Shown: in pieces, positions 1 through 64,000 of the stretch
Position numbering within the stretch: position 1 is the stretch's first letter
How the letters are laid out: every line of letters starts with the position of its first letter
Source: SAR86 cluster bacterium AG-313-D11
GTDB taxonomy: Bacteria > Pseudomonadota > Gammaproteobacteria > Magnimaribacterales > D2472
Reading direction: 5' to 3'
Length of the DNA stretch: 64,000 nucleotides
Assembly (NCBI GenBank): GCA_003284215.1
Contig: QBVW01000001.1
Location: 276,127-340,126 of the forward strand
Notes under the pieces: generated by a model
The model's database searches: none
The model's input: only the letters and a program-made list of their open reading frames with translations
Told to the model about the DNA's origin: nothing
Made by a program: the position numbers and the translations under genes

Positions 1-1
1 A

Positions 2-145
2 ACCTTGGATGCTTTTTTACAAAATAAACACTACATAGTACCTGGCAAAGGCAATTCTAAGTTTGCTTTTTTGCCTAGAATTTTATCCAGAGCCAAAGTC
101 TTAAAATTTACTGGTGATGCTTTTAAAAAACATACTGCAAGTTAG
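2..145 (+). CDS. C-terminal fragment of a short-chain dehydrogenase/reductase (partial)
   Basis: The window opens inside a reading frame that is free of stops from base 2 to a TAG at 143-145, giving 47 residues. The fragment reads like the tail of an SDR-family oxidoreductase: a hydrophobic substrate-binding helix with a V-P-G-K-G turn, then a basic end with paired lysines. The Rossmann nucleotide-binding site and the Tyr-Lys active site lie upstream of the window and cannot be checked. The next gene starts 40 bases downstream on the same strand, so the two may be co-transcribed. The family call rests on resemblance of a short C-terminus only. Confidence 0.5.
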   Translation, partial: TLDAFLQNKHYIVPGKGNSKFAFLPRILSRAKVLKFTGDAFKKHTAS

Positions 146-185
146 TTTTACCCGAAAGGATATTTTTTTAGTAGCATAGGAGACC

Positions 186-1718
186 ATGGCTATTAAAAAC
201 CGACCAGAGTTTCAAAAATTTATTCGTAGAGTTGAAAAAAGCTCTGATGAATTGCGTGCATCTTCAACTGAAAAAAGACATTCTAAACAATATAGAACTG
301 CTCGAGAAAACCTTGCTCATTTAGCAGATCAGGATAGTTTTTTAGAGTTTGGTCAATTTGCAGTCGCAGCCCAACGCAGTCGTCGAGACTATGAAGAACT
401 TCAAGATAAGACCAATGCCGACGGCATTATTACTGGATTTTGCTCTATCAATTCTGAATTAGTTGGATCAGAAAACTCTCAAGCAGTTGCAATTGTTTAT
501 GATTATTCTGTATTAGCAGGAACTCAAGGTGCGTTTCATCATCTGAAGCTGGATCGCATTTGTGATCAAGCTAAAAAGTTTGAGTTACCGATTGTAATTT
601 TTACCGAGGGGGGTGGAGGCAGACCTGGAGATACCGATGTATTGATTCAGATAGCAGGATTGCATATACCTTCTTTTTCTACTTGGGCTCAACTTACTGG
701 CAGTTCTTTAAAAATTGCTGTAAATAATGGTTATTGCTTTGCGGGTAATGCTGCATTATTTGGTTGTTCAGATTTTAGAATTGCAACCAAGACCTCATGG
801 ATTGGTATGGCTGGTCCAGCCATGATTGAAGGTGGTGGGCTTGGAGTATTTCAGCCAACAGATATTGGTCCTGTTTCAGTGCATGAGCAGAATGGAGTCG
901 TAGACTATGTTGCTGACAATGAAGAGGATGCAACTTTGATTGCAAAAAAACTCCTTGCTTATTTTCAAGGCCCTATCAGCGAATTTTCAGTCAAGGATCA
1001 AGAAATTCTTCGTAATATCATGCCTGAGGACAGGCGTTATTCCTATGAGGTTCGAGATATTATCAATATAGTGTCTGATGAAGATAGTTTTTTGGAGCTC
1101 AGGAAAAACTTCGGTCAAAGTATTGTGACCGGCTTTATTAGAATAGAAGGGAAGCCTTTCGCTCTTCTTGCAAGTGACTGTCAAAAACTTGGGGGCGCAA
1201 TAGACTCTGAGTCTGCTGAAAAAGCAGCGGAGTTTATTTCTATTTGCAATGATCATAATCTTTCAATTCTTGTTCTTGCCGACACTCCAGGATTCATGGT
1301 TGGCCCAGCAAGTGAAGAGGGTGGAGCCGTCAGAAGAATGGCGTCTCTATTCAAACAAGGAGCAAACATCAAGGTTCCCCTTGTAGCCATCTTTCTTCGC
1401 AAAGGATACGGATTAGGCGCACAAGCTTTAGTTGGGGGCAGCCTTCATAATCCAGTCTATACAGCAGCATGGCCAACAGGAGAATTTGGAGGTATGGGAA
1501 TTGAAGGCGCGGTTAAGCTTGGATACAAAAAAGAACTAGAGAGTCTTGAAGACCTTAATGAGCGTAAAGAGCTTTTTGATAAGCTTGTTGCTAAGATGTA
1601 TGAGGTTGGTCAGGCTATTGAGGCTGCATCTTTTCTAGAAATTGATGCTGTGATTGATCCAATAGAAACAAGAAACGTCGTGCTTAAAGCTTTTCAATCT
1701 GCACAAGGAAATAGATGA
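186..1718 (+). CDS. Acyl-CoA carboxylase carboxyltransferase (beta) subunit
   Basis: This 510-residue protein has the tandem crotonase-like fold of biotin-dependent acyl-CoA carboxyltransferases, which move a carboxyl group from carboxybiotin to an acyl-CoA. The N half (about 25-260) carries the glycine-rich E-G-G-G-G-R-P-G-D segment. The C half (about 270-505) carries the D-T-P-G-F and G-Y-G-L-G-A-Q-A segments that form the second oxyanion hole. The length fits the propionyl/methylcrotonyl-CoA carboxylase family. The ATG at 186 has an AGGAGA Shine-Dalgarno just upstream. No biotin carboxylase or biotin carrier subunit is in the window, so the acyl substrate (acetyl, propionyl, methylcrotonyl or geranyl) cannot be fixed. 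The stop overlaps the next start (ATGA), so translation is probably coupled to the hydrolase gene. Confidence 0.85.
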   Translation: MAIKNRPEFQKFIRRVEKSSDELRASSTEKRHSKQYRTARENLAHLADQDSFLEFGQFAVAAQRSRRDYEELQDKTNADGIITGFCSINSELVGSENSQAVAIVYDYSVLAGTQGAFHHLKLDRICDQAKKFELPIVIFTEGGGGRPGDTDVLIQIAGLHIPSFSTWAQLTGSSLKIAVNNGYCFAGNAALFGCSDFRIATKTSWIGMAGPAMIEGGGLGVFQPTDIGPVSVHEQNGVVDYVADNEEDATLIAKKLLAYFQGPISEFSVKDQEILRNIMPEDRRYSYEVRDIINIVSDEDSFLELRKNFGQSIVTGFIRIEGKPFALLASDCQKLGGAIDSESAEKAAEFISICNDHNLSILVLADTPGFMVGPASEEGGAVRRMASLFKQGANIKVPLVAIFLRKGYGLGAQALVGGSLHNPVYTAAWPTGEFGGMGIEGAVKLGYKKELESLEDLNERKELFDKLVAKMYEVGQAIEAASFLEIDAVIDPIETRNVVLKAFQSAQGNR

Positions 1719-2686
1719 AAAAAATATTTACTGCTTTATTGATTATTTTTTTGCTTTTATGGGCTCCCTACTTTATTCAAACATATAACCTTAAAACTTT
1801 AACTGCATCAGATCTTCCCAATGAGGGAGGCTGGGCCTCATTAGAAGAAGGTAATCTATATTACCGATGGTATTATCCAGTGGAACAAGCTGCCAACAAC
1901 GAAACAGTTGTCCTTGTTCATGGATTTTCAACTCCTCATTTTGTATGGGATGGAATGAAAGGCTTGTTACTGGATGCAGGCTACTCAGTCCTTGTTTTTG
2001 ATCACTATGGTCGAGGGTACTCTGAGAGACCAAGGATTAAATACACAAAGGATGTTTTTGTTCAGTCTCTAAAAGGGTTGTTAGATTCTCAAGAAATTTC
2101 TGAACAGGTACATTTGGTTGGTTACTCAATGGGCGGACCAATAGTTGGTCACTTTACTAATGAGTTTCCTGGCATGGTTAAAAGCATGTCATTGATTGCT
2201 CCAGCAGGTTTTATGGTTGAAAACCCAACTGAGGATTGGTGGATCATGAAACCTTTAATCGGAGAGTGGTTTCTAAATGTTTTTGGTTCAAGGTTGGTCT
2301 TTCAAGGTAATGAAGAGAACGATGAGCCACCTAGAGAAGACCCATTGGCTTTATCAAAAAAAGAATTTATAAAAAAAGCAGGAATACAGATGCAATATAA
2401 GGGCTTTATTCATGCTTTGCTATCAACAGCTCGTAATTTCAATTTATTTAGCACCCAGGAAATGTTTGGCAAAGTCGGGAATTTAAATAAGCCCACTCTA
2501 ACTATCTGGGGAACTGATGATGGTGTTGTTCCATTTAAGGGAAGTGAAGAACTTATGCTTTATATTCCTCAATCTGAGTTACTAATATTGGAGGGAGGCA
2601 AGCATGATATTACCTATGCTGAGCCTTCATTCGTTGGTGCAGCTATTCGTGATTTTCTAATTAGCTTGGCTAAGGCTGAAGTTTAG
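1715..2686 (+). CDS. Membrane-anchored or secreted alpha/beta hydrolase
   Basis: This 323-residue protein begins with a hydrophobic segment (residues 4-20) that looks like a signal anchor. An alpha/beta-hydrolase domain follows. The visible landmarks are the H-G-F oxyanion motif (69-71), the nucleophile elbow G-Y-S-M-G-G (Ser138), an acidic residue in W-G-T-D-D (268/269) and the catalytic His297 in G-G-K-H-D. Such enzymes cleave esters, lipids or related bonds; the substrate cannot be read from sequence. The start overlaps the carboxyltransferase stop by 4 bases. Its last 17 bases overlap the 3' end of valS on the other strand, so the two genes converge with no room for a terminator. Confidence 0.8.
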   Translation: MKKIFTALLIIFLLLWAPYFIQTYNLKTLTASDLPNEGGWASLEEGNLYYRWYYPVEQAANNETVVLVHGFSTPHFVWDGMKGLLLDAGYSVLVFDHYGRGYSERPRIKYTKDVFVQSLKGLLDSQEISEQVHLVGYSMGGPIVGHFTNEFPGMVKSMSLIAPAGFMVENPTEDWWIMKPLIGEWFLNVFGSRLVFQGNEENDEPPREDPLALSKKEFIKKAGIQMQYKGFIHALLSTARNFNLFSTQEMFGKVGNLNKPTLTIWGTDDGVVPFKGSEELMLYIPQSELLILEGGKHDITYAEPSFVGAAIRDFLISLAKAEV

Positions 2687-5462
2687 AGATACTTTTTTCT
2701 AACAATACCTTTTTGCTTTCAGCATCTAAAACTTTTGCTTTTTCTTTCTCAACAACTGCAGGGGGAGCCTTGGAAGTAAATTGCTCATTAGCAAGCTTAG
2801 AGTTAATAATCTTTAGGTCATTCTCTACATCTGCTAGCTCTTTTTGAAGTCGTATCATTTCTTCTTCAGGATCAATCAATCCCTCTAATGGAATGATTAG
2901 TTTGTAACCATCCATAGTTTTTTCAATAGCTTCTGCTGGTATCTTGTCACTAAATTCAATCCCATCTAATTTAGCAATTCCCGCAATCATTGCTTCATTT
3001 TCACTGATAACAGATTGCATTTCAGAGTTGAGATCATTGGAAATAATGAGATTCAGAGTCTCATTTTTAATATTTTGATTTTCTGCTCTAATCACTCTGA
3101 GTGCAGAAACAATGCTGATAATTTCATCTAATTGCTGCTCAGTTTTTTTATTGGATGCCCGCGCATGAGCAAAGCCACCCTCAACCATAAAACCCAATTT
3201 CTCTACCTTTGCCAAACCAGCTAATTTAGAAGAAAGTTCCTCAGTAATAAATGGCATGAATGGATGCAGCAATTCAAGGATGCTATAGAAGTTTGTAATT
3301 AAATTTCCAACTAAATCATTTGTTTGGTTAGCATCTTCAGAGTTTTGGATGGCCACTTTATTAAATTCTATATACCAGTCACAGAAATTTGACCATACCA
3401 ATTCATAAATCTCTGCTGAAGCTAAATCAAATCGATATTGTTTGATATGCGTTTGACAATTTTCAGCAGTTTGATGAATTTTTGATCCCATCCAATCGGA
3501 TAAAATATCTTCTGAGTTCTCACTAGGCTGATAACTATGGTTGGTAACCTGCATTTCAATAAACCTGAATGCGTTCCAAATTTTGTTACAGAAGTTCCTG
3601 TAACCTTTGATTCTGCCTATATCAAAATTAATGTCTCTACCTGGGGAGGCAAGAGAATAGAAAGTGTATCGCAATGCATCAGTACCATAACTTTCAATAC
3701 CCTCAGGAAACTGTTTTTTTGTTTGTTTAATAATTTGTTCTTTGAGCTGAGGCTGCATCATGCCTTCAGTTCTTTTTGTGAGGAGTTCATCCAAGGAAAC
3801 CCCGTCAATAAGATCAATTGGATCAAGGATATTTCCTTTTGACTTAGACATCTTTTGTCCATTTTCATCTTTAATCAGGCCAGTTATGTAAACCTCTTTG
3901 AATGGAACCTCTTTCATGAAATGCTTTGTCATCATGATCATTCTTGCTACCCAAAAAAAGATGATATCAAAACCCGTTACTAAGGTTGTTGTTGGGTGAA
4001 AGAGATTTAACTTTTCATTTTTTTTAGGCCATCCCATTGTTGCAAATGTCCAAAGGCTAGATGAAAACCATGTATCTAATACGTCATCTTCTTGGTGTAA
4101 AACGCCCTTAAGATTATGTTTATCTCTTACATCTTTCTCAGAAAACCCTGCATAGGGTGTATTTGATTCATCGTACCAAATTGGAATTCTATGTCCCCAC
4201 CATAGTTGCCTGCTTATGCACCAGTCTTGAATGTTATCCATCCATTGGAAATAGGTTTTTTCCCAATTAGCAGGCACAAATTGTATTTCTTTTGACTTCA
4301 CAGCTTCAATGGCTGGTTTAGCAAGAGTTTTTGCATCTACATACCATTGATCTGTTAAGAGGGGCTCAAGAATTTGATCAGATCTATCTCCATAGGGCAG
4401 GGTACTCTCATATTCCTTTTCAGATACCAGAAAGTTTTCTTTTTCTAAATTCTTCAAGAGCACTTTACGAGCCTCAAACCTATCCATGCCATGAAATTTT
4501 TCAGGAGCAACACCAATAATTTGAACGGCTTTGTTTAGAATTGAAATTGGAGAAAAGGCGCCTTCATCCCCCGTGTGACATTGCAAGCTATCATTCATGT
4601 GGAGCCCATGTCGTTTGCCTAATTCATAGTCATTAAAATCATGACCAGGAGTTATCTTGACAACACCAGTTCCAAATTCCGCATCTACATAGTCGTCTGC
4701 AACAATAGGAATAACTCTATCGCAAAGTGGGATCTCAGCATTTTTACCTACTAGATGAGCAAACCTCTTATCATCAGGATTGACTGCGAGAGCCATGTCT
4801 CCTAAAAGTGTTTCAGGTCTTGTGGTAGCAACAGTCACAAATTCATGAGTTCCCTCTAGTTGATACTTTATTTCCCAGATTTTAATTGTTAAATCTTTAT
4901 TGACCACTTCAAGGTCTGATAGGGAGGTTTCTAGCACAGGATCCCAATTTACTAGGCGCTTGCCTTGGTAAATAAGTCCTTCTTCAAATAATTGAATAAA
5001 TGCGCTTAAAACTGAGTGCTGGTATTCATCATCTAATGTGAACCTCTCAGTGCTCCAGTCTAGACTTGATCCCAAGCGCCTAAGTTGTGAGGTAATTTTA
5101 TTACCAGAATATTTCTTCCAATTCCAAACTTCTTTTTCAAAAGCTTCTCTGCCAATATCATCCTTTGACTTGCCCTCGGCATTTAATCTTCTTTCAACTA
5201 CCATTTCAGTAGCAATGCCAGCATGATCTGTTCCCACTTGCCATAAAGTGTTTTTACCCGACATTCGATAGTAGCGAATCAAGCAATCCATGATGGCATT
5301 TTGAAATCCATGCCCCATGTGAAGTGTTCCAGTTACATTTGGTGGAGGAATAGCTAATGAATAAGATTCAGACCTATCATCTGGGGTAAACAGACCGGAA
5401 TCTTCCCATTCTTGATAGAGTCTTTGCTCTATCTCAGATGGGTCATATGGCTTCTTATCCAT
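2670..5462 (-). CDS. valS: Valyl-tRNA synthetase
   Basis: This 930-residue class I aminoacyl-tRNA synthetase charges tRNA-Val with valine. The HIGH signature appears as H-M-G-H (48-51) after the P-P-P-N-V-T-G stretch, and KMSKS is intact at 537-541. Between them lies the CP1 editing domain with the T-T-R-P-E-T motif that hydrolyses mischarged threonine. The C-terminus (about 860-930) is the coiled-coil tRNA-binding arm typical of ValRS. Length is normal for the family. It lies 23 bases downstream of pepA on the same strand and is probably co-transcribed with it. The holC gene that often sits between the two in gammaproteobacteria is not there. Only a weak AGG precedes the ATG. Confidence 0.97.
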   Translation of the reverse strand: MDKKPYDPSEIEQRLYQEWEDSGLFTPDDRSESYSLAIPPPNVTGTLHMGHGFQNAIMDCLIRYYRMSGKNTLWQVGTDHAGIATEMVVERRLNAEGKSKDDIGREAFEKEVWNWKKYSGNKITSQLRRLGSSLDWSTERFTLDDEYQHSVLSAFIQLFEEGLIYQGKRLVNWDPVLETSLSDLEVVNKDLTIKIWEIKYQLEGTHEFVTVATTRPETLLGDMALAVNPDDKRFAHLVGKNAEIPLCDRVIPIVADDYVDAEFGTGVVKITPGHDFNDYELGKRHGLHMNDSLQCHTGDEGAFSPISILNKAVQIIGVAPEKFHGMDRFEARKVLLKNLEKENFLVSEKEYESTLPYGDRSDQILEPLLTDQWYVDAKTLAKPAIEAVKSKEIQFVPANWEKTYFQWMDNIQDWCISRQLWWGHRIPIWYDESNTPYAGFSEKDVRDKHNLKGVLHQEDDVLDTWFSSSLWTFATMGWPKKNEKLNLFHPTTTLVTGFDIIFFWVARMIMMTKHFMKEVPFKEVYITGLIKDENGQKMSKSKGNILDPIDLIDGVSLDELLTKRTEGMMQPQLKEQIIKQTKKQFPEGIESYGTDALRYTFYSLASPGRDINFDIGRIKGYRNFCNKIWNAFRFIEMQVTNHSYQPSENSEDILSDWMGSKIHQTAENCQTHIKQYRFDLASAEIYELVWSNFCDWYIEFNKVAIQNSEDANQTNDLVGNLITNFYSILELLHPFMPFITEELSSKLAGLAKVEKLGFMVEGGFAHARASNKKTEQQLDEIISIVSALRVIRAENQNIKNETLNLIISNDLNSEMQSVISENEAMIAGIAKLDGIEFSDKIPAEAIEKTMDGYKLIIPLEGLIDPEEEMIRLQKELADVENDLKIINSKLANEQFTSKAPPAVVEKEKAKVLDAESKKVLLEKSISKLQP

Positions 5463-5485
5463 TACCTATAAGGATTTGAAAAGTC

Positions 5486-7000
5486 TTATAAATTTCCATT
5501 TAAAATTAATTCAGCCAACAATGGAACTGGTCTGCCGGTACCACCTTTTTTAGCACCACCATTCCAGGCACTTGCTGCAATATCCATGTGAGCCCATTTA
5601 AAATCTTTAGTAAAATTAGATAGAAAAGATGCAGCATGAATAGTTCCAGCTTCTCTGCCGCCTCCAATGTTTGCAAGGTCTGCAAAATTTGTTTTTGTGC
5701 AATGCGCATATTCATCCCAAAGAGGTAATTGCCAAGCTCTGTCACCAGATTTTTCTCCAGCTGCTAAAATTTTATCAGCCAGGGGTTGGTTATTGGCCAT
5801 CACTCCAGTAGCAGGACTGCCAAGCGCAACAACTACAGCTCCAGTTAAAGTAGCCATATCGATTACATGACTAGGCTTGAATTTCTTTGAGTAAGTCAAT
5901 GCATCACATAGTACTAATCTACCCTCAGCGTCTGTGTTCAAAATTTCAATGGTTTGGCCTGACATGGAAGTGACAACATCACCAGGTTTAGTGGCGCGCG
6001 CAGAAGGCATGTTTTCTGCACAAACCAATAAGCCTACAACATTCACTTTAGCTTTTAGTCTAGCTAGCGTTTGCATAATTCCAAATACGGATGCAGCTCC
6101 ACACATGTCCCATTTCATCTCATCCATAGCAGGGCTTGGCTTAATTGAGATGCCACCAGTATCAAATGTAATTCCTTTGCCCACTAACACGATAGGCTGC
6201 TTATCTTTTGCACCGCCTTTGTATTCAATGGTCATCATCCTGGATGGCTCATCACTACCTTTGCCAACTGACAAATAAGAACCCATTTTCAATCGCTCCA
6301 TATCCCTTTCATTGAGACTAGAGATTTTAAGAGCTGGAAAATCTTTTTTCAGAGCTTTTGTTTTACGCTCAATAATCCTTGGTGTGCAATGGTTTGCAGG
6401 TAAATCGCCAAGATGTTTTGTAGCATTCATTCCTTCACCAACAGCATGACCAAGCTTTACCGCAGTTTTAACTGATCTTAGTTTTGCTGGAGTTAAGCCA
6501 GCAAATAACAGAGTTCCTTTTTTAACTGTGACAGGTTTTGCAGTCTTATTTTTTGTTGCATTAAAAGTGTAGGCTGCAGCTTCGAATGTTCTAGCTGCTA
6601 CTTCAGCAGCCCATACCACATCAAAATCCTTTGAAGTAGTCGAGCTCATTAAATATGCAAAATCCTTTGCCTGGGCTGATTTGACTAAGCCCATGATTTC
6701 CTCGTAATAACGCAGCACTAAAAAGCTAGCTGCTTTAGGATCTGGTTCTTTGATGAGCAAAATATTTTTTGCTGCAACCTTATTAGGAGCAGGGAGGAAA
6801 ATAGATTTTCTAGACCCACTATTAATTTCTTTGATTGACTCTTTAACCAATGATTGAGCACTTGCTTGCAGACCTATGAGCTCAGCGGCTGCTGCTGTTT
6901 TTTTATTGATTGCAATAATCAACAGATCTGTTTTAACTTTTAATAGATCTGCAGAATTAACATTATTTGCTGTTAGACTTGATAAGACTTTGTAAGCCAT
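5486..7000 (-). CDS. pepA: Leucyl aminopeptidase (cytosol aminopeptidase, M17)
   Basis: This 504-residue M17 metallopeptidase removes N-terminal amino acids from peptides in the cytoplasm using two divalent metal ions. The family signature N-T-D-A-E-G-R is at 355-361. The metal-binding lysine/aspartate stretch G-K-G-I-T-F-D-T-G-G lies in the middle of the protein. An alanine-rich N-terminal domain of about 165 residues precedes the catalytic half, as expected. The ATG at 7000 is preceded by AGGAG at 8 bases. It is divergent from lptF with a 66 bp intergenic region, the arrangement also found in E. coli and Pseudomonas. In some gammaproteobacteria PepA doubles as a DNA-binding regulator of carAB; nothing here tests that. 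Confidence 0.96.
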   Translation of the reverse strand: MAYKVLSSLTANNVNSADLLKVKTDLLIIAINKKTAAAAELIGLQASAQSLVKESIKEINSGSRKSIFLPAPNKVAAKNILLIKEPDPKAASFLVLRYYEEIMGLVKSAQAKDFAYLMSSTTSKDFDVVWAAEVAARTFEAAAYTFNATKNKTAKPVTVKKGTLLFAGLTPAKLRSVKTAVKLGHAVGEGMNATKHLGDLPANHCTPRIIERKTKALKKDFPALKISSLNERDMERLKMGSYLSVGKGSDEPSRMMTIEYKGGAKDKQPIVLVGKGITFDTGGISIKPSPAMDEMKWDMCGAASVFGIMQTLARLKAKVNVVGLLVCAENMPSARATKPGDVVTSMSGQTIEILNTDAEGRLVLCDALTYSKKFKPSHVIDMATLTGAVVVALGSPATGVMANNQPLADKILAAGEKSGDRAWQLPLWDEYAHCTKTNFADLANIGGGREAGTIHAASFLSNFTKDFKWAHMDIAASAWNGGAKKGGTGRPVPLLAELILNGNL

Positions 7001-7066
7001 AAACCATACTCCTGATAAAAATTACTGATAAGATATTTATTGTAATGCATCAAGATCCCTAAAGGC

Positions 7067-8194
7067 ATGTATAAAAAGAATATTCTTGCAATTCATTTAA
7101 ATTCTCAAATTTTTAAAGGTTTTGCGGCAATATTATTTATTCTTACGGCTTTGATTTTTTCATCAAGACTTGTTGGCTATTTTGAGCAAGCTGCATCAGG
7201 CAGCTTGAATCCAGATATTATCTTTTCTGTAATTTTTCTTAGATTGCCTGATTTTCTTGCATTGTTGATTCCTTTTGCATTTTTTTTGAGCCTGCTGTTA
7301 GTTATATCTGAACTGTATAGCTCTAATGGAATCTATGCTTATTTTTCTGCAGGAGTCTCTCGGTTAAGGCTTATCAAGCACATAACACCATTTTTTTTTA
7401 TCACTTTGATTACATGTACGCTGATAAGCATTTACTTAGCCCCTTATAGCAAAGCTCTGTCTAAAAGCTTGATAGCTGAGCAATCCTATGAAGATAAACT
7501 ATCAATGTTGCAACCTGAAACATTGGTCAATCTCGATGAAGCTGGAAGCTATCTTCATTTTAAATCTTATGATGACGCACAGATGACTGACGTAACATTT
7601 TTTGTTCAAGATGATCCATCCCTTTCAATTATTAAGGCTGAGTTACTTGAAATATCAAATCAGGGCAATGATATGGTTTTAAATTTTAAAAATGGGTCTA
7701 TATACCCAGACCTAAATAGCTCCAATAAAATAGATGCCTCATTCAAAGAATTAACTCATTCTATTGGGGTTGAAGACACATCAAATAAATCATTTACTCT
7801 TTCGAAATTGCTTGATTATAAAAATCAGTCTAATTTTATTCAGAATCAATGGAATGCCAGCATTCCGATTATGCTTATTGCATTACTGTTACTTAGTTTT
7901 GTTTTTGGTAAAGAGAATCCAAGATCAGGGAGAGAGGGCAGCCTGGTTACTGGAGTATTAATCTATATCTTTTACCTAAGTGTTTTGGTTGCATTTAGAG
8001 AAAGCTACGCTGAAAATCTTAATCTCTTTTATCATTTTTTATGGCCTGTGCATCTGGTGTTTTTATCTTTTGGAAGCTTGCTTTTTTGGCTTGATGGAAG
8101 GGTTTCATTGAAGAGTTTTTTTTCTAACTCAAGAATCAAAACCATCTTAATTATCTTTTTAATATTTGTTCTTTTGGCGTGGCTAAGCTCATGA
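7067..8194 (+). CDS. lptF: LPS export ABC transporter permease LptF
   Basis: This 375-residue inner-membrane protein has the LptF/LptG (YjgP/YjgQ) layout. Three N-terminal membrane helices (within about 15-125) are followed by a periplasmic beta-jellyroll domain (about 130-260) and three C-terminal helices (about 265-373). With LptG and the ATPase LptB (encoded at 57 kb here) it extracts lipopolysaccharide from the inner membrane and feeds it to the LptA bridge. Its stop overlaps the lptG start as ATGA. The ATG at 7067 has only an AAAGG immediately upstream, which is too close for a normal Shine-Dalgarno, so the start has slight uncertainty. Confidence 0.93.
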   Translation: MYKKNILAIHLNSQIFKGFAAILFILTALIFSSRLVGYFEQAASGSLNPDIIFSVIFLRLPDFLALLIPFAFFLSLLLVISELYSSNGIYAYFSAGVSRLRLIKHITPFFFITLITCTLISIYLAPYSKALSKSLIAEQSYEDKLSMLQPETLVNLDEAGSYLHFKSYDDAQMTDVTFFVQDDPSLSIIKAELLEISNQGNDMVLNFKNGSIYPDLNSSNKIDASFKELTHSIGVEDTSNKSFTLSKLLDYKNQSNFIQNQWNASIPIMLIALLLLSFVFGKENPRSGREGSLVTGVLIYIFYLSVLVAFRESYAENLNLFYHFLWPVHLVFLSFGSLLFWLDGRVSLKSFFSNSRIKTILIIFLIFVLLAWLSS

Positions 8195-9189
8195 TAAAAG
8201 ATATTTTTAACACCTATTCCAAACATCTAATTATTAGAAGCTTTGTAATCTCAGCACTAGTGTGGCTTGTGATGTTATTTCTTGATTTTGCAGTTACTTT
8301 AGTGATGGAGCTTGAAAATTTATCGGATGATAAAAGTTTTCTAAATATATTTAATCTTGTGCTTTATGAGCAATTACATAAGGGGATGCAATACCTTGAA
8401 AGCTCTATGTTGATAGGCACGTTAATTTCACTATCAATTTTTAATCAGCAGGGCAATTTAGTTTTTTTACGCTCAGCTGGATTTTCGCCTTTAAAAATTG
8501 TTTTAGTATCAGGCTTGGGCCCATTGATCCTTTCATTAGTATTAATTTTTTTTGATGAAACATTATTTATGGACTTGGCAAAAACATCCAAAACTCTAAA
8601 TCAACCCAACCAATCAGCAGAACTAATTCAATGGGAGATAGCTGATAAAAATCTTATTGGTTTAAGTCGCTTAAATGACAGTGAGGCTGAAGCAATAAGA
8701 ATTATAGAATTTAATGATCAGCAAAAAATTATTTCATTCACTAGTTTTAAGGAAGGTGAATTAGACGATGGTAAATTACAAATTGTAGATTCATCTTATA
8801 ATAAAACATTTGATTTCCCGGCATCCTTTTTGTTATCAAACAATGCCCTAGAAAAATTCTCGTTACCTGCTTTGTTTAGATTGAAAAATTCTTATCAGCT
8901 TAATAAGGATCTGCAAAAAATTGATTCCTTGATATATTCTAGATTTCTCATGCCAATTTCTATCATTGCCATAATCTTTTTAGCAGGAAGTCTGATGTTT
9001 GATAATATGCGCTCAACAGGAGTCGGTCGACAAATAATTATAGGCATTTCACTAGGACTTATTTATGACTTAATTAAAGATTTAAGCATTGCGTCATTCC
9101 TGACATATCAATGGCCAATATTAATGGCCCATCTTTTACCAATAATGATTTTAATTGGAGTCGGAACTTATAAATTTCAGAAAATCTAG
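8191..9189 (+). CDS. lptG: LPS export ABC transporter permease LptG
   Basis: This is the partner of LptF: 332 residues with the same plan of three membrane helices, a periplasmic jellyroll domain and three more helices. I chose the ATG at 8191, which overlaps the lptF stop by 4 bases (ATGA), over an in-frame GTG 12 bases further upstream, because ATGA coupling is the rule in this genome. The stop codon abuts the stop of the convergent RDD gene with no base between them. Function as half of the LptFG channel of the LPS transport machine is known for the family. Confidence 0.92.
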   Translation: MIKDIFNTYSKHLIIRSFVISALVWLVMLFLDFAVTLVMELENLSDDKSFLNIFNLVLYEQLHKGMQYLESSMLIGTLISLSIFNQQGNLVFLRSAGFSPLKIVLVSGLGPLILSLVLIFFDETLFMDLAKTSKTLNQPNQSAELIQWEIADKNLIGLSRLNDSEAEAIRIIEFNDQQKIISFTSFKEGELDDGKLQIVDSSYNKTFDFPASFLLSNNALEKFSLPALFRLKNSYQLNKDLQKIDSLIYSRFLMPISIIAIIFLAGSLMFDNMRSTGVGRQIIIGISLGLIYDLIKDLSIASFLTYQWPILMAHLLPIMILIGVGTYKFQKI

Positions 9190-9603
9190 TTAAATTTTTT
9201 CTAGTCTAGTTTTAGAAAGAATGTCATTCACAGCCAGTTTTTTTGAATCTACGTAAATAAGAAATAAAGGCATACCAAGAAGCGCTAGCATTCCACAATT
9301 TACTGAATATCTCAAAAAGGTTTGCTTCAGAGTTATCCGATCATTATTGAGATCTGTATTAACAATTTTAAATTTCCATACCTGCATTCCAAGAGTCTGG
9401 CCGTTTTTTATCCAAAAGAATGTAAAAAATAACCACCCACTTACAAAAACTAATAAACCCCCGATGAATGGATGTAAGATTTCACCACCGTTCAACCAAA
9501 GCGCTAAAGAGCCGACAAGAAACCAAACTCCAAGCAGTAAAAAGAAGTCATAGACTGAAGCAATGATTCTCTTAAAGGGTCCTACGTAAGGTGTTTTTTC
9601 CAT
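9190..9603 (-). CDS. RDD family membrane protein
   Basis: This 137-residue protein starts with the RDD-type segment (R-I-I-A-S-V-Y-D, residues 14-21), where the first helix carries a conserved Arg and Asp. Two further hydrophobic segments and a T-L-G-M motif follow (around 69-72). RDD proteins are small multi-helix membrane proteins of unclear function, some linked to ion transport. The open frame runs further upstream to 9744, but that part overlaps the peptide transporter gene on the other strand and has no family similarity, so the ATG at 9603 is preferred. It converges on lptG. A TATATC box lies 6 bases before the ATG, suggesting a leaderless transcript. Confidence 0.8.
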   Translation of the reverse strand: MEKTPYVGPFKRIIASVYDFFLLLGVWFLVGSLALWLNGGEILHPFIGGLLVFVSGWLFFTFFWIKNGQTLGMQVWKFKIVNTDLNNDRITLKQTFLRYSVNCGMLALLGMPLFLIYVDSKKLAVNDILSKTRLEKI

Positions 9604-9608
9604 TAGTT

Positions 9609-9617
9609 TGATATAGT
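9609..9617. promoter_or_regulatory. Overlapping divergent -10 boxes for the RDD and POT genes
   Basis: On the plus strand the bases read TGA then TATAGT (9612-9617), an extended -10 for the POT transporter gene. On the minus strand the same bases read TATATC (9615-9610), placed exactly 6 bases before the RDD ATG, with TTGAGT 18 bases upstream as a possible -35. Both calls come from sequence alone. Because the boxes share bases, polymerase could serve only one gene at a time. Confidence 0.4.
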
Positions 9618-9644
9618 ATTCTCCTAAATCATAACTCAAATAAT

Positions 9645-11111
9645 ATGAATACAAGTAATACTTTTTTTGGGCATCCAGTTGGATTAAGAACGTTATTTTT
9701 AACTGAAATGTGGGAGCGCATGTCCTATTATGGCATGCGAGCATTATTGGTTTTGTATATGACAGGAGCTGTGACTGGCTTTAATCCAGGCCTAGGTTGG
9801 ACGCAAGTTGAGTCTCAAGCAATTTATGGTATTTATTCTGGGATGGTTTATTTTATGGTCGTTCCAGGAGGCTGGATCGCAGATAATATACTAGGTCATC
9901 AAAAAGCAGTATTAATAGGAGCTTTAATTATAGCGTTAGGGCATTTTACTTTAGCCATACCTATTGAGCAGACGTTCTTTTTAGGTCTGATTTTTGTTGT
10001 ATTAGGTACTGGCCTTCTGAAAGGAAACATTTCCACTATCGTTGGTCAGCTTTATGAAGGCCAAGATGATAAGAGAGACTCCGGCTATACCATTTTTTAT
10101 ATGTCCATCAATATAGGCTCAACTCTTGGGTTTTTAATTTGTTCATACTTAGGTGAAAAAATTGGTTGGCATTGGGGGTTTGGTGCAGCAGGGATAGGAA
10201 TGACTTTTGGTGTAATCCAATATATTAAACACAAACACTTATTGGGAGATGCTGGCATGCACCCCAATGAAATGTCAGATGAAAAGCGTAAAAAGTATAC
10301 CAATTATTTAAAGGTATCCCTTGTGGGAATGTTTGCGGTCATAGGAGCCGGCCTGCTTGGTTTTTTTACTATTGATCCAAGATTTTTTGCTGAGCAATTC
10401 GCATATTTTCTTACAATCATCGCGGGTTTGTATTTTGTTTATTTATTTCTTTTTGCTGGACTCAACGTTAATGAAAGAAAAAATTTAATTCTATTATTTC
10501 TACTCTTTGTAGGAGCCGCTGCTTTTTGGTCGGGTTTTGATCAATCAGCAGGCTCATTAAATATTTTTGCCAGAGACTATACAGATTTATCAATTGCCGG
10601 ATACGAGATTCCGGTTGGATGGCTTCAGTTTGCAAATCCAGTGATTGTCGTTTTATTTGCACCAATCTTTGCGGGTATTTGGGCCCAATTAGCTAGAAAA
10701 AATTTAGATCCATCATTACCTATTAAATTTGCAATTGGACTTTTGTTTATGGCGTTGAGTTTTCTTATAATGATTTTTGCTGTAAAAATAGCTATCGAAT
10801 CATCTCCTGTGGGTATGCAATGGCTTCTCTTAACTTACCTTTTTCAAACTTGGGGCGAATTAGCTCTATCTCCAATTGGTTTATCTGCATTTTCTCGTTA
10901 CGGTCCCAAGCGATACATGGGACAGATGTTTGGCTTGTGGTTCTTAGCCAGTGCAATTGGAGGCGTCCTAGCAGGACTGCTTGGAGGAGAGGCCCTAGAT
11001 GGGGGGCTTGAGACTATCTCACCAGTTTTTGAATTTATGATTCAGTATTATCTAATCATTGCCGTTGCTTTAATTGCATTATCTTTTGTAATAAAAACAG
11101 CAGAAGATTAA
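9645..11111 (+). CDS. Proton-coupled oligopeptide (POT/PTR) family transporter
   Basis: This 488-residue major-facilitator protein imports di- and tripeptides with protons. The POT signature E-x-x-E-R is present in helix 1 (E-M-W-E-R, about 21-25), followed by S-Y-Y-G-M-R, which is typical of the family. About 12-14 membrane helices can be traced, and the second signature region G-x-G-x-x-K-G-N appears near 120-130. It is similar in size to bacterial DtpA-type transporters. The gene stands alone, divergent from the RDD gene and converging on dapE with a 6 bp gap. No Shine-Dalgarno is visible before the ATG. Confidence 0.9.
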   Translation: MNTSNTFFGHPVGLRTLFLTEMWERMSYYGMRALLVLYMTGAVTGFNPGLGWTQVESQAIYGIYSGMVYFMVVPGGWIADNILGHQKAVLIGALIIALGHFTLAIPIEQTFFLGLIFVVLGTGLLKGNISTIVGQLYEGQDDKRDSGYTIFYMSINIGSTLGFLICSYLGEKIGWHWGFGAAGIGMTFGVIQYIKHKHLLGDAGMHPNEMSDEKRKKYTNYLKVSLVGMFAVIGAGLLGFFTIDPRFFAEQFAYFLTIIAGLYFVYLFLFAGLNVNERKNLILLFLLFVGAAAFWSGFDQSAGSLNIFARDYTDLSIAGYEIPVGWLQFANPVIVVLFAPIFAGIWAQLARKNLDPSLPIKFAIGLLFMALSFLIMIFAVKIAIESSPVGMQWLLLTYLFQTWGELALSPIGLSAFSRYGPKRYMGQMFGLWFLASAIGGVLAGLLGGEALDGGLETISPVFEFMIQYYLIIAVALIALSFVIKTAED

Positions 11112-11117
11112 GGGTTT

Positions 11118-12254
11118 TTAGCTAGTTTGATTATTTGTTTCAACAAGAATCTGTTGGTAAATCTCTTGCAATAAGGCTAAATCTGTCACGGAGATTTTCT
11201 CATCTATTTTATGAATCGTTTGATTCCTTGGCCCTAGCTCAATAACCTCTGAGCCAGATGGAGAAACCCATCTCCCATCAGAAGTACCGCCACCATTATC
11301 AATTATCGCTTCCTTACCATTTATCTTTTTTAAAGCTGTTTGAATAATTGATAGTAGCTCAGTTTTTTTTGTTAAATAAGGTTGAGCATTTAAAGTCCAA
11401 TCTATTTCAAATGAACATTTTGATTTTTCTAAAACTTGAATAAATCTTTCTTTGAGCGATTCTTGGCTCGATTCTGGAGAAAACCTAAAGTTGAAGAGCA
11501 TGTTTAAATGTCCTGGAACAACATTTGTAGCGCCAGTTCCTGAATCAATATTTGAAATTTGAAATGATGTTGGATCGAAATGTTCATTGCCTTGATCCCA
11601 AGTAATTTTGTTGAGTTCATTGATAATAGGTCCTACCTCCAAAATAGGACTTAAAACTTTGTGAGGGTATGCAACATGACCTTGCTTACCGATCAACCTA
11701 AGCTTGCCACTCAGAGATCCTCTTCGGCCAACTCTCAAGACGTCTCCTACACTGTCAGACGAACTCGCTTCACCGACTAGGCAGTAATCAATAAATTGAT
11801 TTTGATTAGTCAATGAGTCTATCAAAGTATTAATTTTTCCATCAGCTGGTTCGCCTTCTTCATTGCTAGTTAACATAACCCAGATTTGAAAATTAGGGTT
11901 TGGGTTGTCAGCTAAAAAATTTTTTATTGATTCAATGAAGACTGCAACACTACCTTTCATATCTGCTGCTCCCCTTCCAATTAAATCTCCATCTACTATA
12001 TTTGCCTCAAACGGATGTGACGTCCATTCCTCTTCTGGACCAGAGGGCACAACATCAGTATGCCCAAGATAGCAAAATACTTTTCCTGAATCTCCATACT
12101 TAGCCAATAGCGTTTCACAATTTAGCTCAGGAATTTTCTCTATTTGAAAACCCAGGGGAATTAACTCAGATTCTATAAGATCAAAGCAACCACCATCTTC
12201 CGGAGAAATGGACTTTATTTTAATGAGTGATTGGGCTAGTTCTAGTGCAGACAT
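11118..12254 (-). CDS. dapE: Succinyl-diaminopimelate desuccinylase
   Basis: This 378-residue zinc peptidase of the M20 family hydrolyses N-succinyl-LL-diaminopimelate, a step towards lysine and peptidoglycan meso-DAP. Visible metal and catalytic residues include His65 and Asp67 (G-H-T-D-V-V-P), Asp98 (G-A-A-D-M-K-G) and the Glu122-Glu123 pair in S-N-E-E-G. Length matches E. coli DapE (375). It starts 6 bases after dapD on the same strand, so the two succinylase-branch genes form one unit. No Shine-Dalgarno is visible; expression probably depends on read-through from dapD. Confidence 0.95.
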   Translation of the reverse strand: MSALELAQSLIKIKSISPEDGGCFDLIESELIPLGFQIEKIPELNCETLLAKYGDSGKVFCYLGHTDVVPSGPEEEWTSHPFEANIVDGDLIGRGAADMKGSVAVFIESIKNFLADNPNPNFQIWVMLTSNEEGEPADGKINTLIDSLTNQNQFIDYCLVGEASSSDSVGDVLRVGRRGSLSGKLRLIGKQGHVAYPHKVLSPILEVGPIINELNKITWDQGNEHFDPTSFQISNIDSGTGATNVVPGHLNMLFNFRFSPESSQESLKERFIQVLEKSKCSFEIDWTLNAQPYLTKKTELLSIIQTALKKINGKEAIIDNGGGTSDGRWVSPSGSEVIELGPRNQTIHKIDEKISVTDLALLQEIYQQILVETNNQTS

Positions 12255-12260
12255 AAGTTT

Positions 12261-13268
12261 TTAGTTTTTATGAAGAGTTTCATTCAATGTTACAGATTTT
12301 GGATTAATTTTTGCTTCAATAGCTCCACTTTGAGAGTTCCTTATAAATAATAAATTATTTCGCCCCGCAAGCTCTGAAGCTTTTACAACTGCTTCAGGTT
12401 CATTATCAGAATTATACGTCATAATTTTTGATCCACCTGTAATATAAAGGCCTGCTTCAATAATGCAGTTGTCGCCCAGTGGAATGCCAAGACCAGAATT
12501 TGCCCCTAGCAAACAATTTTCACCAATGGATATTTTTATATTATTACCTCCTGACAGGGTTCCCATGGTGCTGCAGCCACCTCCTAAATCTGAGTTTTTG
12601 CCCACTACAACACCTGACGATATCCTTCCTTCTATCATTGCTGGCCCTAGTGTCCCAGCATTAAAATTTACAAAGCCTTCATGCATTATTGTTGTCCCTT
12701 CGCTTAGGTAGGCACCAAGTCTAACTCTGCTGGCATCTCCAATTCGGACACCGGGCGGGACAATATAGTCTGTTAAACATGGAAATTTATCGATTGATTG
12801 AATTTTAAGCACTTGATTATTTGTTTTTGCAGAAAGAATTCTTTGATCAATTTGATTGAGCTCAATTGGTCCATTGCTTGTCCATGCAACATTGAGGAGA
12901 TACTCGAATAAGTTTTCGAGATTTAGCGAATTAGGTACAAAGTGCTTGTACGAGAGTAGATGTAGCTTTAAATATGCTTCCTCAATAGATTTAATGGGTT
13001 GGTTATCTAGAATTCTGCATAAAACCAAAGTTTTATTTTCATCAAGGTTGCTAATTGCATTAATTAAAGTTTCATCCTGAAGATTGAGCGATACAGCATC
13101 TGTTATCTCAGTTACATTGCTAGCCATCAAGGCATCCCATGTCTCATAGTTATGACTGAATTCACCTTCATCATTTTTAAAACTTATGCATGGAAAAAAG
13201 GTATCCAATGAGTTACCCGACGCGCCTTTAGTTGCAATACCAAGGCCTATTAATGGGAAGTTTTTCAT
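12261..13268 (-). CDS. dapD: Tetrahydrodipicolinate N-succinyltransferase (Pseudomonas-type DapD)
   Basis: This 335-residue protein matches the longer DapD type found in Pseudomonas rather than the 274-residue E. coli type. The C-terminal half (about 165-290) is a left-handed beta-helix with imperfect hexapeptide repeats rich in I/V/G, including a G-A-N-S-G-L-G-I-P-L-G-D stretch. It transfers succinyl from succinyl-CoA to tetrahydrodipicolinate in the DAP/lysine pathway. It lies between glnD and dapE, as in related genomes. The ATG at 13268 has no Shine-Dalgarno but has a perfect TATAAT ending exactly 7 bases before the A of ATG, predicting a leaderless mRNA. Confidence 0.92.
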   Translation of the reverse strand: MKNFPLIGLGIATKGASGNSLDTFFPCISFKNDEGEFSHNYETWDALMASNVTEITDAVSLNLQDETLINAISNLDENKTLVLCRILDNQPIKSIEEAYLKLHLLSYKHFVPNSLNLENLFEYLLNVAWTSNGPIELNQIDQRILSAKTNNQVLKIQSIDKFPCLTDYIVPPGVRIGDASRVRLGAYLSEGTTIMHEGFVNFNAGTLGPAMIEGRISSGVVVGKNSDLGGGCSTMGTLSGGNNIKISIGENCLLGANSGLGIPLGDNCIIEAGLYITGGSKIMTYNSDNEPEAVVKASELAGRNNLLFIRNSQSGAIEAKINPKSVTLNETLHKN

Positions 13269-13274
13269 ATGCTT

Positions 13275-13280
13275 ATTATA
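13275..13280 (-). promoter_or_regulatory. TATAAT -10 box predicting a leaderless dapD transcript
   Basis: A perfect TATAAT reads on the minus strand with a 6-base discriminator to the ATG. The expected transcription start is therefore the A of the dapD start codon. A TTCAAT 16 bases further upstream is a weak -35 candidate. There is no Shine-Dalgarno. Confidence 0.55.
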
Positions 13281-13306
13281 GGCAGTCTTGATCTTTATTG
13301 AAGTGC

Positions 13307-15823
13307 TTACAGGCTCTTTAGTTTCTTTTGAAGTTGATTGGTTTTATTTTGAGAAATGCATGATTTCGTCCTTTCATCCATTACTGTGAAATTATCCTCT
13401 ACTTTTTCACCAAGAGTTGTAATTCTAGCTGATTCAATACTTACACCATGATCCAAGAATATGTTTGCTACTTTAGATAGCAATTGAGGTTGATCCAAGG
13501 TTTCTAGTGTGACCAGACTGGCATCTCTCTTATTGGTAGGAGATATATGTACTTTGGTAGGGTATTCAAATACTTTTTTGAATACTCTTTTTGATTTAGT
13601 GATTGCTTTGGAATATTTAGAGACGATTGCACTAATAATTTTTTCTTCAATATTTTGAATATCCCGTTGAATCAAATTTCCTCCAAGGATTTTATGCCTG
13701 CAAATAAAAGTATTCATGGCATATTTCCCATCTTGGGTTGTATGAATATCTGAGTCTATGGTTTCTAGCGAAAGCTGCTCTAAGCCTCTAACAGTTTTCA
13801 AGAATAAACCAGCTTGATTGCTAGTGAAGATAAATATTTCAATTAGATTTTTTCTGCTTCTTACAAAAACAGATGTTTTTCTTTTGGAAGCAGCAACAGT
13901 TTTTGCGTGATTTGAAAGTTGCTCTAACTGATATTTAGAAAAATAGGAATCTGGCAATTGATCCCATACCTCATTCAAGAATTCATGCCCTTGCTTGACA
14001 GTGCTTGATGAAGCAACTTTTCTCTCATCAACAATTGATTGATTGGATTGTACTTCCTCAAGATTCAGCTTTCTTCTTGAGGACAGATAGAGCTGCTTCA
14101 ATAAGTCATGTTTCCAAGAGTTCCATAGGGTTGGATTGGTGCCTCTTATATCATTGATGGTAAGCATATAAATATAATTAAGCTTTTCTATGGTGCTAAC
14201 ATTTTTAGTAAAATTAGTGATGGTTTCAGGATCATGCACATCTGTCTTTTGTGATATAGATGACATGATTAAATGATTTTTTACCAGCCAAGATAATAGC
14301 TCAGTATCATGAATAGAAAAATTTAACCTTTTGCAAAATTTCTCGACTATTTTTTCTCCTATTTCAGAATGATCTCCACCTTTGCCTTTTCCAAGATCAT
14401 GAAAAATTCCAGCAAGATATAAAAGTTCAATTTTGGGTAACTTGTTTATTAGCTCATGTTCAATTTTCATTGAAGAATCAGCTTTTCCAATTTGCATTTG
14501 CCTCATGTTTCTTACAACCTTAAAAGTATGTTCATCAACGGTATATACATGGAACATGTCGAACTGCATTTGACCTTCAATTTCTCCAAATTCCGGAATG
14601 AGCAATCTCATCAGGCCAAGCTGTTTAAGTTTTTTGAGAATGGTTGATAGATTTGTGGTTGATCTAAGTATTTGAAGGAATTGACCGCCTGCTTCAGGTA
14701 ACAAAAAATAGTTTGGATTGATCTTGGGTAGAGACTCTTGAATCTTTTTGATTGATTTAAAGTCTAGCCCATTAATTTTTTTTAGTTTTCCAACCTGGAT
14801 CAAGCTATCTAAAATTAACTCCGGTCTTTTAATCAGATCAACGCTATCTGCAATTCCCATTCGATCTTTAAATATGTAATAGTTTTTTGTATATGGTCTT
14901 TTTAATAAAGCTAATTGATCATCATATGCCTGAAAAACGAGTTCATTAAAATCGGATAGGTTGGATGCATGCAGAAAAAAAATTCTCATAAATTTCTCAA
15001 CAGCAGACGACTTTTTTGATGCTCTTAGCTTAGACTTTTTAGCAAACAAAAGCTGATTCTCAAAGCTAATACGATTTGAGCTGCTTTGTAGGTTAAGAAA
15101 AAATCTTAAGGTTTTAATATGAGCATATGATTGGTTGATATTGGTTATTTCTTTTGTAGAGAAAAGTTTTGCGGATTTGCAATCTTGTAATTTTTTTAAT
15201 TCAAAGCAATGCTCCAAAATCCATAAAGCGGTTTGAAAATCTCGCAAGCAACCTGGAGATTCTTTTAGATCTGGTTCAAGACTGAATTCGGTAGAGTCAA
15301 AAGATTGAAATCTAAGATGTTGTTCAAGTTTTTTAGCCTTAAAAAATTTAGTTTTCTTCCATTGTTTTGAAATTTTCTTTAAATCACTGTTTAAGCTAAC
15401 AATTTTATTTTTTTTACAGAAAATAATTCTATGAGAGAGATATGAAGTAAATTCTTTAAGATCAGATCTAGTAATATTTTCAATATCCTTAACCGTTCGA
15501 ACCGAATGCCCAACTTTTACTTTTAGAGTCCAAAGCCATCCAATGAAATCTTTAATTTCTTCAATTTTCTTTGTTTTTCGGTCAAATTGAATAATAGAGA
15601 GATCAATGTCAGAGGACGGAAATAGCTCTTTTCGTCCGTAGCCCCCAAGTGCGATTAAGGCAAAATCTGTTTCAAGCTCTCTTTGTAAGAACTCCTTTTT
15701 GATAATCTCATCAAATTTATTTGATCTCTTTTTGAGATAGGATTGAATTAATTCAGGCTTATTAAATACAGCGTGAAAATTTTTTTCAAAGTCGAGATTT
15801 ATGCTTTCTAAAGAGTAGCTCAA
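13307..15823 (-). CDS. glnD: Bifunctional uridylyltransferase/uridylyl-removing enzyme GlnD
   Basis: This 838-residue PII-modifying enzyme senses glutamine and sets nitrogen regulation by uridylylating or deuridylylating PII. The nucleotidyltransferase motif G-G-Y-G-R...S-D-I-D-L is at 60-75, with Asp72 and Asp74 as metal ligands. An HD phosphohydrolase domain (H-D-L-G-K-G) lies in the middle, and two ACT-like regions occupy the last 170 residues. It is slightly shorter than E. coli GlnD (890). The start is a TTG whose bases overlap the map stop (TTGA), so translation is coupled to map. No glnB or glnK gene is in the window; rpoN, another nitrogen-control gene, lies at 56 kb. Confidence 0.94.
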   Translation of the reverse strand: MSYSLESINLDFEKNFHAVFNKPELIQSYLKKRSNKFDEIIKKEFLQRELETDFALIALGGYGRKELFPSSDIDLSIIQFDRKTKKIEEIKDFIGWLWTLKVKVGHSVRTVKDIENITRSDLKEFTSYLSHRIIFCKKNKIVSLNSDLKKISKQWKKTKFFKAKKLEQHLRFQSFDSTEFSLEPDLKESPGCLRDFQTALWILEHCFELKKLQDCKSAKLFSTKEITNINQSYAHIKTLRFFLNLQSSSNRISFENQLLFAKKSKLRASKKSSAVEKFMRIFFLHASNLSDFNELVFQAYDDQLALLKRPYTKNYYIFKDRMGIADSVDLIKRPELILDSLIQVGKLKKINGLDFKSIKKIQESLPKINPNYFLLPEAGGQFLQILRSTTNLSTILKKLKQLGLMRLLIPEFGEIEGQMQFDMFHVYTVDEHTFKVVRNMRQMQIGKADSSMKIEHELINKLPKIELLYLAGIFHDLGKGKGGDHSEIGEKIVEKFCKRLNFSIHDTELLSWLVKNHLIMSSISQKTDVHDPETITNFTKNVSTIEKLNYIYMLTINDIRGTNPTLWNSWKHDLLKQLYLSSRRKLNLEEVQSNQSIVDERKVASSSTVKQGHEFLNEVWDQLPDSYFSKYQLEQLSNHAKTVAASKRKTSVFVRSRKNLIEIFIFTSNQAGLFLKTVRGLEQLSLETIDSDIHTTQDGKYAMNTFICRHKILGGNLIQRDIQNIEEKIISAIVSKYSKAITKSKRVFKKVFEYPTKVHISPTNKRDASLVTLETLDQPQLLSKVANIFLDHGVSIESARITTLGEKVEDNFTVMDERTKSCISQNKTNQLQKKLKSL

Positions 15824-16590
15824 AAGGACTCTTCAGTGCGTTTAGTTAGAACCTCCACGCCAGATGCAGTAACCGCAAGAGTATGCTCCCATTGAGCAGA
15901 ATTTCTTCCATCTTTTGTTTCTACAGTCCACCCATCACTTAAGAGCTTTGTATGTTTTGAGCCTTGATTGATCATAGGCTCAATTGTAAAACACATGCCT
16001 TCTTTGATTTCGAGACCTCTACCAGTTTTGCCATAATGAAGAACCTGAGGTTCTTCATGGTAAACCTGTCCAATTCCATGGCCGCAATAATCCTCTACCA
16101 CTGTGTAATGATTCTTTTCTGCATGCTCTTGAATAACTGCGCCTATATCGCCTAGGTGCGCCCCAGGTTTTACTACATCAATTGCTTTGTACAAACATTC
16201 TTGGGTAACTTTTACGAGTCTTTCATTATGAGGCTGAGTTTTACCAACCAAGAACATTTTAGATGTATCGCCATGCCATCCATTACGAATGACTGTTACA
16301 TCTATATTTAAAATGTCCCCATCTTTAAGTATTTTTTTCTCTGAAGGAATTCCATGGCAGATTACTTGATTAACGCTTGAGCAGATTGTTTTTTCAAAAC
16401 CGTTGTAACCCACATTTGCAGGAATAGCTTTTTGTTCATCAACAATAAAGTCATAGCACTTTTTATCCAAGTCTTCAGTGCTCACCCCAGGTACAACAAA
16501 TGGGGTAATCATTTCTAATACTTCTGCTGCCAATTGGCCAGCAATTCTCATCTGAGATATTTGTTGTTGATTTTTTAAATTTATCTTCAT
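15820..16590 (-). CDS. map: Methionine aminopeptidase, type I
   Basis: This 256-residue cytoplasmic metallopeptidase removes the initiator methionine from nascent proteins. The conserved M24A segments are visible: the S-S-V-N-Q-V-I-C-H-G region with the catalytic His near 79, an N-I-D-V-T metal-ligand segment (about 97-101), the G-H-G-I-G-Q segment and a C-terminal E-H-T-L. Length is normal. It is the first gene of a map-glnD-dapD-dapE run on the minus strand, matching Pseudomonas. It diverges from carA across a 140 bp region. The ATG lies in an A/T stretch without a Shine-Dalgarno, and I could not assign a convincing promoter. Confidence 0.96.
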   Translation of the reverse strand: MKINLKNQQQISQMRIAGQLAAEVLEMITPFVVPGVSTEDLDKKCYDFIVDEQKAIPANVGYNGFEKTICSSVNQVICHGIPSEKKILKDGDILNIDVTVIRNGWHGDTSKMFLVGKTQPHNERLVKVTQECLYKAIDVVKPGAHLGDIGAVIQEHAEKNHYTVVEDYCGHGIGQVYHEEPQVLHYGKTGRGLEIKEGMCFTIEPMINQGSKHTKLLSDGWTVETKDGRNSAQWEHTLAVTASGVEVLTKRTEESF

Positions 16591-16673
16591 TTTTTTAAAA
16601 ATTTAATGGACGTTGAGGACTTATCAATATAAAGTACCCTTTTAATGCCAGCGCACAATTTTAGCTCATTAAA

Positions 16674-16721
16674 TCCTCAATTTTCACAATTTTTTTCTAT
16701 CTTTTTCACCTTTTTTGAGGA
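16674..16721 (+). promoter_or_regulatory. Inverted repeat that could mask the carA ribosome-binding site
   Basis: TCCTCAA (16674-16680) is the exact complement of TTGAGGA (16715-16721), and the second arm contains the GAGG Shine-Dalgarno of carA, 10 bases before its ATG. The 34-base loop between the arms is almost entirely pyrimidine on the plus strand. Pairing would hide the ribosome-binding site. Whether both arms are in the transcript is unknown because no convincing carA promoter was found. Confidence 0.3.
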
Positions 16722-16730
16722 AAATCATTA

Positions 16731-17846
16731 ATGTCTTTTCCTGCTATGTTGGTCCTCGAAGATGGCTCGATCATCGAGGGCATTGGGTTTGGTGCAATGG
16801 AGCCTTCAGTTGGTGAAATTGTATTTAATACTTCTATGTCAGGATATCAAGAAATTATTACCGATCCATCATATGCAAAACAAATCATAGCTTTTACTCA
16901 TCCACATATTGGAAATACTGGTATTAATGACGATGACAGTGAATCTGATAACATTTTTGCCTCTGGAATTGTGATTAAAGATTTGCCAAATCATTATAGT
17001 AATTGGCGTGCAACACAATCTCTTGATAGTTTCCTGGCATCAAAGAAAACTATTGGAATCTCAAATATTGATACCAGAGCATTAACAGCAAAATTAAGAG
17101 ATCATGGTTCCCTCAAAGCCTGCATAACACCAGGAGACAAGAGCACTTTATCATCAGCTAAAGAAGCTTTGAATCAATTTAGTGGATTGGAAGGGCTTGA
17201 TCTTGCAAAGGAGGTATCAACCAACAAACCTTTCTCTTGGGATGAGGGCACCTGGCCAAATTATCAAGATGTCAAAAATGAAAAACTAATAGTTGCAATT
17301 GATTTTGGTGTAAAGAAAAATATTTTAAGGCTTTTAAGAAGACATGTAGGAAAAGTAGAAGTAGTAAATGCTCAAATCAGTTTTGAGGATCTGATGGAGC
17401 TAAAACCAGATGGAGTATTCTTATCAAATGGGCCTGGAGATCCTGAGCCTTGTTATTATGCAATTAAATTAATTCAGCAGCTGCTTGATATTAATATGCC
17501 AATATTTGGAATATGTTTGGGGCATCAACTGCTTGCTCTCTCTGGTGGCTGCAAAACATATAAGATGAAGTTTGGTCATCATGGTGCAAATCATCCCGTG
17601 CAAGATCTTGAATCCAAGGTAGTCTTCATAACTAGTCAAAATCATGGCTTTGCGGTTGAGTCATCAAGTCTGCCTGAAAATATTGAACCCACGCATATCT
17701 CGTTATTTGACAAAAGCCTGCAAGGTATTTCTTTTAAGGACAAGCCTGCATTTAGTTTTCAAGGCCACCCAGAGGCCAGTCCCGGACCTCATGAGCTAGA
17801 AGAGCTTTTTACAAAATTTAATTTAATGATTGAGAATAATGCCTAA
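16731..17846 (+). CDS. carA: Carbamoyl-phosphate synthase small (glutaminase) chain
   Basis: This 371-residue subunit hydrolyses glutamine and passes ammonia to CarB for carbamoyl phosphate, the precursor of pyrimidines and arginine. The N-terminal CPSase domain (about 1-150) begins with the typical L-V-L-E-D-G segment. The C-terminal class I glutamine amidotransferase domain has the nucleophile Cys262 in G-I-C-L-G-H-Q and the distal G-H-P-E-A-S-P-G motif. A GAGG Shine-Dalgarno precedes the ATG. The stop overlaps the carB start by 8 bases. Confidence 0.97.
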
Positions 17847-20800
17847 AAGAACTGATATTAAATCTATCTTGATCATTGGTGCTGGGCCAATAATTATAGG
17901 CCAAGCTTGCGAGTTTGATTATTCGGGGGCTCAGGCTTGTAAAGCTCTCAAGGCCGAAGGATTTAGAGTCATCCTAGTCAACTCTAATCCAGCAACTATT
18001 ATGACCGATCCTCTGCTTGCAGATGCTACATATATTGAACCTATTCATTGGAAGTCAATTGAAAAAATAATTGATAAGGAGCGTCCAGATGCATTGCTAC
18101 CGACTATGGGAGGGCAAACTGGCCTTAATACAGCTTTGACATTAGCAAAAGAGGGAGTGTTAAAAAAATATAATGTTGAGCTGATTGGTGCATCAAGAGA
18201 AGCTATAGATAAAGCAGAAGACAGAGAACTCTTTGATAAAACTATGAAAAGTATTGGGATCGAGACTCCAAGCTCTGGAATTGCGCATTCAATGAAGGAG
18301 GCTTTAAAAGTTCAAGAGAGTCTTGGCTTTCCATGCATTATTCGTCCTTCTTTTACCCTCGGTGGATCGGGGGGCGGAGTTGCTTACAACATTCAGGAAT
18401 TTAAGGAAATCTGTGAGAAGGGTCTAGATCTCTCGCCAACAACTGAGTTATTAATTGATGAATCTTTGCTTGGTTGGAAGGAGTTCGAGCTCGAGGTTGT
18501 AAGAGATAAAAATGATAATTGCATCATTATATGCTCGATAGAAAACCTTGATCCAATGGGAGTACATACTGGAGATTCAATTACAATTGCACCAGCGCAA
18601 ACATTAACAGATAAAGAGTATCAAATTTTACGTGATCAATCTTTTAAAATTCTTAGAGAAATAGGGGTTGAGACTGGTGGAAGCAATGTTCAATTTGGCA
18701 TTAATCCTGAAAATGGAAGAGTGGTTGTAATCGAGATGAATCCTAGAGTGAGCCGTTCATCTGCATTGGCTTCAAAAGCAACCGGTTTTCCAATTGCCAA
18801 AGTTGCTGCGTTATTATCTGTTGGATTTACACTGGATGAATTACAGAATGATATTACTAATGGGTTAACACCTGCATCATTCGAACCATCTATTGATTAC
18901 ATAGTTACAAAAATTCCAAAGTTTGCTTTTGAAAAATTTCCTCAGGCAGACGATAGACTTACTACTCAAATGAAATCTGTTGGTGAAGTAATGGGTATTG
19001 GAAGGACTTTTCAAGAATCTCTTCAAAAAGCCCTACAAAGCCTAGAGGAAGACTTGCATGGTTTCGAAAGCATCTTAGATAATTCCTCTAACCAAAATGA
19101 AACCCTCCGCTATCAACTAACTTTTCCTGGCTCTAGGAGGATTTTATATGTTGCAGAAGCAATAAGGCTTGGCTGGGAATTAGATCAAATAAACCAATTA
19201 ACGGGAATGGATTTTTGGTTTCTGCACCAAATTATCGATTTAATTGATGAGGAAAACATTCTTCAGGATAAGAAACTTCATGAATTAGATTTTGCGAAAA
19301 TGCTTAATCTCAAACAAAAAGGATTTGCTGATCACAGAATTGCTAAATTAACTAGATCAACTTCTCAAGATGTAAGAAACCTAAGAAAGAAACTGGGTGT
19401 TATGCCTTCTTTTAAGAGAGTCGATACTTGTGCTGCTGAATTTGCTACTGAAACTGCATACATGTACTCAGCCTACGAGGGCGAGTGTGAATCTCGCCCC
19501 ACGAGCAATAAAAAAGTTATTGTTTTAGGCAGCGGTCCAAACAGGATTGGTCAGGGTATAGAGTTTGACTATTGTTGTGTTCATGCCTCCTTTGCACTTC
19601 AAGAGGAGGGGTATGAATCTATTATGATTAATTGTAATCCTGAAACTGTTTCTACAGATTATGACACTTCTAATAGATTATATTTTGAACCAATTACAGA
19701 AGAAAAAGTCTTAGATATTATTGATCTAGAAAAACCTGAGGGGGTTATTATTCAATTTGGTGGACAAACACCTTTGAAGCTTTCTGAAGTATTACTATCA
19801 AATGATGTAAAAATACTTGGTACAGATGTTGATGCCATCGATAGATCAGAGGATAGGGAAAGATTCCAATCTCTTGCTAACCAATTGCACTTAAAGCAAC
19901 CTCCTAACAGCACAGTGAAAAATCTTCAAGAGGCGCTAGAGGTATCTGAAGAAATTGGATTTCCAATAGTTGTTAGACCTTCATATGTGCTTGGTGGCAG
20001 GGCAATGGAGCTTGTTCACACCCAAGTTGAGCTTCAAAAGTATTTAAAAGAAGCTGAAGAGGTCTCAGACCAAAAACCAATTTTACTTGATGGATATTTA
20101 ACTGATGCAATTGAAGTCGATGTAGATGTTATTTCTGATGGCAGCGATATTGAGATTGGAGGTATTTTGCAACATATTGAGCAAGCTGGAATACATTCTG
20201 GAGACTCTGCTTGTTCATTGCCGCCATACAGCCTTTCTGAAAAAGTAATTCAAGAAATTGAAATCCAAGCTAAGAAAATTGCTAAAGAGTTGAATGTTAT
20301 TGGGTTGATGAATATTCAATTTGCTGTTCAAGATGAAGATGTTTTTATTATTGAAGTTAATCCCAGGGCCTCAAGAACCGTACCATTTATATCTAAGTGT
20401 TTAGGAGAGTCATTGGTAAAATCTGCAACTAAAGCCATGGTTGGAAAAACATTAAAAGAGATAGGTTTTTCTAATGAGCTACCTAAAAATTATTTTTTTG
20501 TAAAAGAAGCTGTTTTACCTTTTGATAAGTTTCCTGCTGTTGATCCTATTCTTGGCCCAGAAATGAAATCTACTGGAGAGGTAATGGGAATTGGTTCATG
20601 TTTTGGAGAAGCATATGCAAAAGCTCAACGAGCAGCAAATAAAATTTTTCCTGATTCTGGCCTAGCCTTTATAAGTGTTAAAGAATCTGATAAAAAATAT
20701 TTACCTAATTTAGTTCCTTTGCTTCTTGAGCAAGGATTTTCATTAATTGCTACAAAAGGAACAGCAGATTCCATAAAAGCGCTTGGATATGATGCACAAA

Positions 20801-21045
20801 TTATAAATAAAGTAACCGAAGGAAGGCCGCATATTGTTGATGAGCTTTTGAATAACAAGGTAAATTTATTGATCAATACTACTGAGGGACGTCAATCTAT
20901 TGAGGACTCTGCATCTATTAGAAGAACTGCACTACAAAACAAACTATTTTGTGTCACTACAATTTTTGGCGCATTTGCAATCTTGGAAGCAATGGGCACT
21001 AATTCAGATGACTGGATTTATAATTCTCTTCAAGAAATCAATTAA
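17839..21045 (+). CDS. carB: Carbamoyl-phosphate synthase large chain
   Basis: This 1068-residue protein has two homologous synthetase halves, each with an ATP-grasp fold (about 1-400 and 555-935), and a C-terminal MGS-like allosteric domain (about 940-1068). Both halves carry the G-G-Q-T motif and the E-M-N-P-R / E-V-N-P-R ATP-site segments. I chose the ATG at 17839, giving M-P-K-R-T-D-I-K, over the in-frame TTG at 17830, because the family starts with M-P-K-R. It overlaps carA by 8 bases, so the two chains are translationally coupled. greA follows 26 bases downstream with its own predicted promoter. Confidence 0.97.
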
Positions 21046-21056
21046 TTTCTTTCATT

Positions 21057-21065
21057 TGATATAAT
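21057..21065 (+). promoter_or_regulatory. Extended -10 box predicting a leaderless greA transcript
   Basis: The bases TGA plus TATAAT (hexamer 21060-21065) form a perfect extended -10 element. Six bases separate it from the ATG at 21072, so the expected +1 is the A of the start codon. The intervening DNA is A/T only apart from one C, and no Shine-Dalgarno exists. Confidence 0.6.
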
Positions 21066-21071
21066 CAATTT

Positions 21072-21548
21072 ATGGATAAACTTCCCATAACAAAAGCTGG
21101 AGAGCAAGATCTCGCTGAAAAGCTTCGTAAGCTAAAAACAAAAGATAGGCCTGAAATATCTCAAGCTATTGCAGAGGCTCGTGCTCATGGAGATCTTAAG
21201 GAAAATGCTGAGTACCACGCTGCAAAAGAACAGCAAGGTTTTATCGAGGCAAAAATTCAAGAAATAGAGCACGCACTTGCAAATGCTCAGGTCATCGATG
21301 TGAAGGATATACCTGAGACCGGCAGGGTTGTTTTTGGTGCTACGATAGATTTATATGACTTAACTAATAATAAATCTATTACTTACAAAATTGTTGGCAA
21401 TTTAGAATCTGATCCTGAAATAGGATTAATATCTATTCAGACACCAATTGCGCAAGGTTTAATGGGAAAAAACGTTGGTGATGAGGTCTCTATATCAACT
21501 CCATCTGGAACTATTGATCTTGAAATTGAAAAAGTGCAGCATTTGTAA
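21072..21548 (+). CDS. greA: Transcription elongation factor GreA
   Basis: GreA is a 158-residue factor that enters the RNA polymerase secondary channel and stimulates cleavage of backtracked RNA. The N-terminal coiled-coil hairpin (about 1-75) includes the acidic tip region around the D-L-K-E-N-A-E-Y-H segment. The C-terminal FKBP-like domain (about 80-158) ends the protein. The length equals E. coli GreA. It sits between carB and rlmE as in Pseudomonas. No Shine-Dalgarno is present; a perfect extended -10 places the transcript start at the ATG itself. Confidence 0.97.
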
Positions 21549-21553
21549 AATTT

Positions 21554-22126
21554 ATGCATGCTGATTCCTGGGCGTTAAAAGCAAAAAAGCTGGGTTTTAG
21601 GTCTCGAGCTGTTTTTAAATTAGAAGAAATTTTAACTAAAACCAAAACTGTTAAAAAAAATAGTTTAGTACTGGATATAGGTTCTGCTCCAGGAGGCTGG
21701 TCGGAGTTGATAAAAGCTTTGATTCCCTCATCAAAAGTTTATGCAATAGACCTTTTACCAATGAACCCAATTAAGGGTGTAATGTTCTTTCAAGAAGATA
21801 TTGCAAACATTGATGAAATTGAAAAAATTTTCCTACTTAAATCAAAATTTGATCTTGTTATTTCAGATTTAGCCCCCAATTTAACTGGTATAAGAGCTGT
21901 TGATGAAGAAAACATATTTGAATTAAATATTACTACTCTTAAAACAGCTGTGAACTATTTAAGCAAAAGTAATGGAGCATTCATTATTAAAACGTTTCAA
22001 AATAGTTTATTAAAAAAATTAAGAACTGAAATGGAAAAGAGCTTCCATTTAGTTCAAACTTATAAACCTGCTGCTTCAAAGAGCAAGTCAGCAGAAATTT
22101 ATTTATATGGAGAAAGGCCACTATGA
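21554..22126 (+). CDS. rlmE: 23S rRNA (U2552) 2'-O-methyltransferase RlmE
   Basis: This 190-residue FtsJ-type methyltransferase modifies U2552 of 23S rRNA in the 50S subunit, using S-adenosylmethionine. The SAM site D-I-G-S-A-P-G-G-W is near residues 41-49, and the K-D-K-E residues are represented by Lys14 (start of the basic R-S-R-A-x-F-K segment), the D-L-A-P-N loop, a Lys near 157 and a late Glu. The protein starts about 17 residues inside the E. coli alignment. An in-frame TGA at 21527 and the absence of any ATG, GTG or TTG in between force the start at 21554. It begins 5 bases after greA and overlaps ftsH by ATGA. Confidence 0.92.
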
Positions 22127-24036
22127 ATTCAGTATTTAAAAATGCACTAGTTTGGGTGTTATTAGGTTCAGCTTTAATATTTATATTTAATAATGTTGAA
22201 AATGCATCATCTGCAAAAAGGGAGATGATTTCATACAGTCAGTTTAAACAAGAGGTCCTTTCAGATCGGATTGCTAAGGTAGTTTATAAAGGTGATCAGA
22301 TGACCATCTTTGGTGAGCGTCTTGATGGCACAAGATTTGAAACTCGTCACCCAATATACAAAAGAGATGAATCTGTTGATAATGCAATAGAAGAGCATGG
22401 AGTCATTACTGTTTTTGAAAGTGTGGAGCAACCTTCTATATGGTCCCAACTTTTAGTAGGAGCTTTCCCCATTTTGTTGCTCTTAGGTATCTTCTTCTTT
22501 TTTATGCGACAAATGCAAGGCGGCATGTCAGGGAGAGGCGGACCAATGGCATTTGGTAAGAGTAAAGCAAAGTTGATGGAAGGTGGAAAAGTTACTACCA
22601 CCTTTGAGGATGTTGCGGGCTGTGAAGAAGCTAAGCAAGATGTTCAAGAGTTGGTAGATTTTTTAAGAGATCCGACTAAATTTCAAAAATTAGGCGGTAA
22701 AATTCCAAGAGGCGTCTTAATGGTAGGTCCTCCAGGTACTGGTAAAACCCTTTTAGCAAGAGCTATTGCTGGAGAAGCTAAGGTTCCATTTTTCTCTATT
22801 TCTGGTTCAGACTTTGTCGAAATGTTTGTTGGTGTTGGCGCATCAAGAGTAAGAGATATGTTTGATCAAGCCCAGAAGAACTCACCATGTATCGTTTTCA
22901 TAGACGAAATTGATGCAGTTGGCCGCCACAGAGGCGCAGGCATGGGAGGGGGACATGATGAAAGAGAGCAAACACTTAACCAGTTACTTGTTGAAATGGA
23001 TGGTTTCGATGGTAATGACGGTGTGATTGTTGTTGCGGCAACTAATAGACCTGATGTTTTAGATCCTGCTTTGCTAAGACCAGGGCGTTTTGATAGACAG
23101 GTTGTTGTTGATTTGCCCGATCTAAGGGGTAGAGAACAGATCCTCAAAGTTCACATGAAGAAAGTTCCACTCTCAAAAGACGTTGATGCATTAGTAATAG
23201 CTAGAGGAACGCCAGGCTTTTCTGGGGCAGACCTTGCAAATTTAATAAATGAAGCTGCTTTATTTGCCGCGAGATACGGCGATAAGAAAGTTGATCAAAA
23301 TCACCTAGACTTAGCCAAGGATAAAATCATGATGGGCCCAGAGCGTAAATCGATGATTATGACTGATGATCAAAAAAGGATTACCGCATATCATGAAGCC
23401 GGGCATGCCATAGTTGGACGCCTCAGTCCTGAGCATGATCCAGTGTATAAAGTCACAATTATCCCAAGAGGAAGAGCCCTCGGCGTAACAATGTTTTTAC
23501 CAGAAGAAGATAGATATATGCAAAGTAAGCAATATCTTCATAGTAGAATTGCTGCTCTATTCGGTGGAAGAATTGCTGAAGAAATTATTAATGGTAAAGA
23601 CGGAATTACAACTGGCGCATCCAACGACATTGAGGTGGCAACTGGAATCGCTACCAATATGGTTACAAAATGGGGCCTATCAGATTTAGGTCCTCTAAAA
23701 TATGGTGAAGACGACTCAAGCCCTTTTTTAGGAAGATCTGCATCTATGGCTCCTAAAGGCATTGGTGGTGAAACATCGAACAGTATTGATTTAGAGGTAA
23801 AGAAAATAATTGACATCAATTATAAAAAAGCCACTAAGCTTCTTAAAGATAATCTTGATAAGTTACATACCATGGCCGAGTCTTTGTTAACTTATGAGAC
23901 CATTGATGCAGACCAAATTGATGACATTATGGCTGGAGCTAAACCTAGAGCACCAAAAGACTGGGATGAGCCCAAAACACCAAAGAGCAAAACTTCTAAA
24001 AAAACTTCCATAAAGGGTCCTGCAGAAGAGTTATAA
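22123..24036 (+). CDS. ftsH: ATP-dependent zinc metalloprotease FtsH
   Basis: This 637-residue inner-membrane AAA+ protease degrades misassembled membrane proteins and regulators such as LpxC, the LPS pathway switch in E. coli. It has an N-terminal membrane helix (about 5-23), a small periplasmic domain and a second helix (about 105-127). The AAA domain has Walker A G-P-P-G-T-G-K-T at 202-209. The zinc protease site H-E-A-G-H starts at His424. The C-terminal tail is Lys/Ser/Thr rich. It overlaps the rlmE stop by 4 bases. glmM follows after 9 bases; folP, which usually lies between, is absent. Confidence 0.97.
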
Positions 24037-24037
24037 T
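24032..24037 (+). promoter_or_regulatory. TATAAT box just before glmM
   Basis: A perfect TATAAT overlaps the ftsH stop codon and ends 8 bases before the glmM ATG. No Shine-Dalgarno separates them. This may give a leaderless or nearly leaderless glmM mRNA in addition to read-through from ftsH. Confidence 0.4.
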
Positions 24038-24045
24038 CTTTTCCC

Positions 24046-25362
24046 ATGACTATAAAATTTGGTACTGATGGTATTCGGGGTCCAGTTGAATCCGAGATAA
24101 CGCCTGAAGTTTGTCTTCGAATCGGACATGCTGCAGGAGTTGTGTTGAAAGAAATGGGCTGGGAAACAGTACTTATTGGCAAAGATACACGCGTTTCAGG
24201 TTATATGCTCGAATCAGCTCTTCAAGCTGGGTTTATTGCTGCAGGAGTAAATGTTAGATTGCTTGGCCCATTGCCAACTCCCGGGGTTGCATATCTCACA
24301 AGATCATTAAGAAACCAATTTGGGTTAGTAATCAGCGCATCTCATAACGATTATTTAGATAATGGAATTAAGCTATTTGCTGGTACCGGTGAAAAAATTT
24401 CTAAAGATGCCGAGAAAAAAATAGAAAAACTACTTGAAGGGGATTTAAAGCCTGTTCAAACTGCCGAGCTTGGCAAAGCAAGAAGGTTTGATGAATCAGG
24501 TGACAGATATATTGAATTCTGCAAATCAACTGTCCCGGCCGATGTTTCATTCGAATCATTAAGAATAGTTTTAGATTGTGCAAATGGAGCCTGTTACAAG
24601 GTAAGCCCTTCAATTTTGAGGGAGTTGGGGGCAGAAGTAATTTCAATAGGTACTGAGCCAGATGGATACAATATCAATCAAAAATGCGGCTCCACATATC
24701 CAGAAAGAGCCAAAGAGGAGGTTATCAAACAAAGAGCTGATTTTGGTATTGCCCTTGATGGAGATGGAGACCGAGTTGTATTGATCGATAGAAAAGGTAA
24801 TATTTTAGATGGTGACGATATTATGTATATTCTTGCATACGCTAATCCTAATAGAACTGGTCAATGGTCTGGAATAGTTGGGACTGCAATGACAAATTTA
24901 GGTTTCGAAGAGGCTGTTAAAAAATTAGGCTACAAATTTAAAAGAGCTGATGTAGGTGATAAGTATGTCAGTCAGATGCTGCAAAAAAAAGGTTGGATGC
25001 TTGGAGGAGAGCCCTCTGGTCACATCATTTGCCGTGATTTAGTAAGCACAGGAGATGGGACAATCGCCGCATTAAAAGTTATATCTTCCTTATTAATTTT
25101 AGAAAAAGATCCCGAAGATATTTTACGTAATTATACAAAAATGCCTCAAATCAATATAAATGTAGAAGTTAAAAATAAAGATGTACTTTCTGATTCTGAT
25201 ATTCAAAAAAAAATTAAAGAAATTGAATCAGATCTCACAGTTGGCAGAGTTTTAGTCAGACCCTCCGGAACTGAAAGCAAGATAAGAGTGATGGTTGAAT
25301 CAGATGATGAGATAACTGCAACAAAATATGCAAAAGACATTGCAACAATGTTTAAAAAGTAA
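24046..25362 (+). CDS. glmM: Phosphoglucosamine mutase
   Basis: This 438-residue enzyme converts glucosamine-6-phosphate to glucosamine-1-phosphate for UDP-GlcNAc, which feeds peptidoglycan (murA is also in this window) and lipid A. The catalytic phosphoserine is Ser99 in S-A-S-H-N. The residue after the motif is Asp where most homologues have Pro. The metal loop D-G-D-G-D-R is near residue 239-244. The sugar-binding G-E-P-S-G-H and the phosphate-binding R-P-S-G-T-E near the C-terminus are intact. It is followed by tpiA after 3 bases. Confidence 0.96.
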   Translation: MTIKFGTDGIRGPVESEITPEVCLRIGHAAGVVLKEMGWETVLIGKDTRVSGYMLESALQAGFIAAGVNVRLLGPLPTPGVAYLTRSLRNQFGLVISASHNDYLDNGIKLFAGTGEKISKDAEKKIEKLLEGDLKPVQTAELGKARRFDESGDRYIEFCKSTVPADVSFESLRIVLDCANGACYKVSPSILRELGAEVISIGTEPDGYNINQKCGSTYPERAKEEVIKQRADFGIALDGDGDRVVLIDRKGNILDGDDIMYILAYANPNRTGQWSGIVGTAMTNLGFEEAVKKLGYKFKRADVGDKYVSQMLQKKGWMLGGEPSGHIICRDLVSTGDGTIAALKVISSLLILEKDPEDILRNYTKMPQININVEVKNKDVLSDSDIQKKIKEIESDLTVGRVLVRPSGTESKIRVMVESDDEITATKYAKDIATMFKK

Positions 25363-25365
25363 TCT

Positions 25366-26118
25366 ATGTCATTGTGCCTAGTAGCAAATTGGAAACTAAA
25401 TGGTTCAAAAGAATTCAATCATCAATGGGCACTTGAATTTTTTAAAAACTTTAATGGCCAAAATTTTTCTTCTATTGGCATTGCTCCTGCTTCCATATAC
25501 ATAGATCATTTAAAGAAAGTTATTGCTGATAAAAGTATCAAGATTGGTGCTCAAAATATTGATTTAGTAGAAACGGGTCCACGCACTGGAGAAATCTCTG
25601 CATCTATGATTAAAGATCTAGGCTGTGAATTTAGCATTATTGGGCATTCTGAAAGGCGTATATTGTTCCATGAAACAAACCAGATTATTTGCCACAAATT
25701 AATTCAAGCTAACAATAACTTTGTAGTTCCAATTTTATGTGTAGGCGAATCAATGCAAGAAAAACAAGATAATACTACTTTCAAGGTAATTGAACAGCAG
25801 ATTATTGGAGCTTTGAAGGATGCCAGTGAGTTGAGTGCTATCATCATTGCATATGAGCCTGTGTGGGCGATCGGTTCTGGAAAAATACCTAACCCGAAAG
25901 AAATAAATTCAATGCATGAAATGATCAAAGATGTAGTACAATCTCGTTTCCCAAAAATTGGTTTAGAATCAGTTTTGTATGGAGGAAGTGTAAATCTTGA
26001 AAATGCATCATGCTTGTTTGAACAAAAAAACATTGATGGAGCATTGATAGGTGGATCTTCTTTGGATGGAAAAGAATTTGCATTAATTGCAAATGTCTTC
26101 AACGATTTGAGAGTTTAA
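25366..26118 (+). CDS. tpiA: Triosephosphate isomerase
   Basis: This 250-residue TIM-barrel enzyme interconverts dihydroxyacetone phosphate and glyceraldehyde 3-phosphate. Catalytic residues are Lys10 (N-W-K-L-N), His94 (I-G-H-S-E-R-R) and Glu164 (A-Y-E-P-V-W-A-I-G). It begins 3 bases after glmM, has no Shine-Dalgarno, and ends 2 bases before secG, so it depends on the upstream transcript. The gene order glmM-tpiA-secG is conserved in Pseudomonas. Confidence 0.97.
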   Translation: MSLCLVANWKLNGSKEFNHQWALEFFKNFNGQNFSSIGIAPASIYIDHLKKVIADKSIKIGAQNIDLVETGPRTGEISASMIKDLGCEFSIIGHSERRILFHETNQIICHKLIQANNNFVVPILCVGESMQEKQDNTTFKVIEQQIIGALKDASELSAIIIAYEPVWAIGSGKIPNPKEINSMHEMIKDVVQSRFPKIGLESVLYGGSVNLENASCLFEQKNIDGALIGGSSLDGKEFALIANVFNDLRV

Positions 26119-26120
26119 AA

Positions 26121-26426
26121 ATGATTATTACAGCAATAAAAATTATATGCATAATCCTCGCAATAGTACTAATTGTTTTAGTGATATTGCAACAGGGAAA
26201 AGGTTCAGATTTAGGCTCAGCTTTTGGAGGGGGATCTTCAAATTCAATGTTTGGCGCAGTAGGGCCATCCAATTTTCTTGGAAAATTGACTGCATTTATT
26301 GCGGCTCTTTTTTTGATATTAAACCTAGCTCAGGCAGTCTTGTTAAAAAATGCTAACACCGAAGTCTTATTTACTGATGAAGAGATTCAAGAAGCAACAA
26401 AAGTAATAGAGATCCCAGTAGAGTAA
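26121..26426 (+). CDS. secG: Preprotein translocase subunit SecG
   Basis: This 101-residue inner-membrane protein supports the SecYEG protein export channel. It has two hydrophobic helices (about 3-25 and 52-73), joined by a glycine/serine-rich loop with the S-M-F-G motif typical of SecG. It follows tpiA by 2 bases. The gene converges on a tRNA-Leu read from the other strand. Confidence 0.93.
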   Translation: MIITAIKIICIILAIVLIVLVILQQGKGSDLGSAFGGGSSNSMFGAVGPSNFLGKLTAFIAALFLILNLAQAVLLKNANTEVLFTDEEIQEATKVIEIPVE

Positions 26427-26429
26427 TTC

Positions 26430-26456
26430 AATAAAATCGCTGATTCTTATTATCAG
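26430..26456 (-). terminator. Weak terminator after tRNA-Leu
   Basis: Read on the minus strand, a CTGAT/ATCAG stem with a 7-base loop (26440-26456) is followed by CG and then ATTTTATT. It lies 3 bases beyond the tRNA-Leu 3' end. The stem is only 5 bp, so the call is tentative. Confidence 0.35.
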
Positions 26457-26459
26457 ATA

Positions 26460-26546
26460 TGGTGCCGAAAGCGGGACTTGAACCCGCACGAGCTTTCGCT
26501 CACTAACCCCTCAAGCTAGCGTGTCTACCAATTCCACCACTTCGGC
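26460..26546 (-). tRNA. tRNA-Leu (anticodon GAG)
   Basis: The 87-nt gene folds as a class II tRNA with a long variable arm. The acceptor stem is GCCGAAG with TTTCGGC, closing with one G-U pair. The T stem is GCGGG/CCCGC around TTCAAGT. The anticodon loop TTGAGGG has GAG at its centre. CCA is encoded. It is the same isoacceptor that follows secG in E. coli (leuU), but here it lies on the opposite strand and faces secG. It has its own extended -10 upstream. Confidence 0.95.
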
Positions 26547-26556
26547 AAAGTGGGAG

Positions 26557-26565
26557 ATTATAACA
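26557..26565 (-). promoter_or_regulatory. Extended -10 promoter of tRNA-Leu
   Basis: On the minus strand TGT plus TATAAT (hexamer 26562-26557) is a perfect extended -10. The predicted start at about 26550 leaves a 4-base leader before the mature tRNA. No good -35 is present, which an extended -10 can do without. Confidence 0.6.
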
Positions 26566-26602
26566 AGATAAATTTTTATTACTGAAATAAATTTGAATTA
26601 AC

Positions 26603-26630
26603 TTGACCTTAAGTACATGCTTTCTATACA
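26603..26630 (+). promoter_or_regulatory. Promoter of the initiator tRNA (-35 TTGACC, -10 TATACA)
   Basis: TTGACC (26603-26608) and TATACA (26625-26630) are separated by 16 bases. The predicted start near 26637 gives a 10-base leader before the initiator tRNA. The same transcript could continue into rimP-nusA if it passes the terminator at 26741. Confidence 0.5.
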
Positions 26631-26646
26631 CTCTATTTCTCTGCGA

Positions 26647-26723
<77 letters not shown>

Positions 26724-26740
26724 GTAAATTAGATACGAAC

Positions 26741-26767
26741 TGGGGCAATTGCCCCATTTTTATTTTT
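26741..26767 (+). terminator. Rho-independent terminator/attenuator between tRNA-fMet and rimP
   Basis: The 16-base palindrome TGGGGCAATTGCCCCA (26741-26756) forms a 6 bp GC-rich stem with an AATT loop. It is followed at once by TTTTTATTTTT. It ends 6 bases before the rimP ATG. This is the clearest intrinsic terminator in the window. Because no separate rimP promoter is visible between it and the gene, it may act as an attenuator for the operon. Confidence 0.8.
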
Positions 26768-26773
26768 AGAGAT

Positions 26774-27250
26774 ATGAGAATAGAAGAAATAGAAGATGCC
26801 ATCAAGCCTGTTGTGACCAGTCATGGTTGTGAGCTTTGGGGTGTCGAATTATTAAGAGGTAAAAAGAGGCCTACGATAAGAGTTTATATTGACGCAATTG
26901 CCGGTGCCACGATAGAGGATTGTGAAAAAGTAGCTAAGGATCTTAACTATGAGCTTGCATTAAATGATGCATTTTTAGATGAGGACTATGTTCTAGAGGT
27001 ATCTACACCAGGTATAGATAGAAAGTTTTTTAAAGCTGAGCAATTATCAGCATTTCTCAAAGAGGAATTTGATTTAAAGTTAAGAGAAATTAAAAACGGT
27101 AAAAAAAGTCATGTAGCTAGGCTGATAGATGTAAACAATGATGAAATCTTGTTTCATTGTGGAGAAGAAGAAATGAGTTTAAATTTTATAGATCTTGATC
27201 TCTGTCGATTAAAACCAAATTTTGAAGAACTTATGAGGGCAAACAAATAA
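26774..27250 (+). CDS. rimP: Ribosome maturation factor RimP
   Basis: RimP is a 158-residue cytoplasmic protein that assists 30S subunit assembly. The N-terminal alpha/beta domain (about 1-85) carries the G-x-E-L-W-G-V-E and V-L-E-V-S-T-P-G segments, and a C-terminal SH3-like domain follows. The open frame extends upstream to 26603, but that part runs through the tRNA and its terminator, so the ATG at 26774 is taken. Only a short AGAGA precedes it. The stop shares one base with the nusA ATG. Confidence 0.93.
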   Translation: MRIEEIEDAIKPVVTSHGCELWGVELLRGKKRPTIRVYIDAIAGATIEDCEKVAKDLNYELALNDAFLDEDYVLEVSTPGIDRKFFKAEQLSAFLKEEFDLKLREIKNGKKSHVARLIDVNNDEILFHCGEEEMSLNFIDLDLCRLKPNFEELMRANK

Positions 27251-28713
27251 TGGAAAGTATTGAAATTTTAGCAGTTGTTGAATCTGTTTCTAACGAAAAA
27301 GGCATTGAGGAAAGCATAATCTTCGGAGCCTTAGAAACAGCTATTGCAAGTGCATCTCTTAGGCATTTTCATGAAGATGCAGATATATCAGTTTCGATTG
27401 ATCGAGCTTCTGGAGAGTACTCAACTCACAGGCATTGGATTGTAGAAGATGAAAATTCTGAAGACTTTCATAAAGAGACTCATGTAACTGAATTAGATTC
27501 CAAGATGAATATTGGTGATACATTCTCCAAAGATGTAGATAATGTAGCATTTGGAAGAATTGAAACTCAAGCAGCTCGCCAAGTCATGATGCAGAAGGTT
27601 AGGGAAGCTGAAAGAGACACAATTGTTGCAATGTTTAAATCGCAAGATAATTCATTAATGAACGGAACTGTTAAAAGGGTGACTAGGGATAATATTATTG
27701 TAGATATTGGCAATGACATTGAAGCAATTCTTCCTAGAGATCAATTGCTGCCTGGTGAGATATATAAAATTAATGATAGGATGCGAGCGATACTCCAAAT
27801 TAAAGAGATTGAAGGCAGAGGGTCTCAATTAATGCTTAGTAGAACATGCTCAGAGATGGTAACGGAATTATTCAGGATTGAAGTTCCTGAAATCAATGAA
27901 GATATCATTGAAATAAGAGGAATTGCGCGAGATGCAGGCTCAAGATCGAAAATTACTGTTAAAACAAATGATGGACGAATAGATCCAGTAGGTGCTTGTG
28001 TTGGAATGCGTGGCTCGAGAGTTCAGTCTGTTTCTGGGGAGCTTGGCAATGAAAGAATAGATATTATTATTTTTGATGACAATCCTGCTCAAATGGTAAT
28101 TAATTCTCTTGCGCCTGCAAAAGTTGAGTCAATTGTTATGGATGAAGACTCTCGCTCAATGGAGCTAGCTGTAAATGAAGAAAATTTAGCTCTTGCGATT
28201 GGTTCAAGAGGCCAAAATATTAGATTAGCATCCAGACTTGTAGGATGGGAATTAAACATTATCAGCAGCAATGAAGCTGAAGCAAAAGAGAGAGTTGTGG
28301 AGGCAGAATTTCAAGCTAAGCTCATGGATACTTTGAGCATTGATGAAAAAGAGGCAGAAGCTCTTATTAGAGGGGGCTTTTTAACTTTTGATGATGTTGC
28401 TTATGCTGAAGATGGCAAACTATCCTCTGCTATGGAAATTGATGAGGCTAGGTCGCAAGAGATTAAAGCCAAAGCTGCAGATGCTGCTTTAATGGAAGCT
28501 ATGGGCGAGATCACTCAAGAAGAATCAAATTTAGAATCACTTACAGAACTTGGTTTTAGCGATGAAGAGGTTGAAACCCTTGTCTCTAATGCTTTAAAAA
28601 GTAAAGATGATATTGCAGAGCTAGCTGTAGATGAGCTTCAAGATATTATTGAGGTAACTGAAAAGAGGGCTGCTGATATTATAATGAAAGCTAGAGAGAG
28701 CTGGTTTAATTAA
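27250..28713 (+). CDS. nusA: Transcription termination/antitermination factor NusA
   Basis: NusA is a 487-residue RNA polymerase-binding factor acting in pausing, termination and antitermination. Domain order is the N-terminal polymerase-binding domain (about 1-130), S1 (about 135-200), KH1 and KH2 (about 230-345) and two acidic helical repeats (about 365-420 and 435-487), as in other gammaproteobacteria. GAGGGC upstream serves as Shine-Dalgarno. In E. coli NusA limits its own operon through terminators in the leader; the hairpin at 26741 is placed to allow the same. Confidence 0.96.
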   Translation: MESIEILAVVESVSNEKGIEESIIFGALETAIASASLRHFHEDADISVSIDRASGEYSTHRHWIVEDENSEDFHKETHVTELDSKMNIGDTFSKDVDNVAFGRIETQAARQVMMQKVREAERDTIVAMFKSQDNSLMNGTVKRVTRDNIIVDIGNDIEAILPRDQLLPGEIYKINDRMRAILQIKEIEGRGSQLMLSRTCSEMVTELFRIEVPEINEDIIEIRGIARDAGSRSKITVKTNDGRIDPVGACVGMRGSRVQSVSGELGNERIDIIIFDDNPAQMVINSLAPAKVESIVMDEDSRSMELAVNEENLALAIGSRGQNIRLASRLVGWELNIISSNEAEAKERVVEAEFQAKLMDTLSIDEKEAEALIRGGFLTFDDVAYAEDGKLSSAMEIDEARSQEIKAKAADAALMEAMGEITQEESNLESLTELGFSDEEVETLVSNALKSKDDIAELAVDELQDIIEVTEKRAADIIMKARESWFN

Positions 28714-28730
28714 AGAAGGAAGTTATTGCA

Positions 28731-31037
28731 TTGGGACTTACTGTAAAAGATTTCGCAAAAACCTTAAAAATAAAGGATGATGCTTTATTGGAGAGAATGA
28801 AGGCTGCTGGACTTTCACATAATAAAGCTTCAGATGAAATAACTCCTGCAGATAAATTAGCAATACTTAAATCTTTAAAAGAACGAAAAAGTTCCGTATC
28901 TTCCTCAGTTACATCGTCCTCAAGCAGTGGGGGAGTGACTGTAAAATCAAAAGGCACTCTTTCTCAACCTGCATCTTCTTCACCCAGTACATCAGAGGGA
29001 CTTACAGATAATATTGAGGCTAAAAGGCAAGCTGCTGCTGAAAATTTAAAAGAACAACAGCAAAAAAGAGAAGATCAAATTAAAGAAGCTATACGCTTAA
29101 AGCAAGAACAACAACAAGCAGCAAAGAAACAACAACAACAAAAACCTGCTGCTCAACAAAAACCTCAACAAAGAGTAAATGTAAAAGATCAACTTTCTCG
29201 TGCAGCCAAGGATTACTCTCGCAGAGAAACTAGTTTCAACGAAGGTACCGAGCATCAATTTGCAAAACCTGCTGAATTTATAAAACGTGATATAGAAATT
29301 CCAGAAATGATCCAAGTTGGTGAATTAGCTAAATTAATGTTTATAAAAGGCGGCGAGGTTGTGAAAGTTCTTATGAGCATGGGAGTTGCGGCATCTATCA
29401 ATGACTCCATAGATCAGGAAACAGGGATCTTAGTAGTCGAAGAGTTAGGTCACAATGGCATTGCATTGACTGATTCATCTGTTGAGGATGAAATTATTGG
29501 AAAAATAAATTATTCGGATGCTCCGAAGGCAAGAGCGCCTGTAATCACTGTTATGGGTCATGTTGATCATGGTAAGACTACCTTGCTTGATTTTATTCGC
29601 AAGACTAAAGTTGTTGATGGAGAGGCTGGAGGAATAACTCAACATATTGGGGCATATCAAGTTCCTGTCGGTGATTCAGTAATTACATTTATAGATACCC
29701 CTGGTCACGCTGCGTTTTCATCTATGAGGGCCAGAGGAGCAAATACTACTGATGTTGTAATTTTAGTCGTGGCAGCAAATGATGGTGTTATGCCTCAAAC
29801 AGAAGAGGCTATCAATCATGCTAAGGCTGCTGGAGTTTCAATCGTTGTTGCAATTAATAAAATGGACCTTCAAGGTGCAGATTTAGAAAGAATTAAAGGT
29901 GATTTAGCTGCAAAAGATTTAACTCCTGAAGATTGGGGTGGAAATATTCAGATGGTCCCAGTCTCTGCGTTAAAGGGAGATGGAGTTGATAAGCTTCTTG
30001 AGGCTGTAATTCTTGAATCCGAGCTTTTAGAGCTTAAGGCTCACCATGAGGGGCAAGCACAAGGCGTTGTTATTGAATCTGAATTAGATAAATTTAGAGG
30101 TGCTGTTGCAACGTTGCTTATTCAAAATGGTACCTTGAAAGTTGGGGATATGGTCGTTTGTGGTTCTGCTGTTGGAAAAGTAAAAAGTATTATCGGATCT
30201 GATGGCAGCAAATTAAAATTTGCTGAACCTTCTTTTGCTGTAGAGATCCTGGGTCTAAGCAGTGTTCCTGATGCTGGCGAAACCTTTCAAGTAGTAAAAA
30301 ATGATAAAGAGGCACGTGAAATAGCTGAGTTTAGAGAGGGTAAACTCAAAGATCGAAAAATATTAAAACAAAGAGACGAAAGCCTTGGCAATATATTTGA
30401 GTCAATGGGTCAATCCGATAAAAAAGTGTTAAATGTTATCTTAAAATCTGATGTTGCAGGAACCTCTGAAGCAATTGTTGCGGCATTGGCTGATATAGGA
30501 AATGATGATGCATCTATTAAAGTCGTTGCATCAGGTGTTGGAGGCATTTCTGAATCAGATGCCAACTTAGCCCTAGCTTCAGATTCAATTATCTTAGGTT
30601 TCAATGTGCGCTCTGATAATGCAGCCAAGAAAATTGTTGAAGGCGAGGACCTAGTTCTTTCATATCACAGCATCATTTATGAATTAATAGATGAGGTTAA
30701 GGCTAGATTAAGCGGTTTATTGGATCCAATTGTCAAAGAGGAGATTGTGGGCACAGCTGAAGTTCTAGAAGTATTTAATTCTCCTAAATTTGGGCAAGTT
30801 GCTGGTTGTATGGTCATCGAAGGATCTATTTATAAAAGTAAGCCTGTAAGGGTGCTTAGGGATGATGTTGTAATCCATCAAGGTGAGCTTGATTCACTCA
30901 GAAGATTTAAAGATGATGTTGGTGAAGTTAAGTCTGGAACAGAGTGTGGAGTTGGTATTAAGAACTATAAGGACATTCGACCGGGTGATAAGGTAGAGGT
31001 TTTTGATAGAAAAGAAGAGGCTCAAAGTATTTCATAA
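28731..31037 (+). CDS. infB: Translation initiation factor IF-2
   Basis: IF-2 is a 768-residue GTPase that places initiator tRNA on the 30S subunit and joins the 50S. An IF2-N module (1-50) is followed by a Ser-rich and then a Gln/Lys-rich linker (about 55-165) and a second IF2-N region (about 185-240). The G domain has G1 G-H-V-D-H-G-K-T at 276-283, D-T-P-G-H as G3 and N-K-M-D as G4; domains II-IV follow. The start is a TTG at 28731 with AAGGAAG 8 bases upstream. No ATG fits, and the frame begins with the conserved IF2-N segment right after the TTG. Confidence 0.95.
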   Translation: MGLTVKDFAKTLKIKDDALLERMKAAGLSHNKASDEITPADKLAILKSLKERKSSVSSSVTSSSSSGGVTVKSKGTLSQPASSSPSTSEGLTDNIEAKRQAAAENLKEQQQKREDQIKEAIRLKQEQQQAAKKQQQQKPAAQQKPQQRVNVKDQLSRAAKDYSRRETSFNEGTEHQFAKPAEFIKRDIEIPEMIQVGELAKLMFIKGGEVVKVLMSMGVAASINDSIDQETGILVVEELGHNGIALTDSSVEDEIIGKINYSDAPKARAPVITVMGHVDHGKTTLLDFIRKTKVVDGEAGGITQHIGAYQVPVGDSVITFIDTPGHAAFSSMRARGANTTDVVILVVAANDGVMPQTEEAINHAKAAGVSIVVAINKMDLQGADLERIKGDLAAKDLTPEDWGGNIQMVPVSALKGDGVDKLLEAVILESELLELKAHHEGQAQGVVIESELDKFRGAVATLLIQNGTLKVGDMVVCGSAVGKVKSIIGSDGSKLKFAEPSFAVEILGLSSVPDAGETFQVVKNDKEAREIAEFREGKLKDRKILKQRDESLGNIFESMGQSDKKVLNVILKSDVAGTSEAIVAALADIGNDDASIKVVASGVGGISESDANLALASDSIILGFNVRSDNAAKKIVEGEDLVLSYHSIIYELIDEVKARLSGLLDPIVKEEIVGTAEVLEVFNSPKFGQVAGCMVIEGSIYKSKPVRVLRDDVVIHQGELDSLRRFKDDVGEVKSGTECGVGIKNYKDIRPGDKVEVFDRKEEAQSIS

Positions 31038-31038
31038 C

Positions 31039-31380
31039 ATGTCTTCTACGAGATTGCCGAAGATAGAAGATTTCTTAAAAAAAGAAATATCTCAAATTAT
31101 TTCTTCTCAAGTTAAAGATCCACGCTATAAATTCCTTAATATAGTTGATGTTAAATGTTCATCTGATCTTGGTATTGCAAAGGTTTTTTATACCATCATC
31201 AATGGAGATATTTCTAATTCACCTGACAACAAATCTCTTGAAAAATTTGCTTCAATGGTTAGATCTAAGCTTTCTAAATTCATGCAAATTAGAAGGGTCC
31301 CAAAACTCATATTTAAATTTGATGAAAGCCTTGAAAGATATAACAATATTGATGCATTATTAAATTCACTCAATGATTAA
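31039..31380 (+). CDS. rbfA: 30S ribosome-binding factor RbfA
   Basis: RbfA is a 113-residue KH-fold factor needed for 16S rRNA 5'-end maturation and cold adaptation. The family pattern is visible: an N-terminal R-x-x-K-I-x-x-x-L-x-x-E-I helix, a D-P-R segment and a C-terminal P-K-L-I-F-K-F-D-E-S strand. The ATG at 31039 lies one base after the infB stop; an upstream in-frame ATG at 31003 is inside infB and lacks similarity. It overlaps truB by 8 bases. Confidence 0.92.
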   Translation: MSSTRLPKIEDFLKKEISQIISSQVKDPRYKFLNIVDVKCSSDLGIAKVFYTIINGDISNSPDNKSLEKFASMVRSKLSKFMQIRRVPKLIFKFDESLERYNNIDALLNSLND

Positions 31381-32215
31381 TGGTTTTCTTTTAATCAATA
31401 AAGAATCTGGAATTACATCTTCTAGAGTAGTACAGATAATAAAAAAAAAATTTAACTTTAAAAAAGTTGGACATCTTGGTACTTTAGATCCTATGGCCAA
31501 AGGCCTTTTAATTCTTGCAATAAATAGAGCTACTAAATTTTCATCCCTTCTTTTAGAAAGTAACAAAACATATCAGGCAGAAGTAACACTGGGACAACAA
31601 ACTGATACTGATGATGCAGAGGGAGAAATTACCTCAACCAACAAAGTGACATGCAGCAAGGATGAGGTAAATGTAAAGCTATTATCATTCCTTGGAGAAA
31701 GCCAACAATTCGCTCCAGCCTATTCAGCGCTTAAGTATCAAGGAAAACCAATGTATAAGTATGCAAGAGAAGGTATCAAGATTGATAAAGAAGCTCGGAC
31801 AATCATCATTGATCAAATTTCTAATATCTCTATCAATCTTCCTAAAGTTTCCTTTGAAATAGTATGCTCGAAAGGAACTTATATTCGATCGATAGCAAGG
31901 GATCTAGGCAGTCAACTTGAATGCGGTGGCCACCTTTCAAACTTAATACGTACTAACCAAGAAAAATTTTTTATTAGTGAAGCTACTTCTATAGATGAAG
32001 CTTGTGAGGAGGATATTATTCCTCTTGAAAATGCATTTAAAAATTTAAATTCTATTACGCTTAATCAACTTGACACCAGTGCATTTATTAATGGCGTACC
32101 GCTAAAATTAAAAATAGATCATTTTGATTTATTGAGAGTATATGATTCATCTAAAAAATTTATTGCAATTGGAAAAAATACCTTACATGGCTTCAAGCAC
32201 GAATACCTTGTTTAA
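31373..32215 (+). CDS. truB: tRNA pseudouridine(55) synthase TruB
   Basis: TruB is a 280-residue enzyme that makes pseudouridine 55 in the T loop of tRNAs. The catalytic Asp sits in the G-H-L-G-T-L-D-P motif near residue 39. The G-x-Y-I-R-S-I-A-R-D-L-G signature is near 164-176. It is shorter than E. coli TruB (314), with a reduced C-terminal PUA-like region. The ATG is within the last codons of rbfA. The rbfA-truB-rpsO-pnp order is conserved. Confidence 0.94.
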   Translation: MINGFLLINKESGITSSRVVQIIKKKFNFKKVGHLGTLDPMAKGLLILAINRATKFSSLLLESNKTYQAEVTLGQQTDTDDAEGEITSTNKVTCSKDEVNVKLLSFLGESQQFAPAYSALKYQGKPMYKYAREGIKIDKEARTIIIDQISNISINLPKVSFEIVCSKGTYIRSIARDLGSQLECGGHLSNLIRTNQEKFFISEATSIDEACEEDIIPLENAFKNLNSITLNQLDTSAFINGVPLKLKIDHFDLLRVYDSSKKFIAIGKNTLHGFKHEYLV

Positions 32216-32271
32216 AAGCTAAATAAGTAATAAGCTACACCATCTTGAACTTTAGATATGCAAGGTTTGAG

Positions 32272-32280
32272 TGATATTTT
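32272..32280 (+). promoter_or_regulatory. Candidate extended -10 promoter of rpsO
   Basis: TGA plus TATTTT (hexamer 32275-32280) lies 24 bases before the rpsO ATG, giving a predicted start near 32287 and an 18-base leader. An AAGGAG Shine-Dalgarno lies in that leader. A small GATAT/ATATC hairpin overlaps the box. The surrounding 89-base gap holds nothing else recognisable. Confidence 0.4.
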
Positions 32281-32304
32281 AGGAGCATATCCAAGGAGAA
32301 TAAA

Positions 32305-32574
32305 ATGGCTTTATTAAAAGAAGAAAAGAATAAAATTGTTAAAGAGTTTCAGAACAGCGATGCTGATACTGGCTCTCCAGAAGTGCAGATAGCGCTTCTT
32401 ACAGAAAACATCAACAAACTCCAATCTCATTTTAAAATTCATAAAAAAGATCATCATTCAAGAACTGGTCTTATTCGCATGGTTAATTTAAGAAGAAAGC
32501 TACTAGCTTATCTAAAAAGAAAAAACCTAGAAAGCTATCAAGACATAATCAAATCTCTTAAATTAAGAGGCTAA
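32305..32574 (+). CDS. rpsO: 30S ribosomal protein S15
   Basis: S15 has 89 residues, identical in length to E. coli S15, and binds 16S rRNA near the central domain junction. The [11 protein letters not shown]-x-x-I-x-x-L signature and the H-x-x-D-H-H-S-R-x-G-L segment are intact. A strong AAGGAG precedes the ATG. pnp follows after 12 bases with no terminator between, unlike E. coli where a terminator separates them. Confidence 0.97.
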
Positions 32575-32586
32575 CAAAGGAAAATC

Positions 32587-34674
32587 GTGGAAGAAAATAA
32601 ATTAAATACTCAATCCGTAGAGTTTGAATACGGAAATAAAACTGTCAAAATTGAAACTGGAAAAATTGCAAGACAAGCAACTTCTAGCATCATAGTAACA
32701 ATTGATAACCTTGTTGTTATGACCACTATGGTTGCAAGAAAAGAAGCTGATCCAAGAAAAGATTTTTTCCCCTTAGCTGTTTTTTACCAAGAAAAATTTT
32801 ATGCAGCAGGAAAGATTCCTGGTGGATACTTTAAAAGAGAGGCTCGACCAACTGAGCAGGAAACACTTACTTCAAGATTAATTGATCGTCCCATAAGACC
32901 ACTGTTCCCAGAAGATTTCAAAAATGAAGTTCAAATTTTCTGCACTGTTCTTTCAGCTGATAAAAATATTAATCCCGATATAGCTTCTTTGATTGGTGCT
33001 TCTGCAGCACTTTCGATTTCTGGAGTACCCTTCCAAGGGCCTCTTGGTGCTGCAAGAGTGGGGTTCATCGATAGCAATTATGTCTTAAATCCATCTCCAG
33101 CAGAACTTGAGAATTCTATGTTAGATATGGTTGTTGCTGGTACAGAAGATGCAGTACTCATGGTTGAATCTGAAGCTAGTGAACTAAGTGAAGACTTAAT
33201 GTTGGGCTCAGTTTTATTTGGACACCAAGAAATGCAAAAAGTTATTAAAGCTTGTTCAGATTTAAGAGCTAAGATTAATCCAACCCCATGGGAATTTACA
33301 GAAGATGAAGTTACAGCAGAGTTTAAAGCAAAAATAGCTGAAGGTCATACTGAAGAAATTTCTGCAGCATTTAAGATTGCTGATAAAGCAGATCGTGGTG
33401 AAGCAATCCATGTTATTAAAGATAAAATCAATGATTCTCATGAGGAATTAGATGATATTGAAAGAGGCAAACTGATGAATGCCTTTAAATCAGTTGAGAA
33501 AGATGTAGTGAGAAAAAGCATTCTTTCAAATGAACCTAGAATAGACGGCAGAGACCTTGATACCGTTAGACCTATATATGTTGAAACAAATGTTCTGCCA
33601 AGTGTACATGGCTCTTCTTTATTTACTCGAGGTGAGACTCAAGCAATAGTAGCCGCAACACTCGGATCAACGAGAGATGCTCAAAGAATTGAAAGTTTGA
33701 ATGGTGAGCAATCAAATACCTTTATGTTGCATTACAATTTTCCTGCATACAGCGTGGGTGAGATTGGTATGCCACTTGGGCCAAAACGAAGAGAGATTGG
33801 TCATGGGAACTTGGCAAAAAGAGCTATAAAAGCTGTTCTTCCAGATTCTGAAGAATTTGGGTATACCTTAAGAGTTGTTTCAGAAATTACTGAATCCAAT
33901 GGATCTAGCTCTATGGCTTCCGTTTGCGGAACTTCTCTTTCATTAATGGATGCAGGAGTACCTATTTCAAACCCAGTAGCGGGAATTGCAATGGGGCTCA
34001 TTAAGGAAGAGAATGATTTTGCAGTTTTAACAGACATTCTTGGAGATGAAGATCACCTTGGCGATATGGACTTTAAAGTTGCTGGAACTAAAGAGGGTGT
34101 TACGGCATTACAAATGGATATAAAAGTTCAAGGAATAACAGCCGAAATTATGGAGTCTGCTTTAGAAAAAGCAAAAAATGCAAGAATGCATATTTTAGAG
34201 AAAATGAATGATGTGATTTCTGCACCAAAAGAATTATCAGATAATACTCCAGCGATGAAAAAGATTACAGTTCATCAAGACAAGATAAAGGAGATTATTG
34301 GTAAAGGCGGAGCTGTTATTAAAGGCATGCAAGCCGATACAGGAGCATCCGTAGATGTAAATGATGATGGTGTCGTAACTATATTTGGAGAAACACAATC
34401 AATTATGAAAGCCGCACTTGAAATCATCGAAGGCATAATAGAAGATCCTGAGCTCGATAAAGTATACGAAGGAAAGGTCGTTAAAATTGTAGACTTTGGC
34501 GCTTTTGTAAATATTTTACCTGGTAAAGATGGATTGCTTCATGTTTCCGAGATTTCTTCTGAGAGGGTCGAGAATGTTTCTGATGTCCTTAGCGAAGGTG
34601 ATGTCATCAAGGTCAAATTAATTGGATTTGATCGTGGAAAGATGAAATTATCTAAAAAAGTATTAGAAGATTAA
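32587..34674 (+). CDS. pnp: Polyribonucleotide nucleotidyltransferase (PNPase)
   Basis: PNPase is a 695-residue phosphorolytic 3'-5' exoribonuclease, part of the RNA degradosome in many gammaproteobacteria. Two RNase PH domains (about 10-215 and 305-540) flank a helical linker. The second one holds the G-D-E-D-H-x-G-D-M-D-F-K catalytic segment. KH (G-K-G-G near 575) and S1 (about 620-690) domains end the protein. The start is a GTG with AAGGA upstream. A hairpin with a short T-run ends the operon at 34740. Confidence 0.96.
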   Translation: MEENKLNTQSVEFEYGNKTVKIETGKIARQATSSIIVTIDNLVVMTTMVARKEADPRKDFFPLAVFYQEKFYAAGKIPGGYFKREARPTEQETLTSRLIDRPIRPLFPEDFKNEVQIFCTVLSADKNINPDIASLIGASAALSISGVPFQGPLGAARVGFIDSNYVLNPSPAELENSMLDMVVAGTEDAVLMVESEASELSEDLMLGSVLFGHQEMQKVIKACSDLRAKINPTPWEFTEDEVTAEFKAKIAEGHTEEISAAFKIADKADRGEAIHVIKDKINDSHEELDDIERGKLMNAFKSVEKDVVRKSILSNEPRIDGRDLDTVRPIYVETNVLPSVHGSSLFTRGETQAIVAATLGSTRDAQRIESLNGEQSNTFMLHYNFPAYSVGEIGMPLGPKRREIGHGNLAKRAIKAVLPDSEEFGYTLRVVSEITESNGSSSMASVCGTSLSLMDAGVPISNPVAGIAMGLIKEENDFAVLTDILGDEDHLGDMDFKVAGTKEGVTALQMDIKVQGITAEIMESALEKAKNARMHILEKMNDVISAPKELSDNTPAMKKITVHQDKIKEIIGKGGAVIKGMQADTGASVDVNDDGVVTIFGETQSIMKAALEIIEGIIEDPELDKVYEGKVVKIVDFGAFVNILPGKDGLLHVSEISSERVENVSDVLSEGDVIKVKLIGFDRGKMKLSKKVLED

Positions 34675-34739
34675 TCTTTATAAAATAAATAATACTTATA
34701 TTGTATAAGTAGTAATATTTATATCAATTATAGGTAAAT

Positions 34740-34769
34740 TTGCTAAATGTCAAATTTAGCAAGATTTTT
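34740..34769 (+). terminator. Terminator of the rpsO-pnp transcript
   Basis: A perfect 9 bp stem, TTGCTAAAT with ATTTAGCAA around a 5-base loop, is followed by GA and TTTTT. It lies 66 bases after the pnp stop. A second AT-only hairpin, ACTTATA/TATAAGT (34694-34710), lies between and may protect the mRNA end. Confidence 0.65.
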
Positions 34770-34781
34770 CATACATTTTTC

Positions 34782-34848
34782 TTGTCCGTCATTTCTTTTT
34801 ATGGTTTTATAGATTAACTAACCAGCAAACCATAGGGGGAAATTATGG
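34782..34848 (+). promoter_or_regulatory. Promoter and structured leader of the first small membrane protein gene
   Basis: TTGTCC (34782-34787) and TTTTAT (34805-34810), 17 bases apart, are a weak promoter candidate. The leader contains TATGGTTT (34800-34807), fully complementary to AAACCATA (34827-34834), just ahead of an AGGGGG Shine-Dalgarno (34834-34839). CCATA (34830-34834) can pair instead with TATGG (34844-34848), which covers the start codon. If transcription starts near 34817, only the second pairing is possible. Confidence 0.3.
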
Positions 34849-35060
34849 ATAATGCATGGAGAATGATAGGTGACTTAGTTAGCAATTTAACTAGCGTCAT
34901 CACTGGATTGTTAGGTCTTGGAGTTGTAGGAGCTTTGCTCTTTGGCGACTTTTTAGGTCTTGATGTAGTTGGAAACATCACTGCTTTAGTTGATAGCTTA
35001 GCTAACGGTGGAGTTGTTGGGCTGCTTGTATTAGCAATCCTAATGAGTCTTCTTAAGTAA
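34845..35060 (+). CDS. Small two-helix membrane protein of unknown function (copy 1)
   Basis: I do not recognise this 71-residue protein. It has a short polar N-terminus with a Trp (1-14), a glycine-rich hydrophobic segment (about 15-39), a linker containing F-G-D, D40-V41 and N44, and a second hydrophobic helix (about 56-70) ending in a single Lys. There is no signal peptidase site or Cys. A very strong AGGGGG Shine-Dalgarno 5 bases before the ATG argues that it is translated well. Its C-terminal half aligns without gaps to the 76-residue protein 64 bases downstream: about 9 of 32 positions are identical, including D-V, N, L, G, L, I and the final L-K. It is probably a paralogue of that gene. 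The pair sits between pnp and tRNA-Met/ychF, which belong to different conserved blocks in Pseudomonas. Confidence 0.75.
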   Translation: MDNAWRMIGDLVSNLTSVITGLLGLGVVGALLFGDFLGLDVVGNITALVDSLANGGVVGLLVLAILMSLLK

Positions 35061-35105
35061 ACACTTAAGTGCATAGTCAAGAAGGGCGCCAGTTCTTCTT
35101 GACTA
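35052..35105 (+). other. Two consecutive hairpins at and after the stop codon of small gene 1
   Basis: CTTAAGT/ACTTAAG (35052-35058 with 35063-35069) encloses 4 bases and includes the stop codon. It is followed by a perfect 11 bp stem, 35074-35084 with 35095-35105 (core AGTCAAGAAG / CTTCTTGACT). Its 10-base loop contains GGCGCC. There is no T-run, so this is not a standard terminator; it may stabilise the mRNA or act in RNA processing. Confidence 0.6.
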
Positions 35106-35124
35106 CTATATTTAAATTTATTAC

Positions 35125-35355
35125 ATGGACTTTGATTTAACTTTTAAGGGAATTAGAAAATTTCTAAAAAAGCTAACAGGCATACTAGTGCCTTTAGTAT
35201 TTGTTTCCCTTTTGCTCGGAATAATTTTTGGGCCAGACACACCATTCATCGGTGATGTTTACAATAATGTTGCAGAGATTATTAAAATGCTGGGTGAAGA
35301 CGGCTTATTGGCATTAATCTCGGTAATTATTATTCTTGCATATCTAAAAAAATAA
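35125..35355 (+). CDS. Small two-helix membrane protein of unknown function (copy 2)
   Basis: This is a 76-residue protein I do not recognise. The basic N-terminus (Lys8, Arg11, Lys12, Lys15, Lys16) precedes a hydrophobic helix (about 19-36). A linker with F35-G36, P-D-T-P and G43-D44-V45 follows, then a second helix (about 60-74) ending in Lys-Lys. By the positive-inside rule both termini should be cytoplasmic. The linker and second helix align with copy 1, two residues longer between F-G and D-V. No Shine-Dalgarno is visible before the ATG, so translation may depend on coupling to copy 1 or on an unmapped start. A perfect 10 bp inverted repeat spans its last codons. Confidence 0.65.
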   Translation: MDFDLTFKGIRKFLKKLTGILVPLVFVSLLLGIIFGPDTPFIGDVYNNVAEIIKMLGEDGLLALISVIIILAYLKK

Positions 35356-35367
35356 TATTTTTAGATA
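35341..35367 (+). other. Hairpin straddling the stop codon of small gene 2
   Basis: TATCTAAAAA (35341-35350) and TTTTTAGATA (35358-35367) form a perfect 10 bp stem with a 7-base loop. The loop contains most of the TAA stop. The placement mirrors the hairpin over the stop codon of small gene 1. Confidence 0.55.
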
Positions 35368-35381
35368 TCTAATCTGTGTCG

Positions 35382-35400
35382 AGAGCGCAACTGCTCTTTT
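35382..35400 (+). terminator. Short terminator after the small gene pair
   Basis: AGAGC/GCTCT with a 6-base loop (35382-35397) is followed by TTT and then an A/T-rich tract. The stem is only 5 bp but has three G-C pairs. It would end plus-strand transcription before the convergent tRNA-Met. Confidence 0.45.
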
Positions 35401-35415
35401 GATTTAATTAAATGT

Positions 35416-35492
35416 TGGTGGCTATGGGTGGAATTGAACCACCGACCCCAGCGTTATGAGTGCTGTGCTCTAACCATCTGAGCTACATAGCC
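35416..35492 (-). tRNA. tRNA-Met, elongator (anticodon CAT)
   Basis: The 77-nt gene has acceptor stem GGCTATG/CATAGCC, anticodon loop CTCATAA and T stem GGTGG/CCACC. CCA is encoded. The paired 1:72 position and overall match to E. coli metT identify the elongator rather than the initiator or the lysidine-modified Ile tRNA. It lies downstream of ychF, as in Pseudomonas, and has its own strong promoter. Confidence 0.92.
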
Positions 35493-35502
35493 AAGTGGTG
35501 AA

Positions 35503-35530
35503 ATGATAAAGAACTTGATTTAGATGTCAA
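35503..35530 (-). promoter_or_regulatory. Consensus promoter of tRNA-Met
   Basis: On the minus strand a perfect TTGACA (35530-35525) and TATCAT (35508-35503) are separated by 16 bases. The predicted start at about 35496 gives a 4-base leader. The -35 overlaps the last four bases of ychF (35527-35530). Confidence 0.7.
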
Positions 35531-36612
35531 ACGTTAAATTTAAAGTGAATTACATCCCCATCCATTACCAAATAATCCTTTCCTTCAAGTCTTAATTTAC
35601 CATCTCGCTTAGCACCAGACTCCCCTTTGCAGCCAATAAAATCTTCATATGCAATAACTTCAGCTTTGATAAAACCTCTTTCAAAATCAGTGTGTATAAC
35701 ACCGGCAGCTTGAGGAGCTAACGAGTTTTTTCGGATAGTCCAAGCTCTAGATTCTTTAGGCCCTGAAGTAAAAAATGTCTCAAGATTAAGCATCTTATAG
35801 CCCGCTAGGATAATTTTATTTAGTACAGGCTCATCCATTCCAAGCAACTCTAGATATTCTGCTTGCTCTTCTTCATCTATGGTAGCTAGCTCATATTCAA
35901 CCTTGATAATAGCTGGAATAATATTCATACCATTACTTTTTGCATAAGCTTCTATATCATCTAGACTATTTTTTGAATCTTCATCGGATAGATTAGCAAC
36001 CAAGACCATTGGTTTGGTTGACAGCAAGTTCATACTCTCAATAAATTTTATTTCTTCAACATCAAAATTATCAAGTTTTGGTAGATTTCCATTTTCCATC
36101 AGCATTTTTAAAGACTGAATAATTGCTTTGTATTTTTTTGCATCTCCATCTCCCGATCTAATTAGTTTCTCTAACTTTTGTTCTCTTTTTTCTAGAACTT
36201 CAAGATCAGCAAAAATTAATTCAAGATTAATTGTTTCAATATCTTTTAGCGGGTTGATTGCCCCATCTACATGCACGACATTCTCGTCATCAAAGCACCT
36301 AACTACATGAAGCAGGGCGTTCATTTCTCTAATATTAGATAGAAATGCGTTGCCTAAGCCCTCTCCTTTAGAAGCTCCTTTCACAAGTCCAGCTATATCT
36401 ACAAAGCTCATTGTTGTAGGAATTACTTTCTCAGAATTTACGATATTATTAATGCTATCTAGTCTTTTATCAGGAACATTGACTATTCCAAGATTTGGTT
36501 CAATTGTGCAAAATGGAAAGTTTTCAGCTGGAATAGAAGATTTTGTGATCGCATTGAACAAGGTTGATTTTCCTACGTTTGGCAAGCCTAAAATACCGCA
36601 TTTGAATCCCAT
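35527..36612 (-). CDS. ychF: Redox-regulated ATPase/GTPase YchF (OLA1 family)
   Basis: This 361-residue Obg-related P-loop protein binds ribosomes and is linked to stress and translation control. It has P-loop G-L-P-N-V-G-K-S (9-16), switch II D-I-A-G-L-V (72-77), a coiled-coil insertion (about 135-170) and a C-terminal TGS domain (about 275-361). The family's nucleotide-specificity motif is normally N-x-x-E and explains preference for ATP. Here it reads N207-L-S-D210, an aspartate. Length equals E. coli YchF (363). It starts 2 bases after pth. Confidence 0.96.
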   Translation of the reverse strand: MGFKCGILGLPNVGKSTLFNAITKSSIPAENFPFCTIEPNLGIVNVPDKRLDSINNIVNSEKVIPTTMSFVDIAGLVKGASKGEGLGNAFLSNIREMNALLHVVRCFDDENVVHVDGAINPLKDIETINLELIFADLEVLEKREQKLEKLIRSGDGDAKKYKAIIQSLKMLMENGNLPKLDNFDVEEIKFIESMNLLSTKPMVLVANLSDEDSKNSLDDIEAYAKSNGMNIIPAIIKVEYELATIDEEEQAEYLELLGMDEPVLNKIILAGYKMLNLETFFTSGPKESRAWTIRKNSLAPQAAGVIHTDFERGFIKAEVIAYEDFIGCKGESGAKRDGKLRLEGKDYLVMDGDVIHFKFNV

Positions 36613-36614
36613 CT

Positions 36615-37178
36615 TTATTCAGTGTGAAGTTTTAGTTGAGCATTCTGCATATCATTGTTGCCCAAAAGCTCAATAATATTATTAAATCTATAAAAGCTTT
36701 CTAGTATTGACTCCTTTTCAACTGGTTTAAATTTACCTAAAACCCAGTTTGTCACATCTACTTTGTTGCCAGGATGCCCAATTCCAACTCTTAATCGGAT
36801 AAAAGATTTTCCTGAATGAGATATGATGCTCCTCAGTCCATTATGCCCACCGTGACCACCACCTATTTTTAATTTAAGGCTACCAATAGGTAAGTCTAAA
36901 TCATCATGAACAACAATTATTTGCTCTAGGCTAAAATTATAAGTCTTCATAATTTTGTTTATTGAATGACCGGATTCATTCACATACTGATCTGGATATC
37001 CCCATAGGATTTTTTCATCAGAAGATGTAGCAACTGTAGCTTCAATTTTTTTCCTTGATTTAAGAGATAGATCACAATCTTTGGCAATACTTTTTATCCA
37101 ATCTTTCCCTACGTTATGACGGGTTCCATTGTAGTTTATACCAGGATTGCCTAAGCCAATAATGCAGATATTAGGCAC
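36615..37178 (-). CDS. pth: Peptidyl-tRNA hydrolase
   Basis: Pth is a 187-residue enzyme that releases tRNA from peptidyl-tRNA after premature drop-off. The N-terminal G-L-G-N-P-G segment, catalytic His22 in R-H-N-V-G and Asp93 in H-D-D-L-D-L are visible, with the G-G-x-x-G-H-N-G-L-R motif after them. The start is GTG. It lies between rplY and ychF in the conserved prs-rplY-pth-ychF order. Confidence 0.96.
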   Translation of the reverse strand: MPNICIIGLGNPGINYNGTRHNVGKDWIKSIAKDCDLSLKSRKKIEATVATSSDEKILWGYPDQYVNESGHSINKIMKTYNFSLEQIIVVHDDLDLPIGSLKLKIGGGHGGHNGLRSIISHSGKSFIRLRVGIGHPGNKVDVTNWVLGKFKPVEKESILESFYRFNNIIELLGNNDMQNAQLKLHTE

Positions 37179-37192
37179 AGATATTACGAACC

Positions 37193-37897
37193 TTAATCAC
37201 TAGATTCAGCTTCTTCAGAAGATTCATCGCTCGAATCATCCTGTTCTGAAGACACTTCTTCTCCCTCGGCTTGTTCACCTTCTTCACCTTCAGGAACAAT
37301 TTCTGGCTCCTCTTCTTCAGCCCTTGGAGGGTTAACCGAAACAATCATTTGATCATTTTCTTCATCAAAACCAGGAATCTCTGCACCTTCAGGCAAAATA
37401 ATATCTGATAAACGTATCGCCTCATTTAGCATTAGGTTTGTAATATCTATTTCAATAGCCTCCGGAATATCTCCAGCCAAACAAGCTATTTCTATTTCTG
37501 AAATTGCCTTCGCCAGAACACCACCATCTGTTTTAACACCTTCACATTCCTCTTCGCCGTTAAATCGAAATGGAACAACAACTTTAAGCTTAGTTTTTCT
37601 TGAAACTCTTTGGAAATCTGCATGTAGAAATTTTCCTTTGACTGGTTCTCTCTGAAGCTCTTTCAAAACAACTTTTTCTTCATTGCCTTCCAGTAATATT
37701 TTTAAAACCTGAGTATAGAAAAGTTCATTTTCAGATGCTTTTGTAAGCTCATTTAGCTTTAATTTGATATTCTTTGACTCTTCTTCGTTTCCATAAATAA
37801 TTGCAGGAACCATTGAATCTTCCCGTCTAATTTCTCTAGTTTTATTTGTTCCAGTTCTAACTCTTAGATCTGCATTTAAAATAATTTCGTTTGACAT
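37193..37897 (-). CDS. rplY: 50S ribosomal protein L25/general stress protein Ctc
   Basis: This is a 234-residue L25 of the long Ctc type. The N-terminal 5S rRNA-binding beta-barrel (about 1-95) is followed by the TL5 C-terminal domain (about 100-185). The last 45 residues are an unstructured acidic tail of Glu, Ser and Asp, more extended than in most homologues. An AAGG lies 8 bases before the ATG. It follows prs by 24 bases on the same strand. Confidence 0.93.
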   Translation of the reverse strand: MSNEIILNADLRVRTGTNKTREIRREDSMVPAIIYGNEEESKNIKLKLNELTKASENELFYTQVLKILLEGNEEKVVLKELQREPVKGKFLHADFQRVSRKTKLKVVVPFRFNGEEECEGVKTDGGVLAKAISEIEIACLAGDIPEAIEIDITNLMLNEAIRLSDIILPEGAEIPGFDEENDQMIVSVNPPRAEEEEPEIVPEGEEGEQAEGEEVSSEQDDSSDESSEEAESSD

Positions 37898-37921
37898 TTG
37901 TCGTACCTTATAACTTAATTT

Positions 37922-38881
37922 TTACAAAAATAGGGCGCTTAGCGACTCTTCATTGTTTAATCTTCTGATGCACTCTGCAATAGTAGGGGCAAGAGAAATG
38001 ACGCGTATTTTACTGCATTTTTCTGCTTCTGGGGACAAAGATATCGAATTGGTCACAACTAATTCATCAATGGATGATTTAGAAATTCTTTCAATTGCAG
38101 GGCCAGATAGCACGGGATGAGTGATATAAGCCTTTACTTTTGCTGCTCCTGCGTCTTTTAAAGCCTGGGCTGCATTGCATAATGTTCCAGCTGTATCAAT
38201 AATATCATCAGGGACAATACAGCTTTTTCCTTGTACATCTCCAATAATATTCATAACTTCAGATTCGTTTGCTGTTGCACGTCTTTTATCGATAATAGCA
38301 AGATCCGATTCATCCAAGAATTTTGCTAATGCCCTTGCTCGGACTACTCCGCCAACATCCGGGGAAACAACCAATATTTTTTCATCATTTGAAGACCTAG
38401 ATTTAATATCATCATGCATAATTTTAGTTGCATATACATTATCTGCAGGCATATCAAAGAACCCTTGAATAGATTCTGAGTGAAGATCTACTGTCAGCAC
38501 TCTATCCACACCAACAGAATTCATCATATCTGCTATCACTTTAGCGCTGATAGGAACTCTTGCAGATCTCACTCTCCTATCTTGGCGAGCATAACCATAA
38601 TAAGGGAGGATGGCTGTTATTCTGGATGCTGAAGATCGCTTGAGAGCGTCAGTTATTAGCATTAATTCCATTAAATTAGAATTTGTTGGAGCGCATGTAG
38701 ATTGAATAATATATGCCTCATGACCTCGAACATTTTCAAGAATTTCTACTTTAATTTCACCGTCTGAAAACTTTCCAAGATCAATGTTACCCAGTTTGAG
38801 TCCGAGTATTTTTGCAACTTCTTCTGAAAGGATTGTTGATGCAGAGCCTGAGAAAATTCCTACTGTAGGTTTATTGATCAT
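37922..38881 (-). CDS. prs: Ribose-phosphate pyrophosphokinase
   Basis: This 319-residue PRPP synthetase makes phosphoribosyl pyrophosphate for nucleotides, His and Trp. The flexible loop [10 protein letters not shown] is near 94-103. The PRPP-binding loop reads [13 protein letters not shown] near 217-229; the first residue of the acidic pair matches V-D-D-x-x-D-T-x-G-T in other species. The ATG lies only 12 bases after the tRNA-Gln 3' end and has no Shine-Dalgarno. Confidence 0.96.
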
Positions 38882-38893
38882 TTTCTTTATTAT

Positions 38894-38968
38894 TGGCTGG
38901 GGTGGCTGGATTCGAACCAGCGCATGACGGGATCAAAACCCGTTGCCTTACCGCTTGGCTACACCCCA
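38894..38968 (-). tRNA. tRNA-Gln (anticodon TTG)
   Basis: The 75-nt gene has acceptor stem TGGGGTG/CACCCCA, anticodon loop TTTTGAT and T stem GCTGG/CCAGC, with encoded CCA. The T1-A72 pair is typical of tRNA-Gln. Its 5' base directly follows the ispE stop codon, and its 3' end is 12 bases before prs, so it is cut out of a longer mRNA. The Pseudomonas order lolB-ispE-tRNA-Gln-prs is the same. Confidence 0.95.
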
Positions 38969-39799
38969 TTATTTTAAGTACGTTAATAATGGTGAACATT
39001 GTAAAGGTTCACAAAAAGAGTGTCTCCATTTAGATGGAATTTTTTTCAAAGTTTTTTCAATTTCATTTACATCATTATAAGCACAAAATATTGTTGATCC
39101 TGTACCGGAAAGCTTAAAAGAGTTACTTTCACATAATTCATGAAAAATTATTTTTATGTCTTGATTCTGGTTAAGAAAAATAGGCAAAAAAGAGTTTTCT
39201 TCCTTGATGAGAATCGATTCCTGAACACTTTTATTTAAATCATCCCATTGAGAGAAAAGCTCTTTAGTTGAAGAATTAATTTGAGGAAATAAAAGTAAAT
39301 ATTTCTCATCAAGATGCTTGCTATCTTCCTCGAGTATTTCACCGATACCAGAAGCGAATGCATTTTTTCCAAAAATAAAGAAGGGCACATCTGCCCCCAG
39401 TTTTTTACCAAGTTGCATGAGTTCTTCAGCTGAAAGGCCTAGCTTGAATAAAAAATTAATTCCAATAAGTGCTGCAGCTGCATTTGAGCTGCCACCTCCC
39501 AATCCCCCACCCAGGGGTATATTCTTAATAATTTCTACCTCACAATTTATTTTTTTACCAATGTGATCTGACAATAATTTAATTGCGGTAAAGACTAGAT
39601 TATTACTATCTTCAATAGAGGGTCCTAGATTGGCTTTAACAGAAATAGATTGGTTTGATGTTCTTTTAATCACCATTTCATCAAACAAATTAATTAGTTG
39701 GAATCGTGTGTTAATTTCATGCATCCCATCAACTCGTTTACCCAAAACCGAAAGATTTAGGTTTAATTTAGCAGGACAATATAGTTTTAAACTATCCAC
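38969..39799 (-). CDS. ispE: 4-diphosphocytidyl-2-C-methyl-D-erythritol kinase
   Basis: This 276-residue GHMP kinase acts in the non-mevalonate isoprenoid pathway. The N-terminal P-A-K-L-N-L-N-L segment (9-16) and the G-G-G-L-G-G-G-S-S-N ATP loop (about 96-105) are clear, and a G-S-G-S-T-like turn (S-G-T-G-S-T) lies near 238-243. The GTG start overlaps the lolB stop by 8 bases. The stop codon abuts tRNA-Gln with no spacer. Confidence 0.95.
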   Translation of the reverse strand: MDSLKLYCPAKLNLNLSVLGKRVDGMHEINTRFQLINLFDEMVIKRTSNQSISVKANLGPSIEDSNNLVFTAIKLLSDHIGKKINCEVEIIKNIPLGGGLGGGSSNAAAALIGINFLFKLGLSAEELMQLGKKLGADVPFFIFGKNAFASGIGEILEEDSKHLDEKYLLLFPQINSSTKELFSQWDDLNKSVQESILIKEENSFLPIFLNQNQDIKIIFHELCESNSFKLSGTGSTIFCAYNDVNEIEKTLKKIPSKWRHSFCEPLQCSPLLTYLK

Positions 39800-40283
39800 G
39801 TTTTAGCACTCCATTAAAACTTATTTCATTGCCATAGAAAAAACTTACTAACAAAGTATCTTGATCTTGACGAATGCATTTAAATTCAATATCAGATTTT
39901 TCTAAAATAGAGACTTTTTCAGTGATATTAAAATTGTTAAAGCATGAATTAAAAAATTGTATATAGTCTTCGTTTTTGAATTTCTTTAATAAAGAAAGAT
40001 ACTGATTGTCAATCTTTGGATTAAAAGTTAGGCCAGTTGAATGATTCAATTGAATCTTCAATAGATTTCCAAATAAAGGTTTTCCAATCTGTATAATAAC
40101 GTTTTTAGGAAAAGCTTTAACTTTGATATTAAAGTTAGAGTGGTCTTTGGTATTGGTCAAAGATAACTTACCTATGAATACTTTTTCTGAAAACGTTGAG
40201 TGAGATATTGATGAACATGAGCCTAAGGATACTAAAAATAATATTGAGATAAGTTTTGATATGGAATTACAGCTGTTTGGCAT
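39792..40283 (-). CDS. lolB: Outer-membrane lipoprotein LolB
   Basis: LolB, 163 residues, is the outer-membrane receptor that takes lipoproteins from LolA and inserts them. The signal peptide ends in a lipobox L-G-S-C with Cys23 as the lipidated residue. The rest is a divergent, mostly beta lipocalin-like domain, so the name leans on position (lolB-ispE, divergent from hemA) as well as sequence. The only possible start (ATG 40283) lies 23 bases inside hemA on the opposite strand. Confidence 0.8.
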   Translation of the reverse strand: MPNSCNSISKLISILFLVSLGSCSSISHSTFSEKVFIGKLSLTNTKDHSNFNIKVKAFPKNVIIQIGKPLFGNLLKIQLNHSTGLTFNPKIDNQYLSLLKKFKNEDYIQFFNSCFNNFNITEKVSILEKSDIEFKCIRQDQDTLLVSFFYGNEISFNGVLKRG

Positions 40284-41475
40284 AAATCATAAGACTACAA
40301 AGTTATCAGAAAGAGAGCTATTTATTATAAATGACTCTAATCAAGAAGACTTTAAAAATTTCTTTCAAAGCACTTTTGGCGACTCTATAGATTCATTTTT
40401 TACCCTATCTACTTGTAATAGGACTGAGGTTTATATTTTTGGCTCCTCATCGAGCGCTGCTGAAATTGCCCAAAAGACGCTTGAATTTTTTGGTTCAAGC
40501 GATTTTTTGAATAATGATTTATATTTTTTTAAAGGTAATGATGCCATTGAGCATATGTGCAATGTTGCTAGCGGTCTTGACTCTCAGGTATTAGGCGAAC
40601 AAGAAATATTAGGTCAATTTAAGAGATCAATTCAGACATACATACAGCTTGGTTCATTGAAGGGAGAATTTCAGCGCCTAACAGATGACATTATTTCAAT
40701 TGCAAAAGCCGCAAGATCAGAAACACAAATTGGTTTCAATCCCTTATCTGTTTCAGGTTTATCGTTAAAAATTGTCCAAGAGATTTTTGAAGATCCAGCT
40801 CAGCAAAAACTTACAATAGTAGGAGCGGGTCAGATGGCGTTAAGTGTTATTGAAAATTTTTATAATAATGGTATCAAGAATATTAATGCAGTTAATCGTT
40901 CCAAGAAAATATTAACTATTAACAGTTCTTTATCAATAGAAACAACTCATTTATCTCAACTTGGAGCTCTTATAAAAAACACAGATATTTTAGTAACCTC
41001 TATTAATTCGCCTTTGCCAATCATTGGAAAAGGCTTAATAGAGCAAGCCATGAGAGAAAGAAAAAATAAACCAATGCTACTAATTGATTTAGGAGTTCCA
41101 AGGAACATAGAAGATCAGGTAAGGGACTTAGAGTATGCTTATCTTTTTACAATTGAAGATATTGAGCTTGTCACTCAAGAGAATTTAGAAGAACGGTCAT
41201 TCGAGGCATTAAAAGCAAGGGATCTAATTCAAAATAGAATTGAATCTCTTAATCAAGCTAAAGCTAATAAATATAGTCGTAATGAGGCATATGCAGCTCT
41301 TAAGAGTGCATCTAGCAAAATTAATGAAGAAGACTTTTTAGGATTATTAGAATCAGATGATCCATATTCATATCTTAAGCACATGCATGTGGTTTCAGAT
41401 GATCAGCTACAATATATTTCAACTCTTACCCCTCATACTATCTTGTCTATGATTAAGGAAATTAGAAGTGCTTGA
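40261..41475 (+). CDS. hemA: Glutamyl-tRNA reductase
   Basis: This 404-residue enzyme converts Glu-tRNA to glutamate-1-semialdehyde, the first step of C5 haem biosynthesis. Catalytic Cys52 lies in S-T-C-N-R-T-E. The N-terminal G-I-N-H-K-T segment (8-13) fixes the ATG at 40261. The NADPH fold (about 170-310, G-A-G-Q-M-A) and dimerisation helix follow. No clear Shine-Dalgarno is seen; a TGA-GATAAG element lies 7 bases upstream. Its 5' end overlaps divergent lolB by 23 bp and its 3' end overlaps prfA by 8. Confidence 0.95.
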   Translation: MELQLFGINHKTTKLSERELFIINDSNQEDFKNFFQSTFGDSIDSFFTLSTCNRTEVYIFGSSSSAAEIAQKTLEFFGSSDFLNNDLYFFKGNDAIEHMCNVASGLDSQVLGEQEILGQFKRSIQTYIQLGSLKGEFQRLTDDIISIAKAARSETQIGFNPLSVSGLSLKIVQEIFEDPAQQKLTIVGAGQMALSVIENFYNNGIKNINAVNRSKKILTINSSLSIETTHLSQLGALIKNTDILVTSINSPLPIIGKGLIEQAMRERKNKPMLLIDLGVPRNIEDQVRDLEYAYLFTIEDIELVTQENLEERSFEALKARDLIQNRIESLNQAKANKYSRNEAYAALKSASSKINEEDFLGLLESDDPYSYLKHMHVVSDDQLQYISTLTPHTILSMIKEIRSA

Positions 41476-42562
41476 AGAATCCATTATTACCAAATTAGAG
41501 AGTCTAAGACTAAGGTCTATTGAGATTCATGAAGCTCTTGCAAAAGAGGGTGCAACAGATGATATGGTGCAATTCACTCAATTAAACAAAGAATATTCTG
41601 AAATCACGCCGATTGTTGATTTGTTTCAATCACTTCAAGATGCTGAGAAAGAGCTCACCGGAGCGAAGGAGCTTTTAGACTCTGGCGATGTAGAGTTGAT
41701 AGAGCTTGCAAAAATTGAGGTTACCGCTAATCAAGATAAAATTACTGAGCTTGAAAAAAATCTGAAGTTTATGCTCTTGCCCAAAGACGAAGCAGATGAT
41801 GGAGCGGCCTACCTTGAGATTAGAGCTGGAGCAGGTGGTGATGAAGCTGCAATATTTGCAGCCGATCTATTCAGAATGTATTCAAGATTATCTGAGCGCC
41901 AAGGCTGGAAAGTAGAAATTGTAAATATAAAGCAGTCTGAACCAAGTGGATTAAAAGAAGCTGTTGTAAAAATTAATGGTCAAGGGGTTTTTAAGTTTCT
42001 GAAGTTTGAATCGGGCGTGCATCGTGTTCAAAGGGTTCCAGAGACTGAATCTCAAGGAAGAATTCATACTTCCACCGTAACGGTAGCAATTTTACCTGAA
42101 GTTGATGAAGTTCAAGATAAAGAAATAGATAAGAGTGAACTAAGGGTCGACACTTATAGAGCATCTGGTGCAGGTGGACAGCATGTTAATAAAACTGACT
42201 CTGCTGTCAGATTAACCCACATCCCAACAGGAGTCGTAGTGGAGTGTCAGGATGATCGATCTCAGCATAAGAATAAGGCCAAAGCCATGGCATTATTAGT
42301 TGCTAAATTGAAGCAAAATGAAATTGATGAGCAGCAAAATACAATAGCCAGTGAAAGAAAAATTCTTGTAGGCACTGGAGATAGAAGTGAAAAGATTAGG
42401 ACTTATAACTTTCCTCAGGGACGTATTACTGATCACAGAATCAAGCTAACACAGCATAATTTAGACCAAGTGATGGATGGGGATATGATTTCTATTTGCC
42501 AAGCGTTAATTACTGAAAATCAATTAGCGCAGCTTTCCAACTTAGAAGAAACCTCTAATTGA
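41468..42562 (+). CDS. prfA: Peptide chain release factor 1
   Basis: RF1, 364 residues, reads UAA and UAG and triggers peptide release. The catalytic G-G-Q is at 236-238. The anticodon-like recognition region (about 185-200) contains R-V-P-x-T-E-S, whose P-x-T tripeptide marks RF1 rather than RF2. The start is GTG inside the end of hemA. prmC, which methylates the GGQ glutamine, follows with a 4-base overlap. Confidence 0.97.
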   Translation: MLEESIITKLESLRLRSIEIHEALAKEGATDDMVQFTQLNKEYSEITPIVDLFQSLQDAEKELTGAKELLDSGDVELIELAKIEVTANQDKITELEKNLKFMLLPKDEADDGAAYLEIRAGAGGDEAAIFAADLFRMYSRLSERQGWKVEIVNIKQSEPSGLKEAVVKINGQGVFKFLKFESGVHRVQRVPETESQGRIHTSTVTVAILPEVDEVQDKEIDKSELRVDTYRASGAGGQHVNKTDSAVRLTHIPTGVVVECQDDRSQHKNKAKAMALLVAKLKQNEIDEQQNTIASERKILVGTGDRSEKIRTYNFPQGRITDHRIKLTQHNLDQVMDGDMISICQALITENQLAQLSNLEETSN

Positions 42563-43380
42563 ATCAAAACCTAAAATATTATTTTACGCTCGCTAGATCA
42601 AAAGAATCTCATCATCAGCATATCTTACGAGATCTAAAATACTTCTTGAAGTCGCTTGGAGTAAGCGATGCCATTCTCACCTTAGAAGATGACCATAAAT
42701 TATTTTCTAATGAAATCCATAAAATCAATACTTTTTTTTCATCTTACTTAGCTGGCATACCGCTTGATTACATTTTAAATGAATCGGAATTCATGGGATA
42801 TAAATTTTATGTTGATTCAAGAGTATTAATCCCTAGACCAGAAACAGAATTAATTGTGGAGTGGGTATCAGGTTTATCGTTAAATAAAAACTCAACAATT
42901 TTTGAAGTTGGAACAGGATCAGGCTGTATAGCCATATCAATTTGTTTAAAAAATAAAGATCTTAAGATTCTTGCCACAGATCTTTCTGCTTCAGCATTAG
43001 AAGTAGCACAAATCAATAAAGAGCTCCATAATGCTCAAAATGTAACCTTTATGCAATCTAATTGGTTGTCTTGCTCGATGCAGAGCTCTCTTGATTTAGT
43101 TATTTCTAATCCACCATACATAAAACCAAATGACCCCCATCTTAAAGATCTTAATCACGAGCCTTTAATTGCATTGACTGCTGAAAATGGATCACAAAGC
43201 TTTTTTCAAATTGCATCTCAAGCAATATCTTCCTTAAAGTCAGAAGGTAAAATTATATTTGAACACGGTTATTCTCAAGCAGAAGAGGTTTCAAATATTC
43301 TTAGAGACCTTGGCTTTAAAAATATTGTTACCTGCAAAGATTTTCAGGGCTTAGACAGATATACCTATGCAAATAAATAA
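42559..43380 (+). CDS. prmC: Release factor glutamine methyltransferase
   Basis: PrmC, 273 residues, methylates the Gln of the GGQ motif in RF1 and RF2. The SAM-binding E-V-G-T-G-S-G motif is near 115-121 and the active-site N-P-P-Y is at 184-187. The TTG start overlaps the prfA stop as TTGA. The hemA-prfA-prmC order is a gammaproteobacterial standard. Confidence 0.95.
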   Translation: MNQNLKYYFTLARSKESHHQHILRDLKYFLKSLGVSDAILTLEDDHKLFSNEIHKINTFFSSYLAGIPLDYILNESEFMGYKFYVDSRVLIPRPETELIVEWVSGLSLNKNSTIFEVGTGSGCIAISICLKNKDLKILATDLSASALEVAQINKELHNAQNVTFMQSNWLSCSMQSSLDLVISNPPYIKPNDPHLKDLNHEPLIALTAENGSQSFFQIASQAISSLKSEGKIIFEHGYSQAEEVSNILRDLGFKNIVTCKDFQGLDRYTYANK

Positions 43381-43424
43381 TATTATCTTCCTATGATAAA
43401 ATTTATTTAAGAGTTAACGCAGGA

Positions 43425-43430
43425 TATAAT
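43425..43430 (+). promoter_or_regulatory. TATAAT -10 box of the acyl-CoA ligase gene
   Basis: A perfect TATAAT in the 98-base gap after prmC predicts a start near 43437 and a 42-base leader that ends in an AAAGGGG Shine-Dalgarno. TTTATT 17 bases upstream is a poor -35. No operator-like symmetry was found around it. Confidence 0.5.
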
Positions 43431-43478
43431 TCTGTAAAAAAACCTACAAGATTACTATTTGATAAAGGGGTTATTTAA

Positions 43479-45095
43479 ATGAAAGGCAATATGATGAACT
43501 GGGATTTAACCATCCCGCAGGCAATTTTACATGCTGAAAAATATAATTTTGATGGCAAATTAGTTTCTCGAGAATTAGATGGCTCAATCAATTCGACTAC
43601 ATATGGTGAGTCAATTAAGAGATCTAAAAAGCTGGCTAATGCTCTAGCAAAACTAGGTGTTAAAAGGCTTGATCGAGTTGCGACTATTGCCTGGAATAAT
43701 AGTAGGCACTTTGAAACTTATTTTGCTGTGTCTGGCATGGGAGCTATATTGCATACCCTAAATCCAAGATACTCTCCAGACCAGTTAATATACATACTTA
43801 ATCATGCAGAGGATGAGGTTTTAATTGTTGATCCTACATTCATTCCACTTGTGGAAAGCGTTCAAGATAAATTAGATACAGTTAAAACGATAATTATTGC
43901 CTCATCAAAAGATGCTCTCCCAGAAAATAATTTAAAAAATGCATTAAGTTATGATGAATTGATTCAAGATGAATCAGATGAATTCGTTTGGCCAGAATTA
44001 CATGAAGATGATGCAGTTGCATTGTGTTATACCTCTGGAACCACTGGCAATCCTAAAGGAGTCTTATATTCTCATAGGTCAACTATTTTGCATGCAATTT
44101 CTGTATCTGGGGTTATGAGTTTCGACTCTTCTAGTTCAGTCTTACCAGTTGTTCCTATGTTTCATGTCAATGCTTGGGGTGTGCCTTATTGCGCATTAAT
44201 TCTTGGAATAACTTTGGTATTGCCTTGCCATGCTCTTGACGGAGAATCATTGTATGAGCTGGTAAATCAAGAATCAGTCGACTCTATGTTAGGTGTTCCA
44301 ACTGTGTGGCTTGGATTATTACAGTATCTTGAAGGAAAAGGCTTAAAGCTTGACACAGTTGATCAAGTGTTGGTTGGAGGTTCCGCAGCGCCGTACGCAA
44401 TGATCAAGGCATTTGATGAGCAGCATGACGCATTTTTAACTCATGGATGGGGTATGACAGAAATGAGTCCTCTCGGAACAATAAATGCTCCAACAAAGAA
44501 GACTATGAGTCTTCCAAAGGAGGAGAGATATCAACTTCAAACTAAACAGGGCTATCCGATGTTTGGTGTAGAAATTAAGACCGTTGATGATGAGAATAAT
44601 GAACTTCCCAGAGACGGAGAGGCTAGTGGCGCCCTAAAGGTGAAAGGTCCATGGATAATGCATACATATTATAAGGCAGATAGTCCCGCAGCAGACGAGG
44701 AAGGCTGGTTTGATACTGGCGATGTCGCAACCATCCATCCAGATGGATGCATGCAGATTGTCGATAGAGCAAAAGATGTTATCAAGACCGGCGGAGAATG
44801 GATCAGCTCAATTGATTTAGAAAATGCTGTACTCACTCATGAAAATATTTTAGAGGCATGTGTCGTTGGAGTTCCTCACCCCAAATGGGATGAAAGACCT
44901 TTGCTTTTCTTAATTACTAAAGATGGAAATGACATTGATAAGCAGGAAATCAATGATTTTTTATTAGAAAAAGTTGTGAAGTGGTGGTTGCCTGACGACA
45001 TTATATTTGTTAAAGAGCTTCCGCATGGTGCAACGGGAAAGTTATTGAAGGTTGAGTTACGAGAAGAATACAAAGAACATTTAATGGGAGAATAA
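43479..45095 (+). CDS. Fatty-acyl-CoA synthetase (AlkK-like, AMP-forming)
   Basis: This 538-residue ANL-superfamily enzyme activates a medium- or long-chain fatty acid to its CoA thioester via an acyl-adenylate. The P-loop [11 protein letters not shown] is at 184-194. The adenylate motif [10 protein letters not shown], the hinge [16 protein letters not shown] and the catalytic G-K-L-L-K near the C-terminus are intact. The G-E-W-I-S-S form is typical of AlkK-type ligases. It pairs with the MaoC hydratase one base downstream, suggesting a fatty-acid use operon. Chain length cannot be told from sequence. Confidence 0.88.
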
Positions 45096-45096
45096 T

Positions 45097-45558
45097 ATGT
45101 TGAACATTGTAAAACCAAATGAAATTGACTCGGTAATTGGCAAAGATCTTGGTGTTTCTGAATGGATGGTGATTGATCAGGAGAGAATTAATAAATTTGC
45201 TGATGCAACTATGGATCACCAATTTATTCATGTTGATCCAGATCAGGCAGAACCTATTTTTGGCTCAACAATTGCTCATGGATTTCTTTCATTATCTCTT
45301 GTTGCTGGTATCTCTTTCGAGCAAGAAATTGGTATGGTGCTTGAAGGAACAAAAATGGGCTTGAACTATGGCCTAGATAAGGTCCGCTTTCTAAGCCCTG
45401 TTCCAGTAAATTCAGAAGTTCGAATTCATACAAAATGCATTGATGTTACTGAAAAAAATCCCGGACAGTTTTTAGTAAAAAATGAAGTATCAATGGAAAT
45501 TAAAGGAGTAGATAAACCAGCATATATTGCTGAAACTCTAAGCTTGTTTATTACTTAA
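45097..45558 (+). CDS. MaoC-like (R)-specific enoyl-CoA hydratase/dehydratase
   Basis: This is a 153-residue single hot-dog-fold protein. The hydratase-2 signature is present, with Asp40 and His45 in D-H-Q-F-I-H-V-D as the likely catalytic pair and the H-G-F segment following. Family members hydrate trans-2-enoyl-CoA to (R)-3-hydroxyacyl-CoA. GGGAGA precedes the ATG. It overlaps the 3' end of gatB on the other strand by 8 bases. Confidence 0.85.
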   Translation: MLNIVKPNEIDSVIGKDLGVSEWMVIDQERINKFADATMDHQFIHVDPDQAEPIFGSTIAHGFLSLSLVAGISFEQEIGMVLEGTKMGLNYGLDKVRFLSPVPVNSEVRIHTKCIDVTEKNPGQFLVKNEVSMEIKGVDKPAYIAETLSLFIT

Positions 45559-46978
45559 GCTTATCTTTTAAGATGCTGTTAACAGCCTTGGGGTTTGCTT
45601 TTCCCTCTGTTAATTTCATGACCTGCCCAACAAAGAAACCAAATAGTTTATCTTTACCACTAAGGTATGCTTCTACCTGAGATGGATTTTCATTAATTAC
45701 GGTCATAATAATTTCTTCAATTGCTCCATCATCAGAAATTTGTTTTAAGCCTTTAGATTCAATAATTTCATCTGGCGTAGACCTACTTACACACATTTCT
45801 TCAAAAATAGATTTTCCAATTTTGCCTGAAATAGTCTGATCATCGATTCTATTAATTAGCATCGCCACCTTATCAGCAGTTAGTGTTGATGCATGAATAT
45901 CTATCTGTTCTTTATTTAGATATGCGCTAATTTCACCAATTAACCAGTTTGATAAAAGAGAATAATTTTTTGTTTTTTTTACCGCAGCATCAAAGAAATC
46001 AGCCATTGATTTTGAAGATGAAATGATTTGTGAATCATATTCTGATAATCCAAGTTCCCCCTGATAACGAGCTTCTTTTTCTTTTGGAAGTTCTGGAAAT
46101 TCATCTCTAATTTTTTGGATTTCTTGATCAGAAATAATTACCGGAAGCAGATCTGGCTCTGGAAAATATCTATAATCATTTGCAAATTCTTTTGATCTCA
46201 TTGGCCGAGTCTCATCTTTGGAGCTGTCATAAAGTCTTGTTTCTTGCGTAACTTTTTCTCCATTTTCGAGTATTTTAATTTGCCTTTTAATCTCAAAATT
46301 AATAGCCTTTTCAATAAATTTAAAAGAATTAATATTTTTTATTTCTGTTCTTGTGCCAAGCTCTGCGTCACCTTTTTTCCTTATTGACACATTGGCATCA
46401 CACCTTAATGATCCTTGAGCCATATTTCCATCAGATACATCTAAGTAGGTTACAAGCTGATGCATTGCTTTCATGTATGCAACTGCCTCTTTGGCACTAG
46501 ATATTTCAGGTTCGGAGACTATTTCCAAAAGGGGGGTTCCAGCTCTATTCAAGTCTATCGCAGAGAAGCCTTCATATTCATCATGGATTGATTTGCCAGC
46601 ATCTTCTTCTAGATGAGCTCTTGTAATGTTAATTGTTTTAGCTGAATCATCTAAGAGAATTTCAATTGATCCGCCTAAAACAATTGGTAAATCCATTTGG
46701 GTGATTTGATACCCCTTTGGCAGATCAGCATAAAAGTAGTTTTTTCTATCAAATATTGAAGTCTGATTAATCTTTGCATCTATAGCCAATCCAAATCTAA
46801 TAGCCTTGTAAAAAGCCTCTTTATTTACAGATGGCAAAACTCCTGGAAGACCGCAATCAATTAAATTTACATTTGTATTTGGGCTGGCCCCAAAAGCAGT
46901 AGAGGCTCTTGAAAATAACTTTGTCTTAGTTGAAAGTTGAACGTGTGTTTCAAGCCCTATAACAGTTTCCCAGATCAT
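45551..46978 (-). CDS. gatB: Asp/Glu-tRNA(Asn/Gln) amidotransferase subunit B
   Basis: GatB, 475 residues, is the kinase/tRNA-binding subunit of GatCAB, which converts Glu-tRNA-Gln and Asp-tRNA-Asn to the amidated forms. The N-terminal cradle with the E-T-H-V-Q-L motif (9-14) and the C-terminal helical/YqeY tail (about 325-475) are clear. I chose the ATG at 46978, which shares one base with the gatA stop (TGATG), over a TTG three bases upstream. It is the last gene of gatC-gatA-gatB. Confidence 0.95.
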   Translation of the reverse strand: MIWETVIGLETHVQLSTKTKLFSRASTAFGASPNTNVNLIDCGLPGVLPSVNKEAFYKAIRFGLAIDAKINQTSIFDRKNYFYADLPKGYQITQMDLPIVLGGSIEILLDDSAKTINITRAHLEEDAGKSIHDEYEGFSAIDLNRAGTPLLEIVSEPEISSAKEAVAYMKAMHQLVTYLDVSDGNMAQGSLRCDANVSIRKKGDAELGTRTEIKNINSFKFIEKAINFEIKRQIKILENGEKVTQETRLYDSSKDETRPMRSKEFANDYRYFPEPDLLPVIISDQEIQKIRDEFPELPKEKEARYQGELGLSEYDSQIISSSKSMADFFDAAVKKTKNYSLLSNWLIGEISAYLNKEQIDIHASTLTADKVAMLINRIDDQTISGKIGKSIFEEMCVSRSTPDEIIESKGLKQISDDGAIEEIIMTVINENPSQVEAYLSGKDKLFGFFVGQVMKLTEGKANPKAVNSILKDKLK

Positions 46979-48435
46979 CAAAAACCCTCCAAACTAGGCT
47001 GGGCAAGATGAAAGTCTGAGTTTTGTTGAAAAATATGAGAAGCATTAAGAAGCTGATCTTCTCTTAAAAAATTTCCAATCAATTGAAGTCCAACTGGCAG
47101 CGAATTAACTTGCCCATGTGGAATTGAGATCGCAGGCAGACCTGCCAAATTAGATGAAATTGTAAAAAGGTCTTCAAGGTAAAGTTCAACGGGATTTTGC
47201 ATACCTTTGCTATCAAACTTGAATGCGGTATTAGGCGAAGTAGGAGTCATTAAAATGTCGACCGATTGAAAAATATTATCAAAATCATTCTTGATCAATC
47301 TTCTAACTTGTTGTGCCTTTTTGTAGTATGCATCGTAATAGCCAGTAGATAGTGCGTAAGTTCCAATCAATATTCTTCGCTTAACCTCATCTCCAAAACC
47401 TTCGCTTCTTGATTTAATATACAAATCATTTAAATCATCTATATCTTCTGCTCTATATCCAAATCGGACTCCATCAAATCGAGACAAATTTGATGAGCAT
47501 TCAGCTGGAGCAATAGAATAATATGTTGGAACAGATGCTGAGATATTTGGAAGTGATACCTCAACAAAATGAGCACCGAGGTTTTCATAAATTTTTTTAG
47601 AATCCTCAAAACGAGCCTGAACTTCTGAGTCTAAGTCGCTAAGATCAAATTCTTTGATAATGCCTATTTTTAATCCATCGAGAGGTTGATTAATATCTTC
47701 TAAGAAATCAGGAACATTAGAACTTAATGATGTAGTATCTTTTGAGTCATGACCTGACATTGCATTAAGTAATATAGCGCAATCCTCTGCTGTTCTTGCT
47801 AGTGGCCCAGCTTGATCTAGACTAGAGGCAAAAGCAATCATTCCCCATCTTGAGATTCTGCCATAAGTTGGCTTTAGTCCAGTTATCCCACAATGTGCAG
47901 CAGGTTGGCGAATTGATCCGCCTGTATCTGTTCCAGTTGCAGCAGGCACAATCCCAGCAGATACCGCTGCAGCAGATCCTCCAGAGCTACCTCCTGGAAC
48001 ATATCCTTTTTTCCATGGGTTATGAACATTGCCAAAATAACTAGTTTCATTAGAGGATCCCATTGCAAACTCATCCATATTTGTCTTACCAATAGTTATT
48101 GATCCAGCATCCTCAAGTTTTTTTACTGCTGTTGCTGTATAGGGCGGAATAAAATTAGCAAGTATTTTTGATGAACACGTTGTTCGCAGTCCTTCTGTGC
48201 AAAATAAATCTTTTTGAGCCAAGGGAATTCCAGCAAGCGTCGATGCATTTTTGTCATTTAGATCAACTGTATTTGCATTTTTAGTACCCAATTCTTCATT
48301 CATTGTTACAAAACAATTTAGCTCTTTATATTTTTTAGCTAATTGAAAAGATTCCTGAGTTAATTCTGGAGCAGAAATTAACTTATTATCAAGCATGGCT
48401 CGAAGCTCAGTAATAGATTTAAACTGAACGCTCAT
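46978..48435 (-). CDS. gatA: Asp/Glu-tRNA(Asn/Gln) amidotransferase subunit A
   Basis: GatA, 485 residues, is the amidase-signature glutaminase that supplies ammonia to GatB. The Ser-cisSer-Lys triad is Lys75, Ser150 (in G-G-S-S-G-G-S) and Ser174 (in T-G-G-S). Length is typical. It overlaps gatC by 4 bases (ATGA) and gatB by one. The tRNA-Gln at 38.9 kb is a likely substrate if this organism lacks GlnRS, which the window cannot show. Confidence 0.97.
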
Positions 48436-48713
48436 TCAACAACTCTCGGGACAAGAAAATAATCCTTATTTGATAAGGCTGCATTTTCAAGAAATTTATC
48501 TTTTTTATTATCTGAGTTTTCTAGGTCTTCATGTGTCAAGGCTGTCATTTCAAGAGGGCTATAAAGAGGCTCAATATTTGAGGTGTCTATGGTTTGCAAG
48601 CTACCAATGAGCTCAATAATTGTCTCAAGGTCTTGTTGTATTTTTTCGGATTTGTCTTGATCTATTTCTAGTCTGGCTAGATAGCAAATAGTTCTGACTG
48701 TTTCTTGGTCCAT
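48432..48713 (-). CDS. gatC: Asp/Glu-tRNA(Asn/Gln) amidotransferase subunit C
   Basis: GatC, 93 residues, is the small belt-like subunit that wraps GatA and GatB. The A-R-L-E-I helix near residues 13-17, the L-x-x-I-I-x-L-I-x-x-L-Q-x-I-D segment and the E-P-L-Y-S-P stretch are family features. It diverges from mreB with 72 bases between. No Shine-Dalgarno is seen; an AATAAT box ends 6 bases before the ATG. Confidence 0.9.
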   Translation of the reverse strand: MDQETVRTICYLARLEIDQDKSEKIQQDLETIIELIGSLQTIDTSNIEPLYSPLEMTALTHEDLENSDNKKDKFLENAALSNKDYFLVPRVVE

Positions 48714-48718
48714 ATGAT

Positions 48719-48724
48719 ATTATT
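48719..48724 (-). promoter_or_regulatory. -10-like box immediately before gatC
   Basis: AATAAT on the minus strand is one mismatch from TATAAT and is separated from the ATG by 5 bases. It fits the leaderless pattern seen at dapD, greA, mlaC and degS but is weaker. Confidence 0.35.
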
Positions 48725-48785
48725 TATTTCTGAGGCGCAATATTAAACTAAAAGCATCTTAAAATGAATTTACAGGGATATCATA

Positions 48786-49835
48786 GTGGATTTCAACCTA
48801 TTTAAAACTGTTCGAGGCCTTTTTTCTAATGATTTATCAATAGATTTAGGTACAGCAAACACATTAATTTATACCAAGGATATTGGAATAGTCCTTGATG
48901 AGCCATCAGTGGTAGCAATTCGAGAGAGTCGCGGTCAAAAAACTGTTGTAGCTGTTGGTCATGAGGCTAAAAAAATGCTTGGCAGAACTCCAGGCAATAT
49001 CAAGGCAATAAGACCTCTGTCTGAGGGTGTGATTGCTGATTTCCAGGTAACCGAAAAGATGCTTCAACATTTTATTGGAAAAGTTCATGAGCAAAGGTTT
49101 ATTAAGCCAAGCCCCAGAGTTCTTGTTTGCGTGCCCTGCCGGTCTACTCAAGTTGAAAGAAGGGCAATCAGAGAATCTGTTCTAGGTGCAGGTGCCAGAG
49201 ATGTAAAATTAATTGAGGAGCCAATGGCAGCAGCTATTGGAGCCGGTCTTCCAGTTGAGGAAGCTAATGGAAATATGGTCGTTGATATTGGAGGAGGTAC
49301 TTCAGAAATAGCTATACTTTCTTTAAATGGAGTGGTTTACGCAGAGTCCGTTAAGATTGGGGGCGATCTGATGGATTCTTCAATTACCTCATGGGTTAGA
49401 AGAAATTATGGCTGTGTAATAGGCGAGTCTACTGCTGAAAAAATTAAATATACTATTGGGTGTGCTTCTCCCGATTCTGAAGAGCTTGAAATGAATGTCA
49501 CAGGTCGTAACTTAGCAGAAGGTATACCTGAAACTTTTACCCTTAAAAGTACTCAGATATATGAAGCCATGCGTGATCCACTGTCAGGAATTGTAAGAGC
49601 TATAAGAAATGCCCTAGAACTTTCACCTCCTGAACTAGCTGCAGATATTGCAGAGAGAGGTATTGTGCTTACAGGAGGAGGTGCTTTAATGCGTGATTTA
49701 GATAAACTGATCTCCTCTTCTACTGGTATTCCTGTGATTTGTGCTGAAGACCCTCTTACATGTGTTGCAAGAGGTGGAGGAAAGGCACTTGAAATTATTG
49801 ATAAGTATAATATTGACTTACTTTCAACAGAATAA
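48786..49835 (+). CDS. mreB: Rod shape-determining protein MreB
   Basis: MreB is a 349-residue actin-like ATPase that guides sidewall peptidoglycan synthesis and keeps rod shape. The phosphate-1 loop D-L-G-T-A-N-T (about 20-26), the D-I-G-G-G-T-S phosphate-2 loop and the late G-G-G-A-L adenosine motif are intact. The start is GTG with AGGG 9 bases upstream, and a TAAAAT box 20 bases before the GTG is a -10 candidate. It heads mreBCD. Confidence 0.97.
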
Positions 49836-49845
49836 TTAACTGAAT

Positions 49846-50685
49846 ATGGCGAGATCTACGCCTACATATACTCCAGTAAGGAACTATGCAATTGGTTTTT
49901 TGCTCTCAGCATTTATTTTATTTAGTGATATAAGGTATGAAACATTTGCCAATATTAGAGCTTTTGTTCATGCTTCCACTCTATATTCTCAGATGATTTC
50001 AAGAGGCTTATCTGAAAATATTGGTATTACATTAGTTTCTTTTCAAGAAAATAAAAACCTTTTTCGAGAAAACAAAGAATTGAAAGAGCAAATTCTTAAA
50101 ATAAAAACACAGGATTTTATTGAAAGAAAAGACTATAAAGAAAAAATTCAAATCATTGATTTTTATCAGACTGCAATTGGCGTATTTAAAAATGATGTTG
50201 ATATCTTTAAAATAGCTTCATTGGATTTAACAAACTATCTTTGTTGCTCATCGCATAGAATTTATTTAGATAATACTAGTCAAGTTCAAATTGATAAAAA
50301 TGTACCAGTCTTTGCAGGAAGCTCATTTATTGGCCAAACTAAAAATATTTATACAAACTTTATTGAAGTTATTCTTTTTTCAGATATCAATCATCTACTA
50401 CCTATAAAATCTAATGCTTTTTATTGTGATGCCAGAGGTATTGGCAAGCCAATGCTCATTTCTTGCAAGGCTAGTAAAAATAATGGAAGTTTTGAAAATG
50501 TTATTGGTGATACCGTATTCACCTCTGGTTTAGGCGGCGTTTTTTTTAAAGATATCGAGATAGGGTCAATCTCTGGTATTAATTCACTGTCCATTGATGA
50601 GATTGAAGTTGTGATAACTTTGAAAGCAAATCCCTTAGAAGAAACTTTCTATGGAGTGATGAAAAAAGTGCATGATGAAATTTAG
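49846..50685 (+). CDS. mreC: Rod shape-determining protein MreC
   Basis: MreC, 279 residues, has one membrane helix (about 13-27), a periplasmic coiled coil (about 65-95) and the beta-barrel MreC domain (about 115-275). It links MreB filaments to the cell-wall enzymes PBP2 and RodA. It starts 10 bases after mreB, without a clear Shine-Dalgarno, and overlaps mreD by 14 bases. Confidence 0.9.
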   Translation: MARSTPTYTPVRNYAIGFLLSAFILFSDIRYETFANIRAFVHASTLYSQMISRGLSENIGITLVSFQENKNLFRENKELKEQILKIKTQDFIERKDYKEKIQIIDFYQTAIGVFKNDVDIFKIASLDLTNYLCCSSHRIYLDNTSQVQIDKNVPVFAGSSFIGQTKNIYTNFIEVILFSDINHLLPIKSNAFYCDARGIGKPMLISCKASKNNGSFENVIGDTVFTSGLGGVFFKDIEIGSISGINSLSIDEIEVVITLKANPLEETFYGVMKKVHDEI

Positions 50686-51145
50686 CAATCACCTCATCAT
50701 CCTTTCATCTATTATTATAGGTTTTTGGTTGGATGATTTACTAAATCCTATTAGTATTAAATTATTTCTAGAACTAAATTTTGGTTTTTTTGTTTTCTCA
50801 TATTGGATTTTTGCACTACCAGAGAAGCTTAAGACTGCAGCGCCATTATTTTATGGATTAGTTACAGACTTATTTTTTTCAAATGTAGTTGGTTTTAATA
50901 TGCTATTTTTTGTTTTAACTTCATACATTATTCATTTATATGTTTTTCGTTTTAGGATTTTTTCCTACTTTCAATTATCAGTTTTTTTTTCTGGCTCATC
51001 TACTCTATACATCGCTTTTAAATATCTTTTACTTTCTCCATATAATTATTCTTACATTGTTTTAACGACTAGCTTTCTCATTAATGCAGTTTTATGGGTT
51101 GGAGTTTATTTTGTTATGAGAGCTTTTCGAAGAAGTTTTTTTTAA
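50672..51145 (+). CDS. mreD: Rod shape-determining protein MreD
   Basis: MreD, 157 residues, is almost wholly hydrophobic with about five membrane helices. It has the P-L-F-Y-G-L-V-T-D-L-F-F-S segment that resembles the conserved G-L-L-x-D motif of MreD. Two adjacent ATG codons (50672, 50675) can both start it. It is the third member of the elongasome operon. In Pseudomonas and E. coli, maf and rng follow; here yhdP starts 11 bases on. Confidence 0.87.
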   Translation: MMKFSNHLIILSSIIIGFWLDDLLNPISIKLFLELNFGFFVFSYWIFALPEKLKTAAPLFYGLVTDLFFSNVVGFNMLFFVLTSYIIHLYVFRFRIFSYFQLSVFFSGSSTLYIAFKYLLLSPYNYSYIVLTTSFLINAVLWVGVYFVMRAFRRSFF

Positions 51146-51156
51146 ATTTGTAAAGA

Positions 51157-54100
51157 ATGAAAAGAATATTATTTAACTTTGCTGTTGCCGCAGGCATTTT
51201 AAGTTGGATAGTCCTATTGTTCTTATTCTTGCTACTTTTATTCCCTAACAGCGTAGTTAAAACTATTGATCAATATGCTATTCCATCTTACTCGATAGAA
51301 TTTTCTAAACTGCAGAATTCTGGAAATGTATTAAATCAGAATCTTCAATTTTTTGATTTTCATATCATGAAAAATGATAAGTCAGTACTAAAGCTTAAAG
51401 AATTATTCTTAGGCTTTTCTTTTAAGCCTCAGTATATTTTTCAACCAATCAAGATTAATGCTATAGCGATTGAGGAAGGGTACTTGATTCAATCAGATTT
51501 TATGAATTCTAATTCATCGCAATTATTTGTAAGTCTAAATGAAACATTCTCGATTTCATTTAAAAATTTTAAATTCCAAAAAAATGATTCAATATTTGAA
51601 ATAAATGGAGATCTATTTGGCAGCTTATCAAGCTCTATATCTGGGCAGTTAAGTTTTCTTCACGATAATCAGCTAAGCACGATTGCGTTAGATTCTTTTG
51701 ATGATTCTTACCGCATCTCATTAAATCTTCATTCCTATAATTGGCTAAGCTTGATTCCTGCCTATACCGAACGATCTCTTCAGGATTTTGCATTTGAAAT
51801 AAACGCTCTTGGTCAATTTCAGAATGATCAATCAATTGTAAAAGGCTCTTTTAAATCTAATAGCATATTTTTAGAATCATTATCAATAAAGCCAAACCAA
51901 GGGTCTTTTTATTTTCAAATTCAAAAAGATATTGGCACATTATCACTTACTGAATTTCTTCATCCACTTGTAGATGAGGAATATCCAATTCAAATCAATC
52001 TTCAAAATAAATCTATAGGTATTCCAAGATTCTCTCTCTCTGATGAGTTTTTCGAGGAAGGGACATTGCCATTAACAAATTTGTCAATTAAAAATCTTTT
52101 TATTTCATTGGAAGGCATTCTTCCAAAGTTTTCTGGATTCATCTCAGATCTAGATCTTAAGGATCTATATTTTGAAGAAATTTTAAATCTCAGCGGAGAT
52201 TTCTCTGGATATGGCTATAACACTAAATTTTTAATAGATTCAGAGACTTCTATAATTAAAAATTATAAAAAAAATGCTATTCATGCATCAGTTGCTGGGA
52301 TGACAAAGTTTGACGGTTCAGCTCATGATCTTAAAGCACGAATTAAAAATCAGTCTTCTGCAATTGATCTTGCTTTGAAAGTTAATCCAGCGTCAATTCG
52401 ACCCTTATCTATCATATTTAAAGGAAGAGATATTCCCAAGAGCTTAGTTACATTTTCTATACCGATATCATTACAAGGCTTAAGTTCATTTATTGATACG
52501 AGTGTTATTTTGGAAGAAAAAAATTCTATTTATTTTGAATACTCCAGTCCTAGTTCAGACTCTAAAGCTATTTTAAAAGCAAAAATCTTATTAAATGAAT
52601 CAAAATTAGCATTATCCAACGGCTTTACAGCAGATCTTTCTTTGCCAATTATTGAGACTGATGCTGAACATTTATATATTTTTTCACCATCAGGAAAAGT
52701 AAGTACTCTTTCTCATAATGGGGTCTATGGCTTATTGAATTACAACACTCAAAAATTAACACTCCATTCTACGCACGATATAGAGTCAAATGATGTGAAG
52801 AAATTTTTAAGTTTAGAAAATAACAATCTTAATTTACCTTACATGCAAGTAGAACATAGAGGTGAACTTAATCTAGTTAGTCTGAAATTGAGCAACGCAG
52901 TTTCAATAAAAACAAATGACTTTTATATACCAATTGTGGAATCTCATAAAATTTATTTTAACAAGGCGAATATATATATTGTTAACTTAGATAAAATTTA
53001 TGGATTATTGCCATCAGCTTATATGAACGAAGAATTCTCAACTCTGCTATCAGGCATAAATTTAATCAAAAAATATGATCTAACTTTTTCGACCAATATC
53101 AATTTAGAGCTTAGTGACTTTATACCGGACTCAGATTATCTTCAAATTTCTGGCAATGATTTTTTTGATATAGATCTTTTAATTCAAAAAAATACTCCAC
53201 CAATATTTAAGATCAATTCTGATCTAAAGAATATAGAGCTTAACTCATATTTAAATGTGCTTTCAAAAAATAAATTAGAGAAGCTGCCTACAGAAATTAT
53301 GATAACCAATCTTTCAAGTCCGTCACTAACAGTAAGCAATAAACAGATTGATATGCATATAAGAAATTTAAGTGATTATGATGGGTATATATCAATAGGT
53401 AAAAGACTCCCCGCACAATTCAAGAATTTTAAGAAAGATTCTGGATTAAATGTGTATCTTTATTCGGAATTTATTTCTGAAAATTTTTTAAATGCTTCAT
53501 TTTTTAAGTTCTCAGAATCAACATCAATAAAATTTAATCAGTTAGCTTTTGATATTAAAAAACTTAAACTTTTTAGTAATAGCTTTGCTGACCTAAATGG
53601 ATTAATTGAATTAAAAAACTCAGAAATAATAGGCAATTTAATTGCAGATAAGCTCAATGTAAAATTAAAAATGGATTCGTCAGGGTTTTTGAGAATAGAA
53701 ATAAAAGATTCAACCATTCCTGATATAAATTTTATAAATTCTGCGCAATCAAGTTTGGATACAGCTTTAAATTCAAGAATTATTGTAAGAAACTCCTCTT
53801 TTGACAAATTGAAAATTAAAAATCTTGATGTTTATCTTTTAAACAATAAAAATAATTTTACAGCCAATAATCTTAAATTAAGTTCAAATTTAATATCGAT
53901 TAAACCATTTAAAGAATCTTCAAATGCATATTTTTCAATCGATAAAAATGAGCCTATATATAAAATTAGAGGAGATTTTTTAATAAAAGATTCTAACAAA
54001 ATTCCTTATTTAAAAGATTTTGCAGATTTTTCTTATTTTAATGGGTCTCTTAATTTGCAATGGAGAGAACTTTCCACTTTAAGTCATATAGAAGGAGAGA

Positions 54101-54594
54101 CTAATTTTATTTTGAAAGATCTTTTACTCAAAGATTCGATCTCTGATTCATTGGCCTTAAATTTACTAGGAGTGTTAAATTTAAGAAATATTTTGGGCAA
54201 GCTAGCAAATCTAGATCTTTCAATTGATGAGTTTACTGCTACAAAATTAGGTAGGGTTGAAGGAGACCTGTTATTTGGTAAATCAAAGATGCGCTTAACA
54301 TCACCCTTATTCATTGAAACAAATGCAGCCAAAATGAGGTGGGTAGGCCAAATTGACAAAAACTCAAAAAATAACTTGAATGATTTAGACCTTAATTTAG
54401 ACTTGAGGATTAGGATTGGAGAAAATCTTCCATGGTACGCAGCGATCCTTGGCGGAATTCCAGCTGTTGCCGGTTCAGCCGTGATTAATGAATTATTTGA
54501 GGAAGATATTAATAATCTGACTAATTATCAATATGAAATTTTTGGTACTATCTCAGAGCCAAAATTAGAAAGAGTCAAACAAGAAATAAAGTAG
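51157..54594 (+). CDS. yhdP: YhdP family AsmA-like envelope protein
   Basis: This is a 1145-residue protein with one N-terminal membrane helix (about 8-32) and a very long beta-rich periplasmic region. Its C-terminal 130 residues match the AsmA-like YhdP ending, including a helix-turn with G-G-I-P-A-V-A-G-S-A followed by a Y-E-I-F-G-T strand and an E-P-K motif. In E. coli YhdP, TamB and YdbH jointly move phospholipids to the outer membrane. It is slightly shorter than E. coli YhdP (1266). The last 20 bases overlap mgtE tail to tail. tldD is not downstream. Confidence 0.87.
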   Translation: MKRILFNFAVAAGILSWIVLLFLFLLLLFPNSVVKTIDQYAIPSYSIEFSKLQNSGNVLNQNLQFFDFHIMKNDKSVLKLKELFLGFSFKPQYIFQPIKINAIAIEEGYLIQSDFMNSNSSQLFVSLNETFSISFKNFKFQKNDSIFEINGDLFGSLSSSISGQLSFLHDNQLSTIALDSFDDSYRISLNLHSYNWLSLIPAYTERSLQDFAFEINALGQFQNDQSIVKGSFKSNSIFLESLSIKPNQGSFYFQIQKDIGTLSLTEFLHPLVDEEYPIQINLQNKSIGIPRFSLSDEFFEEGTLPLTNLSIKNLFISLEGILPKFSGFISDLDLKDLYFEEILNLSGDFSGYGYNTKFLIDSETSIIKNYKKNAIHASVAGMTKFDGSAHDLKARIKNQSSAIDLALKVNPASIRPLSIIFKGRDIPKSLVTFSIPISLQGLSSFIDTSVILEEKNSIYFEYSSPSSDSKAILKAKILLNESKLALSNGFTADLSLPIIETDAEHLYIFSPSGKVSTLSHNGVYGLLNYNTQKLTLHSTHDIESNDVKKFLSLENNNLNLPYMQVEHRGELNLVSLKLSNAVSIKTNDFYIPIVESHKIYFNKANIYIVNLDKIYGLLPSAYMNEEFSTLLSGINLIKKYDLTFSTNINLELSDFIPDSDYLQISGNDFFDIDLLIQKNTPPIFKINSDLKNIELNSYLNVLSKNKLEKLPTEIMITNLSSPSLTVSNKQIDMHIRNLSDYDGYISIGKRLPAQFKNFKKDSGLNVYLYSEFISENFLNASFFKFSESTSIKFNQLAFDIKKLKLFSNSFADLNGLIELKNSEIIGNLIADKLNVKLKMDSSGFLRIEIKDSTIPDINFINSAQSSLDTALNSRIIVRNSSFDKLKIKNLDVYLLNNKNNFTANNLKLSSNLISIKPFKESSNAYFSIDKNEPIYKIRGDFLIKDSNKIPYLKDFADFSYFNGSLNLQWRELSTLSHIEGETNFILKDLLLKDSISDSLALNLLGVLNLRNILGKLANLDLSIDEFTATKLGRVEGDLLFGKSKMRLTSPLFIETNAAKMRWVGQIDKNSKNNLNDLDLNLDLRIRIGENLPWYAAILGGIPAVAGSAVINELFEEDINNLTNYQYEIFGTISEPKLERVKQEIK

Positions 54595-55930
54595 CAAGAC
54601 CTAAAAATGATAAGAAGCCTATTACATCAGTCACAGTTGTTACAACCACGCTTCCAGCAATAGCTGGATCTTGATCAAATTTTTGTAAAATTATTGGAAT
54701 AAAAATACCTGCTATTGCAGAACAGACCAGGTTCACCACCATGGCAACACAAATCAAAGTTGCAATAATTATATTCTCAAACCAAAAATATGTAATTCCT
54801 CCAACCATAATGGATAGAATGATTCCGTTTACGATTGATACTGCTACTTCACGTTTATATAGCCATTTTAGATTTGAATGATTAATTTGTTGCAGGGTTA
54901 ATCCCCTAATCATGATTGTCAGAGTTTGGGTCCCCGCAACTCCACCCATGCTTGCAACAATAGGCATTAGAATAGCTAAATATACTATTTGATCAATGGT
55001 TGCTTGAAAGAGGCTTATTGTTATTGATGCGATAAAAGCAGTCAAAAGATTAATTGATAGCCATAAAATTCTACTTCTTGCTGCTCTCGCAGGTGAAGCA
55101 AACGTATCTTCAGCAACTCCCGCCATTCCAAGAAAATTTTGATCTGCATCTTCCATAATCACATCAACAACATCATCAATAGTTACTCTTCCAATTAACT
55201 TTGATTCATCATCTATCACTGGTGCTGATACCCAATCATTTTGTTCAAATAGTCTTGAAACATCTTTATCATTTAAATTCGCTTCTAACGGTTGAATTCC
55301 AGTTTCCATTAACTCTCTTACATTCAGACTAGGATCAGATACAACGATTAAAGAAATTGGCAATGAGCCTAGATATTTATTTTCTCTTGAAACAACAAAA
55401 ATTTGATCAGTGTTTTTTGGTAACTCTCGTTGAGCTCGAAGATACCTCATTACAACCTCAAGGTTATGTTTTGGCCTTACACTTATAATATCGGTATTCA
55501 TCAATCCACCAGCTGAATCTTCTGGATATTCTAGGGCCTCCTGAATTCTCTGCCTGTCCCTTTTAGACATCCCTGATAAAATATTTTCAGTTTTTTGATT
55601 TGGGAGAATCTGAAGAATATCGACAATCTCATCAAGCTCTAAGTCTCTTATTATAGTAATTAATTCCTCAGGCGAGATCTCTGAGATAAGCTCTTGCTGA
55701 ATTTCATCATGCAACTCAGCAATAATCTCGCCCTCATCTTGTACTTCAATCAGAGACCATAAAAACTTTCTTTCTTTGGGCGGCAAAGATTCTATACTAT
55801 GCGCTACTTCAGAGGGATGCATGCCAGATAAAATTCTCTTGATTTGATTAATGGAGGGCTCAACTTCTTGCCCCTGAATGCTTTTTAGGAGATCATCAGA
55901 TGAGAAGTGGCGAGGTTTTCTCTCAGTCAT
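54575..55930 (-). CDS. mgtE: Magnesium transporter MgtE
   Basis: MgtE, 451 residues, is a magnesium channel. It has the superhelical N domain (about 25-130), a CBS pair (about 135-260) that gates on cytosolic magnesium, a plug helix and five membrane helices (about 285-450). The P-x-x-x-x-x-x-G-V-A-G-T-Q-T-L segment and the late D-P-A-I-A-G-S motif are typical of the pore. A TAGAAT box ends 8 bases before the ATG and no strong Shine-Dalgarno is seen. Confidence 0.94.
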   Translation of the reverse strand: MTERKPRHFSSDDLLKSIQGQEVEPSINQIKRILSGMHPSEVAHSIESLPPKERKFLWSLIEVQDEGEIIAELHDEIQQELISEISPEELITIIRDLELDEIVDILQILPNQKTENILSGMSKRDRQRIQEALEYPEDSAGGLMNTDIISVRPKHNLEVVMRYLRAQRELPKNTDQIFVVSRENKYLGSLPISLIVVSDPSLNVRELMETGIQPLEANLNDKDVSRLFEQNDWVSAPVIDDESKLIGRVTIDDVVDVIMEDADQNFLGMAGVAEDTFASPARAARSRILWLSINLLTAFIASITISLFQATIDQIVYLAILMPIVASMGGVAGTQTLTIMIRGLTLQQINHSNLKWLYKREVAVSIVNGIILSIMVGGITYFWFENIIIATLICVAMVVNLVCSAIAGIFIPIILQKFDQDPAIAGSVVVTTVTDVIGFLSFLGLATLFLV

Positions 55931-55937
55931 AGCTTCA

Positions 55938-55943
55938 ATTCTA
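55938..55943 (-). promoter_or_regulatory. -10-like box just before mgtE
   Basis: TAGAAT on the minus strand is one mismatch from TATAAT, with 7 bases to the ATG, inside the 30 bp gap after rpoN. It would give mgtE an independent, nearly leaderless transcript. Confidence 0.35.
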
Positions 55944-55960
55944 ACTCACTAAATTATGAA

Positions 55961-57226
55961 TTATCTATTTCTTGAACTAGGTAGATTTATTTTTTTTCGA
56001 TATTTTGAGATTGTTCTTCGGGCTAAGTTAAATCCTCGTTGATTAAGCAAATCAGAAATCTTCTGATCGCTTAACTTTTTACTCTCCTCTTTGACTATTC
56101 TTTGAATTTCTTCCATTAACTGCATGGGTGTGACTTTTCTAGTTTTAGATACAGAGCTCGCTAATAGTGATTTCATAGAAATAGCACCTTTAGGTGTTTG
56201 AATATATTTTGACCTTAGAATTCTTGAAACAGTTGACGGACTGATCTTTAATTCTTTTGCAAGTTCAATATTAGACACTGGTTTTAATTCAGCAGATTTG
56301 TTTGATAAAAATTCAGCTTGTATTTTGCAAATCAATGTACCTACATTTTGAACAGTTTCATTTCTTTTATTTATTGCTCTGATCAACCATTTTGCTTCAC
56401 TCATTTTTTCTTTTAATTCTTTGCCAGCTTCATTTTTCTTATTTTTTACCAATGCTTCTAAATCTTGATCAAGACTAATCATGGGAAAGTTGTCTTTTTT
56501 AAAGTAGACATTAAAATTTTGATCATCATCTGGAATTACCTCTAAGTCTGGCTGGATGATATGTGTCGATTCAAATCCCAAACCAGGTGAAAGATCGCAT
56601 TTTTTAATTTTTGTAAGCACAGTTTCAACAGCATGCTCAGAGTAATGCATGGTTAAATCAATTTTTGCGCTATCAAAACTTGAAAATTGAGGATTAAATA
56701 AAATTTTATATGCAATTTCTAGTTCCTCTGTTGAAATTTCTTTTTTCTTTAGTTGTATGTAGATTGATTCCTTAAAACTTCTCGCACCAATACCTGCTGG
56801 GTCTAGATCATGAATAATATTAATTAACACATCTTCAATCTCTTTTATGGAATATGCGTATTCCATCATTTCCTCAATTTCATCTAGGTCCATATGCAAT
56901 AACCCGTTTTCTTCTAGTGACTGAATAATTGCTAACGCAATCTTTTTTTCTGCATTTCTTAGCTTTATATCTTCTAGCTGGCTTTTGAGATGATTTTGCA
57001 AAGTTAATTCATTTGGTAAATTCTCAAGAAGATTATCGCCATCAAAGTTTGAATTGAATTTATGATCAAAATCTTTTTTAAGAAAAGGATTTTCATCTAT
57101 CTCATTATTAATTTTATTAATAATTTCAAGTCTTGAGAGCTGAAGAAGATCTATAGATTTTTTAAGTTGTGGAGTAATCGACAGCTGTTGATTTTGTTTG
57201 AATTCTCTTACAAGCTTTATCGCCAT
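55961..57226 (-). CDS. rpoN: RNA polymerase sigma-54 factor RpoN
   Basis: This is a 421-residue sigma-54. Region I (about 10-50) begins with the Q-Q-L-S-I-T-P-Q-L activator-contact segment. The acidic region II is almost absent, which explains the short length (E. coli 477). The core-binding region and helix-turn-helix (about 310-350) follow. The RpoN box A-R-R-T-I-S-K-Y-R-K is at 402-411. It follows lptB by 3 bases, the common gammaproteobacterial position. No bacterial enhancer-binding activator is in the window. Confidence 0.95.
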   Translation of the reverse strand: MAIKLVREFKQNQQLSITPQLKKSIDLLQLSRLEIINKINNEIDENPFLKKDFDHKFNSNFDGDNLLENLPNELTLQNHLKSQLEDIKLRNAEKKIALAIIQSLEENGLLHMDLDEIEEMMEYAYSIKEIEDVLINIIHDLDPAGIGARSFKESIYIQLKKKEISTEELEIAYKILFNPQFSSFDSAKIDLTMHYSEHAVETVLTKIKKCDLSPGLGFESTHIIQPDLEVIPDDDQNFNVYFKKDNFPMISLDQDLEALVKNKKNEAGKELKEKMSEAKWLIRAINKRNETVQNVGTLICKIQAEFLSNKSAELKPVSNIELAKELKISPSTVSRILRSKYIQTPKGAISMKSLLASSVSKTRKVTPMQLMEEIQRIVKEESKKLSDQKISDLLNQRGFNLARRTISKYRKKINLPSSRNR

Positions 57227-57229
57227 TAC

Positions 57230-57955
57230 TTACGAAAACATCTGACCAAAATATTTCTGCTTAACGTGAGCATTCTCTTTTAGACTCTTCTCGTTTCCCT
57301 CAGCAATGACACTTCCTTCGCTGAGAATGATAGCTCTGTTACATATGCTTAAAGTTTCTCTAACATTATGATCAGTTATTAAAATTGAAATATTTTTTTT
57401 ACAAATCTCTTTAAGCAATTCTTTTATTTCCTCAACTGCTATAGGATCAATGCCTGCAAATGGCTCATCTAGAAGGATGATACTTGGCTCACAAATTAAA
57501 GTTCGAGCTATTTCAACTTTTCTCCTTTGCCCCCCTGACAGCATTCTTCCCTTCGTTTGCAGAATGTTATTTAGATCAAAGTCATCTATAATTTTTGTTA
57601 GTTTTTTTGTTTTCTGCTCAGTATCTCCATTGGATAATTCAGCTATTCCTAAAAGATTACTCTCAACACTTAGATCTGGAAAAATTGATGCCTCTTGAGG
57701 CAAATAACCCAATCCTAGATTTGCTCTGGCATGCATTGGATTATTTGAAACATCTTTATCATTAATAAATACTTTGCCTTTATTAGGAAAAATTAACCCA
57801 GCAGCTATATAAAAAGCTGTGGTTTTGCCTGCCCCATTTGGACCCAGTAAACCTACAATTTCTTTTGCTCCAACTGAAAAACTAACATCTGATAGAATCT
57901 TATTCGAGCCAAGTGTTTTTTCGATATTGGTTAGAGTTAGACGGTTACTATTCAT
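57230..57955 (-). CDS. lptB: LPS export ABC transporter ATPase LptB
   Basis: LptB, 241 residues, is the cytoplasmic ATPase that powers LptFG. Walker A G-P-N-G-A-G-K-T is near 38-45, the signature L-S-G-G-Q-R-R near 138-144 and Walker B I-I-L-L-D-E-P close after. I chose the ATG at 57955, which gives the typical N-terminus and overlaps lptA by 8 bases. The longer frame to 57997 lies within lptA and adds no similarity. Confidence 0.96.
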   Translation of the reverse strand: MNSNRLTLTNIEKTLGSNKILSDVSFSVGAKEIVGLLGPNGAGKTTAFYIAAGLIFPNKGKVFINDKDVSNNPMHARANLGLGYLPQEASIFPDLSVESNLLGIAELSNGDTEQKTKKLTKIIDDFDLNNILQTKGRMLSGGQRRKVEIARTLICEPSIILLDEPFAGIDPIAVEEIKELLKEICKKNISILITDHNVRETLSICNRAIILSEGSVIAEGNEKSLKENAHVKQKYFGQMFS

Positions 57956-58349
57956 TTGCGCTGATTTTATATGCAATAAAATTAGATGTAATTGCATTTC
58001 CTTCGTTTAAAAGCTTTGCATTTCCAATTAAATGCATAGATTCATTTGGATATATTACAAATTTTTCTGCTTCGCCATCTATTGCATCAGACTGAATGGT
58101 TGCTGGATCTCCATATATTTCTAATTTTTCATCTTGATGACTAAGCATGGCATTAGAACCTTTTATAATATAGCTATTAATTTCTATTGTAATATTGTCT
58201 TGAAAGGTTAATTTTCTAGTTTTTTCATCAATTGTGACTTGATTTGCTTGAATTGAAATATTTTGAAGGGTTGAGTAATCTTCTGAAGCCACGCTAGGAA
58301 GATATAAATACCCCACTATAATTAATAAGATCTTACACTTTTGAGACAT
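57948..58349 (-). CDS. lptA: LPS transport periplasmic protein LptA
   Basis: LptA, 133 residues, has a signal peptide (cleavage probably after Ala21) and one OstA-like beta-jellyroll with repeated short strands. It forms the periplasmic bridge between LptC and LptD. It is short compared with E. coli LptA (185). Upstream, kdsD ends 9 bases before its ATG, so lptC and kdsC, which normally lie between, are missing here. Confidence 0.87.
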   Translation of the reverse strand: MSQKCKILLIIVGYLYLPSVASEDYSTLQNISIQANQVTIDEKTRKLTFQDNITIEINSYIIKGSNAMLSHQDEKLEIYGDPATIQSDAIDGEAEKFVIYPNESMHLIGNAKLLNEGNAITSNFIAYKISANE

Positions 58350-58358
58350 TTTTTTGCT

Positions 58359-59333
58359 TTAAATAATTCCTGCTTCAAGAAGCTGGTGCATTGTAATAAT
58401 ACCCATGCTGTTGCCACCGTTTGTTGAGGAATTAACTACTAGGCTAAAAATTTTATCTTTTTCCATAATTTCAGCAGCATCAATTGCAAGAGCATCACTT
58501 TGAATGCTTTTAAAATTAGTAGTCATAACATCCTTAATAGGAGTTTTATTTAGATCGATTTCATTATTGAGACATCTTCTTAGGTCACCATCTGTAAAAA
58601 TCCCTATTACTTTTTCTTCATTTGAAACCAGAGTTACCCCAAGTTTTTTTTCAGTTATTACCAATAATGCATCTTTTAAATACGTAGCTTGATTAACAAT
58701 TGGTGTCTGCTCATTCATCACTGCTAAATCTTGAACAAGTGTAGTAAGTTTTTTTCCAAGTTGTCCTGCTGGATGAGATTTCGCAAAATCATCTTTACCA
58801 AATCCACGAGCTTCCAATAAAGCAATCGCTAGGGCATCTCCAAACACTAAAGCAATTGTAGTTGAAGAGGTTGGAGCTAAATCTAACGGACAAGCTTCTT
58901 CATCAGCATTTATCACCAAATTAATTTTGCCAGCTTTTGCTATAGTTGATTGATCATTATTAGTAAGGGTAAAAATATTTGTAGTTGAGCGTTTCAATGC
59001 AGGCAAAATCTCTATTATCTCTTTTGTTTGTCCTGAATTAGACAAAATTAAGATAGCATCTTGCTTGCTGATCATTCCTAAATCTCCATGGGCTGCTTCA
59101 GTTGGATGTATAAAAAATGATGAAGTTCCAGTGCTAGATAATGTTGCTGAAATTTTTTGAGCTATATGACCAGATTTACCTATCCCCATTAAAATTAATT
59201 TGCCTTTTATGTCGAGAATATTTGAGCATAGACTCTCAAAATCTGGTTTTATTTGATTGCTTAAACTCATTACAGCCTTTGACTCTATTTCAATTACCTT
59301 TAGTGCCGAGCTGATAAAATTCTTATCTTTCAT
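58359..59333 (-). CDS. kdsD: D-arabinose 5-phosphate isomerase
   Basis: KdsD, 324 residues, makes arabinose 5-phosphate for KDO, the LPS core sugar. An N-terminal SIS domain (about 30-185) has the G-I-G-K-S-G-H-I motif and the H-P-T-E-A-x-H-G-D-L-G segment. A CBS pair (about 205-324) follows. It is divergent from mlaC with only 39 bases between the two ATGs, and no Shine-Dalgarno is visible. A TATGAA near its ATG is a weak -10. Confidence 0.94.
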   Translation of the reverse strand: MKDKNFISSALKVIEIESKAVMSLSNQIKPDFESLCSNILDIKGKLILMGIGKSGHIAQKISATLSSTGTSSFFIHPTEAAHGDLGMISKQDAILILSNSGQTKEIIEILPALKRSTTNIFTLTNNDQSTIAKAGKINLVINADEEACPLDLAPTSSTTIALVFGDALAIALLEARGFGKDDFAKSHPAGQLGKKLTTLVQDLAVMNEQTPIVNQATYLKDALLVITEKKLGVTLVSNEEKVIGIFTDGDLRRCLNNEIDLNKTPIKDVMTTNFKSIQSDALAIDAAEIMEKDKIFSLVVNSSTNGGNSMGIITMHQLLEAGII

Positions 59334-59357
59334 ATTACATTCATAGTTTTTTACTAA

Positions 59358-59366
59358 TGTTATAAT
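59358..59366 (+). promoter_or_regulatory. Extended -10 box predicting a leaderless mlaC transcript
   Basis: TGT plus TATAAT (hexamer 59361-59366) is a perfect extended -10 with 6 bases to the mlaC ATG, so +1 should be the A of the start codon. No Shine-Dalgarno exists. The promoter must share the 39 bp gap with that of kdsD. Confidence 0.6.
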
Positions 59367-59372
59367 ACATTT

Positions 59373-59987
59373 ATGAATACTACTTTAAAATCTCTAGCAT
59401 TTTTTATTGGATTTATGTGCCTTCATAGCAATGCAGTGAGCGCTTCTAATCCTCATGAATTTATTGATCTTCGGGCTCAAGAGATGGTCTCCATCATAAG
59501 AAATAATCAAGAATTATATTCCAATGATCCTGAGTTATTTAAAGATAAAATCAACGTGGTTTTTGAACCAATGGTAGATTTCAGGAGAGTTGGCGCAAGT
59601 GTTATGGGTAAAAAATATTATCTTGCTGCATCAGCAGCTCAGAGACTTCAATTTATTCAATCTTTTAAAACTTCACTTCTTGATACATATTCCTCAACCT
59701 TGGCTCAATGGGGCGATCAAAAAATTGTTACTATTTTTCCAGAAGAGTCAGTATATAAAAGAACAGAGGATGTCCAGCAGAATTTAATTACTGCTAGTAA
59801 TGTTTATCCCATCACCTACAAAGTAAGGAAAGATAAAAATGGAAATTGGTTAATCATTAATATAATTGTAAATGGAGTCAACTTAGGTCTTACTTTTAGA
59901 AATCAATTTCAAGCGCTGGCACAAGAGCATAATGAAAATATTGATGAGATCATAAAGCATTGGACTTCTGATGCTAACCTTGAATAA
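59373..59987 (+). CDS. mlaC: Phospholipid-binding periplasmic protein MlaC
   Basis: MlaC, 204 residues, shuttles phospholipids between the outer-membrane MlaA complex and the inner-membrane MlaFEDB transporter. A signal peptide (cleavage after about Ala24) precedes the Tol-tolerance/Ttg2D domain, with the conserved D-F-R-R-V...M-G segment and the G-V-N-L-G-x-x-x-R-x-Q-F ending. In E. coli it sits in mlaFEDCB; here mlaF, mlaE, mlaD and mlaB are all absent around it. ibaG follows 20 bases later. Confidence 0.92.
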   Translation: MNTTLKSLAFFIGFMCLHSNAVSASNPHEFIDLRAQEMVSIIRNNQELYSNDPELFKDKINVVFEPMVDFRRVGASVMGKKYYLAASAAQRLQFIQSFKTSLLDTYSSTLAQWGDQKIVTIFPEESVYKRTEDVQQNLITASNVYPITYKVRKDKNGNWLIINIIVNGVNLGLTFRNQFQALAQEHNENIDEIIKHWTSDANLE

Positions 59988-60007
59988 CCTTCCACTAAAA
60001 ATATCTA

Positions 60008-60229
60008 ATGGATATAACTAACCTTCTTAAATTGAACTTTCCTGAGGCTGAAATATCTTTTGATGGCGAGGACTGCAATTCAAAAGTATTGATTGTGAGC
60101 AGACAATTTGATGGGCTGAGTACTATCCAAAGACATAAACTAGTATTGAGTACTTTAAAAGATTTTTTTCAGTCAGGTGAATTACATGCTTTAAGTTTAA
60201 TTACAAAATCCCCCTCAGAAATGAGCTAA
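60008..60229 (+). CDS. ibaG: BolA/IbaG family protein
   Basis: This is a 73-residue BolA-like protein with the class's alpha-beta fold. It includes the basic R-H-K-L-V segment and the final H-A-L-S-L-x-T-K-S-P strand. BolA-type proteins partner monothiol glutaredoxins in iron-sulfur handling. Its place before murA matches E. coli ibaG. It ends 2 bases before murA. Confidence 0.88.
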   Translation: MDITNLLKLNFPEAEISFDGEDCNSKVLIVSRQFDGLSTIQRHKLVLSTLKDFFQSGELHALSLITKSPSEMS

Positions 60230-60231
60230 TT

Positions 60232-61491
60232 ATGGAAAAACTAAAAATCATCGGCGGAAATAGACTCTCTGGCTCTATTTCTTGCTCAGGAGCTAAAAAT
60301 GCTGCTTTACCAATGCTTGCGGCAACAATATTAAGTGACAAGGCTATAACTTTTAAAAATTTACCTTACCTTCAAGATATTACAACAATGTTTGAAATCT
60401 TGGGATCAATGGGAGCCGATATCACTTTAAATGAGACTATGGATTTTACTATTTCTACAGCTAATCTTCATGATTTTGAAGCTCGTTATGAGCTTGTTAA
60501 AACAATGCGGGCTTCTATTCTGGTTCTTGGATCTCTTGTTGCTCGTCATGGTTTTGCAAGGATCGCTTTGCCCGGAGGGTGTGCGATTGGATCTAGACCA
60601 GTCGACTTTCACTTAGACGCATTAGAAAAACTTGGAGCAAAAATTGAGTTAAAAAATGGGTACATTGAAGCAAGCTCTAAAAAGTTAAAAGGTTGTGAAA
60701 TTAACTTTCCAGGAGTTTCTGTAACTGGCACAGAAAATATTATGATGGCAGCTGTGCTTGCAGAAGGCCAAACAATATTGCGAAATGTTGCAAAGGAACC
60801 AGAGGTTGAAGATTTAGCAGATTTTTTAAAATCTATGGGAGCAAAAATAGAGGGAGCTGGCACTGATGAAATTACAATTGATGGTGTAGATGATCTGCAG
60901 GGATCTATTTTTTCGATTCCTGCCGATAGGATAGAAGCTGGAACTTATTTAATTGCAGCAGCTATTACAGCAGGTGACATAACAATTTCGGAGATTGATC
61001 CTTTTCGCATGAATAATATTCTTGATAAGTTAAAGCTTAGTGGCGCAACTATTAAGGTTGGAAATAATGATATCCATTTGAGCATGAAAAATGGCTCAAT
61101 TTCACCTGTAGATATTTCAACAGCTCCATTTCCAGGATTTCCAACTGACATGCAAGCACAGTTTACGGTTCTGAATTCCCTTTCAGACGGATCAGCTGTT
61201 GTTACTGAAAATGTATTTGAAAACAGATTTATGCACGTTCAGGAGTTGAATAGAATGGGATGTGACATAACAGTTAAAGGCAGTAACGCAATTATCAAAG
61301 GCGTTTCTTCTCTTAATGGAGCACCAGTTATGGCAACAGATCTTCGTGCTTCTGCAAGTTTAATTTTGGCAGGACTGTGTGCTGACGGAGAAACTATTGT
61401 GGATCGTATTTATCATATAGATAGAGGCTATGAGAGAATCGAAGAAAAACTTTCCTATTTAGGGGCAGATATTACCAGATTACCAAATTAG
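60232..61491 (+). CDS. murA: UDP-N-acetylglucosamine 1-carboxyvinyltransferase
   Basis: MurA, 419 residues, carries out the first committed step of peptidoglycan synthesis, adding enolpyruvate to UDP-GlcNAc. Lys22 in the S-G-A-K-N-A-A segment and the catalytic Cys117 in P-G-G-C-A-I-G are present. A Cys at that position implies the usual fosfomycin-binding residue. Length equals E. coli MurA. Its last 4 bases overlap degS tail to tail. Confidence 0.97.
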   Translation: MEKLKIIGGNRLSGSISCSGAKNAALPMLAATILSDKAITFKNLPYLQDITTMFEILGSMGADITLNETMDFTISTANLHDFEARYELVKTMRASILVLGSLVARHGFARIALPGGCAIGSRPVDFHLDALEKLGAKIELKNGYIEASSKKLKGCEINFPGVSVTGTENIMMAAVLAEGQTILRNVAKEPEVEDLADFLKSMGAKIEGAGTDEITIDGVDDLQGSIFSIPADRIEAGTYLIAAAITAGDITISEIDPFRMNNILDKLKLSGATIKVGNNDIHLSMKNGSISPVDISTAPFPGFPTDMQAQFTVLNSLSDGSAVVTENVFENRFMHVQELNRMGCDITVKGSNAIIKGVSSLNGAPVMATDLRASASLILAGLCADGETIVDRIYHIDRGYERIEEKLSYLGADITRLPN

Positions 61492-62489
61492 CTTGGAGAA
61501 GCCTCAGTTGTAATCTTAAGAATTTCAACTTTAGAGTTTTGTAGAATTTCAAAATTAATTTCATCACCCGTAAATGAATTATTTATAGCCTGAATTAAAT
61601 TTTCCCATGAAGGGGCTTGATTATTTATGGAGATAATAATGGATCCCGGTCTAACTTTACCGGTATTAAACAGAGGCCCATATTCTTTAAGTTCTACAAT
61701 TTCAAGACCAATCATTACTTTGTTATTAAAAAAGAACCTCTTAAGTTTTACTCTAAAATCTCCAATCCATGATCTTTTTACTGATCCATATTTAATTATC
61801 TCAGAAGCAAGATTTATTAATTTATTAGCTGGAAGAGCAAAACCAATTCCAGCATAAGAACCAGTCTTTGAAAAAATCTTTGTATTCATTCCAATTAGAT
61901 TGCCTTTATGATTAATCAAAGCTCCACCAGAATTTCCTGGGTTTATAGCTGCATCAGTTTGAATAAGCTCAAGGTAAGGATTGCCATAATCTCTTCCAGT
62001 TGCACTAATTATCCCGCTTGTAAATGTTTTGCCTAAACCAAATGCATTCCCAATTGCAATTACCTGATCACCTATTTGAACCGTTGAGCTATTTGATACC
62101 TCAATAGGCTTTAAAATATCCATTGTCGATATTTTAATTACTGCAAGATCAGACCGTTCATCAAAACCGATTAAGGAAGCTGGATAAACTAGACCATCAT
62201 CCAACTCTACTTCAACAATCTTTGTTCCACTTATTACATGTAGGTTAGTAATGATATATCCATCATCGGAAATTATAATTCCAGAGCCAATAAGGTTATT
62301 TGCTGATCTTTCATCAAATAATCTAGCGTCAATATTTTTTTTAGAGCTTATATTGATTACTGAAGCTGATGCTTTTGAAATTGCACTAACGTAACCATTG
62401 TTATTCGACATATTTGTATAGAGATATGTCAAAATACCAATCAAGATTAAAAAATTTATCCTTGAAAGTTTGTTATTAAAAAATTTCAT
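61488..62489 (-). CDS. degS: DegS-like membrane-anchored serine protease
   Basis: This 333-residue HtrA-type protease has an N-terminal membrane anchor (about 9-26), a trypsin-like domain with triad His84, Asp114 and Ser187 (G-N-S-G-G), and one PDZ domain (about 235-330). One PDZ and an anchor make it DegS-like rather than DegP/DegQ. In E. coli DegS cleaves RseA to start the sigma-E envelope response. It sits near zapE-rplM as in E. coli. The divergent start of zapE is only 20 bases away. Confidence 0.87.
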   Translation of the reverse strand: MKFFNNKLSRINFLILIGILTYLYTNMSNNNGYVSAISKASASVINISSKKNIDARLFDERSANNLIGSGIIISDDGYIITNLHVISGTKIVEVELDDGLVYPASLIGFDERSDLAVIKISTMDILKPIEVSNSSTVQIGDQVIAIGNAFGLGKTFTSGIISATGRDYGNPYLELIQTDAAINPGNSGGALINHKGNLIGMNTKIFSKTGSYAGIGFALPANKLINLASEIIKYGSVKRSWIGDFRVKLKRFFFNNKVMIGLEIVELKEYGPLFNTGKVRPGSIIISINNQAPSWENLIQAINNSFTGDEINFEILQNSKVEILKITTEASPS

Positions 62490-62495
62490 ATGATC

Positions 62496-62504
62496 ATTAA
62501 ATCA
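62496..62504 (-). promoter_or_regulatory. Extended -10 box predicting a leaderless degS transcript
   Basis: On the minus strand TGA plus TTTAAT (hexamer 62501-62496) is one mismatch from consensus with an extended TG, and 6 bases separate it from the degS ATG. There is no Shine-Dalgarno. The box lies in the 20 bp gap to zapE. Confidence 0.5.
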
Positions 62505-62509
62505 ATAAT

Positions 62510-63559
62510 ATGAAGGATATAAAAGTTGTACTTGAGAATTTATCTGCTCAAGGAATAAAGCTTGATGATGCGCAAGCTTTATTTCTAAAAGCTTTTATTG
62601 AGCAGGACTCACTTTACGAACCCCCAACATTTTTTTCAAAAAATCATAATAGTGCTAATTTATATCTTTGGGGACCAGTGGGCAGGGGCAAAACAATGTT
62701 GCTACAGGCGCTTCAAGATTCATATTTTTTAGATGCGGGCCAATTCCACTTTATAGAATTTATGCAGCTTGTGCATAAAAAATTATCTGAATTTTCAGGA
62801 AATAGCGATCCATTGCTCAAAGTTGTAAAGAGTCTTTCAAATGATTACAAAATTATTTTTATAGATGAATTTCAAATTGAGGATATTGCTGACGCGATGA
62901 TTATCGGTACTTTAATTGAAGCATTATCCAATAAAGGAATAAGGGTTTTGATTTCTTCTAACTCACACCCAGATAATCTCTACAAAGATGGTCTCCAAAG
63001 AGCTAAATTTTTAAAAACAATAAAATTAATTAATAAAAATTTTTTTATTTACAATCTCATAGGTAATGAAGACTATAGGCTAAGAGAAATTGCCAAGTTC
63101 GATAGTTCTGCAGAGGATATAAATTGTGACAACTCCGTTAAGGATTTCTTGCAGCAAACCTTTCAAAAAGAGATCACTGAAAAGTCTGAATTTTCAGTAA
63201 ACAATAGAATATTCAATTGCTTGGGTTGCTCTGATAAGTTTCTTTGGCTCTCTTTTAAAGATTTTTTTTCTTTGCCCTGTGCGAGCAATGACTTTATCGA
63301 AATTGTGAAAAAATTTGAATGGGTATTTATCAATAATTTTCATCCCTGTAATGACGACCATATTGATAAACTAAGAAGATTTATAAGTTTTATTGATATT
63401 ACTTATCAAGAAAAACAAAAATTAAAATTTTTTTATAATCCAAATTTGATTAATAACTTATATTCTGGATATCAGTTACAGCATCTATGGGCCAGAACTG
63501 AAAGCAGGCTCCATCAAATAGCAACAACAAAATATCTTCAAAATTTAGAGAAAAACTAA
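62510..63559 (+). CDS. zapE: Cell division ATPase ZapE (AFG1 family)
   Basis: ZapE is a 349-residue AAA+-like ATPase that acts at the constricting Z ring, mainly under stress. Walker A G-P-V-G-R-G-K-T is at 55-62 and Walker B I-I-F-I-D-E-F at 115-121. The L-I-S-S-N-S sensor segment follows. Length is close to E. coli ZapE (375). It lies upstream of rplM in the same direction, as in many gammaproteobacteria. No Shine-Dalgarno is visible. Confidence 0.92.
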   Translation: MKDIKVVLENLSAQGIKLDDAQALFLKAFIEQDSLYEPPTFFSKNHNSANLYLWGPVGRGKTMLLQALQDSYFLDAGQFHFIEFMQLVHKKLSEFSGNSDPLLKVVKSLSNDYKIIFIDEFQIEDIADAMIIGTLIEALSNKGIRVLISSNSHPDNLYKDGLQRAKFLKTIKLINKNFFIYNLIGNEDYRLREIAKFDSSAEDINCDNSVKDFLQQTFQKEITEKSEFSVNNRIFNCLGCSDKFLWLSFKDFFSLPCASNDFIEIVKKFEWVFINNFHPCNDDHIDKLRRFISFIDITYQEKQKLKFFYNPNLINNLYSGYQLQHLWARTESRLHQIATTKYLQNLEKN

Positions 63560-63577
63560 ACTAAATGAATTAAAATA

Positions 63578-63606
63578 TTGATTAAATTACGCGTAAACAT
63601 TAACAT
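63578..63606 (+). promoter_or_regulatory. Candidate promoter of rplM
   Basis: TTGATT (63578-63583) and TAACAT (63601-63606) lie 17 bases apart in the 82-base gap after zapE. They predict a start near 63613 and a leader of about 29 A/T-rich bases with no Shine-Dalgarno. Confidence 0.35.
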
Positions 63607-63641
63607 TCGCATCTAATTTTTTTCTTTAAACATAAAAAGTA

Positions 63642-64000
63642 ATGAAAACTCTTTCACTCAGAAAAGAAGACGCTCAGCATGACTGGTATGTTGTGGATGC
63701 TTCTGACAAAATCCTAGGGCGATTGGCCACAAAAATAGCTGATCGTATCAGAGGCAAAGACAAGCCCACTTTCACTCCACATACTGATGGTGGAGACTAC
63801 GTGATAGTCATTAATGCAGAAAAAGTTAAAGTAACTGGAAAAAAGTTTGATGATAAAAAATACTATACTCACTCTCTTTATCCTGGCGGATTAAAAACTA
63901 AAGTTTTCAAAGATATATTGGAAGACAAGCCCGAATATATTATAGAGGAAGCTGTAAAAGGTATGCTTCCAAAAAATAAACTTGGAAAGCAGATGTTTAA
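63642..64000 (+). CDS. rplM: 50S ribosomal protein L13 (partial, runs off the window)
   Basis: The first 119 codons of L13 are present; E. coli L13 has 142 residues. The D-W-Y-V-V-D-A segment, G-R-L-A-T, the G-D-Y-V-I-V-I-N-A strand and the V-K-G-M-L-P-K-N segment match the family closely. L13 binds 23S rRNA early in 50S assembly. rpsI would be expected just downstream of the window. Confidence 0.96.

Follow-up and report, generated by a model that had tools for sequence, protein, structure and literature searches.

An apparently uncatalogued pair of small predicted membrane proteins in SAR86 bacteria, with relatives on phage contigs

Introduction

What are the two short genes that lie one behind the other between pnp and ychF in a SAR86 genome, and what would a bacterium gain from keeping them as a pair? 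Few uncultured bacterial groups of the surface ocean are as abundant as SAR86, and the genome in question, which is 1.3 Mb in size, was analysed over a stretch of 64,000 nt, referred to below as the window. Both of the short reading frames called in the initial annotation are present in the sequence, and they are designated here P1 (copy 1) and P2 (copy 2) (Table 1). A pair this short, kept by most of SAR86, showing signs of very high expression and absent from the family libraries that were searched, is likely to escape notice in annotation. The viral copies described below offer marine virologists a specific gene, as yet uncatalogued, that may serve in lysis or as an auxiliary gene, and they give a handle on how such phages treat the inner membrane of their hosts. 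The strongest clues beyond a first reading of the locus are a conserved, terminator-like hairpin between the two copies and the existence of phage-encoded relatives.

Table 1. Features of the P1/P2 locus, in coordinates of the window
Feature	Coordinates	Strand	Basis or proposed role
Inverted repeat, then a run of T, downstream of pnp; likely pnp terminator	34740..34762	+	Sequence; role deduced
P1 promoter-like element, TTGTCC - 17 nt - TTTTAT, preceded by TGG	34782..34810	+	Conservation upstream of P1 in relatives only
AGGGGG ribosome-binding site of P1	34834..34839	+	G-rich site conserved at this place
P1 (copy 1), 71 aa, two-helix membrane protein	34845..35060	+	Putative major, highly expressed subunit
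P1-P2 intergenic hairpin, 14-bp stem, 4-nt loop, terminator-like	35074..35105	+	Hairpin in 57/57 SAR86 loci
P2 (copy 2), 76 aa, P1 paralogue	35125..35355	+	Putative minor subunit

Distribution, pairing and genomic surroundings

Within the SAR86 order, homologues of P1 are found in 123 of 151 genomes and those of P2 in 125, a distribution that takes in 21 of the 22 genera and all four families. The two occur together in about 123 of the 151 genomes and, in the loci that were read, P2 lies downstream of P1 on the same strand, at a distance of 33-79 nt. The suggestion that the genes might always travel together therefore holds nearly without exception in SAR86, as no genome was found with one copy only, save at contig ends or where a divergent single relative is present; the two surplus P2 genomes are one in which P2 is truncated by a contig end and one with such a divergent relative. 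Two divergent single family-like proteins, L145 and L146, come from SAR86 genomes that yielded no normal pair. Both P1 and P2 are absent, even by profile search, from the fairly complete genomes G003, G023 and G039, and hence the pair is not essential everywhere, with occasional loss within SAR86 being likely.

Because the frames are short and match nothing in the libraries, it could be argued that they are chance open reading frames rather than genes. The likelihood of this is close to nil. It had been proposed at the outset that a lack of homologues, a dN/dS near 1 or broken frames would count against the genes; what was found instead, besides the homologues just described, is a median dN/dS of 0.14 for P1 and 0.12 for P2, no stop codons in the listed frames of the homologues, and a ribosome-binding site that is kept over four families. 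P1 and P2 are real genes, and purifying selection acts on both.

The genomes of families f1 and f2 that were looked at share the gene order pnp - P1 - P2 - ychF, to which f2 adds a further gene; in f4 ychF but not pnp is near the pair, and in f3 neither is. The view that the pair marks a special rearrangement junction is not upheld, given that the arrangement is shared within f1 and f2. Since P1 and P2 keep together at sites that differ across families, they are an independent unit, and their site is not a recent rearrangement.

Outside the SAR86 order, a class-wide profile search detected relatives in three families. In one of these, f112, which by its gene content would be SUP05/Thioglobus-like, 27 of 50 genomes have one to three copies, situated between ubiA and dapD in the loci read. 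The SUP05-like genome of locus L131 (8241-9294) has three tandem family copies, two of them nearly identical. A tandem pair is present in genome G488. Genome G375 has a single copy with a lysine-rich tail; this member (L096/L106) carries a long, histone-H1-like C-terminal tail that is rich in lysine and threonine (183 aa). Phylum-wide draws gave marginal matches only outside the class. Among the stretches read for their neighbours, a gene for a Gcw_chp (PF09694) porin was seen beside glnK-amtB or amtB in L222, L221 and L228 (SAR86 f1), in L224 (f4) and in L218 (SUP05-like).

Paralogy of P1 and P2

The initial annotation regarded the two genes as diverged duplicates, on the strength of nine identities over an ungapped stretch of 32 residues. 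That count is correct, but as evidence of relatedness it is at chance level once the choice of window is taken into account (8.7 for the best window of shuffled sequences; p = 0.54), and a raw score that shuffled hydrophobic proteins can match was rejected as a standalone argument. The relationship itself is nonetheless established by profiles, in that the P1 and P2 family profiles align over 72 columns with an E value of 1.8e-15, and single P2 queries find P1 in other genomes, with values of about 1e-12. In a tree that has few columns and a midpoint root only, all SAR86 P1 proteins form one clade (support 95/94) and all P2 proteins another (100/93), and from this separation the duplication is judged, by sequence comparison, to predate the diversification of the SAR86 order. 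The sequence motifs DxVxxN and a C-terminal L-K hold only approximately. The most conserved positions are the F-G pair, the V that follows this pair, and L-G-x-x-G-[LFVI]-x-G-L.

Predicted structure and library searches

P1 is predicted to consist of a long helix (residues 2-33), an amphipathic helix (41-53) and a short second helix (57-70), with a mean pLDDT of 83 and no signal peptide seen. Based on this helical membrane fold and the missing signal peptide, the earlier suggestion of a secreted hydrophobic peptide appears unlikely. With so few polar residues in the membrane helices of P1 and P2, a solute pore does not readily suggest itself. As a test for a heterodimer, a fused P1-linker-P2 sequence was modelled; the model was poor (pLDDT 57), and no conclusion about a heterodimer is drawn from it.

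The description of the proteins as belonging to no recognized family stands. Searches of Pfam, NCBIfam, PHROGs and PADLOC returned no family match, the best values being weak, partial and far below the cut-offs, and comparison of the P1 model with a PDB library and a viral structure library (Foldseek, VIA-align) returned no structural match. The family thus appears to be uncatalogued.

Signals of expression

Several features of the locus suggest that P1 is abundant and P2 less so. The likely pnp terminator lies upstream, and so P1 would begin its own transcript, from the promoter-like element listed in Table 1, which a simple consensus promoter scan did not report. The strong Shine-Dalgarno sequence noted earlier for copy 1 is indeed there. 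The share of codons ending in C is 0.53 in P1, the highest among the 53 genes of the window, compared with 0.33 in rpsO, a window median of 0.20 and, for EF-Tu of the same genome, 0.33; although P1 is a short gene, its bias recurs over 45 loci, where the share of two-fold codons ending in C is 0.34 for P1 vs 0.17-0.24 for other genes. Divergence at four-fold sites, taken over 12 genome pairs of which two are the same genomes twice and with recombination outside the model, is 14.7 % for P1, as against 27.7 % for P2, 27.9 % for pnp and 33.8 % for ychF (Fisher p 2e-5 or less). Across all pairs, which are mostly saturated, the contrast is weaker, with median ratios to pnp of 0.85 (P1) and 1.03 (P2).

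The hairpin between P1 and P2 is predicted in every one of 57 distinct loci, with a median z of -5.1. Among the 57 hairpins the 5' arm takes 40 different sequences, and the 8 nt that follow the hairpin have a median T count of 5. That the structure is kept while the sequence changes fits a selected and often terminator-like element, which would lower P2 relative to P1. A search against Rfam found a tRNA plus sub-threshold matches only. Two further motifs are conserved in f1 relatives, namely a GTCAAAT ... ATTTG inverted repeat upstream of the P1 promoter-like region (window 34740-34800), a possible regulator site, and CTTAA(C/G) between the P1 stop codon and the hairpin (window 35061-35070). 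Alternative pairing of ACTTAA, after the P1 stop, with an arm of the hairpin was seen by eye in some loci and set aside as inconsistent.

Viral relatives

P1-type proteins are encoded on at least 67 IMG/VR viral contigs, always as one copy per locus; the survey of their neighbours covered 55 distinct proteins. A search of viral contigs with the P2 profile, done for one pattern, gave no match, and there was no P1-type protein among the named phage genomes of INPHARED. Gene 201 of Flavobacterium phage immuto, a candidate by its size and its place beside the capsid genes, proved to be a soluble, unrelated protein. The genes near viral P1 include those for a T4-type major head protein, tail sheath, tail tube, clamp loader and PhoH and, given such hallmark genes, the P1-bearing contigs that were tested are real phages. 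The family is, in other words, common to host chromosomes and to viral contigs with hallmark genes, as phage auxiliary genes are. In the tree, viral copies fall beside P1, some of them beside SUP05-like proteins, and apart from P2; at least three changes of virus label are needed, and the midpoint root does not fix the direction of transfer.

Outer-membrane barrels, as called by simple sequence criteria, lie within three genes of P1 in 8 of 30 distinct viral loci vs 2.7 expected, a number reached in none of 5000 random placements. Beta-barrel neighbours are found at 19 of the 55 distinct viral proteins and belong to several groups, i.e. Gcw_chp, Porin_4 and short Bacteroidota-like barrels. Judged by homology, 16 of 54 viral loci have a Gcw_chp barrel nearby, and in 8 a short Bacteroidota-like barrel lies directly upstream of P1. 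One viral copy precedes a Porin_4 gene and one a gene for a PstS-like binding protein. In one phage group, accounting for 5 of the 55 distinct proteins, a T4-E-like GH24 lysozyme that matches Pfam Phage_lysozyme and an endolysin PHROG is encoded co-directionally 4-67 nt downstream. The remaining 31 of the 55 have neither a barrel nor an endolysin neighbour within the stretch looked at, and the cellular loci read have no endolysin neighbour of P1/P2. Loci L288, L290, L293 and L295 carry a separate viral subfamily, one member of which adjoins a PstS-like gene. In a phage group represented by the viral loci L158, L178, L189, L196-L199 and L204, P1, a Gcw_chp porin and flavin/NAD reductase-like, IscU-like and MetK-like genes share one region.

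Possible function and alternative explanations

The family is probably of importance both for the cell envelope and during infection, in a role that is predicted here. Our preferred reading, offered tentatively and at somewhat less than an even chance, is that P1 and P2 make up a P1-rich inner-membrane assembly for envelope or uptake functions, of which P1 is re-supplied by phages. Family members would be inner-membrane hairpin proteins of ~75 aa, in which an amphipathic stretch at the N-terminus continues into helix 1 and is followed by an F-G turn, then by an amphipathic helix and, past a glycine hinge, by a short helix 2. P1 would be produced abundantly under a promoter of its own while the hairpin lowers P2 output, such that the membrane would hold a P1-rich hetero-oligomer with P2 as a minor or regulatory part. 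Less firmly, the assembly might support the inner-membrane side of the envelope and nutrient traffic, and phages might re-supply P1 as an auxiliary gene, along with binding proteins or porins, so that the envelope stays functional once host gene expression stops.

Nutrient uptake is favoured because the Gcw_chp porin gene of SAR86 hosts, in four of the loci read, adjoins glnK-amtB (f1) or amtB (f4), which suggests that this porin may be an outer-membrane channel tied to ammonium uptake, and because viral modules of glnK, amtB and the porin gene ompL have already been published (PMC8115048). Against it count the cellular neighbours of the pair (pnp, ychF, tRNA, ubiA and dapD), which are uninformative on uptake, and the viral proteins that have neither type of neighbour. 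A still bolder formulation, to which we give only slightly lower odds, is that the family is a previously unseen class of envelope protein common to abundant marine bacteria and their phages, in which the stoichiometry of a P1/P2 membrane assembly is tuned and the assembly is of such value during infection that a single P1-type copy has been kept by several phage lineages, coupled to different barrels, to a PstS-like protein or to an endolysin.

The endolysin just downstream of P1 in one phage group is better accounted for if the viral members are class II-type holins, and viral holin ancestry is the main rival to the envelope and uptake reading. The cellular pair would then be a domesticated holin-like set, which either modulates membrane permeability or lets host P1 co-assemble with phage P1 and so spoil the timing of lysis. 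With about 75 aa and two predicted transmembrane helices, the family has the size (under about 100 aa) and topology of class II holins such as the S21 pinholin of phage 21 (about 70 aa, two helices), and on the tree host P1 and the viral copies group together, apart from P2. Still, no sequence similarity to the pinholin was seen, the endolysin neighbour is confined to that one group while porin neighbours are commoner, and the cellular members, unlike holins, are conserved and apparently constitutive, their slow evolution and presumed constant high expression being ill-suited to a lethal protein. On balance, a holin origin is unlikely. Nearly the same standing, again on the unlikely side, is given to a purely structural oligomer that shapes membranes as Mic10 of MICOS does, with no link to uptake, and that phages carry since it is abundant and turning over. 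Mic10, a eukaryotic protein, is a glycine-rich two-helix hairpin of similar size; hosts and viruses alike conserve glycines within helix 1 and where helix 2 begins, and a hairpin with an amphipathic helix is what the P1 model predicts, but there is no significant sequence similarity to Mic10 and nothing comparable in the PDB library. A more improbable proposal is that the family blocks other phages at the inner membrane, by superinfection exclusion in the case of the phage copies and by constitutive exclusion in that of the host copies, with phage barrels masking receptors. Phage-encoded porins that alter receptors are known, viral P1 has beta-barrel neighbours, and the small size, two helices and inner-membrane placing of these proteins in T4-type phages bring to mind the superinfection immunity protein Imm of T4. 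Similarity to Imm is, however, lacking (probability 0.7 %), no PADLOC model applies, a dN/dS of about 0.13 bears no signature of an arms race, and the retention of the pair across the order is housekeeping-like.

Comparison with known systems

Among cellular proteins, SecG has two helices, as P1 and P2 do, but P1/P2 score 7.6 bits against the SecG equivalog TIGR00810, whose cut-off is 30.85 bits, and a separate SecG-like gene of this genome lies at 26121-26426 of the window. TatA joins its membrane and amphipathic helices through an FG hinge that resembles the F-G turn of the family; a profile comparison with TatA covered 12 columns at a probability of 1.2 % and was not significant. The envelope and uptake reading has its closest parallel in the host-derived auxiliary genes of marine phages, as exemplified by viral glnK-amtB-ompL (PMC8115048). 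In both cases a cellular gene of membrane or uptake type is carried by T4-like and other phages and, as with other such auxiliary genes, viral P1 is found near porin, PhoH or PstS-like genes. Unlike in the published modules, the viral Gcw_chp porins adjoin P1 without glnK or amtB, neither of which occurs in the stretches read around these loci. That marine phages carry envelope and uptake genes derived from their hosts was known already; what is new here is that P1 has viral relatives.
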